From Actinomycetota bacterium (GTDB lineage: Bacteria > Actinomycetota > Acidimicrobiia > Acidimicrobiales > Ilumatobacteraceae), in NCBI GenBank assembly GCA_026393475.1, contig JAPLAA010000104.1, positions 218,418 to 282,417 on the forward strand: a stretch of 64,000 nt of DNA, in the 5' to 3' direction. Shown here piece after piece: positions 1 through 64,000 of the stretch (position 1 is the first letter of the stretch; the number at the start of each line of letters is the position of its first letter). The position numbers and the translations under genes were made by a program. The notes beneath the pieces were generated by a model, which made no database searches, was not told the origin of the DNA, and saw only the letters and a program-made list of their open reading frames with translations.

Positions 1-2
1 CC

Positions 3-455
3 GGCCTGTTCCTCCTCGCGGGCAAGGCGAGGGGACCCGAACTGTGGGCCGCGCTGGTCGTGGCCGTCACCATCGGGGCCTACTCGGTGAGCGACGCGAA
101 AGGCATCCGCTCCACCGACAACGCGCTGTACGCCCTCGCCACGTTCGTCGGCACCGGCACGATGACCACCGCCTACGGGCTGGTCACCGGACGGGCGTCG
201 GCGATGAGCCAGGCCATGCGGGTGAACTGGCGCCGGTTCCTCGTGCTCGGCATCGCGTCGTCGTTCACCTACGGCCTGGTGCAGTTCGCGTTCCGTCGAG
301 CACCCGTCGGGTACGTGACCGCGCTGCGCGAGTCGAGCGTGGTGATCGCCGCGTTCGCCGGTTCGCGGGTGTTGGGCGAGGCCGCCGGTCGTCGGCGCAT
401 GGTGGCGTCGGGGGTGGTGGTCGCCGGCCTGATCACCCTGGTGGTGGCCCGGTAG
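3..455 (+). CDS. EamA/DMT-type membrane transporter, C-terminal fragment (5' end outside window)
   Basis: Frame 3 is open from the window edge; hydrophobic TM segments; tail resembles DMT proteins (YVTALRESSVVIAAFAGSRVLGE). Confidence 0.65.
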   Translation, partial: GLFLLAGKARGPELWAALVVAVTIGAYSVSDAKGIRSTDNALYALATFVGTGTMTTAYGLVTGRASAMSQAMRVNWRRFLVLGIASSFTYGLVQFAFRRAPVGYVTALRESSVVIAAFAGSRVLGEAAGRRRMVASGVVVAGLITLVVAR

Positions 456-469
456 CCTGACGTTCCCCT

Positions 470-979
470 ATGGCAGCGTCGAGCGATCGTTCCGGAACCC
501 AGCGCCAGAACAAGGTCATCGCCTCCAACCGTCGCGCCCGTCACGACTACGCCATCGAGGACACGCTCGAGGTCGGCATCGTGCTGCAGGGCAGCGAGGT
601 GAAGGCCTGTCGAGAGGGCGCCGTCCGGCTGGCCGACTCGTACGCCCGCGTGATCCGCGGTCAGGTGTGGCTCGACGGGGTGCACATCCCGCAGTACCAG
701 TTCGCCCACGGCATCGGCGCCCACGACCCCAATCGGGCCCGCAAGTTGCTGATGCACCGACGCGAGATCGACAAGCTCGATGCGTTGGTGTCGCAGCAGC
801 ACGTGTCGCTGGTGCCGCTGTCGCTGTACTTCAAGGACGGCCGGGTGAAGGTCGAACTCGGCGTGGGCAAGGGCCGCAAGCAGGCCGACAAGCGCCAGGC
901 GATCGCGGAGCGCGACACCATGCGCGAGGTGCAACGCGAGATGGGCCGTCAGGCCAAGGGCCAGGCCCGCAGGGGCTGA
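470..979 (+). CDS. smpB: SsrA-binding protein SmpB
   Basis: ORF 169 aa with NRRARHDYAIEDTLEVGIVLQGSEVKACREG and the basic C-terminal tail typical of SmpB. Confidence 0.97.
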   Translation: MAASSDRSGTQRQNKVIASNRRARHDYAIEDTLEVGIVLQGSEVKACREGAVRLADSYARVIRGQVWLDGVHIPQYQFAHGIGAHDPNRARKLLMHRREIDKLDALVSQQHVSLVPLSLYFKDGRVKVELGVGKGRKQADKRQAIAERDTMREVQREMGRQAKGQARRG

Positions 980-1004
980 CCTCGAAGCCGGGCTCAGGTC
1001 GGGT

Positions 1005-2138
1005 TCAGGTCGGGCGCAGGCGCCGCCGCATCGCTGCGAACGGGCGCTCCACCAGCCAGAACGACGCCTCGGCCGCGAGCAGCGACAGGGGCAGCTGGAT
1101 CGCCGCGGCCTGCAGCACCGACAGGTCGTCGAGGTAGTGGTAGACGAGCTGGAAGATCGGCACGTGCCACAGGTAGATCGCATAACTGCGGCGCCCCACC
1201 CAGGTCGCGACCGATGAGCCCATCCATCGCGTGCCGGGAGCGACGACACCCTCGGCCAGTAGACCCGCGATGCCGGCCGACACGATCGCCAGGCCGAACG
1301 ACACGCCCGAGGTGAGGTTGTGCTCGGTCCATCCCGGCGTGCACGCGGCGACGACGATGAACGCGAACCCGACGGCCATCGCGACGCGAGCTGCGGTGGC
1401 ATGGCGCTGCACCCGATCGCGGACGTGGAACGCGTCGGTCATCACGACGACCGCGACGGCCGCTCCGGCGAGGAACTCCCACCCCCGAACGAACGGGTTG
1501 GTGAGGATGCGGACGTTGCCCTGATCGAGCTGTGCGGCGAGCACCGCGGTGATCACGCCACCCGCCAGTGTGAACGCGACGGTGGCACGGGCGAACGACG
1601 TCATCCGCCAACGCTGCCTGAGTGCGACGACGACGACGATGGGGAGCACGAAGTAGAACTGCTCCTCGCCCGACAGCGACCAGGTGTGATCGGTCGCCGG
1701 GCTCGGGTAGCCGCTGGTGGCGACGATGCCGAAGTCGGTGGTGTAGGTGGCGGCGAGGATCAGCCCCACCCACGACAGGTTCGGGAAGCCGGGCGCCACG
1801 AGGTGCACCACCGCCATGACGGCGAGCATGAGGTAGAGCGGTGGCAGCAGGCGCAGGAAGCGCCGCTTGTAGAACAGTGGCAGCGAGATCCGGGCGTGGT
1901 CGCGGTGTTCCTCGAGCAGCAACCTGGTGATGAGGTAGCCGCTGAGCGCGAAGAAGATCGTCACACCGATCTCACCCGCTCGGAACGCGTCGACGTGCAG
2001 GTGCGACGCCATGACCATCACCACGGCCAGTGCGCGCAGTCCGTCGAGTTCGCCGATGTAGCCCATGCGCGAACCGGCGATGTCGGTCGGCTCGATCCGC
2101 CGGCGGCCGGTCGTCGAGAGGTTCTGCGCGGTCCTCAA
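1005..2138 (-). CDS. Acyltransferase 3 family membrane protein (OafA/YrhL-like)
   Basis: ELDGLRALAVVMVMASH, FFALSGYLITRLL, FYKRRFLRLLPP, WSLSGEEQFYF motifs; multiple TM segments. Confidence 0.9.
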   Translation of the reverse strand: MRTAQNLSTTGRRRIEPTDIAGSRMGYIGELDGLRALAVVMVMASHLHVDAFRAGEIGVTIFFALSGYLITRLLLEEHRDHARISLPLFYKRRFLRLLPPLYLMLAVMAVVHLVAPGFPNLSWVGLILAATYTTDFGIVATSGYPSPATDHTWSLSGEEQFYFVLPIVVVVALRQRWRMTSFARATVAFTLAGGVITAVLAAQLDQGNVRILTNPFVRGWEFLAGAAVAVVVMTDAFHVRDRVQRHATAARVAMAVGFAFIVVAACTPGWTEHNLTSGVSFGLAIVSAGIAGLLAEGVVAPGTRWMGSSVATWVGRRSYAIYLWHVPIFQLVYHYLDDLSVLQAAAIQLPLSLLAAEASFWLVERPFAAMRRRLRPT

Positions 2139-2259
2139 GCCCTGGATCGTACGCAGCGTGGTCGTGTGCCGCCCGCCGCGTCCGTGTCGACTTCGTCAAG
2201 ATCCGCCGCGGGCGGTGCGGACCGGAGGGCGCCGTCGACGGTCACTAGTGTCGCCGCAC

Positions 2260-4269
2260 GTGAGCGACGACCGACGCGGCGAGATCGTGTGGACACCCGA
2301 ACCCGGCGCGGTGGCCGGGTGCAGGCTGGCATCGTTCTCGCGTGAGGCGTCGGCCCGGACCGGCCTCGATCTGCACGAGTACTCGTCGCTGTTGCGCTGG
2401 TCGATCGACGAGCCGGGGTCGTTCTGGGGCACGTTCGCCGACTGGGTGGGTGTGCAGTGGCACGACCGTCCGACCGACGCGCTCGCGTCGGCCACGATGC
2501 CGGGCGCCACCTGGTTCCCGAGCGGCACCCTGAACTACGCGGAGCACGCCGTGCGCTCGACGGGCGCAGCGCCCGCGATGGTGTCGTTGTCGCAGACGCG
2601 CGACCGGGTCGAGTGGTCGTGGGACGATCTGCGCGATGCGGTCGCTCGGTGTCGGGCGGGGCTCGTCCGGCTCGGCGTGCAGCGAGGCGATCGGGTCGCC
2701 GCGTTCCTCCCGAACATCGGTGAGACCATCGTCGCGTTCCTGGCGACCGCGAGCCTCGGTGCGGTGTGGAGCTCGTGCGCGCCCGAGTTCGGCGTGCGGG
2801 CCGTGATCGACCGCTGGTCGCAGCTCGAACCGACGGTGCTGATCGCCGTCGACGGCTACCGCTACGGTGCGAAGGACGTCGACCGCCGCGCCGAGCTCGC
2901 CGAGATCGTCGGCGCGCTGCCCTCGCTCGAGCACGTCGTGCACCTGCCGTACCTCCACGCCCACCTCCACGCCCACCTCCACGCCGAGGCCGACGACGTG
3001 GCGACGACCACCTGGGTCGATCTCTGTGCCGAGGTGGGCCCGCTCGAGTTCGAGCCCGTGCCGTTCGACCACCCGCTGTACGTGCTGTTCTCGTCGGGCA
3101 CCACGGGGCTGCCGAAGCCGATCGTCCACGGCCACGGTGGCATCACCCTCGAGCACCTGAAGGTGCTGGCGCTGCACCACGACCTCGACCGTGGCGATCG
3201 GTTCATGTGGTTCACCACGACCGGCTGGATGATGTGGAACTACCTCGTGTCGGGCCTGTTGGTGGGCGCGACGATCGTGCTGTTCGACGGCGACCCGGCG
3301 GCGCCCGACCTGTCGGTCCTGTGGCGGATCGCGGCGGACGAGCACCTCGACGTGTTCGGCGTGAGCGCGCCGTTCCTGATGGCCTGTCGCAAGGCGGGCC
3401 TCGAACCCGGCACGACGTTCGACCTGTCGCGCCTCGCCCAGGTCGGCTCGACCGGTGCGCCACTGCCCGCCGACGGCTTCCGGTGGGTGCGCGACCATGT
3501 CGGCGCGTCGGTGCAGACCTGTTCGGTGAGCGGCGGCACCGACGTGTGCACCGCCTTCGTCGGCGGCGCTCCCACGCTCGCGGTGCGTGCGGGCGAGATC
3601 ACGGCCCGGATGCTCGGCTGCGACGTGCGCGCGGTCGATCCCGACGGGGTCGACTGCCCTCCGGGGGTGACCGGCGAGTTGGTGATCTCGACCCCGTTGC
3701 CGTCGATGCCCGTCGGTCTGTGGGGCGACCCCACCGGCGAGCGGTATCGCGCCACCTACTTCGAGACGTTCCCGGGTCGCTGGCACCACGGCGACTGGAT
3801 CACGTTCCACGACGACGGCGCCTGCGAGATCACCGGCCGGTCCGACGCCACGCTCAACCGGGGCGGCGTGCGGCTCGGCACGAGCGACTTCTACCGCGTG
3901 ATCGAGTCGATGCCCGAGGTGGCCGACAGCGTGGTCGTGCACCTCGAGGACACCGACGGCGGACCCGGGACCCTGATCCTGCTCGTCGTGTGCAGCCCGG
4001 GCGCCCACCTCGACGACGACCTCCGCCGTCGCATCACGGTCGCGTTGCGCACCGAACTCTCGCCCCGTCACGTCCCGGACGTGATCGATCAGCTGCGCGC
4101 GATCCCGCGGACCCTCTCCGGCAAGAAGCTCGAGGTGCCGATCAAGCGCCTCCTCGCCGGCCAACCGGCCGAACGCGTGGCGAGCCGCGGCTCGCTGAGC
4201 GACCCGACCGCCCTCGACGACGTGGTGGCATGGGCCGCTGCGCACCGAACGAACGGAGCTACCGCATGA
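2260..4269 (+). CDS. Acetoacetyl-CoA synthetase (ANL superfamily)
   Basis: GTG start inside ORF 2065..4269; LFSSGTTGLPKPIVHGHGG AMP-binding motif; GWMMWNYLVSGLL; SGKKLEVPIKRLL C-terminus. Confidence 0.92.
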   Translation: MSDDRRGEIVWTPEPGAVAGCRLASFSREASARTGLDLHEYSSLLRWSIDEPGSFWGTFADWVGVQWHDRPTDALASATMPGATWFPSGTLNYAEHAVRSTGAAPAMVSLSQTRDRVEWSWDDLRDAVARCRAGLVRLGVQRGDRVAAFLPNIGETIVAFLATASLGAVWSSCAPEFGVRAVIDRWSQLEPTVLIAVDGYRYGAKDVDRRAELAEIVGALPSLEHVVHLPYLHAHLHAHLHAEADDVATTTWVDLCAEVGPLEFEPVPFDHPLYVLFSSGTTGLPKPIVHGHGGITLEHLKVLALHHDLDRGDRFMWFTTTGWMMWNYLVSGLLVGATIVLFDGDPAAPDLSVLWRIAADEHLDVFGVSAPFLMACRKAGLEPGTTFDLSRLAQVGSTGAPLPADGFRWVRDHVGASVQTCSVSGGTDVCTAFVGGAPTLAVRAGEITARMLGCDVRAVDPDGVDCPPGVTGELVISTPLPSMPVGLWGDPTGERYRATYFETFPGRWHHGDWITFHDDGACEITGRSDATLNRGGVRLGTSDFYRVIESMPEVADSVVVHLEDTDGGPGTLILLVVCSPGAHLDDDLRRRITVALRTELSPRHVPDVIDQLRAIPRTLSGKKLEVPIKRLLAGQPAERVASRGSLSDPTALDDVVAWAAAHRTNGATA

Positions 4270-4874
4270 CCAAGCCGACGGCACGCCACGCTCTCGCCGG
4301 CGACCTGCCCGCTCTCGAGACCGCGCTGGCGATGGCCTTCGCCGACGATCCGATGATCCTGTGGGTGACCGGACTGGCCGACCGCGAGCGACGCATCGAG
4401 GCGTCAGCACCCGGCTTCTTCCGCCCGGCGCTCGCCGCAGGGATCCAGCGAGGTCACCTCTACACGGTGGACGGCTGCGGTGGCGGGGCGCTGTGGACCC
4501 CGCCCGACGTCCGCCCGTTCCGCGAGGACGAGGGCGCGGCGTTCGGGGCGGCGATCCACGAGCACCTGGGCGAGGCAGCGACGGGCCGGCTCGTGACACT
4601 CGGCGAGTTCGTCGCGTCGCACCATCCGCACGACGTGGCCCACTTCTACCTGTTCCTCCTGGGAGCCGCCGCGCAGGGCCGCGGGATCGGCGCAACCGTC
4701 ATCCGGCCGGTCCTCGACCGCTGCGACGCCGACGGCCTCCCGGCGTACCTCGAGTCATCGAGCGAGCAGAACCTGTCCTTCTACGCCCGCCACGGCTTCC
4801 GTCAGCTGTGGGAGGACCGCCCGGCCCCGGACGGCCCCACGTTCCGTGGCATGTGGCGCGATCCGCAACGATGA
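4266..4874 (+). CDS. GNAT family N-acetyltransferase
   Basis: ATGA overlap with the upstream stop; LFLLGAAAQGRGIGATVIRPVLDRCDADGLPAYLESSSEQNLSFYARHGF acetyl-CoA binding region. Confidence 0.85.
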   Translation: MTKPTARHALAGDLPALETALAMAFADDPMILWVTGLADRERRIEASAPGFFRPALAAGIQRGHLYTVDGCGGGALWTPPDVRPFREDEGAAFGAAIHEHLGEAATGRLVTLGEFVASHHPHDVAHFYLFLLGAAAQGRGIGATVIRPVLDRCDADGLPAYLESSSEQNLSFYARHGFRQLWEDRPAPDGPTFRGMWRDPQR

Positions 4875-4886
4875 TCGATCTGGCGG

Positions 4887-5854
4887 TCAGAGCCAACCGC
4901 TGCGCTTGAAGCCGCGGCGCATGACGAGCGCGATCGCCGCCATGCCCACGAGAACCATCGGATACCCGTACCGCCAGTGGGTCTCCGGGAAGTGGTCGAA
5001 GTTCATGCCGTAGATCCCGGCGATCAGGGTGGGCACTGCCGCCATCGCCACCCAGGCGCTGATCTTGCGCATGTCGTCGTTCTGTTGGACCGAGATCTGG
5101 GCGAGGCTGGCGGTCAGTGCCGCATCGAGCAGGTTCTGGAGCGACTGCGTTCGGGTGACGGTGCGATCGAGTTGATCCGCTGCCTCAGCTCCGCGAGCAC
5201 GTCGTCGTCGAGCCGCTGTCCACGCTGGCGCATGAGCCGATTCAGCGGATCCTGGAGCGCATCGATCGCGACCAGGAGCTCGCGAACCTGGCGCTTGAGC
5301 GCGTACAGACGACGAACGGGTTGGTGCCGAGTCTCGGAGAAGACGTCCCGCTCCACCTCGACGGCGTCCTTCTCGAAGCCGTCGATCGCCGGTTGGTAGT
5401 CGTTGATGACCCGACCGACGACCGCAGCGAGGACGCCCATCGGCCCGCCGTGCAGTCGATCAGGATCGGACTCGAGCGTGGCGCGGAGTTTGGCGAGGGG
5501 ACTCGCCTGGCCGTGTCGGACCGTGATGACCGCGCGCGGCCCGGCGATCACGGTCATCTCGCCGAGGACGATCGTCTCGGACGCGTCGTCGTAGCGAGCG
5601 GTCCGCAACACGAGTTGCGTGATCGGCCCGTCGAGCGACAGCACCGGACGTTCGTGAGGCGCCAGGAGCTCTGCAGCCTCGATCTCGTCCAGACCGAGCG
5701 CCTCGCACGCTTCGCCGAGTTCGCTCGCGTTCGGCATCCGGAAGCCGAGCCACGCGAAGCCCGAGCCCGAGGACACCCATGACGACAGCGACGGAGCGTC
5801 GGCGCCGAGGTCGACACGGCGACCCTCGACGTAGGCAGCACAGTCGACGAGCAT
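4887..5854 (-). pseudogene. corA: CorA-family Mg2+/Co2+ transporter interrupted by an apparent 1-nt frameshift
   Basis: N-terminal part (MLVDCAAYVEGRRVDLG...LAELRQRI) lies in ORF 5114..6661; C-terminal part (LDRTVTRTQSLQNLLDAAL...QQNDDMRKISAWVAMAAVPTLIAGIYGMNFDHFPE) is in another frame. Junction near 5173-5180. Confidence 0.8.
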
Positions 5855-6013
5855 TCGCACAGTGTGGCCCAGACCCGATGCTCCGGCGGAGCTGTCGGCA
5901 CGGGCCGCGCCCCCGGTACTACGACCAACGTTCACTATCAGCCCACCTGCCGCGACCGTCAGATTGGCAAGGTGCTCCGACGACACCCCGACCGCTCCGC
6001 CTCCCGTCGTGCG

Positions 6014-7753
6014 ATGCGGGGCTTCATCCGCCCGTACCGGCGGGTGTTGGCGGTCGGCGGCCTGCTCGCGGCGCTCGAGGTCGTGGTCGGCCTCGCCCAG
6101 CCGTGGCCGCTGAAGTGGGTGGTCGACGAGTTGCTCGCCGACGACGCGACGGCCAGCGACCACCCGAAGACGCTGCTGGCGATGGCCTGCCTCGGCCTCG
6201 TCGCGATCGTCGCCACCACGGCCGTGCTCGGCTATTGGGCCACACGCATCCTGTCGTCGGCCGGGCTGCACCTCGCCAACGGGATCCGGGAGACCGTGTT
6301 CGCTCATCTCAACCGGCTGTCGCTGCGCTATCACGGCGCGAACCGGGTCGGTGACCTGTCGGCCCGCGTGACGGGCGACGTCGACCGCACCCAGGACATG
6401 ATCGTCCAGCTCCTGTCGGTGCTGGTGCCGAACGTGATGATGCTCGTCGGCATGGTGGTCGTGCTGTTCGTCCTCGACCCGATGTTCGCCCTGCTGGCCC
6501 TCGCGGTCACGCCGGTGCTCGCGATCACGGTCCGCTCGCTGACCTCCCGGTTGAAGGATGCCGAGCGCCGGTCGCGCAAGGCAGACGGCCAGGTGGCGGC
6601 CGCCACCTCGGAGACCCTCGGCGCGATCCACTTCGTGCAGGCGTACTCGCTCGAGCCGCACCAGCAGGACCGCTTCGACCGGTTGTCACGGACGAGCCTC
6701 GACGCGGGCCTCGAGGCCGTTCGGCTCCAGGCGCGGTTCAGTCCGGTGGTCGACATCACCAGCGTCCTGTCCACCGTCGCGATCATGTGGTTCGGTGCGA
6801 TCCGGGTGATGGACGGCAAGCTCTCGGTCGGCGAACTGTTGGTGTTCCTCAGCTACGTCGGGTCGGTGTACAAGCCGATCCGTGCGCTGGCGAAGCTGGG
6901 CCGCACGCGGTCCAAGGGCCTCGCTGCCGCCGAGCGGGTGATGGCCGTCCTGGCCGAGGAGCCCCAGATCGTCGACGCCCCGAACGCGGTGCTCGCTCCG
7001 CGTCTGAGCGGCGCGATCGACCTCCACGAGGTCTCGTTCTCCTACGGCCGAGAGCCCGTGTTGAGCGCCGTCGATCTGCACATCGAGTCGGGCGAGACAG
7101 TCGCCCTCGTCGGTCCCACCGGTGCCGGCAAGAGCACGATCGCCTCGCTCGTGCCGCGGCTGATCGACCCGACCACCGGCTGGGTCGCGCTCGACGGCAT
7201 CGACGTGCGGTCGATGACGCTGGCCTCGCTGCGCAGCCAGGTGTCGACGGTGCTGCAGGACTGCGTGCTGCTGCACGGCACGCTGCGCGACAACATCGCC
7301 GCAGGGCGTCCGTGGGCGTCCGCCTCGGACATCGACCGGGCCGCGAAGCTCGCCCTCGTCGACGAGTTCGCCTGCCGGCTGCCGGACGGTCTCGACACGA
7401 TGATCACCGAACGCGGCGCGAACCTCTCCGGTGGCCAGCGACAGCGCATCTCGATCGCACGGGCCATCCTGCGCGACGCCCCGATCCTGATCCTCGACGA
7501 GCCGACCAGCGCGCTCGACACCGAGTCCGAAGAGCTCATCGTCCAGGCGCTCTCGAACCTGCCGAACCATCGCACGACCCTGGTGATCGCCCACCGGCTC
7601 TCGACGGTCCGCTCGGCCGATCGCATCGTCGTGCTCGAAGGCGGCGTCATCGTGCAGCAGGGCACGCATCACGACCTGCTCGGTGTCGAGGGCCGCTACC
7701 GCCGCCTACACGCCAAGGGCCTGGCGCTGAGCGCGCCTGCCGCCGCCTCCTGA
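6014..7753 (+). CDS. ABC transporter, fused permease and ATP-binding protein (ABCB/MsbA-like)
   Basis: ORF 5864..7753; likely start MRGFIRPYRR at 6014; Walker A GPTGAGKST, signature LSGGQRQRISIARA, Walker B ILILDEPTSALD. Confidence 0.93.
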   Translation: MRGFIRPYRRVLAVGGLLAALEVVVGLAQPWPLKWVVDELLADDATASDHPKTLLAMACLGLVAIVATTAVLGYWATRILSSAGLHLANGIRETVFAHLNRLSLRYHGANRVGDLSARVTGDVDRTQDMIVQLLSVLVPNVMMLVGMVVVLFVLDPMFALLALAVTPVLAITVRSLTSRLKDAERRSRKADGQVAAATSETLGAIHFVQAYSLEPHQQDRFDRLSRTSLDAGLEAVRLQARFSPVVDITSVLSTVAIMWFGAIRVMDGKLSVGELLVFLSYVGSVYKPIRALAKLGRTRSKGLAAAERVMAVLAEEPQIVDAPNAVLAPRLSGAIDLHEVSFSYGREPVLSAVDLHIESGETVALVGPTGAGKSTIASLVPRLIDPTTGWVALDGIDVRSMTLASLRSQVSTVLQDCVLLHGTLRDNIAAGRPWASASDIDRAAKLALVDEFACRLPDGLDTMITERGANLSGGQRQRISIARAILRDAPILILDEPTSALDTESEELIVQALSNLPNHRTTLVIAHRLSTVRSADRIVVLEGGVIVQQGTHHDLLGVEGRYRRLHAKGLALSAPAAAS

Positions 7754-7814
7754 CGCTCGGTTCCGTGAGGACGACCCGCTGCCGGTGCGGGTGCGGCGCA
7801 CGGAAGGCGACCGA

Positions 7815-8525
7815 TCAGTCCGACGGTTGGCCGAGCGTGCGGGCCGTGCCCGACAGCGGCACCGCACCGGCGCTCGCCGGGTAGGTGCGCAGCAACCGGT
7901 CGCCGAGGTTCGAGGTGACACCGAGCCAGTGGCCCTCGTTGCGGTAGTGGTGTCGCCGGTGGTTGCGGGCCAGCCGCGCGTAGTAGCGCGAGCGCGGCCG
8001 GTATCGGGTGTGCACGAGCAGGTGTGTCCACTCGTAGTGGCCCAACCCGGCGGCAGTCACGGTGAACGCGGTGAGCAACGACGGCCACACGTCGCCGCCG
8101 ACCAGCAGCGTCAGCAGCGGCGCCCAGACCAGCGTGACGAGTCCGAGGAGCACGAGGAACACGGCTGCGTCGATGCCGCGGAGCAACAGCCACCGCAACT
8201 CCGGCGGATCGAGATGATGTTCCCGGTGGCCCGAGCCCGTGCCGAGACGACGTGAGGTCCACGCCTCGGGTGCGGCGTGCAGGAGGTACTTGTGGATGAA
8301 CCACTCGACCGGCCCCGTGGCCACGGCGACCGCGGCGACGACGGCGAGGTCGCCGCGCCCCCACTCCCCCACGAGCACCCTGGCGCACACCGACGCCGCC
8401 ACGACGGGCAGGATCACCCGACCCGACGGCGACGCGCGGAACCCACGCCAGGTGGCGCGCTTGGTGGCGAGCTCGTCGGACCGCGTGACGGCTGCCGACG
8501 GCGCGCCGACAGGAGCATCAGCCAT
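7815..8525 (-). CDS. Fatty acid hydroxylase / sterol desaturase superfamily membrane protein
   Basis: His boxes EWFIHKYLLH, GHREHHLD, HYEWTHLLVH, NHRRHHY; TM segments. Confidence 0.85.
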   Translation of the reverse strand: MADAPVGAPSAAVTRSDELATKRATWRGFRASPSGRVILPVVAASVCARVLVGEWGRGDLAVVAAVAVATGPVEWFIHKYLLHAAPEAWTSRRLGTGSGHREHHLDPPELRWLLLRGIDAAVFLVLLGLVTLVWAPLLTLLVGGDVWPSLLTAFTVTAAGLGHYEWTHLLVHTRYRPRSRYYARLARNHRRHHYRNEGHWLGVTSNLGDRLLRTYPASAGAVPLSGTARTLGQPSD

Positions 8526-9984
8526 CGGCGGTCACGCCGTGTGTCCGGTCGTCGGTGCCCCGGTCGTCGGTGCCCCGGTCGTCGGAAGGACGGTTGGGCA
8601 GGCTGACGACGAAGCGCGACCCGCCGCGAGTGCTCGGCTCCCACCACACCTCGCCGCCGTGGAGGCGCACGAACGTGCGCACGAGGAACAGGCCGACGCC
8701 CGACCCGGAGGTCGCCGAGGTGGCGAGCCCGCGCACGTACGGTTCGAACACCGTCTCCTCCATGCCCTCGGCGAGCCCGGGGCCGTCGTCGTCGACCCAC
8801 ACGAGCGACGCCCCGACCGGCTCGTCCGGCCCGTCCGGCTCGTCCACGATGAGACAACCGATGTCGATCCGGCTGCGCGACGGCGTGTACTTGACCGCGT
8901 TGCCGACGAGGTTGTCGAGGATGCGTTCGAGCAGCGCGGGGTCGGCCCAGAGCCACGACTCCGGCGGCACCTCGCTGCGGATCTGCTGCTCGGCGCCAGC
9001 CGGTTCGCGCAGGCGCGCGACCACGACGCTCACGATGTCGTGGAGATCGACCTGGGTGCGACTGGCCTCGATGTCGGTCTCCGACAGTCGCTGGGTCGAG
9101 GTGAGGTCGCGCAGCACGACGATCGCGTCGTGCACCTGGGTGTGGATCCGCCGGGCGAGCTCGGGATGGCGTTCGGCCGGGAGGGCGTCGTGGCGATCGG
9201 CGAGCATCTCGGCGGTCAGCATCGCCGCGCCGAGCGGCGACCCCAGGTCGTGACCGACGGCGGCGATCAGCGCGGCACGTTCGTCGAGCAGCAACGTCTG
9301 TTGCGCCGTCGCGAACTGCAGCCGCTCGTTCATGGCGCGCAGGTCGGTCTGACGCACCTCGAGCTGGTCGACGAGGGTCTGGTTGCGCAACGCCAGATCG
9401 AAGCCGTCCCCCAGCGTGCGGTTGGCGGTGACGAAGATCGCGAACGAATACGGCAGCGCGAGCAACGCCAGCCAGCCGAGCCGATCGGGTCCGTCGCCGT
9501 TCATCACCAGCAGGCCGGTGACCCCGAGCGCGAACGCCGGGACGGCGGCGGCGAGATAGATCCTTCGATCGGCGGCGCAGGTGATCGTGACGATCGCCAG
9601 GTTGGCGATGATCGCGAACATCGCGACCGCCTGGGCGTCGATGTCCGAGGTGTCGACGAGGATCGGCAGCAGCCCCCAGCCGACGCTGCCGATCACCATC
9701 ACGACGGTGAGCTGGTTGAGGCTGCGCGTCGGGTCGGCGAGCCCGTCGCCCATGCGCACCACTGCGGCGAAGAGCACCGCCGAGAGGCAGAGGCGCAACA
9801 CGACCCACGTCGTGGCGCCGTCGGCGTCGGCGGACCAGAGCAGGATGCCGAGCACCACGATGGGCACGGCGCTGATGAGGAACCCGCGCCGGATGCCGGG
9901 CAGCAGGAACCCGACACGGGCCCGGTCGAGCTCGACCGCTCGTGCCGCCTCGATCGCCCCCGCGTCGGCGGCTCGGGTGTTCAT
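8518..9984 (-). CDS. Membrane sensor histidine kinase
   Basis: H box AAVGHDLGSPLGAAML, N box LVGNAVKYTP, DDDGPG and GSGVGLFLVRTF ATP motifs; N-terminal TM region; start MNTRAADAG at 9984. Confidence 0.9.
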   Translation of the reverse strand: MNTRAADAGAIEAARAVELDRARVGFLLPGIRRGFLISAVPIVVLGILLWSADADGATTWVVLRLCLSAVLFAAVVRMGDGLADPTRSLNQLTVVMVIGSVGWGLLPILVDTSDIDAQAVAMFAIIANLAIVTITCAADRRIYLAAAVPAFALGVTGLLVMNGDGPDRLGWLALLALPYSFAIFVTANRTLGDGFDLALRNQTLVDQLEVRQTDLRAMNERLQFATAQQTLLLDERAALIAAVGHDLGSPLGAAMLTAEMLADRHDALPAERHPELARRIHTQVHDAIVVLRDLTSTQRLSETDIEASRTQVDLHDIVSVVVARLREPAGAEQQIRSEVPPESWLWADPALLERILDNLVGNAVKYTPSRSRIDIGCLIVDEPDGPDEPVGASLVWVDDDGPGLAEGMEETVFEPYVRGLATSATSGSGVGLFLVRTFVRLHGGEVWWEPSTRGGSRFVVSLPNRPSDDRGTDDRGTDDRTHGVTADG

Positions 9985-10095
9985 GGCGCCAGATGGTACG
10001 ACGCGATGGCTCTCAGTACCGAACACTCCTTCGGGACACGGCCTGCCCCGGCCGTCGCACCCCGCCGGTAGCATGGGCGATGCAAGACCCACCAC

Positions 10096-10484
10096 GGGGC
10101 TGACAGGTTTCGACGTCAGTTTCATCGGTCGGACGTGCGACCCGAGTTGCTCAGACTCGCTAAACGGGGCAAAAAACAGAATTGCCAACGAGCAGTTCGC
10201 TCTCGCCGCCTGATTCATCAGGTAGTGAAGAGACATCGTGACCAGAAATGGCGCACGGGGCCGATCCACCGCAGCCTGGCACCAGAAGCGGGGGATGACA
10301 GCGGGAAAGACAGCTGACGTCGGGAAAGACCGATGACGATTCGGAAAGACGATTCGTGGGCCGCCATCTTCGGATGACGGCCAGCTGACCCGTCAGCCGC
10401 CCTGCGTCAGGGCGAAGGTCGGGAATGGTCGTAGCACGGGCGCTCGGTGCCTGATGGACGGGGGTTCGATTCCCCCCAGCTCCA
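10096..10484 (+). ncRNA. ssrA: Transfer-messenger RNA (tmRNA)
   Basis: 5' GGGGCTG pairs with 3' CAGCTCC; T-arm GGTTCGATTCC; in-frame tag GCA AAA AAC AGA ATT GCC AAC GAG CAG TTC GCT CTC GCC GCC TGA = AKNRIANEQFALAA* at 10169-10213. Confidence 0.95.
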
Positions 10485-10517
10485 CAACCGAAGTGATGTC
10501 GCGAGACATCGGCAAGT

Positions 10518-10546
10518 CCCGGACCCTCATCAGGGTCCGGGTTTGT
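10518..10546 (+). terminator. Intrinsic terminator downstream of ssrA
   Basis: CCCGGACCCT-CATC-AGGGTCCGGG perfect 10-bp stem followed by TTTGT. Confidence 0.85.
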
Positions 10547-10670
10547 CGTTCACGCGACGCGCTTTCGTGCCCCGGGCCACCGTCGCGCCGACCGGCGATG
10601 AAGTTCGATCAGTGGACGATGTCCACCGACGATCCGATCCAGGGTCGTGGAGCGATGTCGTCGAATGCCG

Positions 10671-11081
10671 TCAGGGTGCAGCGGCCGCAGGCATGGAGGA
10701 CCGGCCGACTTCGTCGGTGCGGACGATCTTCTTACCGAATGGTGCCAGCGCGAGCAGAGCCAACTGAAACGCCTGGATCCCGAATGGAATCCCGATGATC
10801 GTCAGGCACAGGACCGCTCCGGAGATGACGTACCCGATCGCCATGATGAGGCCCGGGATGAACCAGAGAATGGCACCAAGGACGCCGAGCCGGGTGGCGG
10901 TCGGGTCGTTGACCGCGACACGTCCGAACGGCCACAGCGAGAAGCTGGCGAGCTTCAGGCACTGTCGGGCGAAGGGAATGCCGATGATCGTGATGGCCAG
11001 CAGGACGGCCCACAGCAACCACCCGAACGCGAGGGCCAGCCCACCGAGGAGCAGCCAGAGAATGTTGCCGATGGTCTTCAT
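10671..11081 (-). CDS. YccF domain-containing inner membrane protein
   Basis: MKTIGNILWLLLGGLALAFGWLLWAVLLAITIIGIPFARQCLKLASFSLWPFG and a repeated ITIIGIPFGIQAFQLA unit typical of YccF. Confidence 0.9.
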   Translation of the reverse strand: MKTIGNILWLLLGGLALAFGWLLWAVLLAITIIGIPFARQCLKLASFSLWPFGRVAVNDPTATRLGVLGAILWFIPGLIMAIGYVISGAVLCLTIIGIPFGIQAFQLALLALAPFGKKIVRTDEVGRSSMPAAAAP

Positions 11082-11211
11082 GGGAGCGCGCGAGCCGACA
11101 TCGGCGGCACAGTAGCCGTCCTCCGGACGCAGCGAGTCGGACGTCGACCACGACCCGTTCGAGGTTCGGCCGACACGAACCGCGGGGGGGATCGCTGGCA
11201 GACTCGTTCGC

Positions 11212-12084
11212 ATGAGCGCACGACTGACAGGAACCGGCATCTGGAGCGGCATGTTGCGCTACGGCGACATGGCGGCGGTGGCACCGGCGGCGACCGAACT
11301 CGAGTCGCTCGGCTACTCGGCACTGTGGATCCCCGACGTCGGCGGCGACCTCTTCACCCCGCTCGCCACCCTGCTCGGCGCCACGACCACGGCGACCATC
11401 GCGACCGGCATCCTCAACGTCTGGATGCACACGCCGGAGGAGGCCGCGGCACAGCATGCGCAGCTCACCGCCGAGCACGGTCCCCGCTACCTGTGCGGCA
11501 TCGGCATCAGCCACCGCCCGTTCATCGACCACGTGAACGAACCGGGCACCTACACGAAGCCGGTCGAGACGATGGCGACCTATCTCGACGGTCTCGACGC
11601 CGCCCCCACTCCCCTCGCGGTGAACGATCGCGTGATCGCTGCGCTCGGCCCGAAGATGCTCGAGCTCGCCCGCACGCGCACCGCCGGCACGCACCCGTAC
11701 CTCGTGACGCCCGAGCTCACGGCCAAGGCCCGCGAGGGCATCGGCGCCGACGGCCTGGTGGCGAGCGAGCAGGGCGTCGTGCTCGAGACCGACCCGACCA
11801 AGGCCCGCGAGATCGCCCGCATGCACCTCGCCACCTACCTCGGTCTGCCGAACTACTCCAACAACTGGAAGCGTCAGGGCTTCACCGACGACGACATCGC
11901 CAACGGTGGCAGCGACCGCCTGGTCGACGCGCTCGTCGTGTGGGGCGACGAAGCGACCATCGCCGCTCGCGTGCAACAGCACCGCGACGCCGGCGCCGAC
12001 CACGTGTGCATCCAGGTGCTCACCAGCGACCCGCGCGCCCTGCCGGTCGACGAGTGGCGCACCCTCGCGCCGGCGCTCGTCTGA
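11212..12084 (+). CDS. LLM-class (probably F420-dependent) oxidoreductase
   Basis: GYSALWIPDVGGDLFTPLATLLGATTTATIATGILNVW...GIGISHRPFID luciferase-like pattern. Confidence 0.88.
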   Translation: MSARLTGTGIWSGMLRYGDMAAVAPAATELESLGYSALWIPDVGGDLFTPLATLLGATTTATIATGILNVWMHTPEEAAAQHAQLTAEHGPRYLCGIGISHRPFIDHVNEPGTYTKPVETMATYLDGLDAAPTPLAVNDRVIAALGPKMLELARTRTAGTHPYLVTPELTAKAREGIGADGLVASEQGVVLETDPTKAREIARMHLATYLGLPNYSNNWKRQGFTDDDIANGGSDRLVDALVVWGDEATIAARVQQHRDAGADHVCIQVLTSDPRALPVDEWRTLAPALV

Positions 12085-12107
12085 TCCACCGACCCCGTCG
12101 ACCGGGT

Positions 12108-12482
12108 GTGACCCGCCGGACGATCGCTGCGGCGATCGCCCTGGCGTCGGTGACCATCGCCTCCTGCGCCTCCGACACCGAGGTGCTCGTCGAGTTCCAC
12201 GAGACCGAAGTGGCGGCCGCCCTCGATGCGTCCGGTCTGGTGTTCGAGACCCCGGAGGAACGGACGCAGGCGATCGCGAGCTTCCGCACGATCTGCGTCG
12301 ACACGCCACCCAACTCGATCAACGAGTTCTCGGTGTACGACATGCTCGTCAACCCGGCCGGCTACCCGCCGGGTTTCGTCGAGACCGCGGAGATCGGGTG
12401 CCCGGAGAAGTTCGCCACGGCACGGGAGAAGCTCGCGAACGACGACTGCTTCGGCGGTGTCGTCTCCGAGTGCGACGACTGA
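12108..12482 (+). CDS. Small putative lipoprotein
   Basis: GTG start; signal peptide with lipobox-like ASVTIASC; tail of ORF 10647..12482. Confidence 0.55.
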   Translation: MTRRTIAAAIALASVTIASCASDTEVLVEFHETEVAAALDASGLVFETPEERTQAIASFRTICVDTPPNSINEFSVYDMLVNPAGYPPGFVETAEIGCPEKFATAREKLANDDCFGGVVSECDD

Positions 12483-12549
12483 CGCCGGCCACCGACGAGC
12501 GTGCCACGGCACATCGATGCGCAACGGGGCTGTGCCAGGATCGACGCCC

Positions 12550-13566
12550 ATGAAGCGTCTCGTCTTGGCTCTCACGGTCCTGCTCGGCCTGGCTGGGGCC
12601 GGTGTCGCACGACGCCGACCGAAGCTCGCACACGTGGCGCCGGAGCTGCGCAGTCCGGTGCTCTACGTGCCGATGTCGCTGAGGAGCGACCGGTCGGTGA
12701 CCATCGGCCGGAAGCTCCTGTCGGCACAGCAACCCGACGCCATGGCCGCAGGCGTCGACCGCCGCACCGACGTGGTACCGGCATCGGGCGATCAACTCGC
12801 GGTTCCGGTCGTGATCTACGACCGACCTGGCCGTGTACGGCCGAGCGGTGCGTTGTTGTGGATCCACGGAGGTGGCCTCGTGATGGGCACACCGGTGGAC
12901 GGTGACGGTCTCTGCAGCCGATTCGCCTCCGAGCTCGACATCGTCGTCGTCAGCGTCGACTACCGCCTCGCCCCCGAGCACCCGTTCCCCGCCGGCCTGC
13001 ACGACTGCAACGCCGCACTCGAGTGGCTGCACGCCAACGCTGGATCGCTCGGGGTCGACCCCGCGCGTGTGGTGGTCGGCGGCGACAGCGCGGGCGGCGG
13101 GCTGGCCGCGTGCCTGGCGCAGCTCGCCCACGACCGCGGCGGGCCGCCGATCTGCTTCCAGCTCCTCCAGTACCCGATGCTCGACGACCGGACTGCTCTG
13201 CGCACCGATGCCGACGCACTCACGTGGACCAACACCTCGAACCGCTATGCGTGGTCGGCATACCTCGGCCATCCCGTGCGTGAGGACGAACCACGCCCGT
13301 ACGCATCGGCTGCGCGCCGGACCGACCTCGGCGGCCTGCCGCCGGCGTGGATCGGTATCGGCACCATCGACCTGTTCCACACCGAGTCGATCGAGTACGC
13401 CACCCGCTTGGAGGCGGCGGGCGTGCCGTGCGACGTGCACGTGGTGCCGGGCATGTACCACGCCGCCGAACGCATGGTGCCGAAGGCGCCCTCGATGATC
13501 GCCCTGATCGATGCGATGACCGCCGCGTTGGGCGCCGCCGTCGCACCGACGGAACTCGCCCGATGA
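12550..13566 (+). CDS. Alpha/beta hydrolase (HSL-type esterase) with N-terminal signal/TM segment
   Basis: LLWIHGGGLVMG oxyanion motif, VVVGGDSAGGGLAA nucleophile elbow. Confidence 0.9.
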   Translation: MKRLVLALTVLLGLAGAGVARRRPKLAHVAPELRSPVLYVPMSLRSDRSVTIGRKLLSAQQPDAMAAGVDRRTDVVPASGDQLAVPVVIYDRPGRVRPSGALLWIHGGGLVMGTPVDGDGLCSRFASELDIVVVSVDYRLAPEHPFPAGLHDCNAALEWLHANAGSLGVDPARVVVGGDSAGGGLAACLAQLAHDRGGPPICFQLLQYPMLDDRTALRTDADALTWTNTSNRYAWSAYLGHPVREDEPRPYASAARRTDLGGLPPAWIGIGTIDLFHTESIEYATRLEAAGVPCDVHVVPGMYHAAERMVPKAPSMIALIDAMTAALGAAVAPTELAR

Positions 13567-14723
13567 GCGGCGACAGCGCGGCGGTCGATCACGTCCTGCG
13601 CACCACCCGATCGGTGCGCACCCGGCTCGACCTCACGCGGCCGATCTCCGACGAGTCGCTGTTCGAGTGCATCGACCTCGCCGAGCAGGCACCCACCGGC
13701 GGCAACATCTCCAGCCGCCGATGGATGGTGGTGCGCGACCCGGCGACGAAGGCGGCACTGGCCGACCTCTACCGGCAGGCCGGCGGGCAGGGGATCATCG
13801 AACTCGCCGACCGGCTCGAGGGCACCGGCCACGGCAGCGAGCGCGTGATGGCCTCGGGCGCGTACCTCGCCCGCCACCTCGAGGAGGTGCCGGCGATCGT
13901 CATCGCGTGCATCTGGGGCAGCCACGACGGTTCGGGTCGTCCGGGTCTGTTCGACTCGGTCCTGCAGGCGGCGTGGAGCTTCTGCCTCGCCGCTCGGGCC
14001 CGCGGCCTCGGCACCGCGTGGACCACCATCCATCTCAACCGCGCCCAGGAAGTGGCAGACCTGCTCGGCATCCCCGACGGCGTGACGCAGGTGGTGCTGC
14101 TGCCCGTGGCCCACACGGTCGGCACGGAGTTCCAGCCCGCCCGCCGTCGACCGGCGCAGGACATCACCTACTTCGATCGGTGGGGCTACACCCGCCAGGC
14201 GCCGTCGGCCGACGGGCTCGCCCATCTCGACGACCTCGTCGGCGTCACCGTCGAGATCGACATCGCCGCGAAGCCGTCCGCCGTCTGGGCCCTCGTCAGC
14301 GACGTCGCCACCCCGGCCCGCTTCGGTGGCGAACTGCAGCGGGTGGAGTGGCTCGACCCCGAACCGGCCGTCGGCGCGCGATTCGTCGGCCACAACCGAC
14401 TCGATGGCGTCGGTGAGTGGACCACGACGTGCTGGGTGAGCCGGCTCGAGCCAGAGCGGGTGTTCGCGTGGAACGTCGTCGATCCCGATCAGCCGGGCGC
14501 CCAGTGGTCGTTCGAGCTCGAGCCGATCGGTCGCACCGTCCGCCTCCGCCAGCGCGTGGTGATGGGCCCGGGCGTGTCGGGCACGTCGGCGATGATCCGC
14601 AAGCGGCCCGAGCGCGAGCAGCCGATCCTCGAGCGGCGGCTCGCCCAGTTGAAGGCAGCGATGGAGGCCACCGTGGCCGGCATCCGGGACCTGGCCGAAG
14701 GACGCCCCGGTCACTACAGTTGA
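13563..14723 (+). CDS. Nitroreductase-family protein fused to a C-terminal SRPBCC-like domain
   Basis: N-term RSVRTRLDLTRPISDESLFECIDLAEQAPTGGNISSRRWMVV...; C-term VTVEIDIAAKPSAVWALVSDVATPARFGGELQRVEWLD polyketide cyclase/SRPBCC pattern; ATGA overlap with upstream gene. Confidence 0.85.
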   Translation: MSGDSAAVDHVLRTTRSVRTRLDLTRPISDESLFECIDLAEQAPTGGNISSRRWMVVRDPATKAALADLYRQAGGQGIIELADRLEGTGHGSERVMASGAYLARHLEEVPAIVIACIWGSHDGSGRPGLFDSVLQAAWSFCLAARARGLGTAWTTIHLNRAQEVADLLGIPDGVTQVVLLPVAHTVGTEFQPARRRPAQDITYFDRWGYTRQAPSADGLAHLDDLVGVTVEIDIAAKPSAVWALVSDVATPARFGGELQRVEWLDPEPAVGARFVGHNRLDGVGEWTTTCWVSRLEPERVFAWNVVDPDQPGAQWSFELEPIGRTVRLRQRVVMGPGVSGTSAMIRKRPEREQPILERRLAQLKAAMEATVAGIRDLAEGRPGHYS

Positions 14724-14727
14724 CGAA

Positions 14728-15966
14728 GTGACCACACACTCGACGGACATCTTCATCCTCGGCGGGTTCCAGACCGACTTCGCCCGCAACTACGGCAAGC
14801 AGGGTCTCGAGATCAGCGATCTCGTCGCCGACGTGGTGGCGGGCACGCTCGCCGACGCCGCCGTCGAGCCGACCGAGATCGAGACGATCCACGTCGGCAA
14901 CGCGTTCGGTCAGCTGTTCAACGGGCAGGGCCAGCTCGGCGGCATGCCCGCGACGGTCGAGCCCGGCCTGTGGGGTGTGCCGGCGGCCCGGCACGAGGCC
15001 GCGTGCGCCTCGGGCGGCATCGCGATCCTGGCCGCGATGGCCGAGATCGAGGCCGGCCGCTACGACTGTGCGCTCGTCGTGGGCGCCGAGCAGGAGCGGA
15101 ACGTGCCCGGCGACCAGGCCGCCCGCAACCTCGGTGCCGCCGCGTGGATCGGCCACGAGGGGCAGGAGGCCACGCACATGTGGCCGTACATGTTCAGCCT
15201 CCTCGCCGATGAGTACGACCGCCGCTTCGGCATCGATGAGCGGCACCTCTCGGCGATCGCCGAGCTCAACTTCCGCAACGCGAAGGACAACCCGAACGCC
15301 CAGACCCGTGCCTGGGCGCACACGCCCGAGAGCTTCATGGCCGACGACGTCGCCAACCCGGTGATCGACGGGCGCATCCGGCGGTCCGACTGCAGCCAGG
15401 TCACCGACGGCGGCGCCGGACTGGTGCTCGCCGGCCGGCGCACCGCCGAGGCGTGGGCCGCCGCCCGCGGCCGCCCGCTCGACACCGTGCCGCGCATCGT
15501 CGGCTGGGGCCACCGCACCGTCGGCCTGCCGCTCGCCGGCAAGCTGCAGCGCTCGGCCGACGACGAGTACGTCATGCCGCACGTGCGTCGGGCCATCACC
15601 GACGCCTTCGGCCGGGCCGGCATCGCCGATGTGTCGGCGATCGACGGCATCGAGACCCACGACTGCTTCACGCCGTCGGAGTACATGGCGATCGACCACT
15701 TCGGCATCACCGCCCCGGGCGAGAGCTGGAAGGCCGTCGAGGAGGGCGTGCTCGAACGCGACGGCAGCACACCGGTGAACCCGTCGGGCGGCCTGATCGG
15801 CGGCGGTCACCCGGTGGGCGCCACCGGTATCCGGATGGTCGTCGACGCGTCCCATCAGGTCACCGGCACGGCCGGCGACACCCAGGTCGAGGGCGCGCGC
15901 ACCTTCGCCACCCTCAACATCGGTGGCTCGACCACCACCACCGTCTCGTTCGTCGTCAGCGCCTGA
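14728..15966 (+). CDS. Thiolase family protein / acetyl-CoA C-acetyltransferase
   Basis: EAACASGGIAILAAMAEIEAG active-site Cys region; NPSGGLIGGGHPVGATGIRM C-terminal motif. Confidence 0.92.
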   Translation: MTTHSTDIFILGGFQTDFARNYGKQGLEISDLVADVVAGTLADAAVEPTEIETIHVGNAFGQLFNGQGQLGGMPATVEPGLWGVPAARHEAACASGGIAILAAMAEIEAGRYDCALVVGAEQERNVPGDQAARNLGAAAWIGHEGQEATHMWPYMFSLLADEYDRRFGIDERHLSAIAELNFRNAKDNPNAQTRAWAHTPESFMADDVANPVIDGRIRRSDCSQVTDGGAGLVLAGRRTAEAWAAARGRPLDTVPRIVGWGHRTVGLPLAGKLQRSADDEYVMPHVRRAITDAFGRAGIADVSAIDGIETHDCFTPSEYMAIDHFGITAPGESWKAVEEGVLERDGSTPVNPSGGLIGGGHPVGATGIRMVVDASHQVTGTAGDTQVEGARTFATLNIGGSTTTTVSFVVSA

Positions 15967-16010
15967 GCGCGACCCGATCCCCCCTGCTCGTATGTAGCGA
16001 AAGGCCGACC

Positions 16011-17504
16011 GTGAGCCAGAAGAGCCCCACCCTCGTCAACACCGTCCCGACCACGCTGCCCGTCGACGACGACCACCCGTACCGCACCGGCGCCTGGCGG
16101 CCCAACACCCGTGAATGGGATGCCGACGACCTCGAGGTCGTGGCCGGCGAGATCCCGGCCGATCTCGAGGGCGTGTACCTGCGCAACACCGAGAACCCAC
16201 TGCACCCGTCGATCGGGATGTACCACCCCTTCGATGGCGACGGGATGATCCATCAGATCTCCTTCGCCGGCGGCCGGGCGAGCTACCACAACCGGTTCGT
16301 GCGCACCGACGGCTTCCTGGCCGAGCAGGACGCCGGCGAGTCGCTCTGGACCGGCTTCTACGACCTCGCCGGGAACTCCAAGCGCGAGGACGGTTGGGGT
16401 GCACGCGGCCGGATGAAGGACTCGTCGAGCACCGACGTCATCGTCCACAACGGTGTCGCCCTCACCAGCTTCTGGCAGTGCGGCGAGGTGTACCAGCTCG
16501 ACCCGATCACACTCGCCGATCGGGGCAAGGCCCCGTGGGTGCGTGACTTCCCGTCGCCCACCGGCATCTCCGCGCACACCAAGCTCGACGAGCACACCGG
16601 CGAACTGCTCGTGTTCGGCTACAGCACCGAGGCCCCGTTCATGCACTACGGCGTCGTGAGCCCCGAGGGCGAACTCGTGCACTCGATCGACGTGCCGCTG
16701 CCCGGACCGCGTCTCCCGCACGACATGGCCTTCAGCGAGAACTACGCGATCCTCAACGACCTGCCGATGTTCTGGGATCCCGACCTGATCCCGCTCGGCG
16801 CCCACGTGCCGAAGTTCCACCGCGATCTCCCGACCCGGTTCGCCGTCGTGCCCCGGCGCGGCAGCACCGAGGACATCCGCTGGTTCGAGGGTGCCCCCAC
16901 CTACGTCCTGCACTGGATCAACGCGTTCGAGGACGGCGACGAACTCGTGCTCGACGGCTTCTTCCAACACGACCCGGCACCGGCCAAGCAGGAGGGCACC
17001 CCGAAGGGGATGTCGCTCTACCGCACGATCGACGTCAACCGCCTCCAGGCCCGCCCGCACCGCTGGCGGTTCAACCTCGTCACCGGCGAGACCAAGGAGG
17101 AGTCGCTCTCCGACCGGGTGATGGAGTTCGGGATGATCAACCCGAACATCGCGGGCAAGGACTACCGGTACACGTACAACATGACCGGCCGCCCCGGCTG
17201 GTTCCTGTTCGACGGGTTGGTGAAGCAGGACGTGCAGTCGGGCCGCGAGGAGCGCTACGCGTTCGGCGAGGGCGTGTTCGGCAGCGAGACACCGTTCGCG
17301 CCGCGACCGAACGCCACGGCCGAGGACGACGGCTACCTCATCACGTTCACCACCGACATGGTGAACGACTGCTCGGAGTGCCTGATCTTCGACGCGACGT
17401 CGCTCACCGACGGTCCGATCGCTCGCGTCCGGCTGCCCGAGCGGATCTCGTCGGGCACCCACTCGTGCTGGACGCCGGCATCGCAGCTCGGCCGGTCGCG
17501 CTGA
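16011..17504 (+). CDS. Carotenoid oxygenase (RPE65/CCD) family protein
   Basis: IPADLEGVYLRNTENPLHPS...YHPFDGDGMIHQISFAGGRASYHNRFVRT; PHDMAFSENYAILND. Confidence 0.9.
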   Translation: MSQKSPTLVNTVPTTLPVDDDHPYRTGAWRPNTREWDADDLEVVAGEIPADLEGVYLRNTENPLHPSIGMYHPFDGDGMIHQISFAGGRASYHNRFVRTDGFLAEQDAGESLWTGFYDLAGNSKREDGWGARGRMKDSSSTDVIVHNGVALTSFWQCGEVYQLDPITLADRGKAPWVRDFPSPTGISAHTKLDEHTGELLVFGYSTEAPFMHYGVVSPEGELVHSIDVPLPGPRLPHDMAFSENYAILNDLPMFWDPDLIPLGAHVPKFHRDLPTRFAVVPRRGSTEDIRWFEGAPTYVLHWINAFEDGDELVLDGFFQHDPAPAKQEGTPKGMSLYRTIDVNRLQARPHRWRFNLVTGETKEESLSDRVMEFGMINPNIAGKDYRYTYNMTGRPGWFLFDGLVKQDVQSGREERYAFGEGVFGSETPFAPRPNATAEDDGYLITFTTDMVNDCSECLIFDATSLTDGPIARVRLPERISSGTHSCWTPASQLGRSR

Positions 17505-18505
17505 GCCGAGCGAGGGCGATCGAGCGGTCGGCCACGCCGGCGGCGACGAGCGCGGCCGCATACCCGGCCGCGGACTCGGCACCCGACGCAGGCCCGAACG
17601 CGGGCCCGAATGCGATGGGGGCCGCGCTCGGCCTGCTCGGCGACGAGTGGTCGCTGCTGATCATCCGCCACGCCTTCATCGGCGCGCGACGGTTCGTCGA
17701 CTTCAAGCAGCGCCTCGCCATCTCCGACGCGGTGTTGTCGGCCCGCCTGGCCGCCCTCGTCGACGGTGGGGTGCTGCGACGCGTGCCCTCCCCCGTCGCC
17801 GGCCGTCACGAGTACGCGCTGACGCGCTCCGGCCTCGATCTGTGGCAACTGCTGCTCGCCATCTGGGCGTGGGAACAGGAGCACGTCGAGGGGCAGGCGG
17901 GTCGGCTGCCGCACATGCTGCACGCCACCTGCGGGCAGCGATTCCGTCCGCTGTTGCGCTGCAGCGCATGTTCGACCCCAGCATCCGTGGACGACGTCGA
18001 CGCGACGTTCGGGCCGAGCGGCACGTTCGCCCGCTCACTCCCGGCCGGCAGCAACCGCCGTCGTCCGTCCGGCGCGCGCTCGGCGACGGCGGAGGGTCCC
18101 GACATGTTCCCCGAGACGATGGCCATCATCGGCAGCCGCTGGTCGTCGGCGACCGTCGGCGCGGCGTTCATGGGCGCGACCCGCTTCGGCGAATTCGAGC
18201 GGCTGCTCGGTGCACCCCCGACCGTCGTGTCCGATCGGCTGCGCAGCTTCGTCGACCTCGGCGTGCTGGAACACGTCCGCGATCCGGAGGGTCCCGACCG
18301 CTCGAGCTACCGCCTGTCGGCCAAGGGGCGAGCCTTGTTCGGCGTGGTCGCCACGCTGCTCTCGTGGGGCGAGCGATGGCTGCGCGCCGACGACGGTCCG
18401 GCGGTGGTCGCGGTCCATCGGGCGTGCGGGCACGGGTTCCGCCCCGAGCTGGCCTGCAGCGCGTGCCGGCAGACCCTGCAGCGCGACGACGTCACCATCG
18501 ACTGA
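17378..18505 (+). CDS. HxlR-type transcriptional regulator with two winged-HTH units (start uncertain; 17615 is also possible)
   Basis: LGLLGDEWSLLIIRHAFIGARRFVDFKQRLAISDAVLSARLAALVDGGVL and second copy MAIIGSRWSSATVGAAFMGATRFGEFERLLGAPPTVVSDRLRSFVDLGVL. Confidence 0.8.
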   Translation: MPDLRRDVAHRRSDRSRPAARADLVGHPLVLDAGIAARPVALSRARAIERSATPAATSAAAYPAADSAPDAGPNAGPNAMGAALGLLGDEWSLLIIRHAFIGARRFVDFKQRLAISDAVLSARLAALVDGGVLRRVPSPVAGRHEYALTRSGLDLWQLLLAIWAWEQEHVEGQAGRLPHMLHATCGQRFRPLLRCSACSTPASVDDVDATFGPSGTFARSLPAGSNRRRPSGARSATAEGPDMFPETMAIIGSRWSSATVGAAFMGATRFGEFERLLGAPPTVVSDRLRSFVDLGVLEHVRDPEGPDRSSYRLSAKGRALFGVVATLLSWGERWLRADDGPAVVAVHRACGHGFRPELACSACRQTLQRDDVTID

Positions 18506-18523
18506 GCGCCCCATGAGGTCTGC

Positions 18524-18868
18524 TCATGCCGGGACGGCGTAGCGCTGGCCGGCGACGAGTTGGATGAGGCGCGGCGGCTCGTCGCACGCGTCCCGCACGT
18601 CGAGCGAGCCACCGCGTCGTTCCAACTCGTGTCGGGCAGCGACCAGCGAGCCGTATCCGGCGCAGTCCATGAACCGCAGGGCCGACAGATCGACCACGAC
18701 ATCGCGGTGGTCGGGCCGGGTGCACGCATCGAACATCGACGTCCGCGACGCCAGATCGAGTTCGCCGATGGGCTGCACCAGGTGGCCGTCGACATCGGTC
18801 ATGACGGTGACGGCGAAGCAGCGAGCGTCCGGACCGTCGGTGGTCGCTGGAGCGTTCGGCACGTACAC
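18524..18868 (-). CDS. STAS-domain protein (anti-sigma factor antagonist-like)
   Basis: VDGHLVQPIGELDLASR...DVVVDLSALRFMDCAGYGSLVAARHELERRGG. Confidence 0.85.
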   Translation of the reverse strand: MYVPNAPATTDGPDARCFAVTVMTDVDGHLVQPIGELDLASRTSMFDACTRPDHRDVVVDLSALRFMDCAGYGSLVAARHELERRGGSLDVRDACDEPPRLIQLVAGQRYAVPA

Positions 18869-19040
18869 GTTGCACCTCCACAGGACGGCGCGACCAGGGT
18901 CCGGAGCAACGCAGGTGAGCGGCGGAACCGCTCACCTGCAACGTACACCCATCGCACCTCGGAACGGCAAGGAACGGCCACGGACGGCCATGGGCGGCCA
19001 TGAACATCGGACGTCACGTCTCGGGATCGCGGTAGCTCGA

Positions 19041-19445
19041 TCACTCGGCCCAGCCGAAGGCCCCGTCACCCGGCCTCTCGATGGGCATGTCTGACGGCAG
19101 CACCTGGTCGAGACGCGGCGACCAGTACCCACCGAGTGCCGGCTCGCTCGCCTCGAGCAGTTCGAGCAGACGATCGGCCGCCCCGGTCGCATTGCGCACC
19201 GCGAGCGATGCCCCGCGCATCGCGATCACCGCGCGAGCGGTGACGAGACCACCGAATCCGGCCGCGTCCATGAACGACACGGCGCTGAGATCGACGACGA
19301 CCGGCCGGGCGCCACCTTCGAGGCATGCCAGGACGAGCAGACCCCTGGTCGACTGGTCGAGCTCGCCGCGCACCGTGACGTGCCACTCGTCGCGGAACGG
19401 CGCACCGTGCGCTGTGAACTCGTCCTGGGTCGGGTCTCCCGACAC
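19041..19445 (-). CDS. STAS-domain protein (anti-sigma factor antagonist-like)
   Basis: GTG start; RGELDQSTRG...PVVVDLSAVSFMDAAGFGGLVTARAVIAMRGASLAVRNA. Confidence 0.82.
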   Translation of the reverse strand: MSGDPTQDEFTAHGAPFRDEWHVTVRGELDQSTRGLLVLACLEGGARPVVVDLSAVSFMDAAGFGGLVTARAVIAMRGASLAVRNATGAADRLLELLEASEPALGGYWSPRLDQVLPSDMPIERPGDGAFGWAE

Positions 19446-19528
19446 GCGGCACCTCCCGAAGAACTCGGGCGCAGCCGGGGTCCGGGGCGAACGCAGGAAC
19501 GGATCTCGGCGACCCGCCTGTCGTGAAC

Positions 19529-20344
19529 CTAGCTCGCCGGCCCGGGTGGGACCGTGCGTGGTCGACGTGGTCCCGCGACCGACTCGATCACGAGCTCCCC
19601 CGTGGCGAGGGACTGCGCGACCTCGGTGAGGCCACGGTTGTGATTCCTGGCGAACTGGCGCAGGCGGGCGAACGCCTGGTCCATGTCGACCCTGGCGTAC
19701 TCCGCGACCATGCCCTTCGCCTGTTCGATCGAGATCCGACTCGTGAGTGCGTGCTGCAGGTTGCCCTCGCGGACCGCGGCGAGGCGGGTCGCCTGGTCCT
19801 GCACGACGGCGATGCTCGCGACATCGGCGAGCGCCTGGGCGAGCGCCACGTCGGTCGGCGGCAGCGCGACGGGTCGGGAGATGAACAGGTTGAGGCAGCC
19901 GAGCACGCGTTCCTTGAACCGCATCGGGATCGCACACACCGAGGGATATCCGGACGCCACCGACTCGGCAGCGAAGCGCGGCCACGGCGAGTCGGGGCCG
20001 AGCGTGGGGTGGGCGACGACGGTGCCGGTCCGGTACGAGTCGAGGCACGGGCCCTCGTCGTTCTGCAGTTGGAACAGCTCGAGCAGCTGGATCTTCTCGC
20101 TCGACGCCGCCATCACGCGGAGGTGACCGTGCTCGTCGGCGAGGAGGATCCCGGCAGCGGAGGCGGCGAGCAGCTCCACGGTGCGGGCGGTGAGCACCGT
20201 GAGCACCTCGATCACGTCGAAGTCGTCGACGAGTGTGTCGACGATCTCGACGAACGTGATCGCGGTGAGCTCCTCACGGCGCAGCGCGCGCTCCTCGACA
20301 CTCGGCTGTCGGCCGGTATCACCGATGGTCCTGTCGTCGTTCAT
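19529..20344 (-). CDS. GAF and ANTAR domain-containing regulator
   Basis: GAF: EVLTVLTARTVELLAASAAGILLADEHG; ANTAR: LQHALTSRISIEQAKGMVAEYARVDMDQAFARLRQFARNHNRGLTEVAQSL. Confidence 0.9.
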   Translation of the reverse strand: MNDDRTIGDTGRQPSVEERALRREELTAITFVEIVDTLVDDFDVIEVLTVLTARTVELLAASAAGILLADEHGHLRVMAASSEKIQLLELFQLQNDEGPCLDSYRTGTVVAHPTLGPDSPWPRFAAESVASGYPSVCAIPMRFKERVLGCLNLFISRPVALPPTDVALAQALADVASIAVVQDQATRLAAVREGNLQHALTSRISIEQAKGMVAEYARVDMDQAFARLRQFARNHNRGLTEVAQSLATGELVIESVAGPRRPRTVPPGPAS

Positions 20345-21144
20345 GAACGTCCTCCTCCATCGGGCGTTGGAAAGCCAGGCGTTGGAAAGCCGGGCGCTGG
20401 AAAGCCGAGCGGTGGAAAGCCGGGCGGTGGAACGCCGGGCGCCGGCTCGTCGAGCCGGAGTCGTCGGTCGACGATCGCAGATGCGACGGCATCGAGTGTC
20501 TGGTCGGCAGCGAAGGCGTGGGCACGCATGCGCAGCAGCGCTTCGGCCGCCGGCACACCGAGCTGGACGGCCACGATCCCCGAAGCCTGATACACCTCGG
20601 CGCGATAGGCGACCGCGTCGTCGAGCTCGCGAGCGAGCTCGCCCGGCGGCGCCGTGTCCTGCAGGCTGAGCATCGTCTCGGTGATCACCTCCACCAAGGT
20701 CAGGCAGTCGGCGTGCTGGCCGTCGGTGAGCGAGCCGGCCGATCGCTGGTACACCGAGAGCACGCCGACGTTGGCGCCCGCTGACGCGAGCGGGTAGGCG
20801 AAGACCGCGCCCATCCCGTTCGCCACCGCGAGCGGTGCGAAGCTCGGCCAGCGGCGGGCGGTCTCCTGCCCGAACGACGCGGCCGACACGGGTACCCCCG
20901 ACAGGAATGCCTCCGGGCAAGGCCCCTCTCCCACGGTGAACTGGGCGTCCTCGAGGATCGCGACCGACGGGTCCGAGACGCACAACGGCCCGGCCGCACC
21001 GCCGCCCATCACCGTGATCCCGACACCCGACACCACCAGGAACTCGACACCGACGCCGCACCACCCGGTCGCAGGAGTGCGCGACATGCCGCGGGCGAAC
21101 GCCACCGCGAGCCTGATCGACCGCTCACCGGACACGGGCATCAC
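20341..21144 (-). CDS. GAF and ANTAR domain-containing regulator with proline-rich repetitive tail
   Basis: GAF-like [20 protein letters not shown]-like [46 protein letters not shown]; tail [26 protein letters not shown]; 4-nt overlap with the next gene. Confidence 0.82.
20352..20450 (-). repeat. 15-nt tandem repeat encoding (P-G-F-P-x) repeats
   Basis: Repeated (g)gcgttggaaagccgg-type units read directly in the sequence; encode the Pro/Gly/Phe tail. Confidence 0.85.
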
Positions 21145-21326
21145 CCTTCGGTTCGAGCACGGGCGGGCCCGACACCGGGGAGCTCACCCGGCGACCACGG
21201 CCACCCGAACGGGCGACACTCGGACTGTACCCCTTCGACGTCTCGACGAACCCTGCCCAGCTGGTGGCACATCGACCACGGCGCCTCACAGTCCTCGGGA
21301 ACCGCTCGTACGACCCGGTTCACCAC

Positions 21327-24300
21327 ATGGACGACACCACCCTCAGCACAGCGCCTGGCGGCAGCAGCCCGGCGCGGCGACCGACCCGCGCCACACGCGC
21401 GCGGGCCGAGCGCGGGGCCGACGTCGGGTTCACCCTGGTGGAGATCGTCATGGCGATCGTGCTCAGCTCGCTCGTCGGCGGCGTCCTCGTGGCCTCGCTG
21501 ATGACCTCGCTCAACGCGGCCGACACCACCTCGTCGACGGTGGCGAGCTCGATCGACACCCAGCTGATCTCGGCCTTCCTCGCCGTCGACGCCCAGGCGG
21601 CGGGCGGTATCGACCCGAGCACCGCCGAACAGGCGGTCGACCTCGGCGTCTCCACCGTGTCCGACCTCGCCGGCTGGGCCGGGTGCGAGCAGGCGGGATC
21701 GCTCGTCGTGCGTTTCGCGTGGATCGACCGCGGCGCCGCCTCGTCCGACCGCGTGGTCGTCACCTACGGGCTGTCGCCGGACGGCTCGTTCGTCCGCCGG
21801 GCGTGCGAAACGGGAGCGACCACCGAGGCGATCCTCGGTCACCACGTCGACACGGCGACCGTCGAGTGCGACCCCGTGCGGTCGTGCGTCGGCCTGCCCG
21901 ATCGGGTCACCCTCACCCTCGCGGGCGGCGACGAACGTGCCCCGTTCGACGTGACCCTGAGCGCCAGCCTCCGAGCTGAACTGCAGGGCGCACCGACCAC
22001 GCTCAACTCGTCGCAGGTGCCGCTGCTCGCGATCGGTGACGCGACCTGTCCGGTGCTCGGCGTGATCGGGCGGGGGACGACGTACGTGTTGGGCGATGCC
22101 ATCGTGAGCTCGGCATGCGGTGCCTCACCGATCACCGGCGATCCGACCCTGCTCGCCGTGACCGGCACCACCTCGCTGTTGTCGGGCGTGAACGACCCGA
22201 TGGCCGATCTGCCGACACCTGCGGTGTGTCGCGCGGGCACGAACCCGGTGATCGGTTCCAGCGCCGGGCCCGAGACCGTGACGATGTACCCGACGGCGGT
22301 GACGATCTCCGACTCGGTGACGTTCCGTCCGGGCCGCCACGTCTTCTGTGCCGGCCTCACGATCGCGAGCGGTGCCCGGGTGACGGGCGACGGCGTCTTG
22401 CTGCACGTCGCCGACCGCGGCGTGTCGATCTCGCCGAACGCGACGGTGACGCTGACCCCGGCGACGTCGGGCGAGTATGCCGGTCTCGTGCTGTGGTCGG
22501 CGGGCTCGAGCGACGTGACCATCGAGAGCGGCGCCTCGGTCGAGGATCTCGCCGGCGTCGTGTATGCCCCTGACGCCCTGCTGCGGATCTCGAGCACCTC
22601 GGGGGTCCGCATCGGTGCGGTCGTCGCGGACCGGGTGTCGATCGACGGCACGGGCCCCACCCGGCTCGGTCAGCCCAGCCCCGTGCTCACGGTGTCGTCG
22701 GCGACCCTGCCCGCTGCGCAGACCCTCCAGAGCTACACCGCGACGGCCCCCACGGTGAGCGGCGGCACGGCCCCCTACACCTACCGAGCCACCGGTCTCC
22801 CGGTCGGCCTCACGATGTCGTCGAGCGGCGCGATCACCGGCATCCCCACCGGGAGCGGCACGGCCACCGTGTCGTTCCTCACGATCGACGCCACGGGCGC
22901 TTCGGTCGTCTACACACGCACGATCGATGTGAGCGGCACACCCGCCACGCCGACGAGCGTGCGCGCGACGCCGGGCGACACGACGGCTGCGGTCTCGTGG
23001 AGCGCCGGCACCTCCCCCGGCGCCCCGGCGACGACGGGATACCAGGTGACCGCTACGGCCACCGGTCAGCCCACTCGAACGTGCACCAGCACGGCGCCGG
23101 CGACGACGTGCACGCTCACCGGGCTCGTCAACGGCGTCACCTATACGGTCACCGTCGTGGCGACGAACGCGTCCGGTGCCGGCACCGGCGCGACCGCGAC
23201 GGTCGTCCCCATCCCTGCCGTGCTCACCGGTTCGAACGACCGTCTGTGGCTCGACGCCGCGGACCCCGACGCCGACGGCACGGTGGAGGGCTCCGCCGAA
23301 CTGTGTGGCGCCGGCACGACATGTGCCACTGCGGCGAACGTCCTGACCCGATGGGAGGACAAGAGCGGCAGCAACAACGACGCCGTCCAGTCGACGCCGT
23401 CGATGGCCGGCAGGTTCGTGCCCACCATGCCCGCGGTCGACTTCGACGCCAACGGCTCGTACAGCGCGACGGTCACATCCGGTCCGGCGCTCACGGCCTT
23501 CGCGGTGGCGCAGAGCGACACCTCGACGTGGAACACCTATGGCTGGATCCTGTCGTCGCGCCGACCGAGCGGTGCGCTCATCCACCCCTGGCCGGGGGGT
23601 GGACTCGTCGGCTGGTACCCGACGAACTCCGGTGGCAGCTATCTGTTCGCCGCGGAGACGACGCCGACCTCGTCGATCATGACGCCCCACATCTACGACA
23701 TCACCCAAGCGGGCTCGAACCCGATCGTCGCCGGCGGCGCCCTCGACGGCCACAGCCTGTTCGAGGCGATGTCGTTCTCCGGCCAGACGCGCACGGCGAC
23801 GTCGGTGACGATCCTGCTCGGGGCCGACGACTGCTGCGGCAGCCGGCTCGGCAACGGCAAGTACCGCGAGGTCATCGTGTTCGACCGCGCGCTCACCGTC
23901 GCCGAACGGCGCAGTGTGCAGGAGTACCTCGCCCGCCGGTGGGGCGTCGCGATCACCCCGAGTGCACCGACCGGTGTCACGACGCTGGCCGCCGATCGCG
24001 GCGCGTGGGTGTCGTGGACCGCGCCCGCCTGGAACGGCGGATCGGCCATCACCGGCTATCGCGTCACGGCACAGCCCGGCGGGGCGACCTGCACCGCGGC
24101 CGCGTCGACCACCAACTGCACGGTGACGGGCCTCACCAACGGCACCGCCTACCGCTTCGTCGTGAGCGCCCTGAACGCCGTCGGCACTGGGGACCCCTCC
24201 GCCGCCACGTCCGACACCACGCCCGGTCCGCCGCCGCCGCCCGCGAGCCCGACGGCCGTCGCTGCCGACAGCAGCGCAGCCGTGTCGTGGACCGCCCCCG

Positions 24301-27300
24301 TGCTGACCGGTCACGCCCCGTTGACCTCGTACACCGTCACGGCGACGGCGAGCGGCCGACCGACCGTCGCCTGCACGGCATCGGCGCCGGCGACCTCGTG
24401 CACGCTGTCGGGGCTCGTCAACGACGTCACGTACTCGGTGGCCGTCACCGCGGCGAACGCCCACGGCAGCAGCTCGGCTGTCACCACCTCCGTCACCCCG
24501 ACCTGGACACCGCGTTCGCTGGGCTCGTCGCTCACGTGGTGGTTCGACGCCGCCGACTCGACGTCGCTCACCGGTGCGTGGGCCACGCGGAGCGGCGTGA
24601 CCGTGAGCGGGGCGACCGGCGGCACGCGACTGACGGTGTCGTCGGGCGTGGTCGAGCGGATCGACGTGACCACCGGAGGCACGGGATACACGACCGCACC
24701 GACGATCACGATCACCGGCGGTGGCGGCTCGGGCGCCGCGGTCTCCGACCAGGTCGTGTCGGGCGGCGCGGTCACCTCGGTGATGGTGCCGACGCGAGGA
24801 TCGGGCTACACCTCCGAGCCCACCGTCGTCGTGGGTGGACCCGGAACGGGCGCCCAGCTGCGGGCGCGCATCATGGCTCCCGTCGCCGTCGGCGCGACGA
24901 TCCGCATCGCCGGCCAGACGTACACGGTCACCGATCGCGACGGCCTGATCATCACCGTGTCACCCGCGCTCACCGCCGCGGCGAGCGCAGCGTCGTTCGA
25001 CGAGTGGCAGATCTCGGCCTGGGCGAACCGGGCGACCGCCGGCGCGCCGAACGCGCAGCAGACGAGCGCGGCGAACCGACCCGAGCTCGGCACCATGTCA
25101 GGCCGCCAGGCCGTCGTGTTCGACGGGATCGACAGCTGGATGTGGTTGCTCGCCGATTCGGGCGCATCGACGTTCGACCATGGCCCGAACTGGACGATCC
25201 TCGTGGCGTACCAGGCCGAACGGCAGGTCGGCTCGGGGGCGGTGGGCCAGACCGGCTCAGGGTTCAACACGCGCATCGTGGCCACCTCCGGCGGCGGCAC
25301 CAGCGACTGGCGGACGAGCGAGAACATCGAGGTCAACCCGTCCGCCGGCAGCGACGCGCTCGACGGTGGACCGGTGCGCGTCGGCGGCGACTCGGGGACG
25401 GGCGCGGACACCTTCAACTGGAACCGCGCGTTCCTCGGCGCGACCGCTGGACCGAACTATTCGGGCGGCTGGAGCTTCGCCGGACGGGTCGGCGAGATCC
25501 TGTTCGTCGACGGCGGACTCGACTCGGCGACGGTCGCCAAGGCGCAGGCCTACCTCACCGCCAAGTGGACACAGGCGGCTTCGGCACCGTCGGCGCCGAT
25601 CGCCCTGACCCCTTCCGCCGGCGATGCGCAGGCGACGTTGTCGTGGCGCGGCGCCAACCAGTACCTGTCGTCGATCACCGCATACACGGCGACCGCCACG
25701 GCGACCGGCCAGACCACCCGCACGTGCACCACCACCACGCTCACGTGCACGATCGCCGGGCTCACCAACGGCGTCGTGTATTCGGTGACGGTGGCCGCGA
25801 CCAACGCGACCGGCACGGGACCCGCATCGGTACCGACGACGGTCGTGCCACGTCCGGCGCTGCTCACGAGCTCGTCGGCCCGATTCTGGGTCGACGGTGC
25901 CGACATCGACGGCGACGGCCGCCCCGAGACCGTCGTCGACGAGACCGGCAGCTCCACCGGCGCCGTGCAGACCTGGGTCGACAAGTCGGGCCGCGCCAAC
26001 CACACGTCGGCACCGTCGGTCGCGACCCGCCCGACCGCAGCGACGCAGACGATGAACGGGTGGCCCGTCATCACGTTCAACGGCGCGAACATCCTGCAGG
26101 GCACACCGGCGGCGAACCCGTACGGCATCACGGGCGACCGCACCATGTTCGTCGTCACGCGCCGCCGCTCGGGAGCGCCGAGCCGCCTCGTCGATCGCGT
26201 GCCGGAGGACTGGCCGTTGTTCAACCTGACCGCGAACAACACCCTGGAGGTACGCGACGACGCCAACGGCCAGTACCAGTCGTCGATCGGATCGAACACC
26301 TCGGTCGCCAACGTCGGCTACGTGATCACCACCTCGCGCAGCGGCACCGCACTCGGGATCTCGTCGAACGGCGCGGTGACAGGATCGTCGTCGATCACCG
26401 GCGCCCAGACGATGCGCACGATGACGCTCGGCAGGCACGGCGCGTACGGCGGCACGGCCGACGTCGACATCGCCGAGGTGGCCCTGTTCGACCGGGCGCT
26501 CACCACCGCCGAACGCCGTCAGATCGAGGAGTACCTCCGCCGCAAGTGGGGGCTCCAACTCGTGCCCGACATCCCGACCGCCGTGACCGCGACGCAGTCG
26601 AACGCCGTGGTGACCGTCCGCTGGACGGCGCCGGCCTCCGACGGCGGCTCGGCCATCACGAGCTACACGGCCACGGCGTCCCCCGGTGGCGCGACCTGCA
26701 CGAGTTCGACGACGTCGTGCACGATCAGCTCGCTGACCTCCGGCACCTCCTACACGTTCACCGTCACCGCGACCAACGCCGTCGGCGCCGGCACGGCGAG
26801 CGCGCCGTCGTCGTCGCTCGCATACGTCGGCATCGGCGCGGCGGCCACGGTCGCCGTGCCGGGCGCGTACGGCGGTGTGAGCGACGGCACGAGCGTCTGG
26901 GTGACGTCGTGGACGTCGGCGTCGATCCGCAGGATCGACATCGTGACCAACGCGTCCACCACCATCGCGGTCGGCACGAATCCAGCAGCCATCGCCTGGG
27001 ACGGATCGTCGATCTGGGTGGCCAACAACGGCTCGGACACCGTGTCGAGGGTGAACCCGGCGACCAACGCCGTCCTCGCGACCGTGGCGGTCGCCTCGCA
27101 ACCGCGCGGCATCACCTTCGACGGCACCAGCGTCTGGGTGGCGAGCACGTCGGGCACGGTGAGCCGCATCGATCCGTCGACGAACGCGGTGATCGCCACG
27201 ATCGCCGTCACCGGCAACCCCAGCATGATCAGCTCCGGTGCCGGTGCGGTGTGGGTGAGCCGGCTCAGCGGCGTCGTCTCTCGCATCGACCCCGCCACCA

Positions 27301-27653
27301 ACACCGTGGTCGCGAACATCACGGTGGGCTCGCAGCCGTACGGGAGCTTCTACGACGGCACGACCCTGTGGGTCGCGAACAACGGCGCCAACACCCTCAG
27401 CAGGATCAACCCGGCCACCAACACCGTCGTCGGCACCGTCACGGTGGGCAACGGCCCGTTCGGCCTGGCCTCCGACGGCACCCGGCTGTGGGTGACACTG
27501 TCGTCGGCGAACCAAGTGGTTCCCGTCAACATCTCCACGCTGGCGGTCGGGACGCCGGTGACGGTGGGCACCAACCCGTCCGGCGTCGTGTTCACCGGCA
27601 ACCTGTGGGTGATGAACCAGAGCTCGAGCACGGTCTCCAAGCTCGTCGTCTGA
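21327..27653 (+). CDS. Giant prepilin-type protein: type IV pilin N-terminus, polymer-forming-like region, He_PIG/Fn3 and LamG-like domains, C-terminal seven-repeat propeller
   Basis: [31 protein letters not shown] prepilin motif at ~21417-21500; at least five Fn3-like blocks (e.g. [19 protein letters not shown]...[10 protein letters not shown]); three LamG-like blocks starting ..[10 protein letters not shown].., ..[10 protein letters not shown].., ..[10 protein letters not shown]..; (V/I)FDRALTxAERRxxxEYLxRxWG ends; YVTN-like repeats. Confidence 0.88.
26860..27653 (+). repeat. Seven ~42-aa propeller-like repeats ([10 protein letters not shown]...[15 protein letters not shown])
   Basis: Repeat cores: [71 protein letters not shown]. 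Confidence 0.85.
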
Positions 27654-27702
27654 TCACACATGCGCCGCCGGCGACACACCCGGGTCTGGCATCCTCGTCA
27701 CC

Positions 27703-28896
27703 ATGCGCAGCGCCGTCGACGTGATCGTGGTGGGTCTCGGACCGATCGGCGCCGGCGCGTTGCGACGAGTGGCGGCAGCGGGCGCGTCGTGCGTCGGGAT
27801 CGGCCAGGCCGAGCCGCCGTCCCTCCCCGACCACACCGGCGTGTTCGCGAGCCACTACGACTCGGGCCGGGTCACGCGCCACGTCGACGCACGGTTCGAA
27901 TGGGCAGAGCTCGCCCGCCGGGCGATCGCCGACTACCCGCACCTCGAGGCGACGAGTGGCATCGCCTTCCATCACCCGTCGTCGGTGCTGTACTCGACCG
28001 ACGACCCGGCGACGATCGAGGCCATCGAGCTGGTCGCACGCGGACTGGCGATGCACGGGATCGCGATCGAGCGGCTGACCGCCGCCGGCGACGACCGCAT
28101 CGCGCTCCCCGATGGGGTCGCCGTCTTCGCGGAGGGGCCACCCGCAGGACACGTCGACCCGCGACGCTTGATCGCCGCACAGCTGGCGACCGCCGAGCGG
28201 GCGGGTGCCGAGGTCGTCCGGGCGATCGTGACGCATCTCGCCCATGACGGCCGCGGCTGGCACGTGTCGCTCGACGACGGTCGGTCGATGACGGCGGAAC
28301 GGGTCGTGCTGGCCGGAGGTCCGCACACCGACGAACTCGTCGGAGCGCTCCGACCCCCGCCCTCCGGCGTGCCGGAGCTGTCGGTGCGCGGCGAGACCGT
28401 CGTGACGGCTGTGCTCGACGAGGACGAACTGGCCCGACTCGAAGGTCTCCCGGCCGTCCTGAGCCCGGTCGACCACCCGGCCTTCGCCGACGTCTACGCC
28501 GTGCCGCCGACCGCCTATCCGGACGGCACGGTCCGGCTCAAGCTCGGCGCCACACGCCATGCACCGTTCCGGCTCGACGATCGGGAAGCACGGACGGCGT
28601 GGATGCGGGGCGACCGGCACACCCGGGAACTCGACGACCTCCGACGTTTGACCGAGGCGCTCGTGCCCGGGCTGCGGGCGCTTCGCTGGGAGACGAAGCC
28701 CTGCCTCCTCACCGACACGCCCACCGATCTGCCCTACGTCGACCACCTGGCCGACGGACTGGTGATCGCTGCGGGCTGCAACGGCTACGCAGCCAAGAGC
28801 GGTGACGCCATCGGCGCCGTCGCAGCCGAACTGCTGCTGACGGGCCGATGGGTCGACACCGTGCTCGAGGCCCGCGCGTTCAGGCTCGGCGGCTGA
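27703..28896 (+). CDS. FAD-dependent oxidoreductase (DAO/sarcosine-oxidase-like)
   Basis: VDVIVVGLGPIGAGALRRVAAAG FAD motif; DGLVIAAGCNGYAAKSGDAIGAVAAELLL C-terminus. Confidence 0.88.
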   Translation: MRSAVDVIVVGLGPIGAGALRRVAAAGASCVGIGQAEPPSLPDHTGVFASHYDSGRVTRHVDARFEWAELARRAIADYPHLEATSGIAFHHPSSVLYSTDDPATIEAIELVARGLAMHGIAIERLTAAGDDRIALPDGVAVFAEGPPAGHVDPRRLIAAQLATAERAGAEVVRAIVTHLAHDGRGWHVSLDDGRSMTAERVVLAGGPHTDELVGALRPPPSGVPELSVRGETVVTAVLDEDELARLEGLPAVLSPVDHPAFADVYAVPPTAYPDGTVRLKLGATRHAPFRLDDREARTAWMRGDRHTRELDDLRRLTEALVPGLRALRWETKPCLLTDTPTDLPYVDHLADGLVIAAGCNGYAAKSGDAIGAVAAELLLTGRWVDTVLEARAFRLGG

Positions 28897-29035
28897 ACAT
28901 GCTGTAGCCACCGGGGCCGACGAGGCAGGCGGCGATGATCAGCACCACGCCGAGGATCACCTGTCCCTGCAGGAGTTGCACGATGCCGACGACCACGAGG
29001 ATGGCGGCGAGGACCCAGAGGATGGTTGCGTTCAT
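28880..29035 (-). CDS. Small hypothetical membrane protein (51 aa)
   Basis: MNATILWVLAAILVVVGIVQLLQGQVILGVVLIIAACLVGPGGYSMFSRRA; two hydrophobic segments. Confidence 0.6.
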   Translation of the reverse strand: MNATILWVLAAILVVVGIVQLLQGQVILGVVLIIAACLVGPGGYSMFSRRA

Positions 29036-29148
29036 GTCCTGGAGTGCCCCGACCCAGGAATCGCCAAACGTGGCGGCGAGCGAGCGCGGCGATCGGCAGG
29101 CACGAAACGCACTTCGTCGCATTCGGTCTGCCCTCCTACCCTGAGCCG

Positions 29149-30363
29149 GTGTCCACCCCCGGCTTCCGATCGTTCAGCCCCGCGCTGCAACGCTTCTTCG
29201 TCGCCACGGTCGTGAACATGATCGGGTCCGCCGCCCTGTTCGGCTTCGTCCTCATCTACTTCCACGAGATCCGCGGCATCCCCCTCGACCGCGCCGGTCT
29301 GGCGGTCGGCGCGATGAGCTTCACGATGGTGCTGTGCACGCCGACGGCCGGGTGGCTCTCGGACCGCTTCGGCGCGCGTCGGGCCCTGACCGCGGGATGC
29401 CTGGTGTCGATCGTCGCCGGGTCGTTGTACGCCGTCGTCGACAGCTTTCCCGAAGCGATCGGGGTCTCCACGCTGCTCGGCATCGGCAACGCGCTGTGGT
29501 TCCCGTCGCAGGCGGCCCTGCTGTCGCTCATCGTGAAGCCGGAGGAGCGGCCGGCCGTGTCGGCGTTCCAACGTGCCTCGCTCAACCTCGGCGCCGCGCT
29601 CGGCGGTGTGCTCGGCGGCTTCCTCGTGAGCGGCGAGACGTTGCGCTCGTTCCAATGGCTGTTCGCGGTGAACGTCGCCACGTACCTGGTGTTCCTCGGC
29701 GTCCTCCCGGGTCTGCCCGCCGGCCGCGTGCACTCCGACGTCCCACGCGCCGACCGACCGGGTTTCGTCGAGGTGCTGCGCGACCGGTTCTTCGTCCGGC
29801 TGCTCGGGACCGACGTCGCGATCGCCCTCGGGTTCGGGTTCCTGTTCGCGTTCATGCCCGCCTATGCCTCGCAGCTCGGGATCGGCAAGGCCACGATCGG
29901 TGTGCTGTTCATGTTCGGCGCAGCCAGCGTCGTGCTCACCCAGATCCCGACGCTGCGATGGGTGAGCGGTCGCCATCGGATGACCTCGCTCGCGATCATG
30001 AACGTCTGGTTCGTCGCCGCGTTCGCGCTGATGCTGATCACGCCGCACGTCGGTCTGTGGATCGCCATCGTCGCGATCGCCGTCGCCCAGGTGCTCGGCG
30101 GCTTCGGCGAGGCGGTGCTCGGCGCGGTCCGTCAACCGCTCACGTCCGACCTGGCGCCTCCCGAGCTGGTCGGCCGCTACTTCGGACTGTCGGTCATGGT
30201 GTTCCAGGGCTGCATGGGGCTCGCCAACACCGTCGGCGGGATCGTGATGGACCGTTCGCTCAGCGCCGTGTGGCTCATCCCGTTCGCCGCGTCGCTGTGC
30301 GGCGTCGCCGGCACGCTCACACTCCGCACGCGGATCCCTGCCCACGTGGCGATCAGCGCCTGA
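29149..30363 (+). CDS. MFS transporter
   Basis: GTG start; 12-TM pattern; PTAGWLSDRFGARRALTAGCLV motif A. Confidence 0.9.
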   Translation: MSTPGFRSFSPALQRFFVATVVNMIGSAALFGFVLIYFHEIRGIPLDRAGLAVGAMSFTMVLCTPTAGWLSDRFGARRALTAGCLVSIVAGSLYAVVDSFPEAIGVSTLLGIGNALWFPSQAALLSLIVKPEERPAVSAFQRASLNLGAALGGVLGGFLVSGETLRSFQWLFAVNVATYLVFLGVLPGLPAGRVHSDVPRADRPGFVEVLRDRFFVRLLGTDVAIALGFGFLFAFMPAYASQLGIGKATIGVLFMFGAASVVLTQIPTLRWVSGRHRMTSLAIMNVWFVAAFALMLITPHVGLWIAIVAIAVAQVLGGFGEAVLGAVRQPLTSDLAPPELVGRYFGLSVMVFQGCMGLANTVGGIVMDRSLSAVWLIPFAASLCGVAGTLTLRTRIPAHVAISA

Positions 30364-30381
30364 CCCCGCCAGACTGGTGCG

Positions 30382-31947
30382 ATGTCGAGCGTCTCGAGGC
30401 CCGTCCGTCTGATCCTGCAGGCCGTCATCGGCGGGGCGATCGTCGTCGCCGCGTGTTCATCCCAGCCGTCCGACGAATCCTCGACGGCTGCGACGCCGTC
30501 GCCGGAGACGACCGGCACGGCAGCGCCCGCCACGACGTCGACCGATCCGACCACCACGGTGGCCGCCACCACCACCGGAGCGCCATCGACCACCGACGGG
30601 GTGCGCACCGTCGCCTTCGCCGCGGATGTCGCCCCGATCCTGGCGGCGAACTGCGCGTCGTGTCACACCGGGGCAGGCCCGGGTGCCGCCCACCTGCCGC
30701 TCGACACGGCCGGCGACGCTCAGGAGGTCTCGTTCGAGATCGACGCCTCGACCCGCGTCGGCTACATGCCGCCCTGGCCGGCAGGCGACGGCGACGTCGC
30801 CTTCCACGGCGACCGACGGCTGTCGGCCGAGCAGCTCGAGATCATCTCCACCTGGGCCGCTGGTGGTGGAGAGATCGACGTCGACCCGTCGACGGCGATC
30901 GAGCCGACCGCGATCGCAGCGGCCCCGATCGAGCGCGACGTGGTGATGGTCGGACAGCCGTACAAGGGCTCGACCGAGCGGCGCGACGACTACCGGTGCC
31001 AGATCTACGACCCGGGCCTCACCGAGCCGGCGTTCCTCCAGGGCTACGGCCTCGAGGCCGACCGGACCGAGGTGGTCCACCACGCGTTGCTGTTCTACGC
31101 CGAGGCCTCGACGAGATCGATGGCCGAACAGGCCGACGCCGCCGACCCGTCGATCGGTTGGGAGTGCGGCGGCCTCGCCGGCTTCGCAGGTGACTCGGGC
31201 GAGACCCGCCAGATCATGAGCTGGGGGCCCGGCCAGGATCCCACCGTCCTCCCGGCCGACACGGGCATCCCGCTCCAGGCGGGCGACTTCTTCGTCACCC
31301 AGATCCACTACCACTACGAGTCGAAGTGGAACGACCTGCCGCCCGACGAGTCGGCGATCGTGATCGACCTGGCGAGCGACGAGGTGATCGAGGCGGCCGG
31401 CGGTGCCCTCGATCCGATCGAGCTCACCCTCTACCTCGGCCCGGCCGAGATCCCCTGCGCCACCGACGAGGTCGGCCCGCTGTGCGATCGCAGCGCCGCC
31501 TCCGCACAGCTCATCGAGACGTGGGGGCCGATGGCCGGCCGGATCGCCGACTTCCTGATGTTGCAGTGTGGCGCCTCGGTCGAGGACTTCGCCGGCATGA
31601 CCGACGGCATCGCGAGCTCCACGTGCGATCTCCCGGCCGAGCCGGGCCAGATCGTGTCGGTGTGGGGGCACATGCACGAGATCGGGGCGTCGTTCCGGAT
31701 GACGCTCAACCCCGACACCCCTGACGAGATGGTCCTGCTCGACATCCCGACATGGGTCTTCGACTGGCAGCTCGACTACCGACCGATCGAGACGATCGTG
31801 CTCGACGACGACGACGTCATCCGCGTCGAGTGCAGCTGGGATCGGTCGCTCCTGCCCGACGACGCCGAGCCGCGATACGTCATGTGGGCGGAGGGGACGG
31901 CCGACGAGATGTGCTACTCCCAGATCGTCACGCGCTCCGCAGCGTGA
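30382..31947 (+). CDS. Lipoprotein with c-type heme motif and copper type II monooxygenase-like domain
   Basis: Lipobox VVAACSS; CASCHT heme motif; VVHHALLF, TQIHYHYE, WGHMHEIG candidate Cu-ligand motifs. Confidence 0.8.
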   Translation: MSSVSRPVRLILQAVIGGAIVVAACSSQPSDESSTAATPSPETTGTAAPATTSTDPTTTVAATTTGAPSTTDGVRTVAFAADVAPILAANCASCHTGAGPGAAHLPLDTAGDAQEVSFEIDASTRVGYMPPWPAGDGDVAFHGDRRLSAEQLEIISTWAAGGGEIDVDPSTAIEPTAIAAAPIERDVVMVGQPYKGSTERRDDYRCQIYDPGLTEPAFLQGYGLEADRTEVVHHALLFYAEASTRSMAEQADAADPSIGWECGGLAGFAGDSGETRQIMSWGPGQDPTVLPADTGIPLQAGDFFVTQIHYHYESKWNDLPPDESAIVIDLASDEVIEAAGGALDPIELTLYLGPAEIPCATDEVGPLCDRSAASAQLIETWGPMAGRIADFLMLQCGASVEDFAGMTDGIASSTCDLPAEPGQIVSVWGHMHEIGASFRMTLNPDTPDEMVLLDIPTWVFDWQLDYRPIETIVLDDDDVIRVECSWDRSLLPDDAEPRYVMWAEGTADEMCYSQIVTRSAA

Positions 31948-32860
31948 TCACCACCAGGTCGGTCGGCTCGGCCAGCTCGGGTTCGGGCACCACGTCGATC
32001 TCCTGACGGACGCCGACCACCTGCACCAGCACGAGCCCGAGATCGCTGGTGAGTGCCAGCCCCTTGGCACGCACGAGTCGGCCGCCGCCGGCCTCGCGCC
32101 TCACGCGCAGTTCCCATAGCCACGCGTCGAGTGCCGCGCCCGTGAGCCCTGTCGGCATCGATTCGAGCGACACCTCGTGTGCGTCGAACAGCGTCGACGG
32201 GGACACGTCGGTCACGCCACCCGGCCGGCGGCCGCCGAGGGCCAGGAAGCGACCGAGTGCGCCCACCGCATCGGGCCCGTGCTCACGCACGATCACCGGG
32301 GTACCGGGTGCCAGTTCGGTCAACCGGTCGTGGGCGGCGGCGACACCGGCGGCGTCGACGAGGTCGGTCTTGGTGAGCACGAGCAGGTCGGCCGCACGGA
32401 TCTGGCTGTCGAGATGGACGTGCACCCATTCGGGCAGCCGGCCCGGTTCGAGCTGATCGGCGGCCACCACGACCACGAGGCCGTCGAGCACGAAGCCCGC
32501 CGATCGCCCCCACGGCAGCATCCGCTCGGGCTCGGCGACGCCGCTCAGCTCGACGATGACGTGGTCGGGCGGCGTCGGCCTGGCACGGATCTGGTCGAAC
32601 GCGGCGCCGAGGCCGTCGATCGAACTGCAGCACACGCACCCGTCGGTGAGCTCGATCGTGTCGCCGTGGCGCCGACGGACGAGCGCCGCGTCGATGTTGA
32701 TCGAGCCGACGTCGTTCACGATCACGGCGATCGGTCGGTCGGCGTGTCGGAGCACCTCGTTGATCACCGACGTCTTGCCCGCGCCGAGGTAGCCCCCGAC
32801 GAAGGTGAGTGGCACGCGCCTGCCGTCCCACGGCAGGAACATCGGCTCCTGGTACGACAT
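31928..32860 (-). CDS. CobW/G3E-family GTPase (putative metallochaperone)
   Basis: Walker A GGYLGAGKTS; CVCC metal motif; VIVELSGVAEPERM; LVLTKTDLVD. Confidence 0.93.
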   Translation of the reverse strand: MSYQEPMFLPWDGRRVPLTFVGGYLGAGKTSVINEVLRHADRPIAVIVNDVGSINIDAALVRRRHGDTIELTDGCVCCSSIDGLGAAFDQIRARPTPPDHVIVELSGVAEPERMLPWGRSAGFVLDGLVVVVAADQLEPGRLPEWVHVHLDSQIRAADLLVLTKTDLVDAAGVAAAHDRLTELAPGTPVIVREHGPDAVGALGRFLALGGRRPGGVTDVSPSTLFDAHEVSLESMPTGLTGAALDAWLWELRVRREAGGGRLVRAKGLALTSDLGLVLVQVVGVRQEIDVVPEPELAEPTDLVVITLRSA

Positions 32861-32920
32861 GGCTCGATCCTGCCCCACGGTCGCCGCCGACCACACATCG
32901 GTGGGCCAGACTCCAGGCTC

Positions 32921-34063
32921 GTGTCGTCCGAAACGCCGCAGCCGTCCCGAGATCGGCTCCTCGACCACCGACGAGGATGGGCCCGCCGGCGTGCCGTCGT
33001 CGTCTGTCTCGCCGGCATCGGGGTGATCGCTGTCTCGACGACGGCCGTCGCGCTCATCGTGGTGGCCGGCGTCGCTCGCTGTTGGACGTGGATCCGGGGC
33101 CGGTCGATCGAGTCGGCGGGCGTGTGGGGCGTGGCGGGCGAGACCGCGCTCGCCGCCGGCGTCGTCGGCGTGGTCCTCTCGTTCGGGATCGGGTTCGTCT
33201 GGTTCTGGCGCGGCGCCGTGGACGCCGTGCTCGGCGAGGTCGGCGCCATCAGGGTGGACGCCGACGGCGTGATCGCCCACCGGTCGGGCAAGCCCACGCC
33301 CAGTCGCGCCGAGGTCGATGCCCGTCGGCGAACGGCGAACCTCGTCGAGGAGCTCTCGATCGGGCTCGGTCGACCCGCGCCCGAGTTGTGGGTCACCGAC
33401 GATCCGACGCCGAACGCACTGTCCATGCGATCGTCGAGACGTCGAGCGATCTGTGTCACCAGCGGCGTCGCCTCACTGCCGCGCGATGAACTCGAGGCGA
33501 TGCTCGCCCACGAGATGGGGCACCTGTGGGCGCTCGACGCGCACTGGGTGGGGTCGGGCATGGTCGCGCTCGCCCGCGGCCGCCGGGCCGGTCTCGTGCT
33601 CATGACCGCCGGCGCGGTGCTGCTGTTCCTGCTGGTCGCCGGTGCCGTCAACGGCGGGAGGGTCCTGTGGAGCACCGGCCTGTTCGCGATCGCGCTGACG
33701 GTGCTCGGTGCGAGCTGCACCCCGATCCTGCGCCGGCTGGAGCTCTCGATGCGCCGCCACGCCGACGAGATCGCCGACGTGGCCGCCGTACGTCTGGCCA
33801 GGAACCCGGGGGCGCTCGCCGACCTGTGCGCCCGCCTCGCCGAGGACGACACGCCCGTGCGCACCGCCGGTTGGCGCTCGGAGCTGATGTGGTTCGAGAT
33901 GGTGGAAGCGGCCGACCTCGCCGGCGAGGTCGATCCGACCGCGCCGGTGCGCACACGGCGGGAGCTCGTCGAACGAGCGATCGCCGCGTATGCCACCGCG
34001 GGTGCAGCGGTGCCGGAGGCCTCCCGCGACCGCTTCACCGAGTGGCTGGAGGGCCACCGCTGA
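32921..34063 (+). CDS. M48-family (HtpX-like) membrane metallopeptidase
   Basis: GTG start; HEMGHLWALD zinc motif; TDDPTPNALSM; RRHADEIADVAAVRLARNPGAL. Confidence 0.9.
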   Translation: MSSETPQPSRDRLLDHRRGWARRRAVVVCLAGIGVIAVSTTAVALIVVAGVARCWTWIRGRSIESAGVWGVAGETALAAGVVGVVLSFGIGFVWFWRGAVDAVLGEVGAIRVDADGVIAHRSGKPTPSRAEVDARRRTANLVEELSIGLGRPAPELWVTDDPTPNALSMRSSRRRAICVTSGVASLPRDELEAMLAHEMGHLWALDAHWVGSGMVALARGRRAGLVLMTAGAVLLFLLVAGAVNGGRVLWSTGLFAIALTVLGASCTPILRRLELSMRRHADEIADVAAVRLARNPGALADLCARLAEDDTPVRTAGWRSELMWFEMVEAADLAGEVDPTAPVRTRRELVERAIAAYATAGAAVPEASRDRFTEWLEGHR

Positions 34064-34126
34064 GGTGATCGCGGCGCGACGGCGGGCTCACCCGCCGGGC
34101 TGGCACGACGTTGCGGCGGGAGGTGG

Positions 34127-35866
34127 TCAGTGGATGGTGACGGTGCCCGCGGCGCCGTCGACGGTGACCATCGCACCGTCGGGGATCGCGTGCGTGGCGT
34201 CGGCCACCGAGACCACGCAGGGGATGCCGAGCTCGCGGGACACGATCATCGCGTGGCTACCCATCGCACCGACGTTGACGATCACCGCGGCGGCGGGCAC
34301 GAACAACGGCACCCACGACGGGTCGGTCTGGGGTGCGATCAGCACGTCGCCCGGCTCGAGCCCCATCGGATCGGCCGCGTCGAGCACGACGCGAGCGCGG
34401 CCCGTGGCCGTGCCGCCCGACCCGGCGGCACCCTGCAGGACGGTGCCGCTGGTCGCGACCGCGACCTGCTTGGCATCGCGGCGGGTCATCTCCGACAGCC
34501 CCGGCACGCGACCGTTCACGACGAACACCGGCTCGTAGGCGAACAGGCCCTGGAACTGCTCCCAGCGAGGGACGACCACGTCGCGGAGGCGCTCCGGACG
34601 GTGGCGCATCTGCTCGAGCTCGATGCCGGTGAGCATGAACATGTGCTCGAGCTGGTCGAGGTGACCGGCCGCCACCCACCGGCGCCCGAGTTCGCGCAAT
34701 GCCATGCGGATCTCGCCGATCGCCATGATCGCGTTCGTCTTCGCCCGCTCGCGGCCGGCGAGGAACAGGCCGGCCGACTGGAACGCGGCCTCGAACATCC
34801 CGGCCGTCTCGGCGTCGCCGGCGATCTTCTCGCGGACGATCGCGAGCACCCGGTCGCGCTCGGCGACCGAGGCCTCGTGACGCACCGACGGTGCCTGCGC
34901 GTCGTCGGACTTGCGCATCAGGTCGATCGCAGCGAGGGCGATGCGCGGCCTGACCTCCCACGTGGCCGACAGGATGTCGTACTCGTTCTGCCCGCGCGAC
35001 CCGTAGGTGCGCAGGAACTCGCGGACCTCGCCGAGGAATGCCGTCGAGGTCGCCGTGCCGGCCGCCTCGAGTCGATCGAGCAGGTCGTCGATGCCGGCCT
35101 CGAACGCGGCGGTGAGCTCGGCCGACGCCCGGGCCGTCCGCGACAGCTCCCACATCGCGTGCGACGGAGCGGCGGAGTCGACGTCGATGCCCGCCAGCAG
35201 CTTGATGCCGAGTTCGGGCTCGCCGATCCCCTCGCAGATCGCGGCGAGCGCACCGGGCCCCATCGATGCGAGCGACGACACGCGCATGGCGTTCTCGAAC
35301 AGACGCTGCACGACCGGCAGCATCTCCTTCGCACGCGAGATCAGCGCCGAATCGGTGAGCGCCGAGAGGTCGGGGCGCCCGTCGCGGAGCTGCTCGGCGA
35401 ACTCCTTGTCGGCGAGCAGCTCGGGCAGCGACTCGGTGGACATCGCCCACCCCATCGATGCACCGAGGCGTGCCTCGTGGTCGGGCGACTGGTGCCACGG
35501 CTCCTCCACGTATGCGGGCACCTCGTCGCGGTCGTCGAAGAACGCCTTGTCGATCGCCTCGGGCGACGCGCCCGGCATGCGCGCACCGAGGAGGCGGGTG
35601 AGCGACAGCGGGTTGTAGAGGTAACCGCCGTACATGTGGAACAGGTCGGGCGCCTCCGGGTGCTCGAACTCCTCCCAGTCGAGCGCGCCGAGGCTGATGT
35701 ACGCGTCGCGCAGGCCGAGGCACATGGCCTGGCGGATCACCATGGTCTGGCCGAGCGGGCTGAACGGATCGGGGAACACGTCCGCGGCGTTGCCCCGGGT
35801 CCAGGCGGGGAACCGCTCCCCCGGCGTCGAGTCGAGGAACCAGCTGTTGGCTGCAGATGCGCTCAT
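34127..35866 (-). CDS. PEP-utilising enzyme mobile (swivelling His) domain protein, no ATP-grasp domain in the same polypeptide
   Basis: C-term GDVLIAPQTDPSWVPLFVPAAAVIVNVGAMGSHAMIVSRELGIPCVV; middle region resembles that of rifampin phosphotransferase-like proteins (AGRERAKTNAIMAIGEIRMALRELGRRW). Confidence 0.85.
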   Translation of the reverse strand: MSASAANSWFLDSTPGERFPAWTRGNAADVFPDPFSPLGQTMVIRQAMCLGLRDAYISLGALDWEEFEHPEAPDLFHMYGGYLYNPLSLTRLLGARMPGASPEAIDKAFFDDRDEVPAYVEEPWHQSPDHEARLGASMGWAMSTESLPELLADKEFAEQLRDGRPDLSALTDSALISRAKEMLPVVQRLFENAMRVSSLASMGPGALAAICEGIGEPELGIKLLAGIDVDSAAPSHAMWELSRTARASAELTAAFEAGIDDLLDRLEAAGTATSTAFLGEVREFLRTYGSRGQNEYDILSATWEVRPRIALAAIDLMRKSDDAQAPSVRHEASVAERDRVLAIVREKIAGDAETAGMFEAAFQSAGLFLAGRERAKTNAIMAIGEIRMALRELGRRWVAAGHLDQLEHMFMLTGIELEQMRHRPERLRDVVVPRWEQFQGLFAYEPVFVVNGRVPGLSEMTRRDAKQVAVATSGTVLQGAAGSGGTATGRARVVLDAADPMGLEPGDVLIAPQTDPSWVPLFVPAAAVIVNVGAMGSHAMIVSRELGIPCVVSVADATHAIPDGAMVTVDGAAGTVTIH

Positions 35867-35923
35867 GGGGCGACATCATGCACGACCACGGATGCCCGGG
35901 CGAACACGTGACAAGCTCGCTGC

Positions 35924-37840
35924 GTGGCCGAACGTGACGCGACGACCGACGGGATCCTCGACGAGGTCCTCGACGAGATCCTCGCGAAGGCCGACCTGCG
36001 CCTCGTGCTGATGTGCCTGGTGCACCTCACCGGCGACCTCGCTTGGCTCGAGCCGCCGTTCCGGCCGACGCGGGACGTGCGGTTGGTACCGGATCCGCGT
36101 GCAGGCCTGCCCGACGAGGTGCAGGACCGCATCCGCACCGCGGTGCGGCGACTCCTGCAGGACGGCGTTCCCGACGCCGCGATCGTCGATCCGGGTGACG
36201 AACTGATGCAGCGGATGATGTCGGTGTGCCTGGGCGAGGAGGTGCCCGCCGAGTACGCGCCGATGATGCGTGGCGAACTCGGCCTCGTCGCAACCGATCC
36301 CGCGCCGAGCACCCCGCTCGACGCGGACCACGAACCGCATGTGCTCGTCGTGGGCGCCGGCATCAGCGGCATCGCGATGGGTGCCGCGCTCGGCCGGGTG
36401 GGCGTCGGGTACACGATCGTCGAGCAGCGCGAGGAGGTCGGCGGCACCTGGTGGGACAACCGGTACCCCGGCTGCGGCGTCGACACGCCGAACCACGCGT
36501 ATTCGTACAGCCACTCGTACGGCAGCGGTGAACCGTTCGCGTGGAGCCGCTACTTCTCCAAGCGCGACGAGATCGAGCAGTACCTGCAGCGGTGCGCCGA
36601 CGAGTTCGAGGTGCGCCCGAACGTGCGCTTCGGCACCGAGGTGTGCGGCGCCTCGTGGGACGAGGCGGCCCAGCAGTGGCACGTGAGCGTCCGCGACGAC
36701 CGTGGCGAGCACACGCTCGTCGCCGACGTGCTGGTCTCGGCGATCGGACTCCTGCACGTCCCCCGGATGCCACAGGTGCCGGGCATGGAGTCGTTCGAGG
36801 GGCTGATCGTCCACCCGTCGCGCTGGCCCGACGACCTCGACCTCCGCGGCAAGCGGGTGGCGGTGGTGGGCACCGGCGCCACCGCGATGCAGCTCGTGCC
36901 GACGATCGCCGACGAGGTCGCGGCGCTCACCGTGTACCAGCGCTCACCGCAGTGGGCGCGCGACATCGGCGGCTACCGCGACACGATCCCGACCGCCGAC
37001 CAGTGGTTGTTCGAGCACCTGCCCTTCTACGCGCGCTGGTTCCGCTTCGCCATGTTCTGGCGGTACGGCGACGGCCTGCTGGTGACGTTGCGCAAGGATC
37101 CCGACTGGCCGTACCCCGAACGGTCGATGAACCGGCGCAACGAACGGCACCGCGTGGAGATGGCCGAGTTCATCGAGCGCGAGCTCGCCGGGCGGCCCGA
37201 TCTGCTCGAGCAGTGCTTGCCCGACTACCCGCCCTACGGCAAGCGGATCCTCATCGACAACGGGTGGTTCCGCACGCTCACCCGTCCCCACGTCGAACTC
37301 GTGACCGACGCGATCGACCATCTCGACGCCGGTGCGGTCGTCACCGCCGATGGCACGCGGCGCGAGGCCGACGTGGTGGTGTTCGCCACCGGCTTCCACG
37401 TGATGGAGATGGCCGCGCGTCTCGGCCTCCGCGGCCGCGACGGCATCGACCTGGCCGACGTGTGGGCCGACGAGAACGCGTCGGCACACCTCGGCATCAC
37501 GGTGCCCGGATTCCCCAACCTGTTCTGCATGGGCGGACCGAACACCGGTCTCGGACACGGCGGGAGCGGCATGTTCGTCGCCGAGTGCCAGACGCGCTAC
37601 ATCGTCGACGCGGTCGAGCAGATGCGTCGGCGCGGGCTGCGCTCGCTGGAGGTGCGCCGCGAGGTGCACGACGAGTACGTGGCCCGGGTCGATGCCGAGC
37701 ACGAGCAGCTCATCTGGACCCACCCCGGCATGACCAACTGGTACCGCAACCGGGCCGGGCGCATCGTCGCGATCATGCCGTGGCGGCTGGTCGACTACTG
37801 GCAGATGACCCGAGAGGTCAGGCTCGACGACTTCGTGTGA
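35924..37840 (+). CDS. Flavin-containing/Baeyer-Villiger monooxygenase (HAPMO-like, long N-terminal extension)
   Basis: VLVVGAGISGIAMGAALG; GGTWWDNRYPGCGVD; second Rossmann VAVVGTGATAMQLVPTIA; ~120-aa N-terminal extension. Confidence 0.9.
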   Translation: MAERDATTDGILDEVLDEILAKADLRLVLMCLVHLTGDLAWLEPPFRPTRDVRLVPDPRAGLPDEVQDRIRTAVRRLLQDGVPDAAIVDPGDELMQRMMSVCLGEEVPAEYAPMMRGELGLVATDPAPSTPLDADHEPHVLVVGAGISGIAMGAALGRVGVGYTIVEQREEVGGTWWDNRYPGCGVDTPNHAYSYSHSYGSGEPFAWSRYFSKRDEIEQYLQRCADEFEVRPNVRFGTEVCGASWDEAAQQWHVSVRDDRGEHTLVADVLVSAIGLLHVPRMPQVPGMESFEGLIVHPSRWPDDLDLRGKRVAVVGTGATAMQLVPTIADEVAALTVYQRSPQWARDIGGYRDTIPTADQWLFEHLPFYARWFRFAMFWRYGDGLLVTLRKDPDWPYPERSMNRRNERHRVEMAEFIERELAGRPDLLEQCLPDYPPYGKRILIDNGWFRTLTRPHVELVTDAIDHLDAGAVVTADGTRREADVVVFATGFHVMEMAARLGLRGRDGIDLADVWADENASAHLGITVPGFPNLFCMGGPNTGLGHGGSGMFVAECQTRYIVDAVEQMRRRGLRSLEVRREVHDEYVARVDAEHEQLIWTHPGMTNWYRNRAGRIVAIMPWRLVDYWQMTREVRLDDFV

Positions 37841-38792
37841 CGTCCATCGAGAGGTTGAGGGCCAGGTCGAGCGCGAGGCCGACCGCGCCCGTCACGGGTG
37901 GCACGGTCAACGGCACCATCACCGCGCGCGGGCATCGGTCGAGCACGTGCGCGACGAAGGCCTCGACGAACCGCCCGCCGGCGGTGTGCACGCCGCCCGC
38001 GGTCACCAGTTCGAACTCGGCGTCGCACAACTCGAGTTGGTCGGCGATGCCGACGACCATCGCCGCGTGCTCCACCGCGCTGTGGTCGAGCACGTCGGTC
38101 GCCACCCGGTCGCCGGCGTCGACGGCCCGCTGCACCAGCGGGGCGTGACGCCCGTCGACGCGTCGGCGACCGCGGCTGAGGTCCTCGAACAGGGTCGCGA
38201 CGTCCGCCGCACCGAACGCCTCCAGCAGGAGTTCGGTGAGCGCCGTCGGCGACCCCGTGCGATGGTGCGCCGCGGCGACCGCATGGAGCGCATCGGCGAC
38301 GAGCGACGACGCGCCGCACGGTTCTCCCCACCCGACCGACATCGTACGGCAGCTGCGTCCGTCCGGAGCGACGCCGGCGGTGACCGCACCCGTGCCGATG
38401 CTCGACACGATGCCCCACCCTCGGCCGCTCCCGGCCCGCAACGCGATCATCGAGTCGTTGACGAGGATCCGTTCGCCGGCGAGCCCGAACCCGTCGAGCG
38501 CGGCGCCGATCGCGAGTTCGTCGCTGTGCCAGTCGAGGCCGGCCAGCCCGAACGCGGCCACGACCACGGCGTCGGCGGTGGCGCCGGCACCCGTCAGCGC
38601 ATCGTGAACCCCGCGCGTCAACTCGGACATGGCCGCCTCGAGGCCGACGGTCTCGTGGTTGGTGCAGCCGACGCGCACCGTGCCGAGCACACGGCCGTCG
38701 AGGTCGGCGACGATCACGTCGGTCTTGGTACCGCCCCCGTCCACCCCGAGCAGCACGCCATGTGGCTCCCCAGGCCCCGCGCCGTCCGACAT
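37818..38792 (-). CDS. BadF/BadG/BcrA/BcrD-type ATPase, probable N-acetylglucosamine-type sugar kinase
   Basis: GVLLGVDGGGTKTDVIVADLDG phosphate-1 motif; VSSIGTGAVTAGVAPDG. Confidence 0.87.
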   Translation of the reverse strand: MSDGAGPGEPHGVLLGVDGGGTKTDVIVADLDGRVLGTVRVGCTNHETVGLEAAMSELTRGVHDALTGAGATADAVVVAAFGLAGLDWHSDELAIGAALDGFGLAGERILVNDSMIALRAGSGRGWGIVSSIGTGAVTAGVAPDGRSCRTMSVGWGEPCGASSLVADALHAVAAAHHRTGSPTALTELLLEAFGAADVATLFEDLSRGRRRVDGRHAPLVQRAVDAGDRVATDVLDHSAVEHAAMVVGIADQLELCDAEFELVTAGGVHTAGGRFVEAFVAHVLDRCPRAVMVPLTVPPVTGAVGLALDLALNLSMDVTRSRRA

Positions 38793-40087
38793 CAGCCGAG
38801 CCGTCCGAGCATGCCGGTGTTCATCTCGAGCAGACGAGCCCAGACGGCGGCCGCCGCCGACATCGACGGCCCGAGCGGGTTCGTCACGAGCGCGCGGAGC
38901 GCGGCGTCGGCATCGCCGTGCACGGCTGCCTCCACGGTGAGCAGCTCGACGTCCTTCATCGTGCGCAGCAGCGCGTCCATGTCGGCCCGCAGCGGCGGTA
39001 CGGCGAGCGGCTCCGGACCGTTCGGCCCGATCCGCGCGGCGACCTCGACGACCACGTCGGCGTCGAGCCCCGGGATCGCGCCTCGGTTCGGCGTGTTCAC
39101 GACGTGCACCGCGCCCGTGCCGGCCACGAGGTCGGCCATCAGGGCCGCCGCGGCCTCGGAGTAGTACGCCCCGCCGCGCGAGTCGAGCTCGACCGGCTTC
39201 TCCGTCAACTCGGGGTCGGCATACCGGCGCAGCAGTGCGGCCTCGATCTCCTGCACCGCGGACGCACGCGTGGGATGCGCCGCCTGGAAGCGGACCCAGG
39301 CGTCGGTCTCGTAGTAGTAGAGCAGGTAGTAGTTCGGGATGGCGCCGAGCAGGCGGATGGCCGCCGGCGTCCACTCCGGTTCACCGTCGGCATGGGCGGA
39401 GGACATCACCCTGCTCGTGCGCTCCTCCAGGCCACGGAGCACCTCGGGCGTCCGGTCGGTCCCGGCGACGCTCACGCGCCGCACCCAGCTGAGGTGGTTG
39501 AGGCCGACGTAGTCGACGTCGACATCCTCGGCCGTCACCCCCAACGACGCGGCCACCCGGGCCTTCACCGTCCAGGGCACGTTGCAGAGCCCGATGGTGG
39601 GCACGTCGGTGTGTCGGCAGAGCGCCTCGGTCACCAGGCCGGCGGGGTTGGTGAAGTTCAGCACGGTCGCGCCCGGCGCCCACCGGGCCACGTCGGCCGC
39701 GATGTCGAGTGCGACCGGGATGGTGCGCAGTGCGTTGGCGAATCCACCGACGCCGACGGTCTCCTGGCCGATCAGGCCGAACTCGCGGCCGAGCTGTTCG
39801 TCGCGCTCGCGTGCGGCCATCCCGCCGACGCGGATCTGGCTCACGACGAAGCGCGACCCGGCGATGCCGACCGAGCGATCGGTGGTCCACCGCACCGCCA
39901 CCCCACCGCCGTCACGAGCGGCCATCCGGGCGGCCAGCGGCCCGAGGACGGCGAGTCGGGCGTCGTCGTGGTCGACGAGATGGATCTCGTGCAGATCGAG
40001 CACCTCACGCCGACGGAGCAGGCCGTCGACCAACTCGGGCGTGTAGGTGGACCCCCCGCCGATCACGCACACCTTCACATGCGTCAC
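38792..40087 (-). CDS. Glycoside hydrolase family 4 (6-phospho-glycosidase-like)
   Basis: VKVCVIGGGSTYTPELVDGLLRR NAD motif; ATVLNFTNPAGLVTEAL; IGLCNVPW. Confidence 0.92.
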   Translation of the reverse strand: MTHVKVCVIGGGSTYTPELVDGLLRRREVLDLHEIHLVDHDDARLAVLGPLAARMAARDGGGVAVRWTTDRSVGIAGSRFVVSQIRVGGMAARERDEQLGREFGLIGQETVGVGGFANALRTIPVALDIAADVARWAPGATVLNFTNPAGLVTEALCRHTDVPTIGLCNVPWTVKARVAASLGVTAEDVDVDYVGLNHLSWVRRVSVAGTDRTPEVLRGLEERTSRVMSSAHADGEPEWTPAAIRLLGAIPNYYLLYYYETDAWVRFQAAHPTRASAVQEIEAALLRRYADPELTEKPVELDSRGGAYYSEAAAALMADLVAGTGAVHVVNTPNRGAIPGLDADVVVEVAARIGPNGPEPLAVPPLRADMDALLRTMKDVELLTVEAAVHGDADAALRALVTNPLGPSMSAAAAVWARLLEMNTGMLGRLG

Positions 40088-40236
40088 AGTACCGGCCGCC
40101 CGGGGCCGCCCCCGTGCGTCGGGTCCGGGGGTAAGGTGAGGTCTCACCGGACGAGTCGCCTCGCTTGGGCAGGACGGCCGTTGCGCTGTCGCCCCGTGCA
40201 GGTTCGACGCCTCGCCACCACGTCGAGGAGGCCTCC

Positions 40237-41454
40237 ATGCCTTGTGACTCGCCGGAGCCGTGGGGCTCCATCCACCAGCTGCCGCTGTCGAGCGACCAGC
40301 ACGAGTCTGGCCGCGCGCGCCGTGTCGGTCTCCTGAGCACCTATCCGCCGGCCCTGTGCGGCCTGGCGACGTTCACCAGCGCGCTCGAGCGTGAGCTCGT
40401 GCGCGGCGGCGACCTGGTCGAGGTCGTCGCCATCGACGACGGCAGCGAGCACGGACCGTCCCGACCTGGTGTCCACGTACTCACCAACGGTGTACCGGCG
40501 AGCATCGCGGCAGCGTGCGAGGTGCTGTCGAGTTGTGACGTCGCGATCATCCAGCACGAGTACGGCATCTACGGTGGCCCCGACGGCGACGAGGTGCTCG
40601 ACGTGCTCCGAGCGATCGAGGTGCCCACCGTCGTCGTGCTGCACACCGTGCCGGCCGAACCGACCGAACACCAGCGGATCGTGCTCGAGCGGGTCTGCGA
40701 GCTCGCGTCGCGGATCGTCGTGATGACGGTCTCCGCCGGCGAACGCCTGCTCAGCGGGTACGACGTCGACGAGTCGTCGATGCGGGTGATCCCGCACGGT
40801 GCCACCCCGCCCAAGCCGGCGCCGCACGGCAGCGCCGACCGCGTCACCGATCATCGACCCACGATGCTCACGTGGGGACTGCTCGGCCCCGGCAAGGGCA
40901 TCGAGCACGTGATCCGGGCGATGTCGTTGCTCACCAACCTCCGTCCGGCCGTGCAGTACACCGTGGCCGGGGCGACGCACCCCAAGGTGTTCGCACGCGA
41001 CGGCGACGACTACCGACGGTCGCTCATCCGCGAGACGTGGTCAGCGGGTGTCGCCGCGAGCGTCCACTTCGACGACACCTACCGCGACGTCCCCGATCTG
41101 ATGCGGCTGGTCGCGTCGTCCACCGTCGTCGTGCTGCCGTACGACTCGAAGGACCAGGCCACCTCCGGCGTGCTCGTCGACGCCATCGCCGCCGGCCGAC
41201 CCGTCATCGCGACGGCGTTCCCGCACGCGATCGAACTGCTCTCGGGTGGGGCCGGCATCGTCGTGCCGCACGCGAACCCGGTCGCGATGGCATCGGCCAT
41301 CCGGTCGGTGGTGAGCGATCCCGCCCACCTCGCGTCGCTGACCGCCAGGGCGAGGGCGCTGGCGCCGTCGCTCACCTGGCACGCGGTCGCGGCGAGGTAT
41401 CGCGACGTGTTCGACGAGTTGGTCCCGACCGGCGCGGGCGCGCACCGCTCGTGA
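40237..41454 (+). CDS. Glycosyltransferase (GT4-like)
   Basis: STYPPALCGLATFTSALERELV; LTWGLLGPGKGIEHVIRAMS; VVLPYDSKDQATSGVLVDAIAAGRPVIAT. Confidence 0.9.
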   Translation: MPCDSPEPWGSIHQLPLSSDQHESGRARRVGLLSTYPPALCGLATFTSALERELVRGGDLVEVVAIDDGSEHGPSRPGVHVLTNGVPASIAAACEVLSSCDVAIIQHEYGIYGGPDGDEVLDVLRAIEVPTVVVLHTVPAEPTEHQRIVLERVCELASRIVVMTVSAGERLLSGYDVDESSMRVIPHGATPPKPAPHGSADRVTDHRPTMLTWGLLGPGKGIEHVIRAMSLLTNLRPAVQYTVAGATHPKVFARDGDDYRRSLIRETWSAGVAASVHFDDTYRDVPDLMRLVASSTVVVLPYDSKDQATSGVLVDAIAAGRPVIATAFPHAIELLSGGAGIVVPHANPVAMASAIRSVVSDPAHLASLTARARALAPSLTWHAVAARYRDVFDELVPTGAGAHRS

Positions 41455-42479
41455 TCGCCCGCGTCCGCACGTTCGACCACCTCGACCAGCTCTCGGATCC
41501 GCAGGGTCTGTTCGAACACGCCGACGGCACGGTCCGCCGGCTCGAACACGGCTACTGCACCGACGACAACGCCCGCCTCCTGGTGGTGGCCTCCCGCGAG
41601 CCCGATGAGGGCGCCCCGGGTCGACTCGGCCGCCAGGCCCTGGCGTTCTGCCTGGCAGCGCAGGCGACGGACGGCCGCATCAGGAACCGGCTCGACCACG
41701 ACGGTCGATGGACCGACGAGCCGGGCACCGAGGACTGGTGGGGCCGTGCTCTGTGGGGCTTCGGCGCAGCCGCATCGCACCACGACGACCCGGAGGTCCG
41801 CGCCATCGCGCTGCGGGCGTTCGAGACGAGTGCCACGTGCCGTTCGCCGTGGCGGCGATCCATGGCGTTCGCCGCGCTCGGCGCGGCCGACGTGCTGTCG
41901 GTGCACCGGCACCACGCCGGCGCACATCGCCTGATGGTGGACGCCGTCGAGCGGATCGGCCTCCCCGATCCGACCGACGCGACCGATGCGACGACGTGGG
42001 CGTGGCCCGAACCGCGCCTCGCCTATGCGAATGCCGCGCTGCCCGAGGCGTTGATCGCCGCCGGTGCCGCGCTCGGCGACCCCCGTGTGCTCGATGCAGG
42101 TCTGGCGATGCTCACCTGGCTCGTCGATCTGCAGACCCGTGACGGTCACCTGTCGGTGGTGGGCGTCGGTGGCCGCGGGCCGACCGACACCTCGCCACAG
42201 TTCGACCAGCAGCCGATCGAGGTGGCGGCGATCGCCGACGCGTGCTGGCGAGCGTTCACCCTCACCGGCGACCCCGACTGGTCGGCTCGTGTGGTGCTCG
42301 CGCTCGACTGGTTCGAGGGCCGCAACGACAGCGCCGCCGTGATGTGGGACAGCCACTCGGGCGGCGGGTACGACGGCCTGCGCGCCGACGGCCCCAACAC
42401 GAACGAGGGCGCCGAGTCGACGCTCGCGTTCGTGTCGACCGTGCAACGGGCCCGTGCCGCTCGGATGGTGGCGGCATGA
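41451..42479 (+). CDS. Glycosidase-related alpha-toroid protein associated with GT4/GH130
   Basis: GTGA overlap with GT4 stop; HGYCTDDNARLLVVASRE; GRALWGFGAAA; AYANAALPEALIAAGAAL; all-helical hydrophobic repeats. Confidence 0.72.
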   Translation: MIARVRTFDHLDQLSDPQGLFEHADGTVRRLEHGYCTDDNARLLVVASREPDEGAPGRLGRQALAFCLAAQATDGRIRNRLDHDGRWTDEPGTEDWWGRALWGFGAAASHHDDPEVRAIALRAFETSATCRSPWRRSMAFAALGAADVLSVHRHHAGAHRLMVDAVERIGLPDPTDATDATTWAWPEPRLAYANAALPEALIAAGAALGDPRVLDAGLAMLTWLVDLQTRDGHLSVVGVGGRGPTDTSPQFDQQPIEVAAIADACWRAFTLTGDPDWSARVVLALDWFEGRNDSAAVMWDSHSGGGYDGLRADGPNTNEGAESTLAFVSTVQRARAARMVAA

Positions 42480-43948
42480 GCGGGCACACATCGGTCGATC
42501 TCCGGCTCACCGACATCGCCCTGGTCAACGACCCGTCTCGCGTGGTGCTCCGCTTCTTCGTGCCCGGCCGCGAAGACGTCGGACCCGGCGATTCCCGCGC
42601 CGGCTCGGTGATCGACCGCGTCCTGGCGCTCGACGAGTCCGAGGTGGCGGCGGAGCTCGCCGACGTGATGGCCCGTTTCGACCATCGACACCGTCACCTG
42701 CTGGCCTCGTTCGAGCTGCACGCCGCCGGCATCGATCAACGGCTCGACGACGCGAGTGCGTTGAGCACCGCTCGTCGACGCCTGCTGGGGGCGGTGTTCT
42801 CCCACGAGTACGCGATCGAGGGCGCTGCGCTGTGCAACCCGTCGATCGTCGCCCACCCGCAGCAACCGACCGACGGCACCACGTCGTTCGTGTTGAGCAC
42901 CCGGTGCATCGGCGAGGGGCACCGTTCCTCGATCGGCTTCCGCACCGGCTCGGTCTCCGCCGATGGTGACGTGCAGCTCGACCGACCGGGTGGATTCGCC
43001 CAGATCGGCACGCTCGGGTCGGGCACACACCACAAGGCGGTGCTGCACCGCAAGCTCGCCGAACTCCACGACGACCACGAGAACGCGGCGTTCGTCCTCG
43101 ATCCCCTCCCCGACCGCTTCGGTGACGTCCAGCTCAGCGAGCGGCTCACGGTGCTCACCAACGATGCCGCGACGCGGCGTCACGCCACGGAGACCGTCGC
43201 CCACCTGCAGGTGCTCGGCTGCAGCTCGTACATCGCCACGTTCCCGGCGGACACCGACCTCGCCGAGCGGGTGCTGTGGCCGACGTCCCCGATCGAGCTC
43301 CACGGCATGGAGGACGCCCGCTTCGTCGAGATCGTCGACGGCAGCGCTCCCCGCTACTGCGCCACCTACACGGCCTTCGACGGCACGAACATCGGCCAGA
43401 ACCTGCTGACCACCGAGGACTTCCGCTCGTTCGAGGTGACGCCCATGGCCGGCATCGCCGCCCGCGGCAAGGGGCTCGCCCTCTTCCCCCGGCAGATCGG
43501 TGGACGGTTCGTCGCGCTGTCGAGGGCCGATCGCGAGACGAACTCGGTCGCCTGGTCCGACGACCTCCTGTGCTGGGACAGCTCGACGGTGATCCAGACC
43601 TCCGAGCAGCCGTGGGAGCTCGTGCAGCTCGGCAACTGCGGCTCGCCGATCGAGACCGAGGAGGGGTGGTTGGTGCTCACGCACGGGGTCGGTGCGGTGC
43701 GCACCTACTCGATCGGGGCACTGCTGCTCGATCTCGACGACCCGTCCCGTGTGATCGCTGCCGGAAGCCAACCGATCCTGCGTCCGATGCCGGACGGCCG
43801 GGACGGATACGTGCCCAACGTGGTCTACACGTGCGGTGCGCTGGCGATCGGCGACCGGCTCGTGCTCCCCTACGGGATCGGCGACCAGCGCATCGCGGTG
43901 GCCACGCTGTCGATCCGCGATCTCATCGGCTCGATGAACCGACGCTGA
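42476..43948 (+). CDS. Glycoside hydrolase family 130-like glycoside phosphorylase
   Basis: ATGA overlap; YAIEGAALCNPSIVAHP; ELHGMEDARFVEI; CATYTAFDGTNIGQNLL; GNCGSPIETEEGWLVLTHGVGAVRTYSIGALLLDLDDPSRVI. Confidence 0.88.
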   Translation: MSGHTSVDLRLTDIALVNDPSRVVLRFFVPGREDVGPGDSRAGSVIDRVLALDESEVAAELADVMARFDHRHRHLLASFELHAAGIDQRLDDASALSTARRRLLGAVFSHEYAIEGAALCNPSIVAHPQQPTDGTTSFVLSTRCIGEGHRSSIGFRTGSVSADGDVQLDRPGGFAQIGTLGSGTHHKAVLHRKLAELHDDHENAAFVLDPLPDRFGDVQLSERLTVLTNDAATRRHATETVAHLQVLGCSSYIATFPADTDLAERVLWPTSPIELHGMEDARFVEIVDGSAPRYCATYTAFDGTNIGQNLLTTEDFRSFEVTPMAGIAARGKGLALFPRQIGGRFVALSRADRETNSVAWSDDLLCWDSSTVIQTSEQPWELVQLGNCGSPIETEEGWLVLTHGVGAVRTYSIGALLLDLDDPSRVIAAGSQPILRPMPDGRDGYVPNVVYTCGALAIGDRLVLPYGIGDQRIAVATLSIRDLIGSMNRR

Positions 43949-44010
43949 AGCCGTTCTGAGAGACTGGAGGCCGTGACGGCTGGGGGGTCGTCCGACCGAA
44001 GGGGGTTCTC

Positions 44011-46659
44011 ATGGCCGAGCAGGCTCGATCGACCGATCCGGCAGATGGTGCGGCTGCACCGACCGGCGAGGTGGACGTCGTCATCGTCGGGGCCGGCTTC
44101 TCGGGGCTCTACCTGCTGAAGCGCATGCGCGACCTCGGCATGTCCACCCGGGTGCTCGAGGCGGGCGACGACGTCGGCGGCACCTGGTACTGGAACCGGT
44201 ACCCGGGTGCCCGCTGCGACATCCCCACCACCGACTACACGCTCAGCTTCGACCCTGCGCTCGAGACCGAGTGGACGTGGTCGGAGAAGTACGCGACCCA
44301 GCCCGAGATCCTCCGTTACGCCCAGTTCATCGCGACGAAGTACGACCTGTACTCGGGCATCGACTTCGTCACCCGGGTCGAGCAGGCCACGTGGGACGCC
44401 GACGCCAAGCGGTGGCACGTTCGCACCGACCGCGGCGAGACGATCGCCTGCCGCTACTACGTGATGGCGACCGGCTGTCTCTCGCTGCCCAAGATCCCCG
44501 ACATCGAGGGCCACGACCGCTTCCGCGGCGAGGTGTACTTCACGAGCCGCTGGCCGCACGAGGGCGTCGACTTCACCGGCAAGCGCGTCGCGGTGATCGG
44601 CACCGGCTCGTCGGCGATCCAGTCGATCCCCCTGATGGCCGCCCAGGCCGATGCGATGACGGTGTTCCAGCGCACGCCGAACTTCTCGATCCCTGCGTAC
44701 AACGGACCCGCGAACGAGGAGCGCCTGGCCAAAATCGCCGCCGACGCGGCGGCGTACCGTTCCGAGGCCAAGCTCTCCGGCGGCGGCGTTCCGGGCGAAC
44801 CGACGCTGCTGTCGGCACGGGCCCTCACCGACGAGGAACGGCGCGCCCGCTTCGAGGAGGTGTGGGCGGTCGGCGGCCTCGAGATGCTCGGCGTGTTCAA
44901 CGACATCATGGTGAACGAGGAGGCCAACGCCCTCCTCTGCGAGCTCATCCGCGAGAAGATCCGCTCGATCGTGCACGACCCGGTGACCGCCGAGGCGCTC
45001 TGCCCGAAGGACCATCCCTTCGGCACCAAGCGGCCGTGCGTCGACACGAACTACTACTCGACGTTCAACCTGCCCCACGTGCGCCTGGTCGACCTGCGCT
45101 CCGACCCGATCACCACGATCACCGACACCGGCATCGAGACCGCCGGCGAGTCGTTCGAATTCGATGCGATCGTGTTCGCCACCGGCTTCGACGCCATGAC
45201 CGGCGCGCTCGTCGGCGTCGACATCGTCGGCCGCGACGGACGCACGCTGAAGGACCAGTGGGCACACGGCCCCGCCACCTACCTCGGCCTCACCTCGGTC
45301 GGCTTCCCCAACCTGTTCATGATCACCGGGCCGGGAAGCCCGTCGGTGCTGTCGAACATGGCCGTGTCGATCGAACAGCACGTCGACTGGGTCACCGGCG
45401 CCATCGCACACCTGCGCGACGTCTCGGTGGCGGGCGGTGCCGACGCCGCTGAAGGCTGGGCCACGATCGAGCCGACCGAGACCGCGCAGGAGACGTGGGG
45501 CGTCCACGTCAACGACTGCGCCAACATCACCCTCTACCCGATCGCGAACTCGTGGTACATGGGCGCCAACGTGCCCGGCAAGCCGCGGATGTTCCTCCCG
45601 TACGTCGGCGGGGTCGGCCCGTACCGCCTCATCTGCGACGAGGTCGTCGACAAGGGTTGGCTCGGCTTCCGCATCGACGGTCCCGGCGGCACCCAGTGCA
45701 ACGACGGCAAGATCCGCGAGCTCATGCCCGACGTGGGCATGGTGCTCACGATGATGGCCACCCTCGAACTGCCGCCCATCGAGTCGATGTCGGCCGAGCA
45801 GGCCCGCGAGTTCATGGCCGCGTCGTCGGCGATGCGACCGGCGGGACCCGCCGTCGGCGAGATCGTCGACGGCACCTTCCCGGCCGCCGACGGCAGCCCG
45901 CTCACCTACCGCCTCTACCGGCCGGCGACCGAGGGCCCGCACCCGGTGGTCGTCTACTTCCACGGTGGCGGCTGGGTGCTCGGCGACCACGAGAGCGATG
46001 ATCCGTTCTGCCGCGACCTGTGCGTCCGTTCGAACGCGTTGATCGTCTCCTGCAACCACCGTCACGGCCCCGAGGCCCGGTTCCCAGCAGCGGTGCACGA
46101 CGGCATGGCCGCGCTCGGTTGGGTCGCCGAGCACGCCGAGGAGCTCGGTGGCATCCCGAGTCGCCTCGCGGTGGCGGGCTGGAGCGCCGGGGCGAACATC
46201 GCCGCCGTCGCGGCACAGCTCGCCCGTGACGCCGGCGGTCCCGCACTGGTGGGGCAACTGCTGCTCACGCCGGTCACCGATCTGCGCATGGGCACCCAGT
46301 CGTACGTCGACAACGGCGACGGCTACGTGCTCACCGCGGCGCTCATGCGCTGGTTCGCCGACCACTACATCGACGTGGCCGACCGCACCGATCCGCTCGC
46401 GTCGCCGTTGCTGGCCGACGACCTGTCCGGCCTGCCGCCGGCCACGATCATCACGTGCCAGTTCGACCCGCTCCGCGACGAGGGCACCGCGTACGCACGG
46501 GCGCTCGCCGAGGCCGGCAACGAGGTGCGCCACATCAGCGCCCGCGGCCACACGCACACGTCGCTGACGATGGTCGACATGATCATCTCCGGTGCGCCCT
46601 ACCGCGAGCAGATGGGCGAGGCGCTGCGCGGCTTCTTCGACGCGATGGTCAGCCGCTGA
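44011..46659 (+). CDS. Fusion: Baeyer-Villiger monooxygenase plus C-terminal alpha/beta hydrolase (esterase)
   Basis: [58 protein letters not shown]; hydrolase: [36 protein letters not shown], one uninterrupted 882-aa ORF. Confidence 0.94.
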
Positions 46660-47515
46660 CTGGCTCGCGGGTCGGGTCGAAGAACGGTCGGTCGCCGGCC
46701 ACCGTCACGCGCTCCATCACCCGCACGGCCGGGAAGTAGTCGCTGGCCGCGTAGTGCTGGCATGCCCGGTTGTCCCAGAACGCGATCGAGTTCGGCTGCC
46801 ACCGGAACCGGCACTGGTACTCGGGCAGCGTCGCCTGCGAGTAGAGGTGGGCGAGCAGCCAGTCGCTCTCCTTCGGCGACAGCCCGTCGATGTGCGTGGT
46901 GAACCCGGTGTTCACGTAGAGCGTGCGCCGGCCCGTCTCCGGATGGGTGCGCACCACCGGGTGGTGCTGCGGCGGGTACTGCTCGTGCAGCTCCTCTGCG
47001 GTCTTGCCGAGCCGCTTGGCGAAGACGCGGGCGATGTCGTGGGTCGCGGTGAGCGTGCACACCCAGTCCTTCATCGCGGGCGACAGACTCTCGTACGCGA
47101 GCTCCATGTCGGCGAACAGCGTGTCGCCGCCCACGTCGGGCAGCTCGATGGCACGCAGGACCGAGCCGAGCGACGGGGCTTCCCGCCAGGTGACGTCGGA
47201 GTGCCAGTTGTTCTCCCGGCCGCGCGAGTTCGGTCCGTGCGAGATGCGGAGCACCTCGGGGTGCGCTTGGCCGGCCGGCGTCGCCGGATGGATCTCGAGC
47301 TCGCCGAAACGGCGGGCGAACGCGATGTGCTGCTCGGCGGTGATGTCCTGATCGCGGAAGAAGATCACCTTCCACCGCAGCAGCGCGGCCCGGATCTCGG
47401 CGATGGTGTCGTCGCCGAGCCCGTCGCGCAGATCGACGCCCTCGATCTCGGCGCCGATGGTGGGTGACAGGGGCCGCTCCACGATGGTCCGTGGCGCCGT
47501 GCTGATCGTCGTCAT
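46649..47515 (-). CDS. TauD/TfdA family Fe(II)/2-oxoglutarate dioxygenase
   Basis: [47 protein letters not shown] HxD motif; [17 protein letters not shown]. Confidence 0.95.
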
Positions 47516-47522
47516 GGCCGAA

Positions 47523-47536
47523 CGGTAGCGCTACCG
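47523..47536. promoter_or_regulatory. 14-bp perfect palindrome CGGTAGCGCTACCG just upstream of the TauD start
   Basis: Perfect dyad in the 35-bp gap between the TetR stop and the TauD start codon; candidate operator. Confidence 0.5.
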
Positions 47537-47550
47537 GCCAGGTGGGATGT

Positions 47551-48174
47551 TCAGTACTGCTCGAGCTGACGCAGGTAGGCGCCGATCATCAGCTCCAGCT
47601 CACGCCGCATCGCTGCCGCCCGCCGCGGATGCTCACCCGCGTGGTCGAGCATCGTCCGGACCGTCTCGTTCACGGTGCGCCCGACGAGCGTCGCTCGTCG
47701 CGGGGGGACGTTCGGGTACCGGCTCCGGATCATCTTGCCGAGGAGAACGGCGAGCTGATCGTTGACCGCTTCCTCGGCCGCGATGAGTTCCGGCACCGCA
47801 CGGCACGCGCGTCGCAGCGCGAGGGTCGCCGGTTGGCGGCGGCGGAAGTTCGCCAGTGCGGCCAGCACGTCGTGCACCCACTGTTCGAGATCGGTCACCT
47901 CGGAGAACTCCCCGACATGGGCCCGGACGTACTCGGTGCGCACCGCCTGGTCACGTTCGGACAGCACCCGGAGCAGATCGTTCTTGTCCCGGAAGTGGTG
48001 GTACAAGGTGCCGACCGTGAGCCCGGCCGCCTCGGCGACCGCGTTGGTGTTGAACCCCTGCAAACCCTTGTCCACCAGCACCTGCGTGGCGGCGTCGAGG
48101 ATCCGATCCGATGTCACGACCGAGCGCGCCTGTGACGGCCCTGCCCGACGAGTCGACGACTCGCGCTCTCCCAT
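47551..48174 (-). CDS. TetR family transcriptional regulator
   Basis: RILDAATQVLVDKGLQGFNTNAVAEAAGLTVGTLYHHFRDKNDLLRVL HTH. Confidence 0.95.
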   Translation of the reverse strand: MGERESSTRRAGPSQARSVVTSDRILDAATQVLVDKGLQGFNTNAVAEAAGLTVGTLYHHFRDKNDLLRVLSERDQAVRTEYVRAHVGEFSEVTDLEQWVHDVLAALANFRRRQPATLALRRACRAVPELIAAEEAVNDQLAVLLGKMIRSRYPNVPPRRATLVGRTVNETVRTMLDHAGEHPRRAAAMRRELELMIGAYLRQLEQY

Positions 48175-48257
48175 GGCCGAGCAGCATGGCAGATCACGCC
48201 GTGCGATGCCCTGCTCCGGGGCGGTACCCGCGCCGGCGTCGGAGTACCTTCGTCGAC

Positions 48258-49457
48258 ATGAGCGTCGCCGTGAAGGAAGCACAGGAATTCCTGGCCGATC
48301 ACTGGTCGCCGGGCGTGAACCGGCGCGAGTGGATGGAGCGCGTGATCGACGAGGGGTGGGCCGCACTGCGGTGGCCGACCGAGTGGTACGGCCGCGGACT
48401 CGACGACGACGAGGCCAAGGAGGTCGAGGCCGTCTTCGCCGCTGCCGGCGCCCCGGGTCCGGGACAGGACATCTACAACCTCTGGGCCGGCACGATGATC
48501 GCCGCCGGCACCGACGAGTTGAAGCGCCAGTTCCTCCGTCCGCTGCTCCTCGACCAGGTGGCGATGTGCCTGCTGTACAGCGAGCCCGGTGCCGGCTCCG
48601 ATCTCGCCGGCATCCGCACCACGGCCGTACGTGACGGCGACGAGTGGGTGGTCAACGGACAGAAGGTGTGGACCTCCGGCGCGCGCGACGCCGACTACGG
48701 GATGCTCATCGCCCGCACCGACTGGGACCAGCCCAAGCACCGCGGCATCAGCTTCTTCTGGTTCCCGATGAAGCAGGCCGGGGTCGAGGTGCGCCCGCTG
48801 CGCCAGATGACCGGTGACGCCCGGTTCAACGAGGTGTTCATCACCGACGGCCGGGTGCCCGAGGCCAACCGGCTCGGCGACCTCAACAAGGGATGGTGGG
48901 TGCTCCAGACCGCGCTCGCCTACGAGCGGGCCGTCATGGGCGTGTCGCGTCGCGGGCCCGGCAGCGGCGGCGAGGGTGCCACGGCGAAGTCGCACGGCCG
49001 CATCCCCACGCCCGACCTGTCGCTGGTGGAGCTGGCCCGCAGCATGGGCCGCGCCGACGACCACACCGTCCGCCAGGCGCTGATGAAGCTGCACATCCGG
49101 CGCACGGTGAACGACTGGAACGCGGAACGGTCGAAGGCCGTCATGAAGGCCGGCGGCTCGTCGCCGCTCGCGTCGCTCGGCAAGCTGTCGCTGGCGCAGA
49201 TCCTGCACTTCGCGGGCCGCGTGGAGGCGACCATCCTCGGCATGGACGCGACGCTCGACGGCGACGAGTTCCCACGGTCGCGTGACGCCAACTACTCGCA
49301 GCAGAACGCGTACTTCTTCTCGATCGGCGGCGGCACCGACCAGATCCAGCGCAACATCATCGGCGAGCGACTGTTGGGTCTGCCGAAGGAGCCCGAGGTC
49401 GACCGCGACATGCCGTTCCGGCAGGTGCCGGTCAGCGGTCGCCCGTCGGCCGGCTGA
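48258..49457 (+). CDS. Acyl-CoA dehydrogenase family protein
   Basis: CLLYSEPGAGSDLAGIRTTAVRDGDEWVVNGQKVWTSGARDADYGMLIARTD; C-term GGGTDQIQRNIIGERLLGLPKEP. Confidence 0.95.
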   Translation: MSVAVKEAQEFLADHWSPGVNRREWMERVIDEGWAALRWPTEWYGRGLDDDEAKEVEAVFAAAGAPGPGQDIYNLWAGTMIAAGTDELKRQFLRPLLLDQVAMCLLYSEPGAGSDLAGIRTTAVRDGDEWVVNGQKVWTSGARDADYGMLIARTDWDQPKHRGISFFWFPMKQAGVEVRPLRQMTGDARFNEVFITDGRVPEANRLGDLNKGWWVLQTALAYERAVMGVSRRGPGSGGEGATAKSHGRIPTPDLSLVELARSMGRADDHTVRQALMKLHIRRTVNDWNAERSKAVMKAGGSSPLASLGKLSLAQILHFAGRVEATILGMDATLDGDEFPRSRDANYSQQNAYFFSIGGGTDQIQRNIIGERLLGLPKEPEVDRDMPFRQVPVSGRPSAG

Positions 49458-49971
49458 GCAGCGCGTCGAGGAAGCGCAGCGCGGCATTCGCCGACTCGCG
49501 CCGCCACAGCGCCACCACGTCGGCCGGATCCGCACCGGAGCGTGACGCGGCGATCACCGAGATCTGTTCGCGCTGTCGGACGAGGAGTTCGTGCGTGTCG
49601 ACCGAGTTCAGCTCGGCGAGCACGAGCTTCAGCAGCAGCTCGCTGCGCACGTCCCTGAGGTGCTGGGTGGGCGTCGTCAACCAGCGACGCAGCTGGGCGC
49701 GGCCGCTCCTGGTGGGCGCGAGCAGGGTCCGGTTGCCGCCGGCCGTGCCGGGTTCCTCCCCCACCGCGGCGAGATAGCCACGGGTGACGAGCTGGTCGAT
49801 CGCCCGGTACGTGAGCGCCCGCGACAACGACCACACCCGGCCGACGTCGCCCTCGGGAGCGAGCCGCTTGGCGACGGCGAACCCGTGTGCCGGGGCGACG
49901 GCGAGGATGCCGAGACATGCCCACTCCCCCAGCAGCAGCTCGTCGTCGGAAGTCCTCGCCATGTGCGACAT
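49432..49971 (-). CDS. PadR-like winged-helix transcriptional regulator
   Basis: LLLGEWACLGILAVAPAHGFAVAKRLAPEGDVGRVWSLSRALTYRAIDQLVTRGYL. Confidence 0.8.
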   Translation of the reverse strand: MSHMARTSDDELLLGEWACLGILAVAPAHGFAVAKRLAPEGDVGRVWSLSRALTYRAIDQLVTRGYLAAVGEEPGTAGGNRTLLAPTRSGRAQLRRWLTTPTQHLRDVRSELLLKLVLAELNSVDTHELLVRQREQISVIAASRSGADPADVVALWRRESANAALRFLDALLSRPTGDR

Positions 49972-50019
49972 GGTGGCACGCGATGCGCTGCGCGAACCGC
50001 GCCGCGCGACCCGCCGGGC

Positions 50020-51069
50020 TCAGACCGGTGAGACGTCGATGTCGGTGGCCTTCACGGCGGCGTGGACGGGATCGCCAGGGCGGAGGTGCAGTGCATCGAG
50101 CGCGGCCGCGGTGATCTCGGCGGTGAGCGGGATCGGACCGTCGATCACCACGCGCACTCGATCGCCGAGGCGGTCGATGTCGACGATCGTCCCCGGCCAG
50201 ACGTTGCGGGCGCTCGACGTCGGGGCGTCGGTGGTGAGCACCACGGAATGAGGCCGGATGACGGCGATGCTGTCGCCGGGTGCTGCGTCGGCGATCACCA
50301 CCGTGGCGCCGTCGACGGTGCGCAGCACCCCGTCGCTCACGACGCCGCGCACGAGGTTCACGCCGACGAGGTCGGCGACGTAGCGCGACCTCGGCCGGGC
50401 GGTCACCTCCGCCAGCGTGCCCGTCTGCACGATGCGGCCCGCTTCGAGGATCGCCACGCGGTCGGCGAGCGCATAGGCGTCGACCGGGTCGTGGGTGACC
50501 AGCAGCCGCATGCCGTCGAACGACGCGAGGTACTGGCGCAGATCGCGGCGAACCGATGCTCGGGTGCCGACGTCGAGCGCAGCCAACGGCTCGTCGAGCA
50601 GCAGCAGACGAGGATCCGCGGCGAGCGCCCGGGCCAACGCGACGCGCTGTGCCTGCCCACCCGACAGCGCCCGCGGTCGCTCCGATGCGTACTCGCCCAG
50701 CCTGACACGGTCGAGCCACTGCCCCGCCGTGCGTCGGGCATCGGCCTTGGCCGTCCCCCGTGCGCGCAAACCGAACGCCACGTTCTCGAGCACCGACATG
50801 TGCTCGAACAGCAGGTACTGCTGGAACACCACGCCGATCGGGCGTCGCTCCGGTTCGACGAACACCGCGTCGCCGTCGTCGACGACGGTCTCGTCGATCG
50901 TGATCCGGCCCGCATCGATGGGCTGCAGCCCGGCCAGCGCTCGGAGGAGCGTGCTCTTGCCGGCTCCGTTGGGTCCGAGGACGGCGACGAGCTCGCCGGG
51001 TGAGATGTCGATCGCGGCGTCGAGGTCGAGCGAGCCGAGCTGCACCCGCACCTGTGCGGCAACGCTCAC
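50020..51069 (-). CDS. modC: Molybdate ABC transporter ATP-binding protein with C-terminal Mop/TOBE domain
   Basis: GPNGAGKSTLL, LSGGQAQRVALARAL, LLLLDEPLAALD; Mop-like tail; followed upstream by modB and modA. Confidence 0.9.
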   Translation of the reverse strand: MSVAAQVRVQLGSLDLDAAIDISPGELVAVLGPNGAGKSTLLRALAGLQPIDAGRITIDETVVDDGDAVFVEPERRPIGVVFQQYLLFEHMSVLENVAFGLRARGTAKADARRTAGQWLDRVRLGEYASERPRALSGGQAQRVALARALAADPRLLLLDEPLAALDVGTRASVRRDLRQYLASFDGMRLLVTHDPVDAYALADRVAILEAGRIVQTGTLAEVTARPRSRYVADLVGVNLVRGVVSDGVLRTVDGATVVIADAAPGDSIAVIRPHSVVLTTDAPTSSARNVWPGTIVDIDRLGDRVRVVIDGPIPLTAEITAAALDALHLRPGDPVHAAVKATDIDVSPV

Positions 51070-51887
51070 GCCGCCACCGCCGTGCGTGCCCCGAACCAGC
51101 GGTCGCGCAGGCCGACGAGCACGGCGAACGAGATCGCGATCAGCACGAGCGCGAGCACGATCGCCTCTTCCGGATTCGTCTCGAGCGAGAGGTACACGGC
51201 GAGCGGCATCGTCTGGGTGGTGCCCGGGAAGTTGCCGGCGAAGGTGATCGTCGCGCCGAACTCGCCGAGCGCTCGCGCCCACGACAGCACGGCGCCGGCC
51301 ACGAGCGCGGGTCGCACCGCGGGCAGCGTCACGCGCCGGAACGTGTACCACCGCGAGGCACCGAGCGTGCGTGCTGCGTCCTCCACCCGCTGGTCGAGTT
51401 GCCGGAGCGCCGCCTCGACGGTGATCACCAGGAACGGCATGGCGACGAAGGTCTGGGCGACCACCACGCCGGCCGTGGTGAACGGCAGCCGGATGTCGAA
51501 CCAACGGTCGAGGTATTGGCCGACGAGGCCTCGCCGGCCCAGTGCGAAGAACAGGGCCACGCCGCCGACCACCGGCGGCAGCACCATCGACAGCGTGCAC
51601 AGCGCCCGCACCACGGTCCGCCCGGGGAACTCGACCCGGGCGAGCACCCATGCGAGCGGCACGCCGAAGACGACCGAGAGCGCCGTCGCCCACAGCGAGC
51701 AGACGATCGACAATCGGAGCGCGGTGAGCGCGTCGTGATCGGTGAGGTAGCCCCATGCGTTCGACCACGGTGCCCGCCACAGCAGGCCGACGAGCGGAAG
51801 GGCGAAGAAGGCGATCGCAATGCCGGCCAGTGCCAGCACCGGGACGGGAAGTCGTGCCCGGCCGCCCCGGCGCCGGCCTGGACTCAC
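51066..51887 (-). CDS. modB: Molybdate ABC transporter permease
   Basis: ABC permease EAA-loop-like DAARTLGASRWYTFRRVTLPAVRPALVAGAVLSWARALGEFGATI; TM segments. Confidence 0.92.
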   Translation of the reverse strand: MSPGRRRGGRARLPVPVLALAGIAIAFFALPLVGLLWRAPWSNAWGYLTDHDALTALRLSIVCSLWATALSVVFGVPLAWVLARVEFPGRTVVRALCTLSMVLPPVVGGVALFFALGRRGLVGQYLDRWFDIRLPFTTAGVVVAQTFVAMPFLVITVEAALRQLDQRVEDAARTLGASRWYTFRRVTLPAVRPALVAGAVLSWARALGEFGATITFAGNFPGTTQTMPLAVYLSLETNPEEAIVLALVLIAISFAVLVGLRDRWFGARTAVAA

Positions 51888-52651
51888 GGCGCGAGGAACC
51901 CGTACGAGTCGAGGATCTTCCGGCCCTGCTCGGACAGCACGAAGTCGATGAATGCCTGCGCGCCGTCGGCGTTCGGGGCGTCCTTGGTGACCGCGACCGG
52001 GTACTCGGCCACGACGTTGATGTCCTCGGGGATCTCGACGCCGGCTGCATCGGAGCCCGCTGCGATCACGTCGGTCCGGTAGACGATGCCGGCGTCGGCC
52101 TCGCCGAGGGTCACCTTCGACACGACCGCCTTGACGTTCTCCTCGAGCGACTTCGGCGTCACGGTCACGCCGGCGTTGGCGAAGATCTCGGCCGCGTACT
52201 TTCCGCAGGGAACCTCGGGGGCGCACGTCACCACGATCAGATCTTCATCGGCCAGATCGGCCACGCCGGTGATCCCCGTCGGATTGCCGGGGCCGACGAT
52301 GATCTGCAGCAGGTTGCGGGCGAACAGGGCGGGCTCGGTCGCGCTGCCGCCGGCATCGGTGAGCTTGGTCATGTTGTTCTGGTCGGCCGAGGCGAACACG
52401 TCGGCCGGCGCGCCCTCGCCGATCTGGGTGACCAGTTCGGACGACGCGGCGAAGTTGAACACGACCTCGGCGTCGGGGTACTCGGTCATGAACGCATCGC
52501 CGATCTCGGTGAACGCGGCCGTGAGCGACGCAGCGGCGAACACGGTGACCGTGCCAGCGCTCGTCTTCGGTGCGTCGTCGTCGCCGCAGGCGCCGAGTGC
52601 GAGCGAGGCGATGACGAGCGTCGAGGCGAGCAGGCGAGTGCGGGATCGCAT
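51884..52651 (-). CDS. modA: Molybdate ABC transporter substrate-binding lipoprotein
   Basis: Lipobox LALGACGDD; VTVFAAASLTAAFTEIGDAFMTEYPDAEVVFNFAASSELVTQIGEGAPADVFASAD. Confidence 0.95.
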   Translation of the reverse strand: MRSRTRLLASTLVIASLALGACGDDDAPKTSAGTVTVFAAASLTAAFTEIGDAFMTEYPDAEVVFNFAASSELVTQIGEGAPADVFASADQNNMTKLTDAGGSATEPALFARNLLQIIVGPGNPTGITGVADLADEDLIVVTCAPEVPCGKYAAEIFANAGVTVTPKSLEENVKAVVSKVTLGEADAGIVYRTDVIAAGSDAAGVEIPEDINVVAEYPVAVTKDAPNADGAQAFIDFVLSEQGRKILDSYGFLAP

Positions 52652-52661
52652 TCGGCGCACG

Positions 52662-52680
52662 ATAGTCAACAGCTGACTAT
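52662..52680. promoter_or_regulatory. Inverted repeat ATAGTCA-N5-TGACTAT upstream of modA
   Basis: Perfect 7-bp arms with ACAGC spacer, 11 nt upstream of the modA start codon. Confidence 0.6.
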
Positions 52681-52801
52681 TCGTCGAATCGCGGCATCTC
52701 ACCGACCGACGCACGGCGAAGCCGCCGATGTCGCATGGTCGAGCGCTCACTCCGTCGAAGTGGCCGCCCGCGCACTCCTCTCCGGGCCGCTCACGGCCTG
52801 A

Positions 52802-54133
52802 TCAGGTCGGCACGAACGCGCCGACGACGGCCGTGGTGCGGCGCCACGACTCGTCGAGGTCCCGGCCCACGCGGGCGTGCAGTTCGGGCTCCGACCGAGC
52901 GCTGAAGACGTCGCGCACCACCCAGCCCGCATCACGGTCCACCCAGATCGGCCTCGCCACGATCGCCAGCACGTGCGGCGAGGGGTCGACGTCGTCGCCG
53001 CCGAACGTCACCTCCAACACGATCCCGTCGCGGCTCGCCTCGCCGGAGAACTCGCTGTCGGCGATCGGCATGTTCGACACGAAGTTGCCCAGGCCGTAGG
53101 CGACCCACATGTCGCCGACCTGCTCGATCGGTTGCACGACGTGCGCGTGATGGCCGACGACGAGGTCGATCAGCCCCGATGCGGCGAGCGCCTCGGCGAC
53201 CTCGCGTTGCTGCGAGGACACCTGGTGCGACATCGACGAGCCCCAGTGCAACGACACCACCACGACATCGGCTCCCCGGGACCGCGCGAGCTGGGCATCG
53301 GCGATCAGTCGGTCGGCGTCGATGAGGTTCGACCGCCACGGCTCACCCGGCGGCGGGTCGCCCTCGTCGTAGCCGTAGGTGGCCGAGACGTGCCCGATCA
53401 CCAGGTCGCCGACGGGCAGCAGGATCGGTTCGATCCCCGACGGCGCCACGGCCATGCCGTGCTGGGTGATGCCGGCCGCGGCGAAACGGGCGACGGTGGC
53501 CTCCACCCCCGGCACGCCACGATCGAACGTGTGGTTGCTGGCGGTGGAGCAGTGGTCGAAGCCGACCGCCGCCAGGCCGTCGACGACCTCGGCGGGAACG
53601 CCGTAGCGCGGGCTCGTCGAGTACGCCTCGGACGGCGGGGCGATCGGTGTCTCGAAGTGGCACACCGCGAGGTCGACCTCCTCGATGAGCGGTCGCAGAT
53701 GGGCGAACATCGGGGTGAAGTCGAGGGCGCCGCCGCCGTTGCGCTCGGCCTGGCGCCACAGCGGCGAGTGCATCAACACGTCGCCGGTGAACAGCAGCCG
53801 GACGGGCGGTGCGAGCACGGGTGGCGGCGCAGGTGCTGGCGACGTCGTGACCAGCGACGTGGTCGAAGGCACGGTCGAGGTCGAAGGCGAAGGCAGGACG
53901 GTCGAGGTCGAAGGCACGGTCGAGGTCACCGACGCAGCGATCGCAGTCGTCGATGGTCCGGGCCCGGCGTCGGCGGCCGGTGGGCTCGTCGACTCGGGCG
54001 ACTCGGGCGACTCGGACGACTCGGACAACTCGGGCGACTCGGACAACTGGGACGAGGTGGACGCACAGGCGGCGGCCAGCAGCCCGGCGGCGAGCACTCG
54101 CACGAAGCGGCCCCCAGCCGCACCCGCGTCCAC
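52802..54133 (-). CDS. CapA-family (poly-gamma-glutamate synthesis type) lipoprotein with Ser/Glu/Pro/Thr-rich linker
   Basis: LLFTGDVLMHSPLWRQ; CHFETPIAPP; HCSTASNHTFDRG; VSLHWGSS; VGHHAHVVQPIE; AYGLGNFVSN; lipobox LLAAACAS. Confidence 0.9.
   Translation of the reverse strand: MDAGAAGGRFVRVLAAGLLAAACASTSSQLSESPELSESSESPESPESTSPPAADAGPGPSTTAIAASVTSTVPSTSTVLPSPSTSTVPSTTSLVTTSPAPAPPPVLAPPVRLLFTGDVLMHSPLWRQAERNGGGALDFTPMFAHLRPLIEEVDLAVCHFETPIAPPSEAYSTSPRYGVPAEVVDGLAAVGFDHCSTASNHTFDRGVPGVEATVARFAAAGITQHGMAVAPSGIEPILLPVGDLVIGHVSATYGYDEGDPPPGEPWRSNLIDADRLIADAQLARSRGADVVVVSLHWGSSMSHQVSSQQREVAEALAASGLIDLVVGHHAHVVQPIEQVGDMWVAYGLGNFVSNMPIADSEFSGEASRDGIVLEVTFGGDDVDPSPHVLAIVARPIWVDRDAGWVVRDVFSARSEPELHARVGRDLDESWRRTTAVVGAFVPT
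53865..54060 (-). repeat. Low-complexity coding repeats in the CapA-like linker (SES/PES and TST/PST units)
   Basis: Repeated gtcgaggtcgaaggca and gactcggacaactcggg-type units; encoded SESPELSESSESPESPES and STVPSTSTVLPSPSTSTVPSTTS. Confidence 0.8.
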
Positions 54134-54172
54134 TCGCGGGACCGTACTGCGCGCGTGCGATGCTCTCGGACC

Positions 54173-56059
54173 ATGGGGACTGCACCGAAGGACGCCACCG
54201 CCCACACCCGAGCCGCCAACGCGCCGCGATCGTTCGACTTCGACGAGGCCGACTTCGAACGCGCCGAGCGAGGACTGCTCGCCACCCACCCCACGGGGGT
54301 GATCGACGGCCCGTTCGGCCCCGTGTTCGACGTGAACCGCCACGCGTTCATCGAGCGCGGCAGCGTCAACCCCGACACGGTGAACCCGAGCCTGTGGCGC
54401 CAGGCCCAGCTCAACGGGGTCCACGGCCTGTTCGAGGTGGCGCCCGGCGTGTGGCAGGCGCGCGGCTACGACATCTCCAACGTCACCTTCATCGCCGGTG
54501 ACACCGGCTGGATCGTGATCGATCCGCTCACGGTGGAGCCCTGCGCCAAGGCGTGCCTCGACCTGGCCAACGCCCACCTCGGTGAGCGCCCGGTCGTGGC
54601 GGTCATCTACACCCACTCGCACGCCGACCACTTCGGTGGCGTGCTCGGCGTGACCACCCAGGCCGACGTCGATGCCGGTCGCTGTCAGATCATCGCCCCC
54701 GAGCACTTCCTGCGCGAGACCGTCGGCGAGAATGTGATCGCCGGCTACGCGATGGCGCGGCGTGCGCTCTACCAGTTCGGCCCGCTGCTGCCGGCCGGTC
54801 CGCGCCAGCACGTCGACTGTGGGCTCGGCAAGGCCATCCCGCTCTGGGTGTCGGGCCTGATCGCCCCCACCGTCGACATCACCGCGACGGGCCAGGAGCT
54901 CGTCGTCGACGGCGTGCGCGTGATCTTCCAGTTGACGCCCGAGACCGAGGCGCCGGCGGAGATGAACTTCTTCTTCCCCGACCACGGCTGGCTGTGCACC
55001 GCGGAGAACTGCACGCACACGATGCACAACCTGGTGCCGATCCGCGGCGCGCTCATCCGTGACTCGCTCAAGTGGTCGAAGTACATCGGCGAGATGATCG
55101 AGCTGTTCGGTGCCGACACCGAGCTGATGTTCGCCTCGCACCACTGGCCGCGCTGGGGCAACGCCGACGTGCTGCAGTACCTCGTGCGCCAGCGCGACCT
55201 GTACCGCTGGATGCACGACCAGACGATGCGCTTCGCCAACCACGGCTACAACGCCACCGAGATCGCCGAACTGCTCTCGCTGCCGCCCGAGTTCGCCGCC
55301 GAGGGCCACACCACCGGCTACTACGGCGACCTGGTGCACAACGTGAAGGCGGTGTTCCAGCGCTACCTCAGTTGGTACGACGGCAACCCGGCCAACCTCT
55401 GGAAGCTGCCGCCGGTCGACGCCGGCAAGCGCTACGTCGAGCTCGCCGGCGGCGCCGATGCGCTGCTGGCCGCCGCCCGCGCGGCCTTCGACGCGGGCGA
55501 CTACCGCTGGGCGACCGAGCTGTTGAACCACCTGGTGTTCGCCGACCCGACGAACGTCGACGCACGCGAATTGCAGGCCGACACGTTCGAACAGCTCGGC
55601 TACCAGGCGCAGTCGGCGACGTTCCGCAACGCGTTCCTGATGGGCGCGCAGGAGCTGCGCAACGGCACGCCCGACCCGAAGCCCGCCACGCGCAACAGCT
55701 ACCTCGACGCGATGACGATCGAGCAGATCGTCGACAGCCTCGCGGTGAAGGTGAAGAGCGAGGAGGTGGGTGGTCTGGCCGTGTCGGTGAACCTGACGTT
55801 CACCGACCTCGGCGAGGACTGGGTGCTGCGGCTCTCGAACCGCACGCTGCACGGCGTGCGCGGCCGCCACGACGCGGACGCTGCCGTCACGTTCACGCTC
55901 GCCAAGCGCGTCTTCCAACAGGTGATCGAGGGTGGCACGACGTTCGCCGGCGCGGTCGCTGCCGGCGACGCCACCGCCGTCGGCGACGTCGCGGCTGCGG
56001 GCACGATCTTCGACCACCTCGACGTGTTCATGAACTTCTTCAAGCTCGTGGAGCCCTGA
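54173..56059 (+). CDS. Alkyl sulfatase (SdsA1/BDS1-type, metallo-beta-lactamase fold) with C-terminal SCP2-like domain
   Basis: VIYTHSHADHFGGVLGV MBL motif; NFFFPDHGWLCTAENCTHTMHNLVPIRGA; ASHHWPRWGN; C-term SCP2-like region. Confidence 0.95.
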   Translation: MGTAPKDATAHTRAANAPRSFDFDEADFERAERGLLATHPTGVIDGPFGPVFDVNRHAFIERGSVNPDTVNPSLWRQAQLNGVHGLFEVAPGVWQARGYDISNVTFIAGDTGWIVIDPLTVEPCAKACLDLANAHLGERPVVAVIYTHSHADHFGGVLGVTTQADVDAGRCQIIAPEHFLRETVGENVIAGYAMARRALYQFGPLLPAGPRQHVDCGLGKAIPLWVSGLIAPTVDITATGQELVVDGVRVIFQLTPETEAPAEMNFFFPDHGWLCTAENCTHTMHNLVPIRGALIRDSLKWSKYIGEMIELFGADTELMFASHHWPRWGNADVLQYLVRQRDLYRWMHDQTMRFANHGYNATEIAELLSLPPEFAAEGHTTGYYGDLVHNVKAVFQRYLSWYDGNPANLWKLPPVDAGKRYVELAGGADALLAAARAAFDAGDYRWATELLNHLVFADPTNVDARELQADTFEQLGYQAQSATFRNAFLMGAQELRNGTPDPKPATRNSYLDAMTIEQIVDSLAVKVKSEEVGGLAVSVNLTFTDLGEDWVLRLSNRTLHGVRGRHDADAAVTFTLAKRVFQQVIEGGTTFAGAVAAGDATAVGDVAAAGTIFDHLDVFMNFFKLVEP

Positions 56060-56075
56060 ACCAGCACGTCCTACG

Positions 56076-56522
56076 ATGCCGGACATGTCGTTGTCCCGAC
56101 GTCTCGCCGACGCCACCGGGGTCTACTTCGGCGCCGGTGACGGCGCGGAGAGCGGCCCGTTCCTGGCACGCATCGCCATCGCCCATCTGCCCGGAGGTGG
56201 CGTCGCCATCGACTACGAGGCGACGTCGCGAGAGCAGGGCGTGCAACACGTCGAGCACTCGCTGCTGGTCGCCGGCCCGGACGGGGCGGACCAACTGTTC
56301 ATCGCCCATTCGGAGTCGCCATACGTGACGGTGATGGCCGAGCGCATCGCCGGGTCCGGCCGGTTCGAACAGGTCGCCGCCGGCGGCCCGTTCACGATGG
56401 AGGTCCGGATCGACGTGCCCTCACCCGGCGAGCTCGTCTACGCGTGGTGGTGGGCGATGGCCGGCGACACGCCGATGGAGCAGTCGAGGGCCACCGTCAC
56501 GCTCGCCCGACCGCTTGAGTGA
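56076..56522 (+). CDS. Hypothetical protein
   Basis: Intact 148-aa ORF downstream of the sulfatase gene on the same strand; no family recognised with confidence. Confidence 0.6.
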   Translation: MPDMSLSRRLADATGVYFGAGDGAESGPFLARIAIAHLPGGGVAIDYEATSREQGVQHVEHSLLVAGPDGADQLFIAHSESPYVTVMAERIAGSGRFEQVAAGGPFTMEVRIDVPSPGELVYAWWWAMAGDTPMEQSRATVTLARPLE

Positions 56523-56565
56523 TTCGCACGCGATGAGTTCCGGGGCATCGTGACGTCGACCGGGT

Positions 56566-56967
56566 ATGAGCGAACACACCACCCCCACGACCGTCACGAA
56601 CCTCGGCGTCGCCATGTTCACCGTCAGCGACCAGGACGCCGCCCTCGCCTTCTACGTCGGCGCGCTCGGTTGGGAACTGCGCGGCGACGTCCGCTTCGGC
56701 GAGCAGGGTGAGCACCGCTGGCTCGAGGTCGCGCCTCCCGGATCGACGGCACGCCTCGCGCTCAACCCGCCGATGGGCGGCGAGCCAGGCGGTGGCGGCA
56801 TCGGCGTGGAGACGACCGACGTGCTGGCCGAGCACCGCCGGCTGAGTGCGATCGGCGGGATCGATCTCGACCCGGCACCGATGTCCAGCCCCGGTGCCCC
56901 GTTCCTGTTCATGATGCGCGACCCCGACGGCAACCACATCGCCGTCGTCGAGGTCCCGGCTGCGTAA
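56566..56967 (+). CDS. VOC/glyoxalase family protein
   Basis: VAMFTVSDQDAALAFYVGALGWELRGDV...FMMRDPDGNHIAVVEV. Confidence 0.93.
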   Translation: MSEHTTPTTVTNLGVAMFTVSDQDAALAFYVGALGWELRGDVRFGEQGEHRWLEVAPPGSTARLALNPPMGGEPGGGGIGVETTDVLAEHRRLSAIGGIDLDPAPMSSPGAPFLFMMRDPDGNHIAVVEVPAA

Positions 56968-56984
56968 CGCCGACGGCGAGCCCG

Positions 56985-57797
56985 TCAGCGCCAGAGGGCG
57001 CGGAACTGCTCGATCACGGCAGGGTTGGCGCCGACATCGATTTGACCGTTCAGCCCTCTCGCTTCCCCGTCGATCGAGACGTCGGCGACGATGAAGTCCT
57101 CGCACAGTGGTTCAGCCGAGGCGACGACGGTGCCGTGAGCGTCGATGATCGCCGTGGTGCCGTGGCAGACGCGTTCGCCCTGCCAACCGCCGACGTCCGC
57201 GGCGACGAGGGGGATGCAGTTGTCGACCGCTCTGGCGATCAGCACGTTCGACCCTCGAGCCCGCCACGCATCCTCCTTGGCCGGACGGTGGCCGCCATGA
57301 ACCGGGACGACCAAGAGCTGAGCGCCCTTGGCAGCAAGGACCGCGGCGGGTTCGATGGCATGGGCGTCGTTGCAGATGAGCACTCCGAAGGGCACCCCGT
57401 CGTGGTGGAAGATCGGGAGTTCTGTTCCGGCAGTGCACGCCGATCGGCCCGGATAGGTCTTGCGGTAGATCCCGCTGACCATCGAGTCCGAGATCACCGC
57501 AGCCGCGTTGTAGAGCCGGCTGTCGGTACCTCGTTCGGTGAAGCCGACGACGATCGTCATCCCCCAACCGAGCAGCGGAGCGATCGCCGCTTCGAGCTCA
57601 CCATCCGCGACCGACAGCGCAACGGTCGATGGTGAATCGCCGTCGGTCTCGTTGGCGAGTTCGCCGATGAGCGCCTCGGGACAGCACACCACCTCGACAC
57701 CGTCCGATCGCGCCCGATCGAGGAAGGCCAGCACCAGCTCGGCTCCGCCGCTGGCTGGGTACGGCCGGTACGGGGCCTGGTAGGCGGCGACTCGCAT
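56985..57797 (-). CDS. Carbon-nitrogen hydrolase (nitrilase superfamily)
   Basis: Catalytic triad regions CCPEALIGE, YRKTYPG, VLICNDAHAIEPAAVLAAKGAQLLVVP. Confidence 0.9.
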   Translation of the reverse strand: MRVAAYQAPYRPYPASGGAELVLAFLDRARSDGVEVVCCPEALIGELANETDGDSPSTVALSVADGELEAAIAPLLGWGMTIVVGFTERGTDSRLYNAAAVISDSMVSGIYRKTYPGRSACTAGTELPIFHHDGVPFGVLICNDAHAIEPAAVLAAKGAQLLVVPVHGGHRPAKEDAWRARGSNVLIARAVDNCIPLVAADVGGWQGERVCHGTTAIIDAHGTVVASAEPLCEDFIVADVSIDGEARGLNGQIDVGANPAVIEQFRALWR

Positions 57798-57872
57798 CGC
57801 TCCAGCATGCACCACCAACCTGGCGCAGCCGGACCGACGAACCGGCGGGCGCTGCCTCTTCGACCGAGACCA

Positions 57873-57912
57873 GGTGACCGCGTGATCGCGTGATCGCGTG
57901 ATCGCGTGATCG
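57873..57912. repeat. 8-bp tandem repeat (CGTGATCG), four perfect copies plus one degenerate copy
   Basis: ggtgaccg|cgtgatcg|cgtgatcg|cgtgatcg|cgtgatcg, perfect copies 57881-57912. Confidence 0.95.
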
Positions 57913-58053
57913 TCCGAAGGCGACCTGATGGCGATCTCATCGTGTGACACCCCGTTGGCATGATCGTGGTGTCGGTTCGTCGGGTGTGGCCGGGTTTCTG
58001 TGTCACACCCGTTTTCTAGGATCGTCTTCAGTCGTTCCGTGTTCCCCCGGGAC

Positions 58054-58119
58054 GTGATCGGGACCCTTCGGGGTCCCTCGTATCACCGATGCAACCGCAC
58101 CCTTTTGTTGGGTGTGCGG
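58054..58119 (+). promoter_or_regulatory. Structured 5' leader (two hairpins) upstream of the DUF222-HNH gene
   Basis: Hairpin 1: GTGAT..GGGACCC-TTCG-GGGTCCC..ATCAC (58054-58086). Hairpin 2: CCGCACCC-TTTTGTT-GGGTGTGCGG (58095-58119, bulged). Followed by GGAAGGAG Shine-Dalgarno-like sequence. Confidence 0.6.
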
Positions 58120-58135
58120 GGGAAGGAGCGTGTGC

Positions 58136-59406
58136 ATGTCCACGGTCGTCGACGATCCCGTCGTGGATCCACCGGAGATCTCCGACGAGGAGATCCTTCA
58201 ACGCTGCCGCGAGATCGAAGCGCAGCGACGGGCGATGCTCGCCGAGCACGTCCGGCTTCTTCGTGAGCTCGAGGTGCGCAAGCTGTACTACGCGGACGGG
58301 CACCGCGATCTGGCCGGGTACGGGCGTGCGGAGTTCCGGTGGGCGGACCGCGACGCGAAAGCACACCGTGATCTCGAACGGCTGTGTCGTTCGTGTCCGC
58401 AGGTGCTCGACGCGTTGACGATCGGACGTGTCGGTGGCGCGCAGGTGTTCCTGCTGGCTCGTCTCGCCCGGGCGCCGCGTGTGGGGATCTATGTGGCCGA
58501 ACAGATCGACGACTTCCTCGACCACGCGGCCAAGCTGTCGTTCCTCGCGTTCGAGCAGTACGTCATCGCCTGGAAGTGCTTGATGGATCAGGACGGGCCC
58601 GATCCCGACCGCGCCCACCGGAACCGGAAGGCCAGCCTCGGACAGACCGGGTTGACCGGCAAGTTCGACGTCGAGGGACCGGCGACGGATCACGTCAGGT
58701 TGAAGGCCATGCTCGCTCACTTCGAGGAGATCGAGTTCCACCGCGACTGGGACGCAGCCAAGGCCATCCACGGCGACGACGTCAGCGCCGACAAGCTGCT
58801 GCGCACCGCCACACAACGCCGCTACGACGCCTTCCAGGAAAGGACAGCGAGGCGACCGATGGCGCCGATGAGAGTCCGGAGCCGGACGGTCCGGTGCAGA
58901 CGGTGCTCAACATCGTGATCGATGCCGAATCGGCCGTGCACGGGTTGGAGCAGCTGTTGGGCATCAGTTCGATGGCACCGGTCAGGTCGCCGTTCGGGCC
59001 GGATCGAGCGTTCTGCCAGACCTTCGACGGCGACCCCATCGCCCTGCGGGATGCAGTGTTGGCTGGCCTCGCCGGCAAGATCCGCATCGTCGTGCGGGGC
59101 AAGGACGGTTTGCCGGTCGCGATGTCGTCGGCACAACGGTTGTTCACCGGAGCGATCAGGGATGCGGTGTTGATGACGGCGACGCACTGCACGAGCGACG
59201 GGTGCATCGTCCCCGCCACGAAATGCCAGACCGACCACCTCGTCCCCGCCTCTCAAGGCGGTGAGACCTGCGTCTGCAACGGCGGCCTCGCCTGCGGGCA
59301 TCACAACCGATGGCGCTACCTCGCCAAGGTGAAGGTCCGACGACTCGCCGACGGGATCATCGCCACGTTCCGGCCCGACGGCAGCCGCATCGCACCGCCG
59401 ATGTGA
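58136..59406 (+). pseudogene. DUF222/13E12-type HNH endonuclease-like gene split by an apparent frameshift
   Basis: ORF 58112..58918 carries the DUF222-like part; ORF 58384..59406 carries the rest (GPVQTVLNIVIDAESAVHGLEQLLG...CIVPATKCQTDHLVPASQGGETCVCNGGLACGHHNRWR, HNH). Frames switch near ccaggaaaggac (~58836-58848). Confidence 0.8.
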
Positions 59407-59472
59407 CCTGACCGTGAACCGAACTCGATGCGAACGAGGCCCGGCAGGGCCCACCCCGTCGCGCCCATGATC

Positions 59473-59500
59473 TGGTGGCCAAGCGCGGAGTCGAACCGCC
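59473..59500 (-). other. tRNA 3'-end-like remnant (T-arm, acceptor strand, CCA)
   Basis: Minus strand GGCGG-TTCGACT-CCGCG-CTTGGCC-A-CCA has exact tRNA spacing; no matching 5' GGCCAAG acceptor strand found within ~100 nt. Confidence 0.5.
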
Positions 59501-59657
59501 AAGACGCCTGTGAAGGTCGCCTGCTCCTCGCCGTACCCCGGTGGCCGTCGAGCAGTCTCGCACCGGCCGTCGCACATTCCTCCCACGGATCTCCACGGGT
59601 CGGAGCTCGGCTCGCCGCCCTGACGACCGGGCGGGGGCAGCGCAGTAGCGTTCGCGC

Positions 59658-60878
59658 ATGGCCACTGCCCTCGCCGATGCCGTCCTGCCGCTCGTGTCGC
59701 TGGAGCGCGAATCGAGCGGGCCCCTGCCCATCATCCAGGTCTCGAACAAGCTCCGCGAACAGGCGGCACTGGCCCGCAGCCCGTTCGTCGTCTACGTCCT
59801 CCGGCGCGGCGACGTGGCCCGGCTGCTGCACGACCCTCGGCTGCGTGGCCCCGGCCTCGACATCCTCCGCCTCCAGGGCATCACCGACGGCCCCCTCTAC
59901 GACTCGACCGCCGAGGTGCTGTTGTTCATGGAGGGCGAGGACCATCACCGCCTCCGCGGGCTCGTCGCCCGCACGTTCACGCCGAAGGCGATCGACCGGC
60001 TGCGGCCGATGATGCGTGCCTCGTTCGCCGAGCGGATCGACGAGGTCGCCGCCGCCGGCCGATGCGATGCGGTGCCCGACCTGTGCGAGCGCTACCCGAT
60101 CGACGTCATCTGCGCACTCCTCGGCGCTCCGGCCGACGACTGGCCGCTGTTCTCCCGCTGGGCCGAGGGCATCCTGCGCAGCTTGGCGTTCGACATCGGC
60201 GACCACCGCCCCTACATCGAACAGTGCCTGGCCGAGATCAACGACTACATCGACGAGCTCGTCGAGCGGAAGCGCCGTGAGCCGGGTGCCGACATCCTCA
60301 GCGATCTCATCGCCGTCGAGGAGCAGGGCGACCGCCTCACCCCGAGCGAGCTGCGCGCCGTCGCCCGCGTGATCCTCGTCGCCGGCTCCGACACGACTCG
60401 CAACCAACTCGCCCTGTCGCTGCACACCTTCGCCACCCACCCCGACCAGTGGCAGCTGCTGCAGGCCGACCCGTCGCTCGCTCCCCGCGCCGTCGAGGAG
60501 ACCATGCGCTACATCGCCGCCACCGGCGGGCTCGCCCGCGTCGCGCTCGAGGACGTGGAGGTGGCGGGGGTGGTGATCCCCGCCGGCACCATGGTCGTGC
60601 TCGACACCGTCTCGGCCAACCACGATCCGAGCGCGATCGACCGTCCCGACATCGTCGACCTCACCCGCGACGTGCCGCCCGGCTACCACCACCTCACCTT
60701 CGGCGGCGGCGTGCACTACTGCCTCGGCGCATCGCTCGCCCGGGCCGAACTGCAGGAGGCGCTGGCGATCTGCGCCGAACGCATGCCGGACCTCGCCCTC
60801 GACGGCGAACCGACGTGGAAGCCGAACCTCGGCATCTTCGGCCCCGCGTCGCTCCCACTGCGCTGGAGCGTCCGATGA
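59658..60878 (+). CDS. Cytochrome P450
   Basis: VAGSDTTRNQ I-helix, EETMRY (ExxR), FGGGVHYCLGASLARAEL heme-binding loop. Confidence 0.97.
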   Translation: MATALADAVLPLVSLERESSGPLPIIQVSNKLREQAALARSPFVVYVLRRGDVARLLHDPRLRGPGLDILRLQGITDGPLYDSTAEVLLFMEGEDHHRLRGLVARTFTPKAIDRLRPMMRASFAERIDEVAAAGRCDAVPDLCERYPIDVICALLGAPADDWPLFSRWAEGILRSLAFDIGDHRPYIEQCLAEINDYIDELVERKRREPGADILSDLIAVEEQGDRLTPSELRAVARVILVAGSDTTRNQLALSLHTFATHPDQWQLLQADPSLAPRAVEETMRYIAATGGLARVALEDVEVAGVVIPAGTMVVLDTVSANHDPSAIDRPDIVDLTRDVPPGYHHLTFGGGVHYCLGASLARAELQEALAICAERMPDLALDGEPTWKPNLGIFGPASLPLRWSVR

Positions 60879-62851
60879 GCACCGAGCACGGGCCGGAGCG
60901 CTTGCGAGGACAGGGCCTCGACCAGCATCAGGAGGAGTCGGGCAACCGGGCGATCCTCGCCCTGCTCACCGATCCGGTGGCCGGCGAACAGATCGACCTC
61001 GTGCTCACCTGGCGCGACACCGACGCCGACGGCGACCGGCCGGCGGCGTACGAGGTGTGGTCGCGCCGGGGCATGACGCGATTCCGTCGGGTGATCGCCG
61101 ACGACGGCTCGCTCGGCTTCGAGACCCTCGAGGTCGTCGGCGTCGATCCGATCGCAAACCTCGATCCGCTCGCGCTCAGCACGCTCGCCGACGAACGCGG
61201 CGCGGCGGCCGCCAGCGGCTTCGACCCCGACGACCCCGATCGACGCTTCATCGCCCCCGAGCACCAGAGCTACCCGTTCGCCCCCGAACGCATCGCCCAG
61301 CTGTTCGACTCGCCCAACGCACCCGACCTCGCGGTCAGCCCGCTCGACTGGTGTTCGGGATCGCAGCCCGGTACCCATGGCGGCCTCCACGTCCGCCAGG
61401 CCCGTGCACCGCTGTGGTTCAGCGGACCCGGCGTCGTGCCCGGCCGACACCAGCTCGCCGTGCGGTCGATCGACATCGCGCCCACGTGCCTGGCGGCGCT
61501 GCGCTTCCCGCTCATCGACGGCGCCGACGCCAGTGGCCGCACCAGCAGCGAGCGCGGCGTCGGACCCGACGTGCTCCTCGCCCGCCAGGACGGCAGGGTG
61601 GTCGACGAGGTCCTCGACCCGACGACACCAGCGCCGACCCGGCTGTACGTGTTCCTGCTCGACGGGATGCACCAGACCGAGCTCGAGCACCGACTCGCCT
61701 CCGAGCCCGACGCGCTCCCCCACCTCCGGCGCCTGCACGAGCGCGCCGCCGTGCTGGCCGGCGGGTCGATCGTCAACTTCCCGTCGATCACCTGGCCGAG
61801 CCACACGGCGATCGGCACCGGCAGCTGGTGCGGCCACCACGACGTGGTGAACCCCAGCTACTACCTCCGCGACCGCCGCGAGACCATCTCGCCCCAGGGT
61901 CTGCAGATCGGCACCGAGCGGTTCTCGAACACGGCGGTCGAGAGCATCTACGAAGCGTTCCACCGGGTGCACCCCGACGACCTCACCGCGGCCATCCACG
62001 CGCCCTTCGGGCGATCGGCCCGCCATGCGGTGCTGGAGGGCCGCAACCTCTGCGACCGGGCGACGGTGAAGGAGCTCACCGCAGCGCTCGCCCCCGGCAT
62101 GAACCCCCGCTGGGCGCTCGAGCACGGATCGGTTGCCAGCGAGGCGCTGCTCGACGTGCGCGGCCTCGCGCAGGTGCTCGAGCTGTTCGGCCGCGACGAC
62201 CAGGCGCCGCCGCGGTTCGTGTACCACGAGCTCGCGCTCACCGACGGCGCCGGCCACGAGTACGGCCCGCACGGCGACGGCCTGCGCGACGCACTCGACG
62301 AGACCGATCGGCGGATCGGCAGGGTGTTGGCCGCCCTCGACGCGCGCGGTCTGTTCGACGAGACGCTGTTCGTCGTGAGCGCCGACCACGGCATGGCGCC
62401 GCAGGACACCGCGCTCGCCGCCAACCCCACCGCGCATGTGCTCGAGGCCGGGCTCGCCGCCGTCGTCGCCGAACCGATGATCTGGCTGCTCGACGTGGCC
62501 GTGGAGGCCGAGCGCGCCGCCGATGGGCGCACCGGGCGAATCGGGGTGTTCGAACTCGATCTCGATCCCAGCGACGAACGCCCACCGGTCCAAGGGGCAC
62601 ACGTCCTCGTCGAGGCTCACGTGCCGGGCCACGTCGCCCGCCTCGTCGCGAAGGGCACCACCGATCACCACGGCCTCTACGGCTTCGCGACCCCCAGCGA
62701 CATCCCCACCGCACACCTCGTCGTGTCGGTGCGGGCCGAGGGCTTCAACCCTCGCCACCTGCGCCTCGACGGCACGAACCTCGTGCTCGACCTGGTCCAC
62801 GAGCTGTACGGGAGCAGCGGGACGAACGTCGGGTCGAGCCGCTCGGCTTGA
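60875..62851 (+). CDS. Alkaline phosphatase superfamily phosphodiesterase with apparently permuted motif order
   Basis: ATGA overlap with P450; GSQPGTHGG...LWFSGPGVVPG...DIAPTCLAAL precede LYVFLLDGMHQ, PSITWPSHTAIGTG, ALTDGAGHEYGPH and VVSADHGM. Confidence 0.85.
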   Translation: MSTEHGPERLRGQGLDQHQEESGNRAILALLTDPVAGEQIDLVLTWRDTDADGDRPAAYEVWSRRGMTRFRRVIADDGSLGFETLEVVGVDPIANLDPLALSTLADERGAAAASGFDPDDPDRRFIAPEHQSYPFAPERIAQLFDSPNAPDLAVSPLDWCSGSQPGTHGGLHVRQARAPLWFSGPGVVPGRHQLAVRSIDIAPTCLAALRFPLIDGADASGRTSSERGVGPDVLLARQDGRVVDEVLDPTTPAPTRLYVFLLDGMHQTELEHRLASEPDALPHLRRLHERAAVLAGGSIVNFPSITWPSHTAIGTGSWCGHHDVVNPSYYLRDRRETISPQGLQIGTERFSNTAVESIYEAFHRVHPDDLTAAIHAPFGRSARHAVLEGRNLCDRATVKELTAALAPGMNPRWALEHGSVASEALLDVRGLAQVLELFGRDDQAPPRFVYHELALTDGAGHEYGPHGDGLRDALDETDRRIGRVLAALDARGLFDETLFVVSADHGMAPQDTALAANPTAHVLEAGLAAVVAEPMIWLLDVAVEAERAADGRTGRIGVFELDLDPSDERPPVQGAHVLVEAHVPGHVARLVAKGTTDHHGLYGFATPSDIPTAHLVVSVRAEGFNPRHLRLDGTNLVLDLVHELYGSSGTNVGSSRSA

Positions 62852-62880
62852 TCCAGAAAAGACCTCCACTTCAGCCGTTC

Positions 62881-63513
62881 ATGGTGCTGGTGGATCAACA
62901 TGCCTGCATGACCGCAGCCCTCGCCGCCGGAGCCGAACTCACCCTCATCGGCGCCACCCGCCTCGGTGCACGCCGGTATCGGGCGGTCGTCACCGACATC
63001 CTGCACGACCACATCGTGCTCGACACGGTCGTTGACCAGGTGCCTGCCGACAACGACTCGCTGTGGGGATCTGCGGCGTCGTTCCTCCACGACGGCCGCG
63101 TGTTCGACGTCTCCGTGATGGCGGGTGGCGGCTCGCGGTTGACGGTCAGCAAGCCCGACGGCCTCGACACCGACGACCGCCGCAGTGGTCGCCGGGTGGT
63201 CACCTCGCTCCCCGCGACGGCGCGCAAGGCGAACCTCGGCGGCGCCGTGCAGGCGGCCTACGTCGTCGACCTCAGCCTCGGCGGCGTGCGCCTGCTGCTC
63301 GAGATGGACGACGACACCTTCGGCATCGATCACGAGGTCGATCTGGTGATGGGCCACATCAACGTGCGTGCGTGGGTCCGCCACATCGCTGCCCACGACA
63401 ACCCGCGACTGCGGTACGTCGGCCTCGAGTTCGCTCCGCTCTCGGCCGATGCCCGCCGGCACCTGATCGACACCATCGGCAGCCTCCGCGCCGGCATGCA
63501 CCGCTGGCGCTGA
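62881..63513 (+). CDS. PilZ-domain-like protein (start uncertain; 62908 also possible)
   Basis: RRSGRRVVTSLPATARK...AYVVDLSLGGVRLLLEM...LRYVGLEFAPLSADARRHLIDTI. Confidence 0.75.
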   Translation: MVLVDQHACMTAALAAGAELTLIGATRLGARRYRAVVTDILHDHIVLDTVVDQVPADNDSLWGSAASFLHDGRVFDVSVMAGGGSRLTVSKPDGLDTDDRRSGRRVVTSLPATARKANLGGAVQAAYVVDLSLGGVRLLLEMDDDTFGIDHEVDLVMGHINVRAWVRHIAAHDNPRLRYVGLEFAPLSADARRHLIDTIGSLRAGMHRWR

Positions 63514-63525
63514 GACCGGGATCCG

Positions 63526-63999
63526 TCAGCCCCGTCGACCTCGAAGCAGCGGCCTCGTCATGCAGGTCGGGCCACCCTCGCACGGGATCGCGAGCGACCG
63601 GCCGTCGAACACCGACACCTCGCACCCGGCGTCGCGCATCGCCGCGAGGGTCCCGGGTGATCCATCGACCGCGATGCACCGGCGCGGTGCGACGGCGAGC
63701 ACGTTGAGGTTCAGGCCACCGCTCGGCTCGAACTCCTCGGGCGGCGCGGCCACCAGCCGATAGCCGCGATCGACGAGCAACCGGTGGAACGCCACCGGCA
63801 GCAGCGGCAGGTGGACGAGCGCCAGGTCGTGGTCGAGCGCGCTGATGAGCGACATCAGATGCAGGCACGCCGCCGGGCCGAGGTACCACGGCAGGTCGAA
63901 GGCCACGACGTCGATCCCCTGGGGATCGAGGATCGCACACAGTTGGCGGATGCCGTCGTCGTTGCTCCGGAACCCTCGGCCCACGGCGAGCGTGTGGTC
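63526..63999 (-). CDS. Arginine deiminase/amidinotransferase (DDAH-like) family protein, partial (5' end beyond window)
   Basis: GLNLNVLAVAPRRCIAVDG; C-terminal EGGPTCMTRPLLR resembles the catalytic GGxxCxT motif; frame appears open to the right edge. Confidence 0.75.
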   Translation of the reverse strand, partial: DHTLAVGRGFRSNDDGIRQLCAILDPQGIDVVAFDLPWYLGPAACLHLMSLISALDHDLALVHLPLLPVAFHRLLVDRGYRLVAAPPEEFEPSGGLNLNVLAVAPRRCIAVDGSPGTLAAMRDAGCEVSVFDGRSLAIPCEGGPTCMTRPLLRGRRG

Positions 64000-64000
64000 G

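Follow-up and report, generated by a model that had tools for sequence, protein, structure and literature searches.

How can a protein keep the conserved motifs of the alkaline phosphatase (AlkP) superfamily when the last of them come first along the chain? This question is raised by a 658-aa protein encoded near the end of the window, which here denotes the whole stretch of 64,000 nucleotides analyzed from an actinomycetotal genome. The AlkP superfamily is a very large and well-studied group of metal-dependent phosphatases and phosphodiesterases and, to our knowledge, the order of its conserved motifs is treated as fixed. In the window protein, GTHG, SGPG, and DIAPT (residues 166-204) are followed by LLDG, the Thr nucleophile, D..H, and DHG (residues 263-505). 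The original prediction was that this order reflects a circular permutation, in which the fold is completed by the N-terminal segment. All the motifs that it named were recovered in the order it gave, i.e., GTHGG (residues 166-170), SGPGVVPG (183-190), DIAPTCLAAL (200-209), LLDGMH (261-266), TWPSHTAIGTG (306-316), LTDGAGHEYG (455-464), and SADHGM (502-507). As 60 distinct aligned sequences share this order, it is neither a chance arrangement nor an assembly fault. The features of the locus are the following:

60875-62851, + strand: gene of the 658-aa, putatively permuted AlkP-superfamily protein, with a start region conserved in relatives
60908-61624, + strand: permuted N-terminal half, comprising residues about 12-250, the homologue of which is C-terminal in canonical AlkP-superfamily proteins
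61370-61384, + strand: GTHGG with H168 (61376-61378), the presumed last metal ligand and equivalent of PafA H486; H168 and G169 are invariant in all rows of the alignment
61421-61486, + strand: SGPG and DIAPT (residues 183-204), which in the canonical fold belong to the C-terminal strand and helix
61583-61594, + strand: RQDG (residues 237-240), in the new linker between the former C and N termini
61628-62509, + strand: catalytic half, spanning residues about 252-545, the homologue of which is N-terminal in canonical members (positions 3-231 of PF01663)
61661-61663, + strand: D263, putative metal ligand, invariant
61790-61792, + strand: T306, putative nucleophile, invariant and aligned to the nucleophile position of Xac NPP
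62243-62257, + strand: D457 and H461, putative metal ligands (D-x3-H), invariant
62384-62389, + strand: D504 and H505, putative metal ligands (DH of SADHGM), invariant
62510-62848, + strand: accessory domain at the C terminus (residues about 546-658), beta-rich according to AlphaFold

The two-metal ligand set of the superfamily (D, T/S nucleophile, D, H, D, H, H) is complete in this protein. The seven residues, H168, D263, T306, D457, H461, D504, and H505, are invariant in 60 distinct aligned sequences of subgroups A and B (61 rows, in which the window protein is counted twice). What departs from the canonical arrangement is the last His, which lies C-terminal to DHG in known members, whereas H168 precedes the LDG motif. 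No His past residue 505 is invariant among 25 members of the window protein's own subgroup, in agreement with the earlier claim that no GxHG follows SADHGM; a conventional His ligand on the C-terminal side, which had been named as an outcome against a permutation, is thus absent. The PF01663 profile matches the protein at 100.7 bits (Pfam gathering cutoff, 23) over residues 259-515 only, which correspond to positions 3-231 of the 342 in the profile; its final third, where the last His is found, is missing downstream, and no Pfam family was found by a search with the N-terminal half. The score against the PafA equivalog NF042991 (NCBIfam) was 29.8 bits, for a cutoff of 650. Membership of the AlkP superfamily by homology stands, as that of a permuted variant; the canonical order describes the known members and is not a requirement of the fold.

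A3, a profile built on the N-terminal half, hits superfamily members of solved structure at their C-terminal ends. The best of these matches is to PafA (5tj3; residues 470-523, E=1.7e-4) and covers the last Zn-ligand His and a DIAPT-like helix; others are to choline sulfatase, lipoteichoic acid synthase (LTA synthase 2), ENPP4 (residues 313-376), and iPGM. H168 of GTHG is aligned with chain position 475 of 5tj3, which we take to be PafA H486, the last Zn ligand. The catalytic half of the window protein matches PafA too, but the order of PafA is canonical. Similarly, in 15 canonical-order actinobacterial proteins, which were chosen from the N-half matches and not by their order, the match to the catalytic-half profile (A4) comes first and that to A3 last. 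All 15 give swapped-order matches on the permuted profile and collinear ones on a re-ordered profile. Total HMMER scores are nearly equal for the two, because local multi-hit scoring gives no reward for collinearity, and it is the order of the matches that discriminates. One canonical-order protein, L093 (496 aa, genome G384), matches positions 23-186 of the 213 of the N-half; its C-terminal end contains most of this half, including the strand region before GTHG. Although L093 is distant and sits on a long branch, the re-ordered window protein aligns with it end to end, and this alignment puts the cut past the strand that follows DHG and ahead of the next helix. PF01663 paralogues from the window's own genome were also considered as canonical comparators and set aside, those read being a short PF01663 protein and sulfatase-like proteins, which are not close relatives.

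Among known systems, the NPP/ENPP enzymes (PF01663; Xac NPP, 2gsn; ENPP6) give the best sequence match of the catalytic half and the best Foldseek matches, and they have the metal ligand pattern and the Thr nucleophile in common with the window protein. In contrast to NPPs, in which the segment with the last His is C-terminal, the window protein has it at the N terminus; it also has the extra accessory domain and, in common with subgroup A, an altered Asn111 context.

In the AlphaFold model (alignment A1), the whole chain forms one compact protein (mean pLDDT 86, pTM 0.87), and two separate AlkP-like domains, which had been named as another such outcome, were not seen. The model is weak at the active-site loops, with pLDDT mostly below 50 in the nucleophile loop (residues 303-326) and about 64-68 in the GTHG loop. 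The best Foldseek matches are NPP3, NPP1, and Xac NPP (E 6e-7, prob 1.00), about half of the protein being aligned sequentially, with sequential TM values of about 0.24-0.44. Low-rmsd superpositions extend over only about 275 sequential columns, and alignments of ~440 columns have an rmsd near 20 Å; this pattern is as expected if a sequential aligner meets a permutation. When the N-terminal half was modeled alone, pLDDT and pTM were 59 and 0.59, and residues 160-199, which comprise GTHG, SGPG, and two strands, fell to a pLDDT of about 33 and lost their strands, while residues about 60-130 kept moderate confidence. The collapse of residues 160-199 suggests that the AlkP segment of this half needs the catalytic half. 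The position of H168 in the metal site is, from the alignments, strongly implied.

Four related proteins of 1181-1389 aa, L109 (G332:C27), L110 (G407:C6), L111 (G596:C20), and L112 (G341:C37), bear on the same point. Two sets of halves alternate in them as N1-C1-N2-C2; an accessory region comes after C2 and, in two of the four, an LPxTG-like end. Matches to the permuted family are strong for N1 and C2, and C1 and N2 are divergent; in catalytic-half trees, the C2 segments fall within the permuted clade and the C1 segments with the canonical proteins. The inner C1-N2 segment has a standalone homologue of canonical order, a 574-aa ORF in G337 (54% identical over 456 aa), and both sites keep the full ligand set (by eye). 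The simplest reading is the insertion of a canonical AlkP domain into a permuted one at its junction, so that the two halves of the permuted domain now lie about 480 residues apart in one chain. Such an arrangement would provide separate evidence that C2 is completed by N1; the alternative, in which N1 pairs with C1 and N2 with C2, appears less likely.

Taken together, the N-half homology to the C-terminal end of ordinary members, the swapped-order matches in all 15 canonical proteins, the collinearity with L093 after re-ordering, the behavior of the isolated N-half model, and the nested relatives support the permutation that had been proposed. We consider it very probable that the window protein is a PF01663 (NPP-like) metallo-phosphoesterase of the AlkP superfamily that is naturally circularly permuted. 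In this rearrangement, the canonical chain would have been cut in its C-terminal part, between the strand that follows DHG (MIWLLD, near residue 540) and the helix-strand pair RAILALLT...IDLVLTW, a cut point set by eye on the alignment of L093 with the re-ordered protein. The RQDG linker would have connected the former C terminus, past the DIAPT helix, to the former N terminus, at the LLDG strand. This RQDG is kept in subgroups A and B and also precedes the insert in the nested proteins. The N-terminal half would then deliver H168 to the two-metal site built by D263, T306, D457, H461, D504, and H505. By homology, this site may bind two metals, probably Zn, and form a covalent phospho-threonine intermediate at T306. 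The protein would thus be a Zn-dependent hydrolase, acting on a cytosolic phosphoester; no signal peptide is evident at its start, which suggests that it is probably cytosolic.

Other explanations are less probable to different degrees. The one with the most weight, although unlikely, is that the protein is permuted and folded but acts as a pseudoenzyme or a non-hydrolytic binding protein. In subgroup A, the loop around N326-P327 indeed departs from the Asn111 context of NPPs; however, the invariance of the metal ligands and of the Thr nucleophile in 60 proteins would be surprising without catalysis. It is also quite improbable that the halves pair between subunits, H168 completing the site of a neighboring chain in a domain-swapped oligomer. 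Such a swap could be permitted by the RQDG linker, and the AlphaFold packing comes from a single-chain prediction, but both halves are packed in one chain in that model (pTM 0.87), and the nested proteins also hold both halves in one chain.

Still less credible is a combination of two independent domains, namely an AlkP-like C-terminal half that is truncated and can do without a further His, and an N-terminal domain that is unrelated and shows the motifs by chance. That the N-half has no Pfam family and that its residues 60-130 or so are modeled alone with moderate confidence fit this idea, but its profile matches the C-terminal ends of AlkP structures in the PDB and of the 15 canonical proteins, its AlkP segment does not fold alone, and H168 is invariant. 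Finally, the genome behind the window is a draft in 136 contigs, yet the chance that the swapped order is an artefact of assembly or gene prediction is negligible, and this reading is refuted by the recurrence of the order in dozens of independent genomes of Actinomycetota, Myxococcota, and a Spirochaeta MAG.

The natural permutation of a PF01663 enzyme thus remains the preferred reading, and its origin can be considered from the relatives. In an unrooted tree that included subgroup C and the closer canonical proteins, the 25 permuted catalytic halves are set apart from the 13 canonical ones at 100/99, and a single change of motif order was found in 100% of bootstrap trees. Since the permuted halves form one clade, a single ancient permutation event is the likely founder of these proteins, for which duplication and truncation is a plausible route. 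On a wider scale, this one event probably gave rise to a widespread clade of cytosolic, lipoprotein-like, and cell-wall-anchored proteins, in one branch of which a whole canonical AlkP domain was inserted at the junction, yielding a nested protein with two active sites.

A scan of genome contigs identified 28 loci in Acidimicrobiia and other Actinomycetota MAGs, in delta/Myxococcota MAGs, and in one Spirochaeta MAG. Three subgroups are distinguished: (i) subgroup A, which has the C-terminal accessory domain and the aligned members of which are 54-94% identical to the window protein; (ii) subgroup B, of about 500 aa, which is devoid of this domain and about 27-35% identical to it; and (iii) subgroup C, from the delta/Myxococcota phylum, the members of which have N termini that are lipobox-like by eye and carry the permuted AlkP part, in most cases preceded by an additional N-terminal region, together with an accessory region at the C terminus. 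A mixed profile was matched in 63 of the 296 genomes of the class, many of them with subgroup B, and in 15 of 397 phylum-wide. In the phylum of a delta/Myxococcota member, matches were found in 15 of 141 genomes, the weakest being canonical-order proteins. This search yielded the permuted subgroup C proteins L158-L163, several of which are near 1000 aa; in L158, Ser replaces the Thr nucleophile (SYSAPGH). No match was found in plasmid or phage records. In one draft genome (G041), a subgroup B gene is apparently split over two contigs (L016 and L017).

The C-terminal accessory domain of the original prediction is a real region, in which HVLVEA...LYGF lies at about residues 576-604; its type is a prediction, beta-rich in the model, and no Pfam family was matched. 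By eye, it is possibly the counterpart of the tails of the nested proteins and of the secreted myxobacterial relatives.

Permutation as such has been described in other contexts. Circular permutants of E. coli alkaline phosphatase have been engineered (Kojima et al., 2005, cited in PMC2395249) and, as the title indicates, permutation was tolerated with high specific activity; these are laboratory constructs of a different superfamily member, whereas the window protein is natural. A natural swap of motif order within a hydrolase superfamily is found in circularly permuted SGNH hydrolases, e.g., AlgX/AlgJ (PMC9487903), which differ from the window protein in superfamily and chemistry. In a survey of structural outliers (PMC3779223), the AlkP-like deviation is listed as an insertion and not as a permutation. 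We found no earlier report of natural circular permutation in the AlkP superfamily in the open-access literature, nor could we find there a description of the rearrangement as common to a whole bacterial protein family, although priority is not certain. Family models and sequential structure searches catch only half of the permuted proteins, which therefore look like partial phosphodiesterases. A natural permutant of single likely origin, accompanied by nested relatives, allows one to test directly how far rearrangement of the AlkP fold can go with its seven-residue metal site kept, and the permuted proteins represent a new enzyme family to assay.

The gene neighborhoods of subgroups A and B (gene names by eye) show no evident functional operon and indicate no pathway. 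In several genomes of the class, the subgroup B gene lies on the opposite strand between rplM-rpsI-glmM-glmS and truA-rplQ-rpoA-rpsD; loci with this ribosomal-gene neighborhood are L121, L127-L129, and L132-L134. In many Myxococcota/delta MAGs, the subgroup A gene follows a MurJ-like gene and precedes a HyuA-like one. In the window, the ATG at 60875 overlaps the stop codon of the upstream P450 gene (PF00067) as ATGA. Further upstream, a DUF222/HNH-like (13E12-type) frame at 58112-59406 seems to be split into two overlapping frames near 58870, perhaps by a frameshift (by eye). Directly downstream, at 62881-63510, lies a gene for a PilZ-domain protein (PF07238), and a similar protein is encoded after the permuted gene in a neighboring species (L019).
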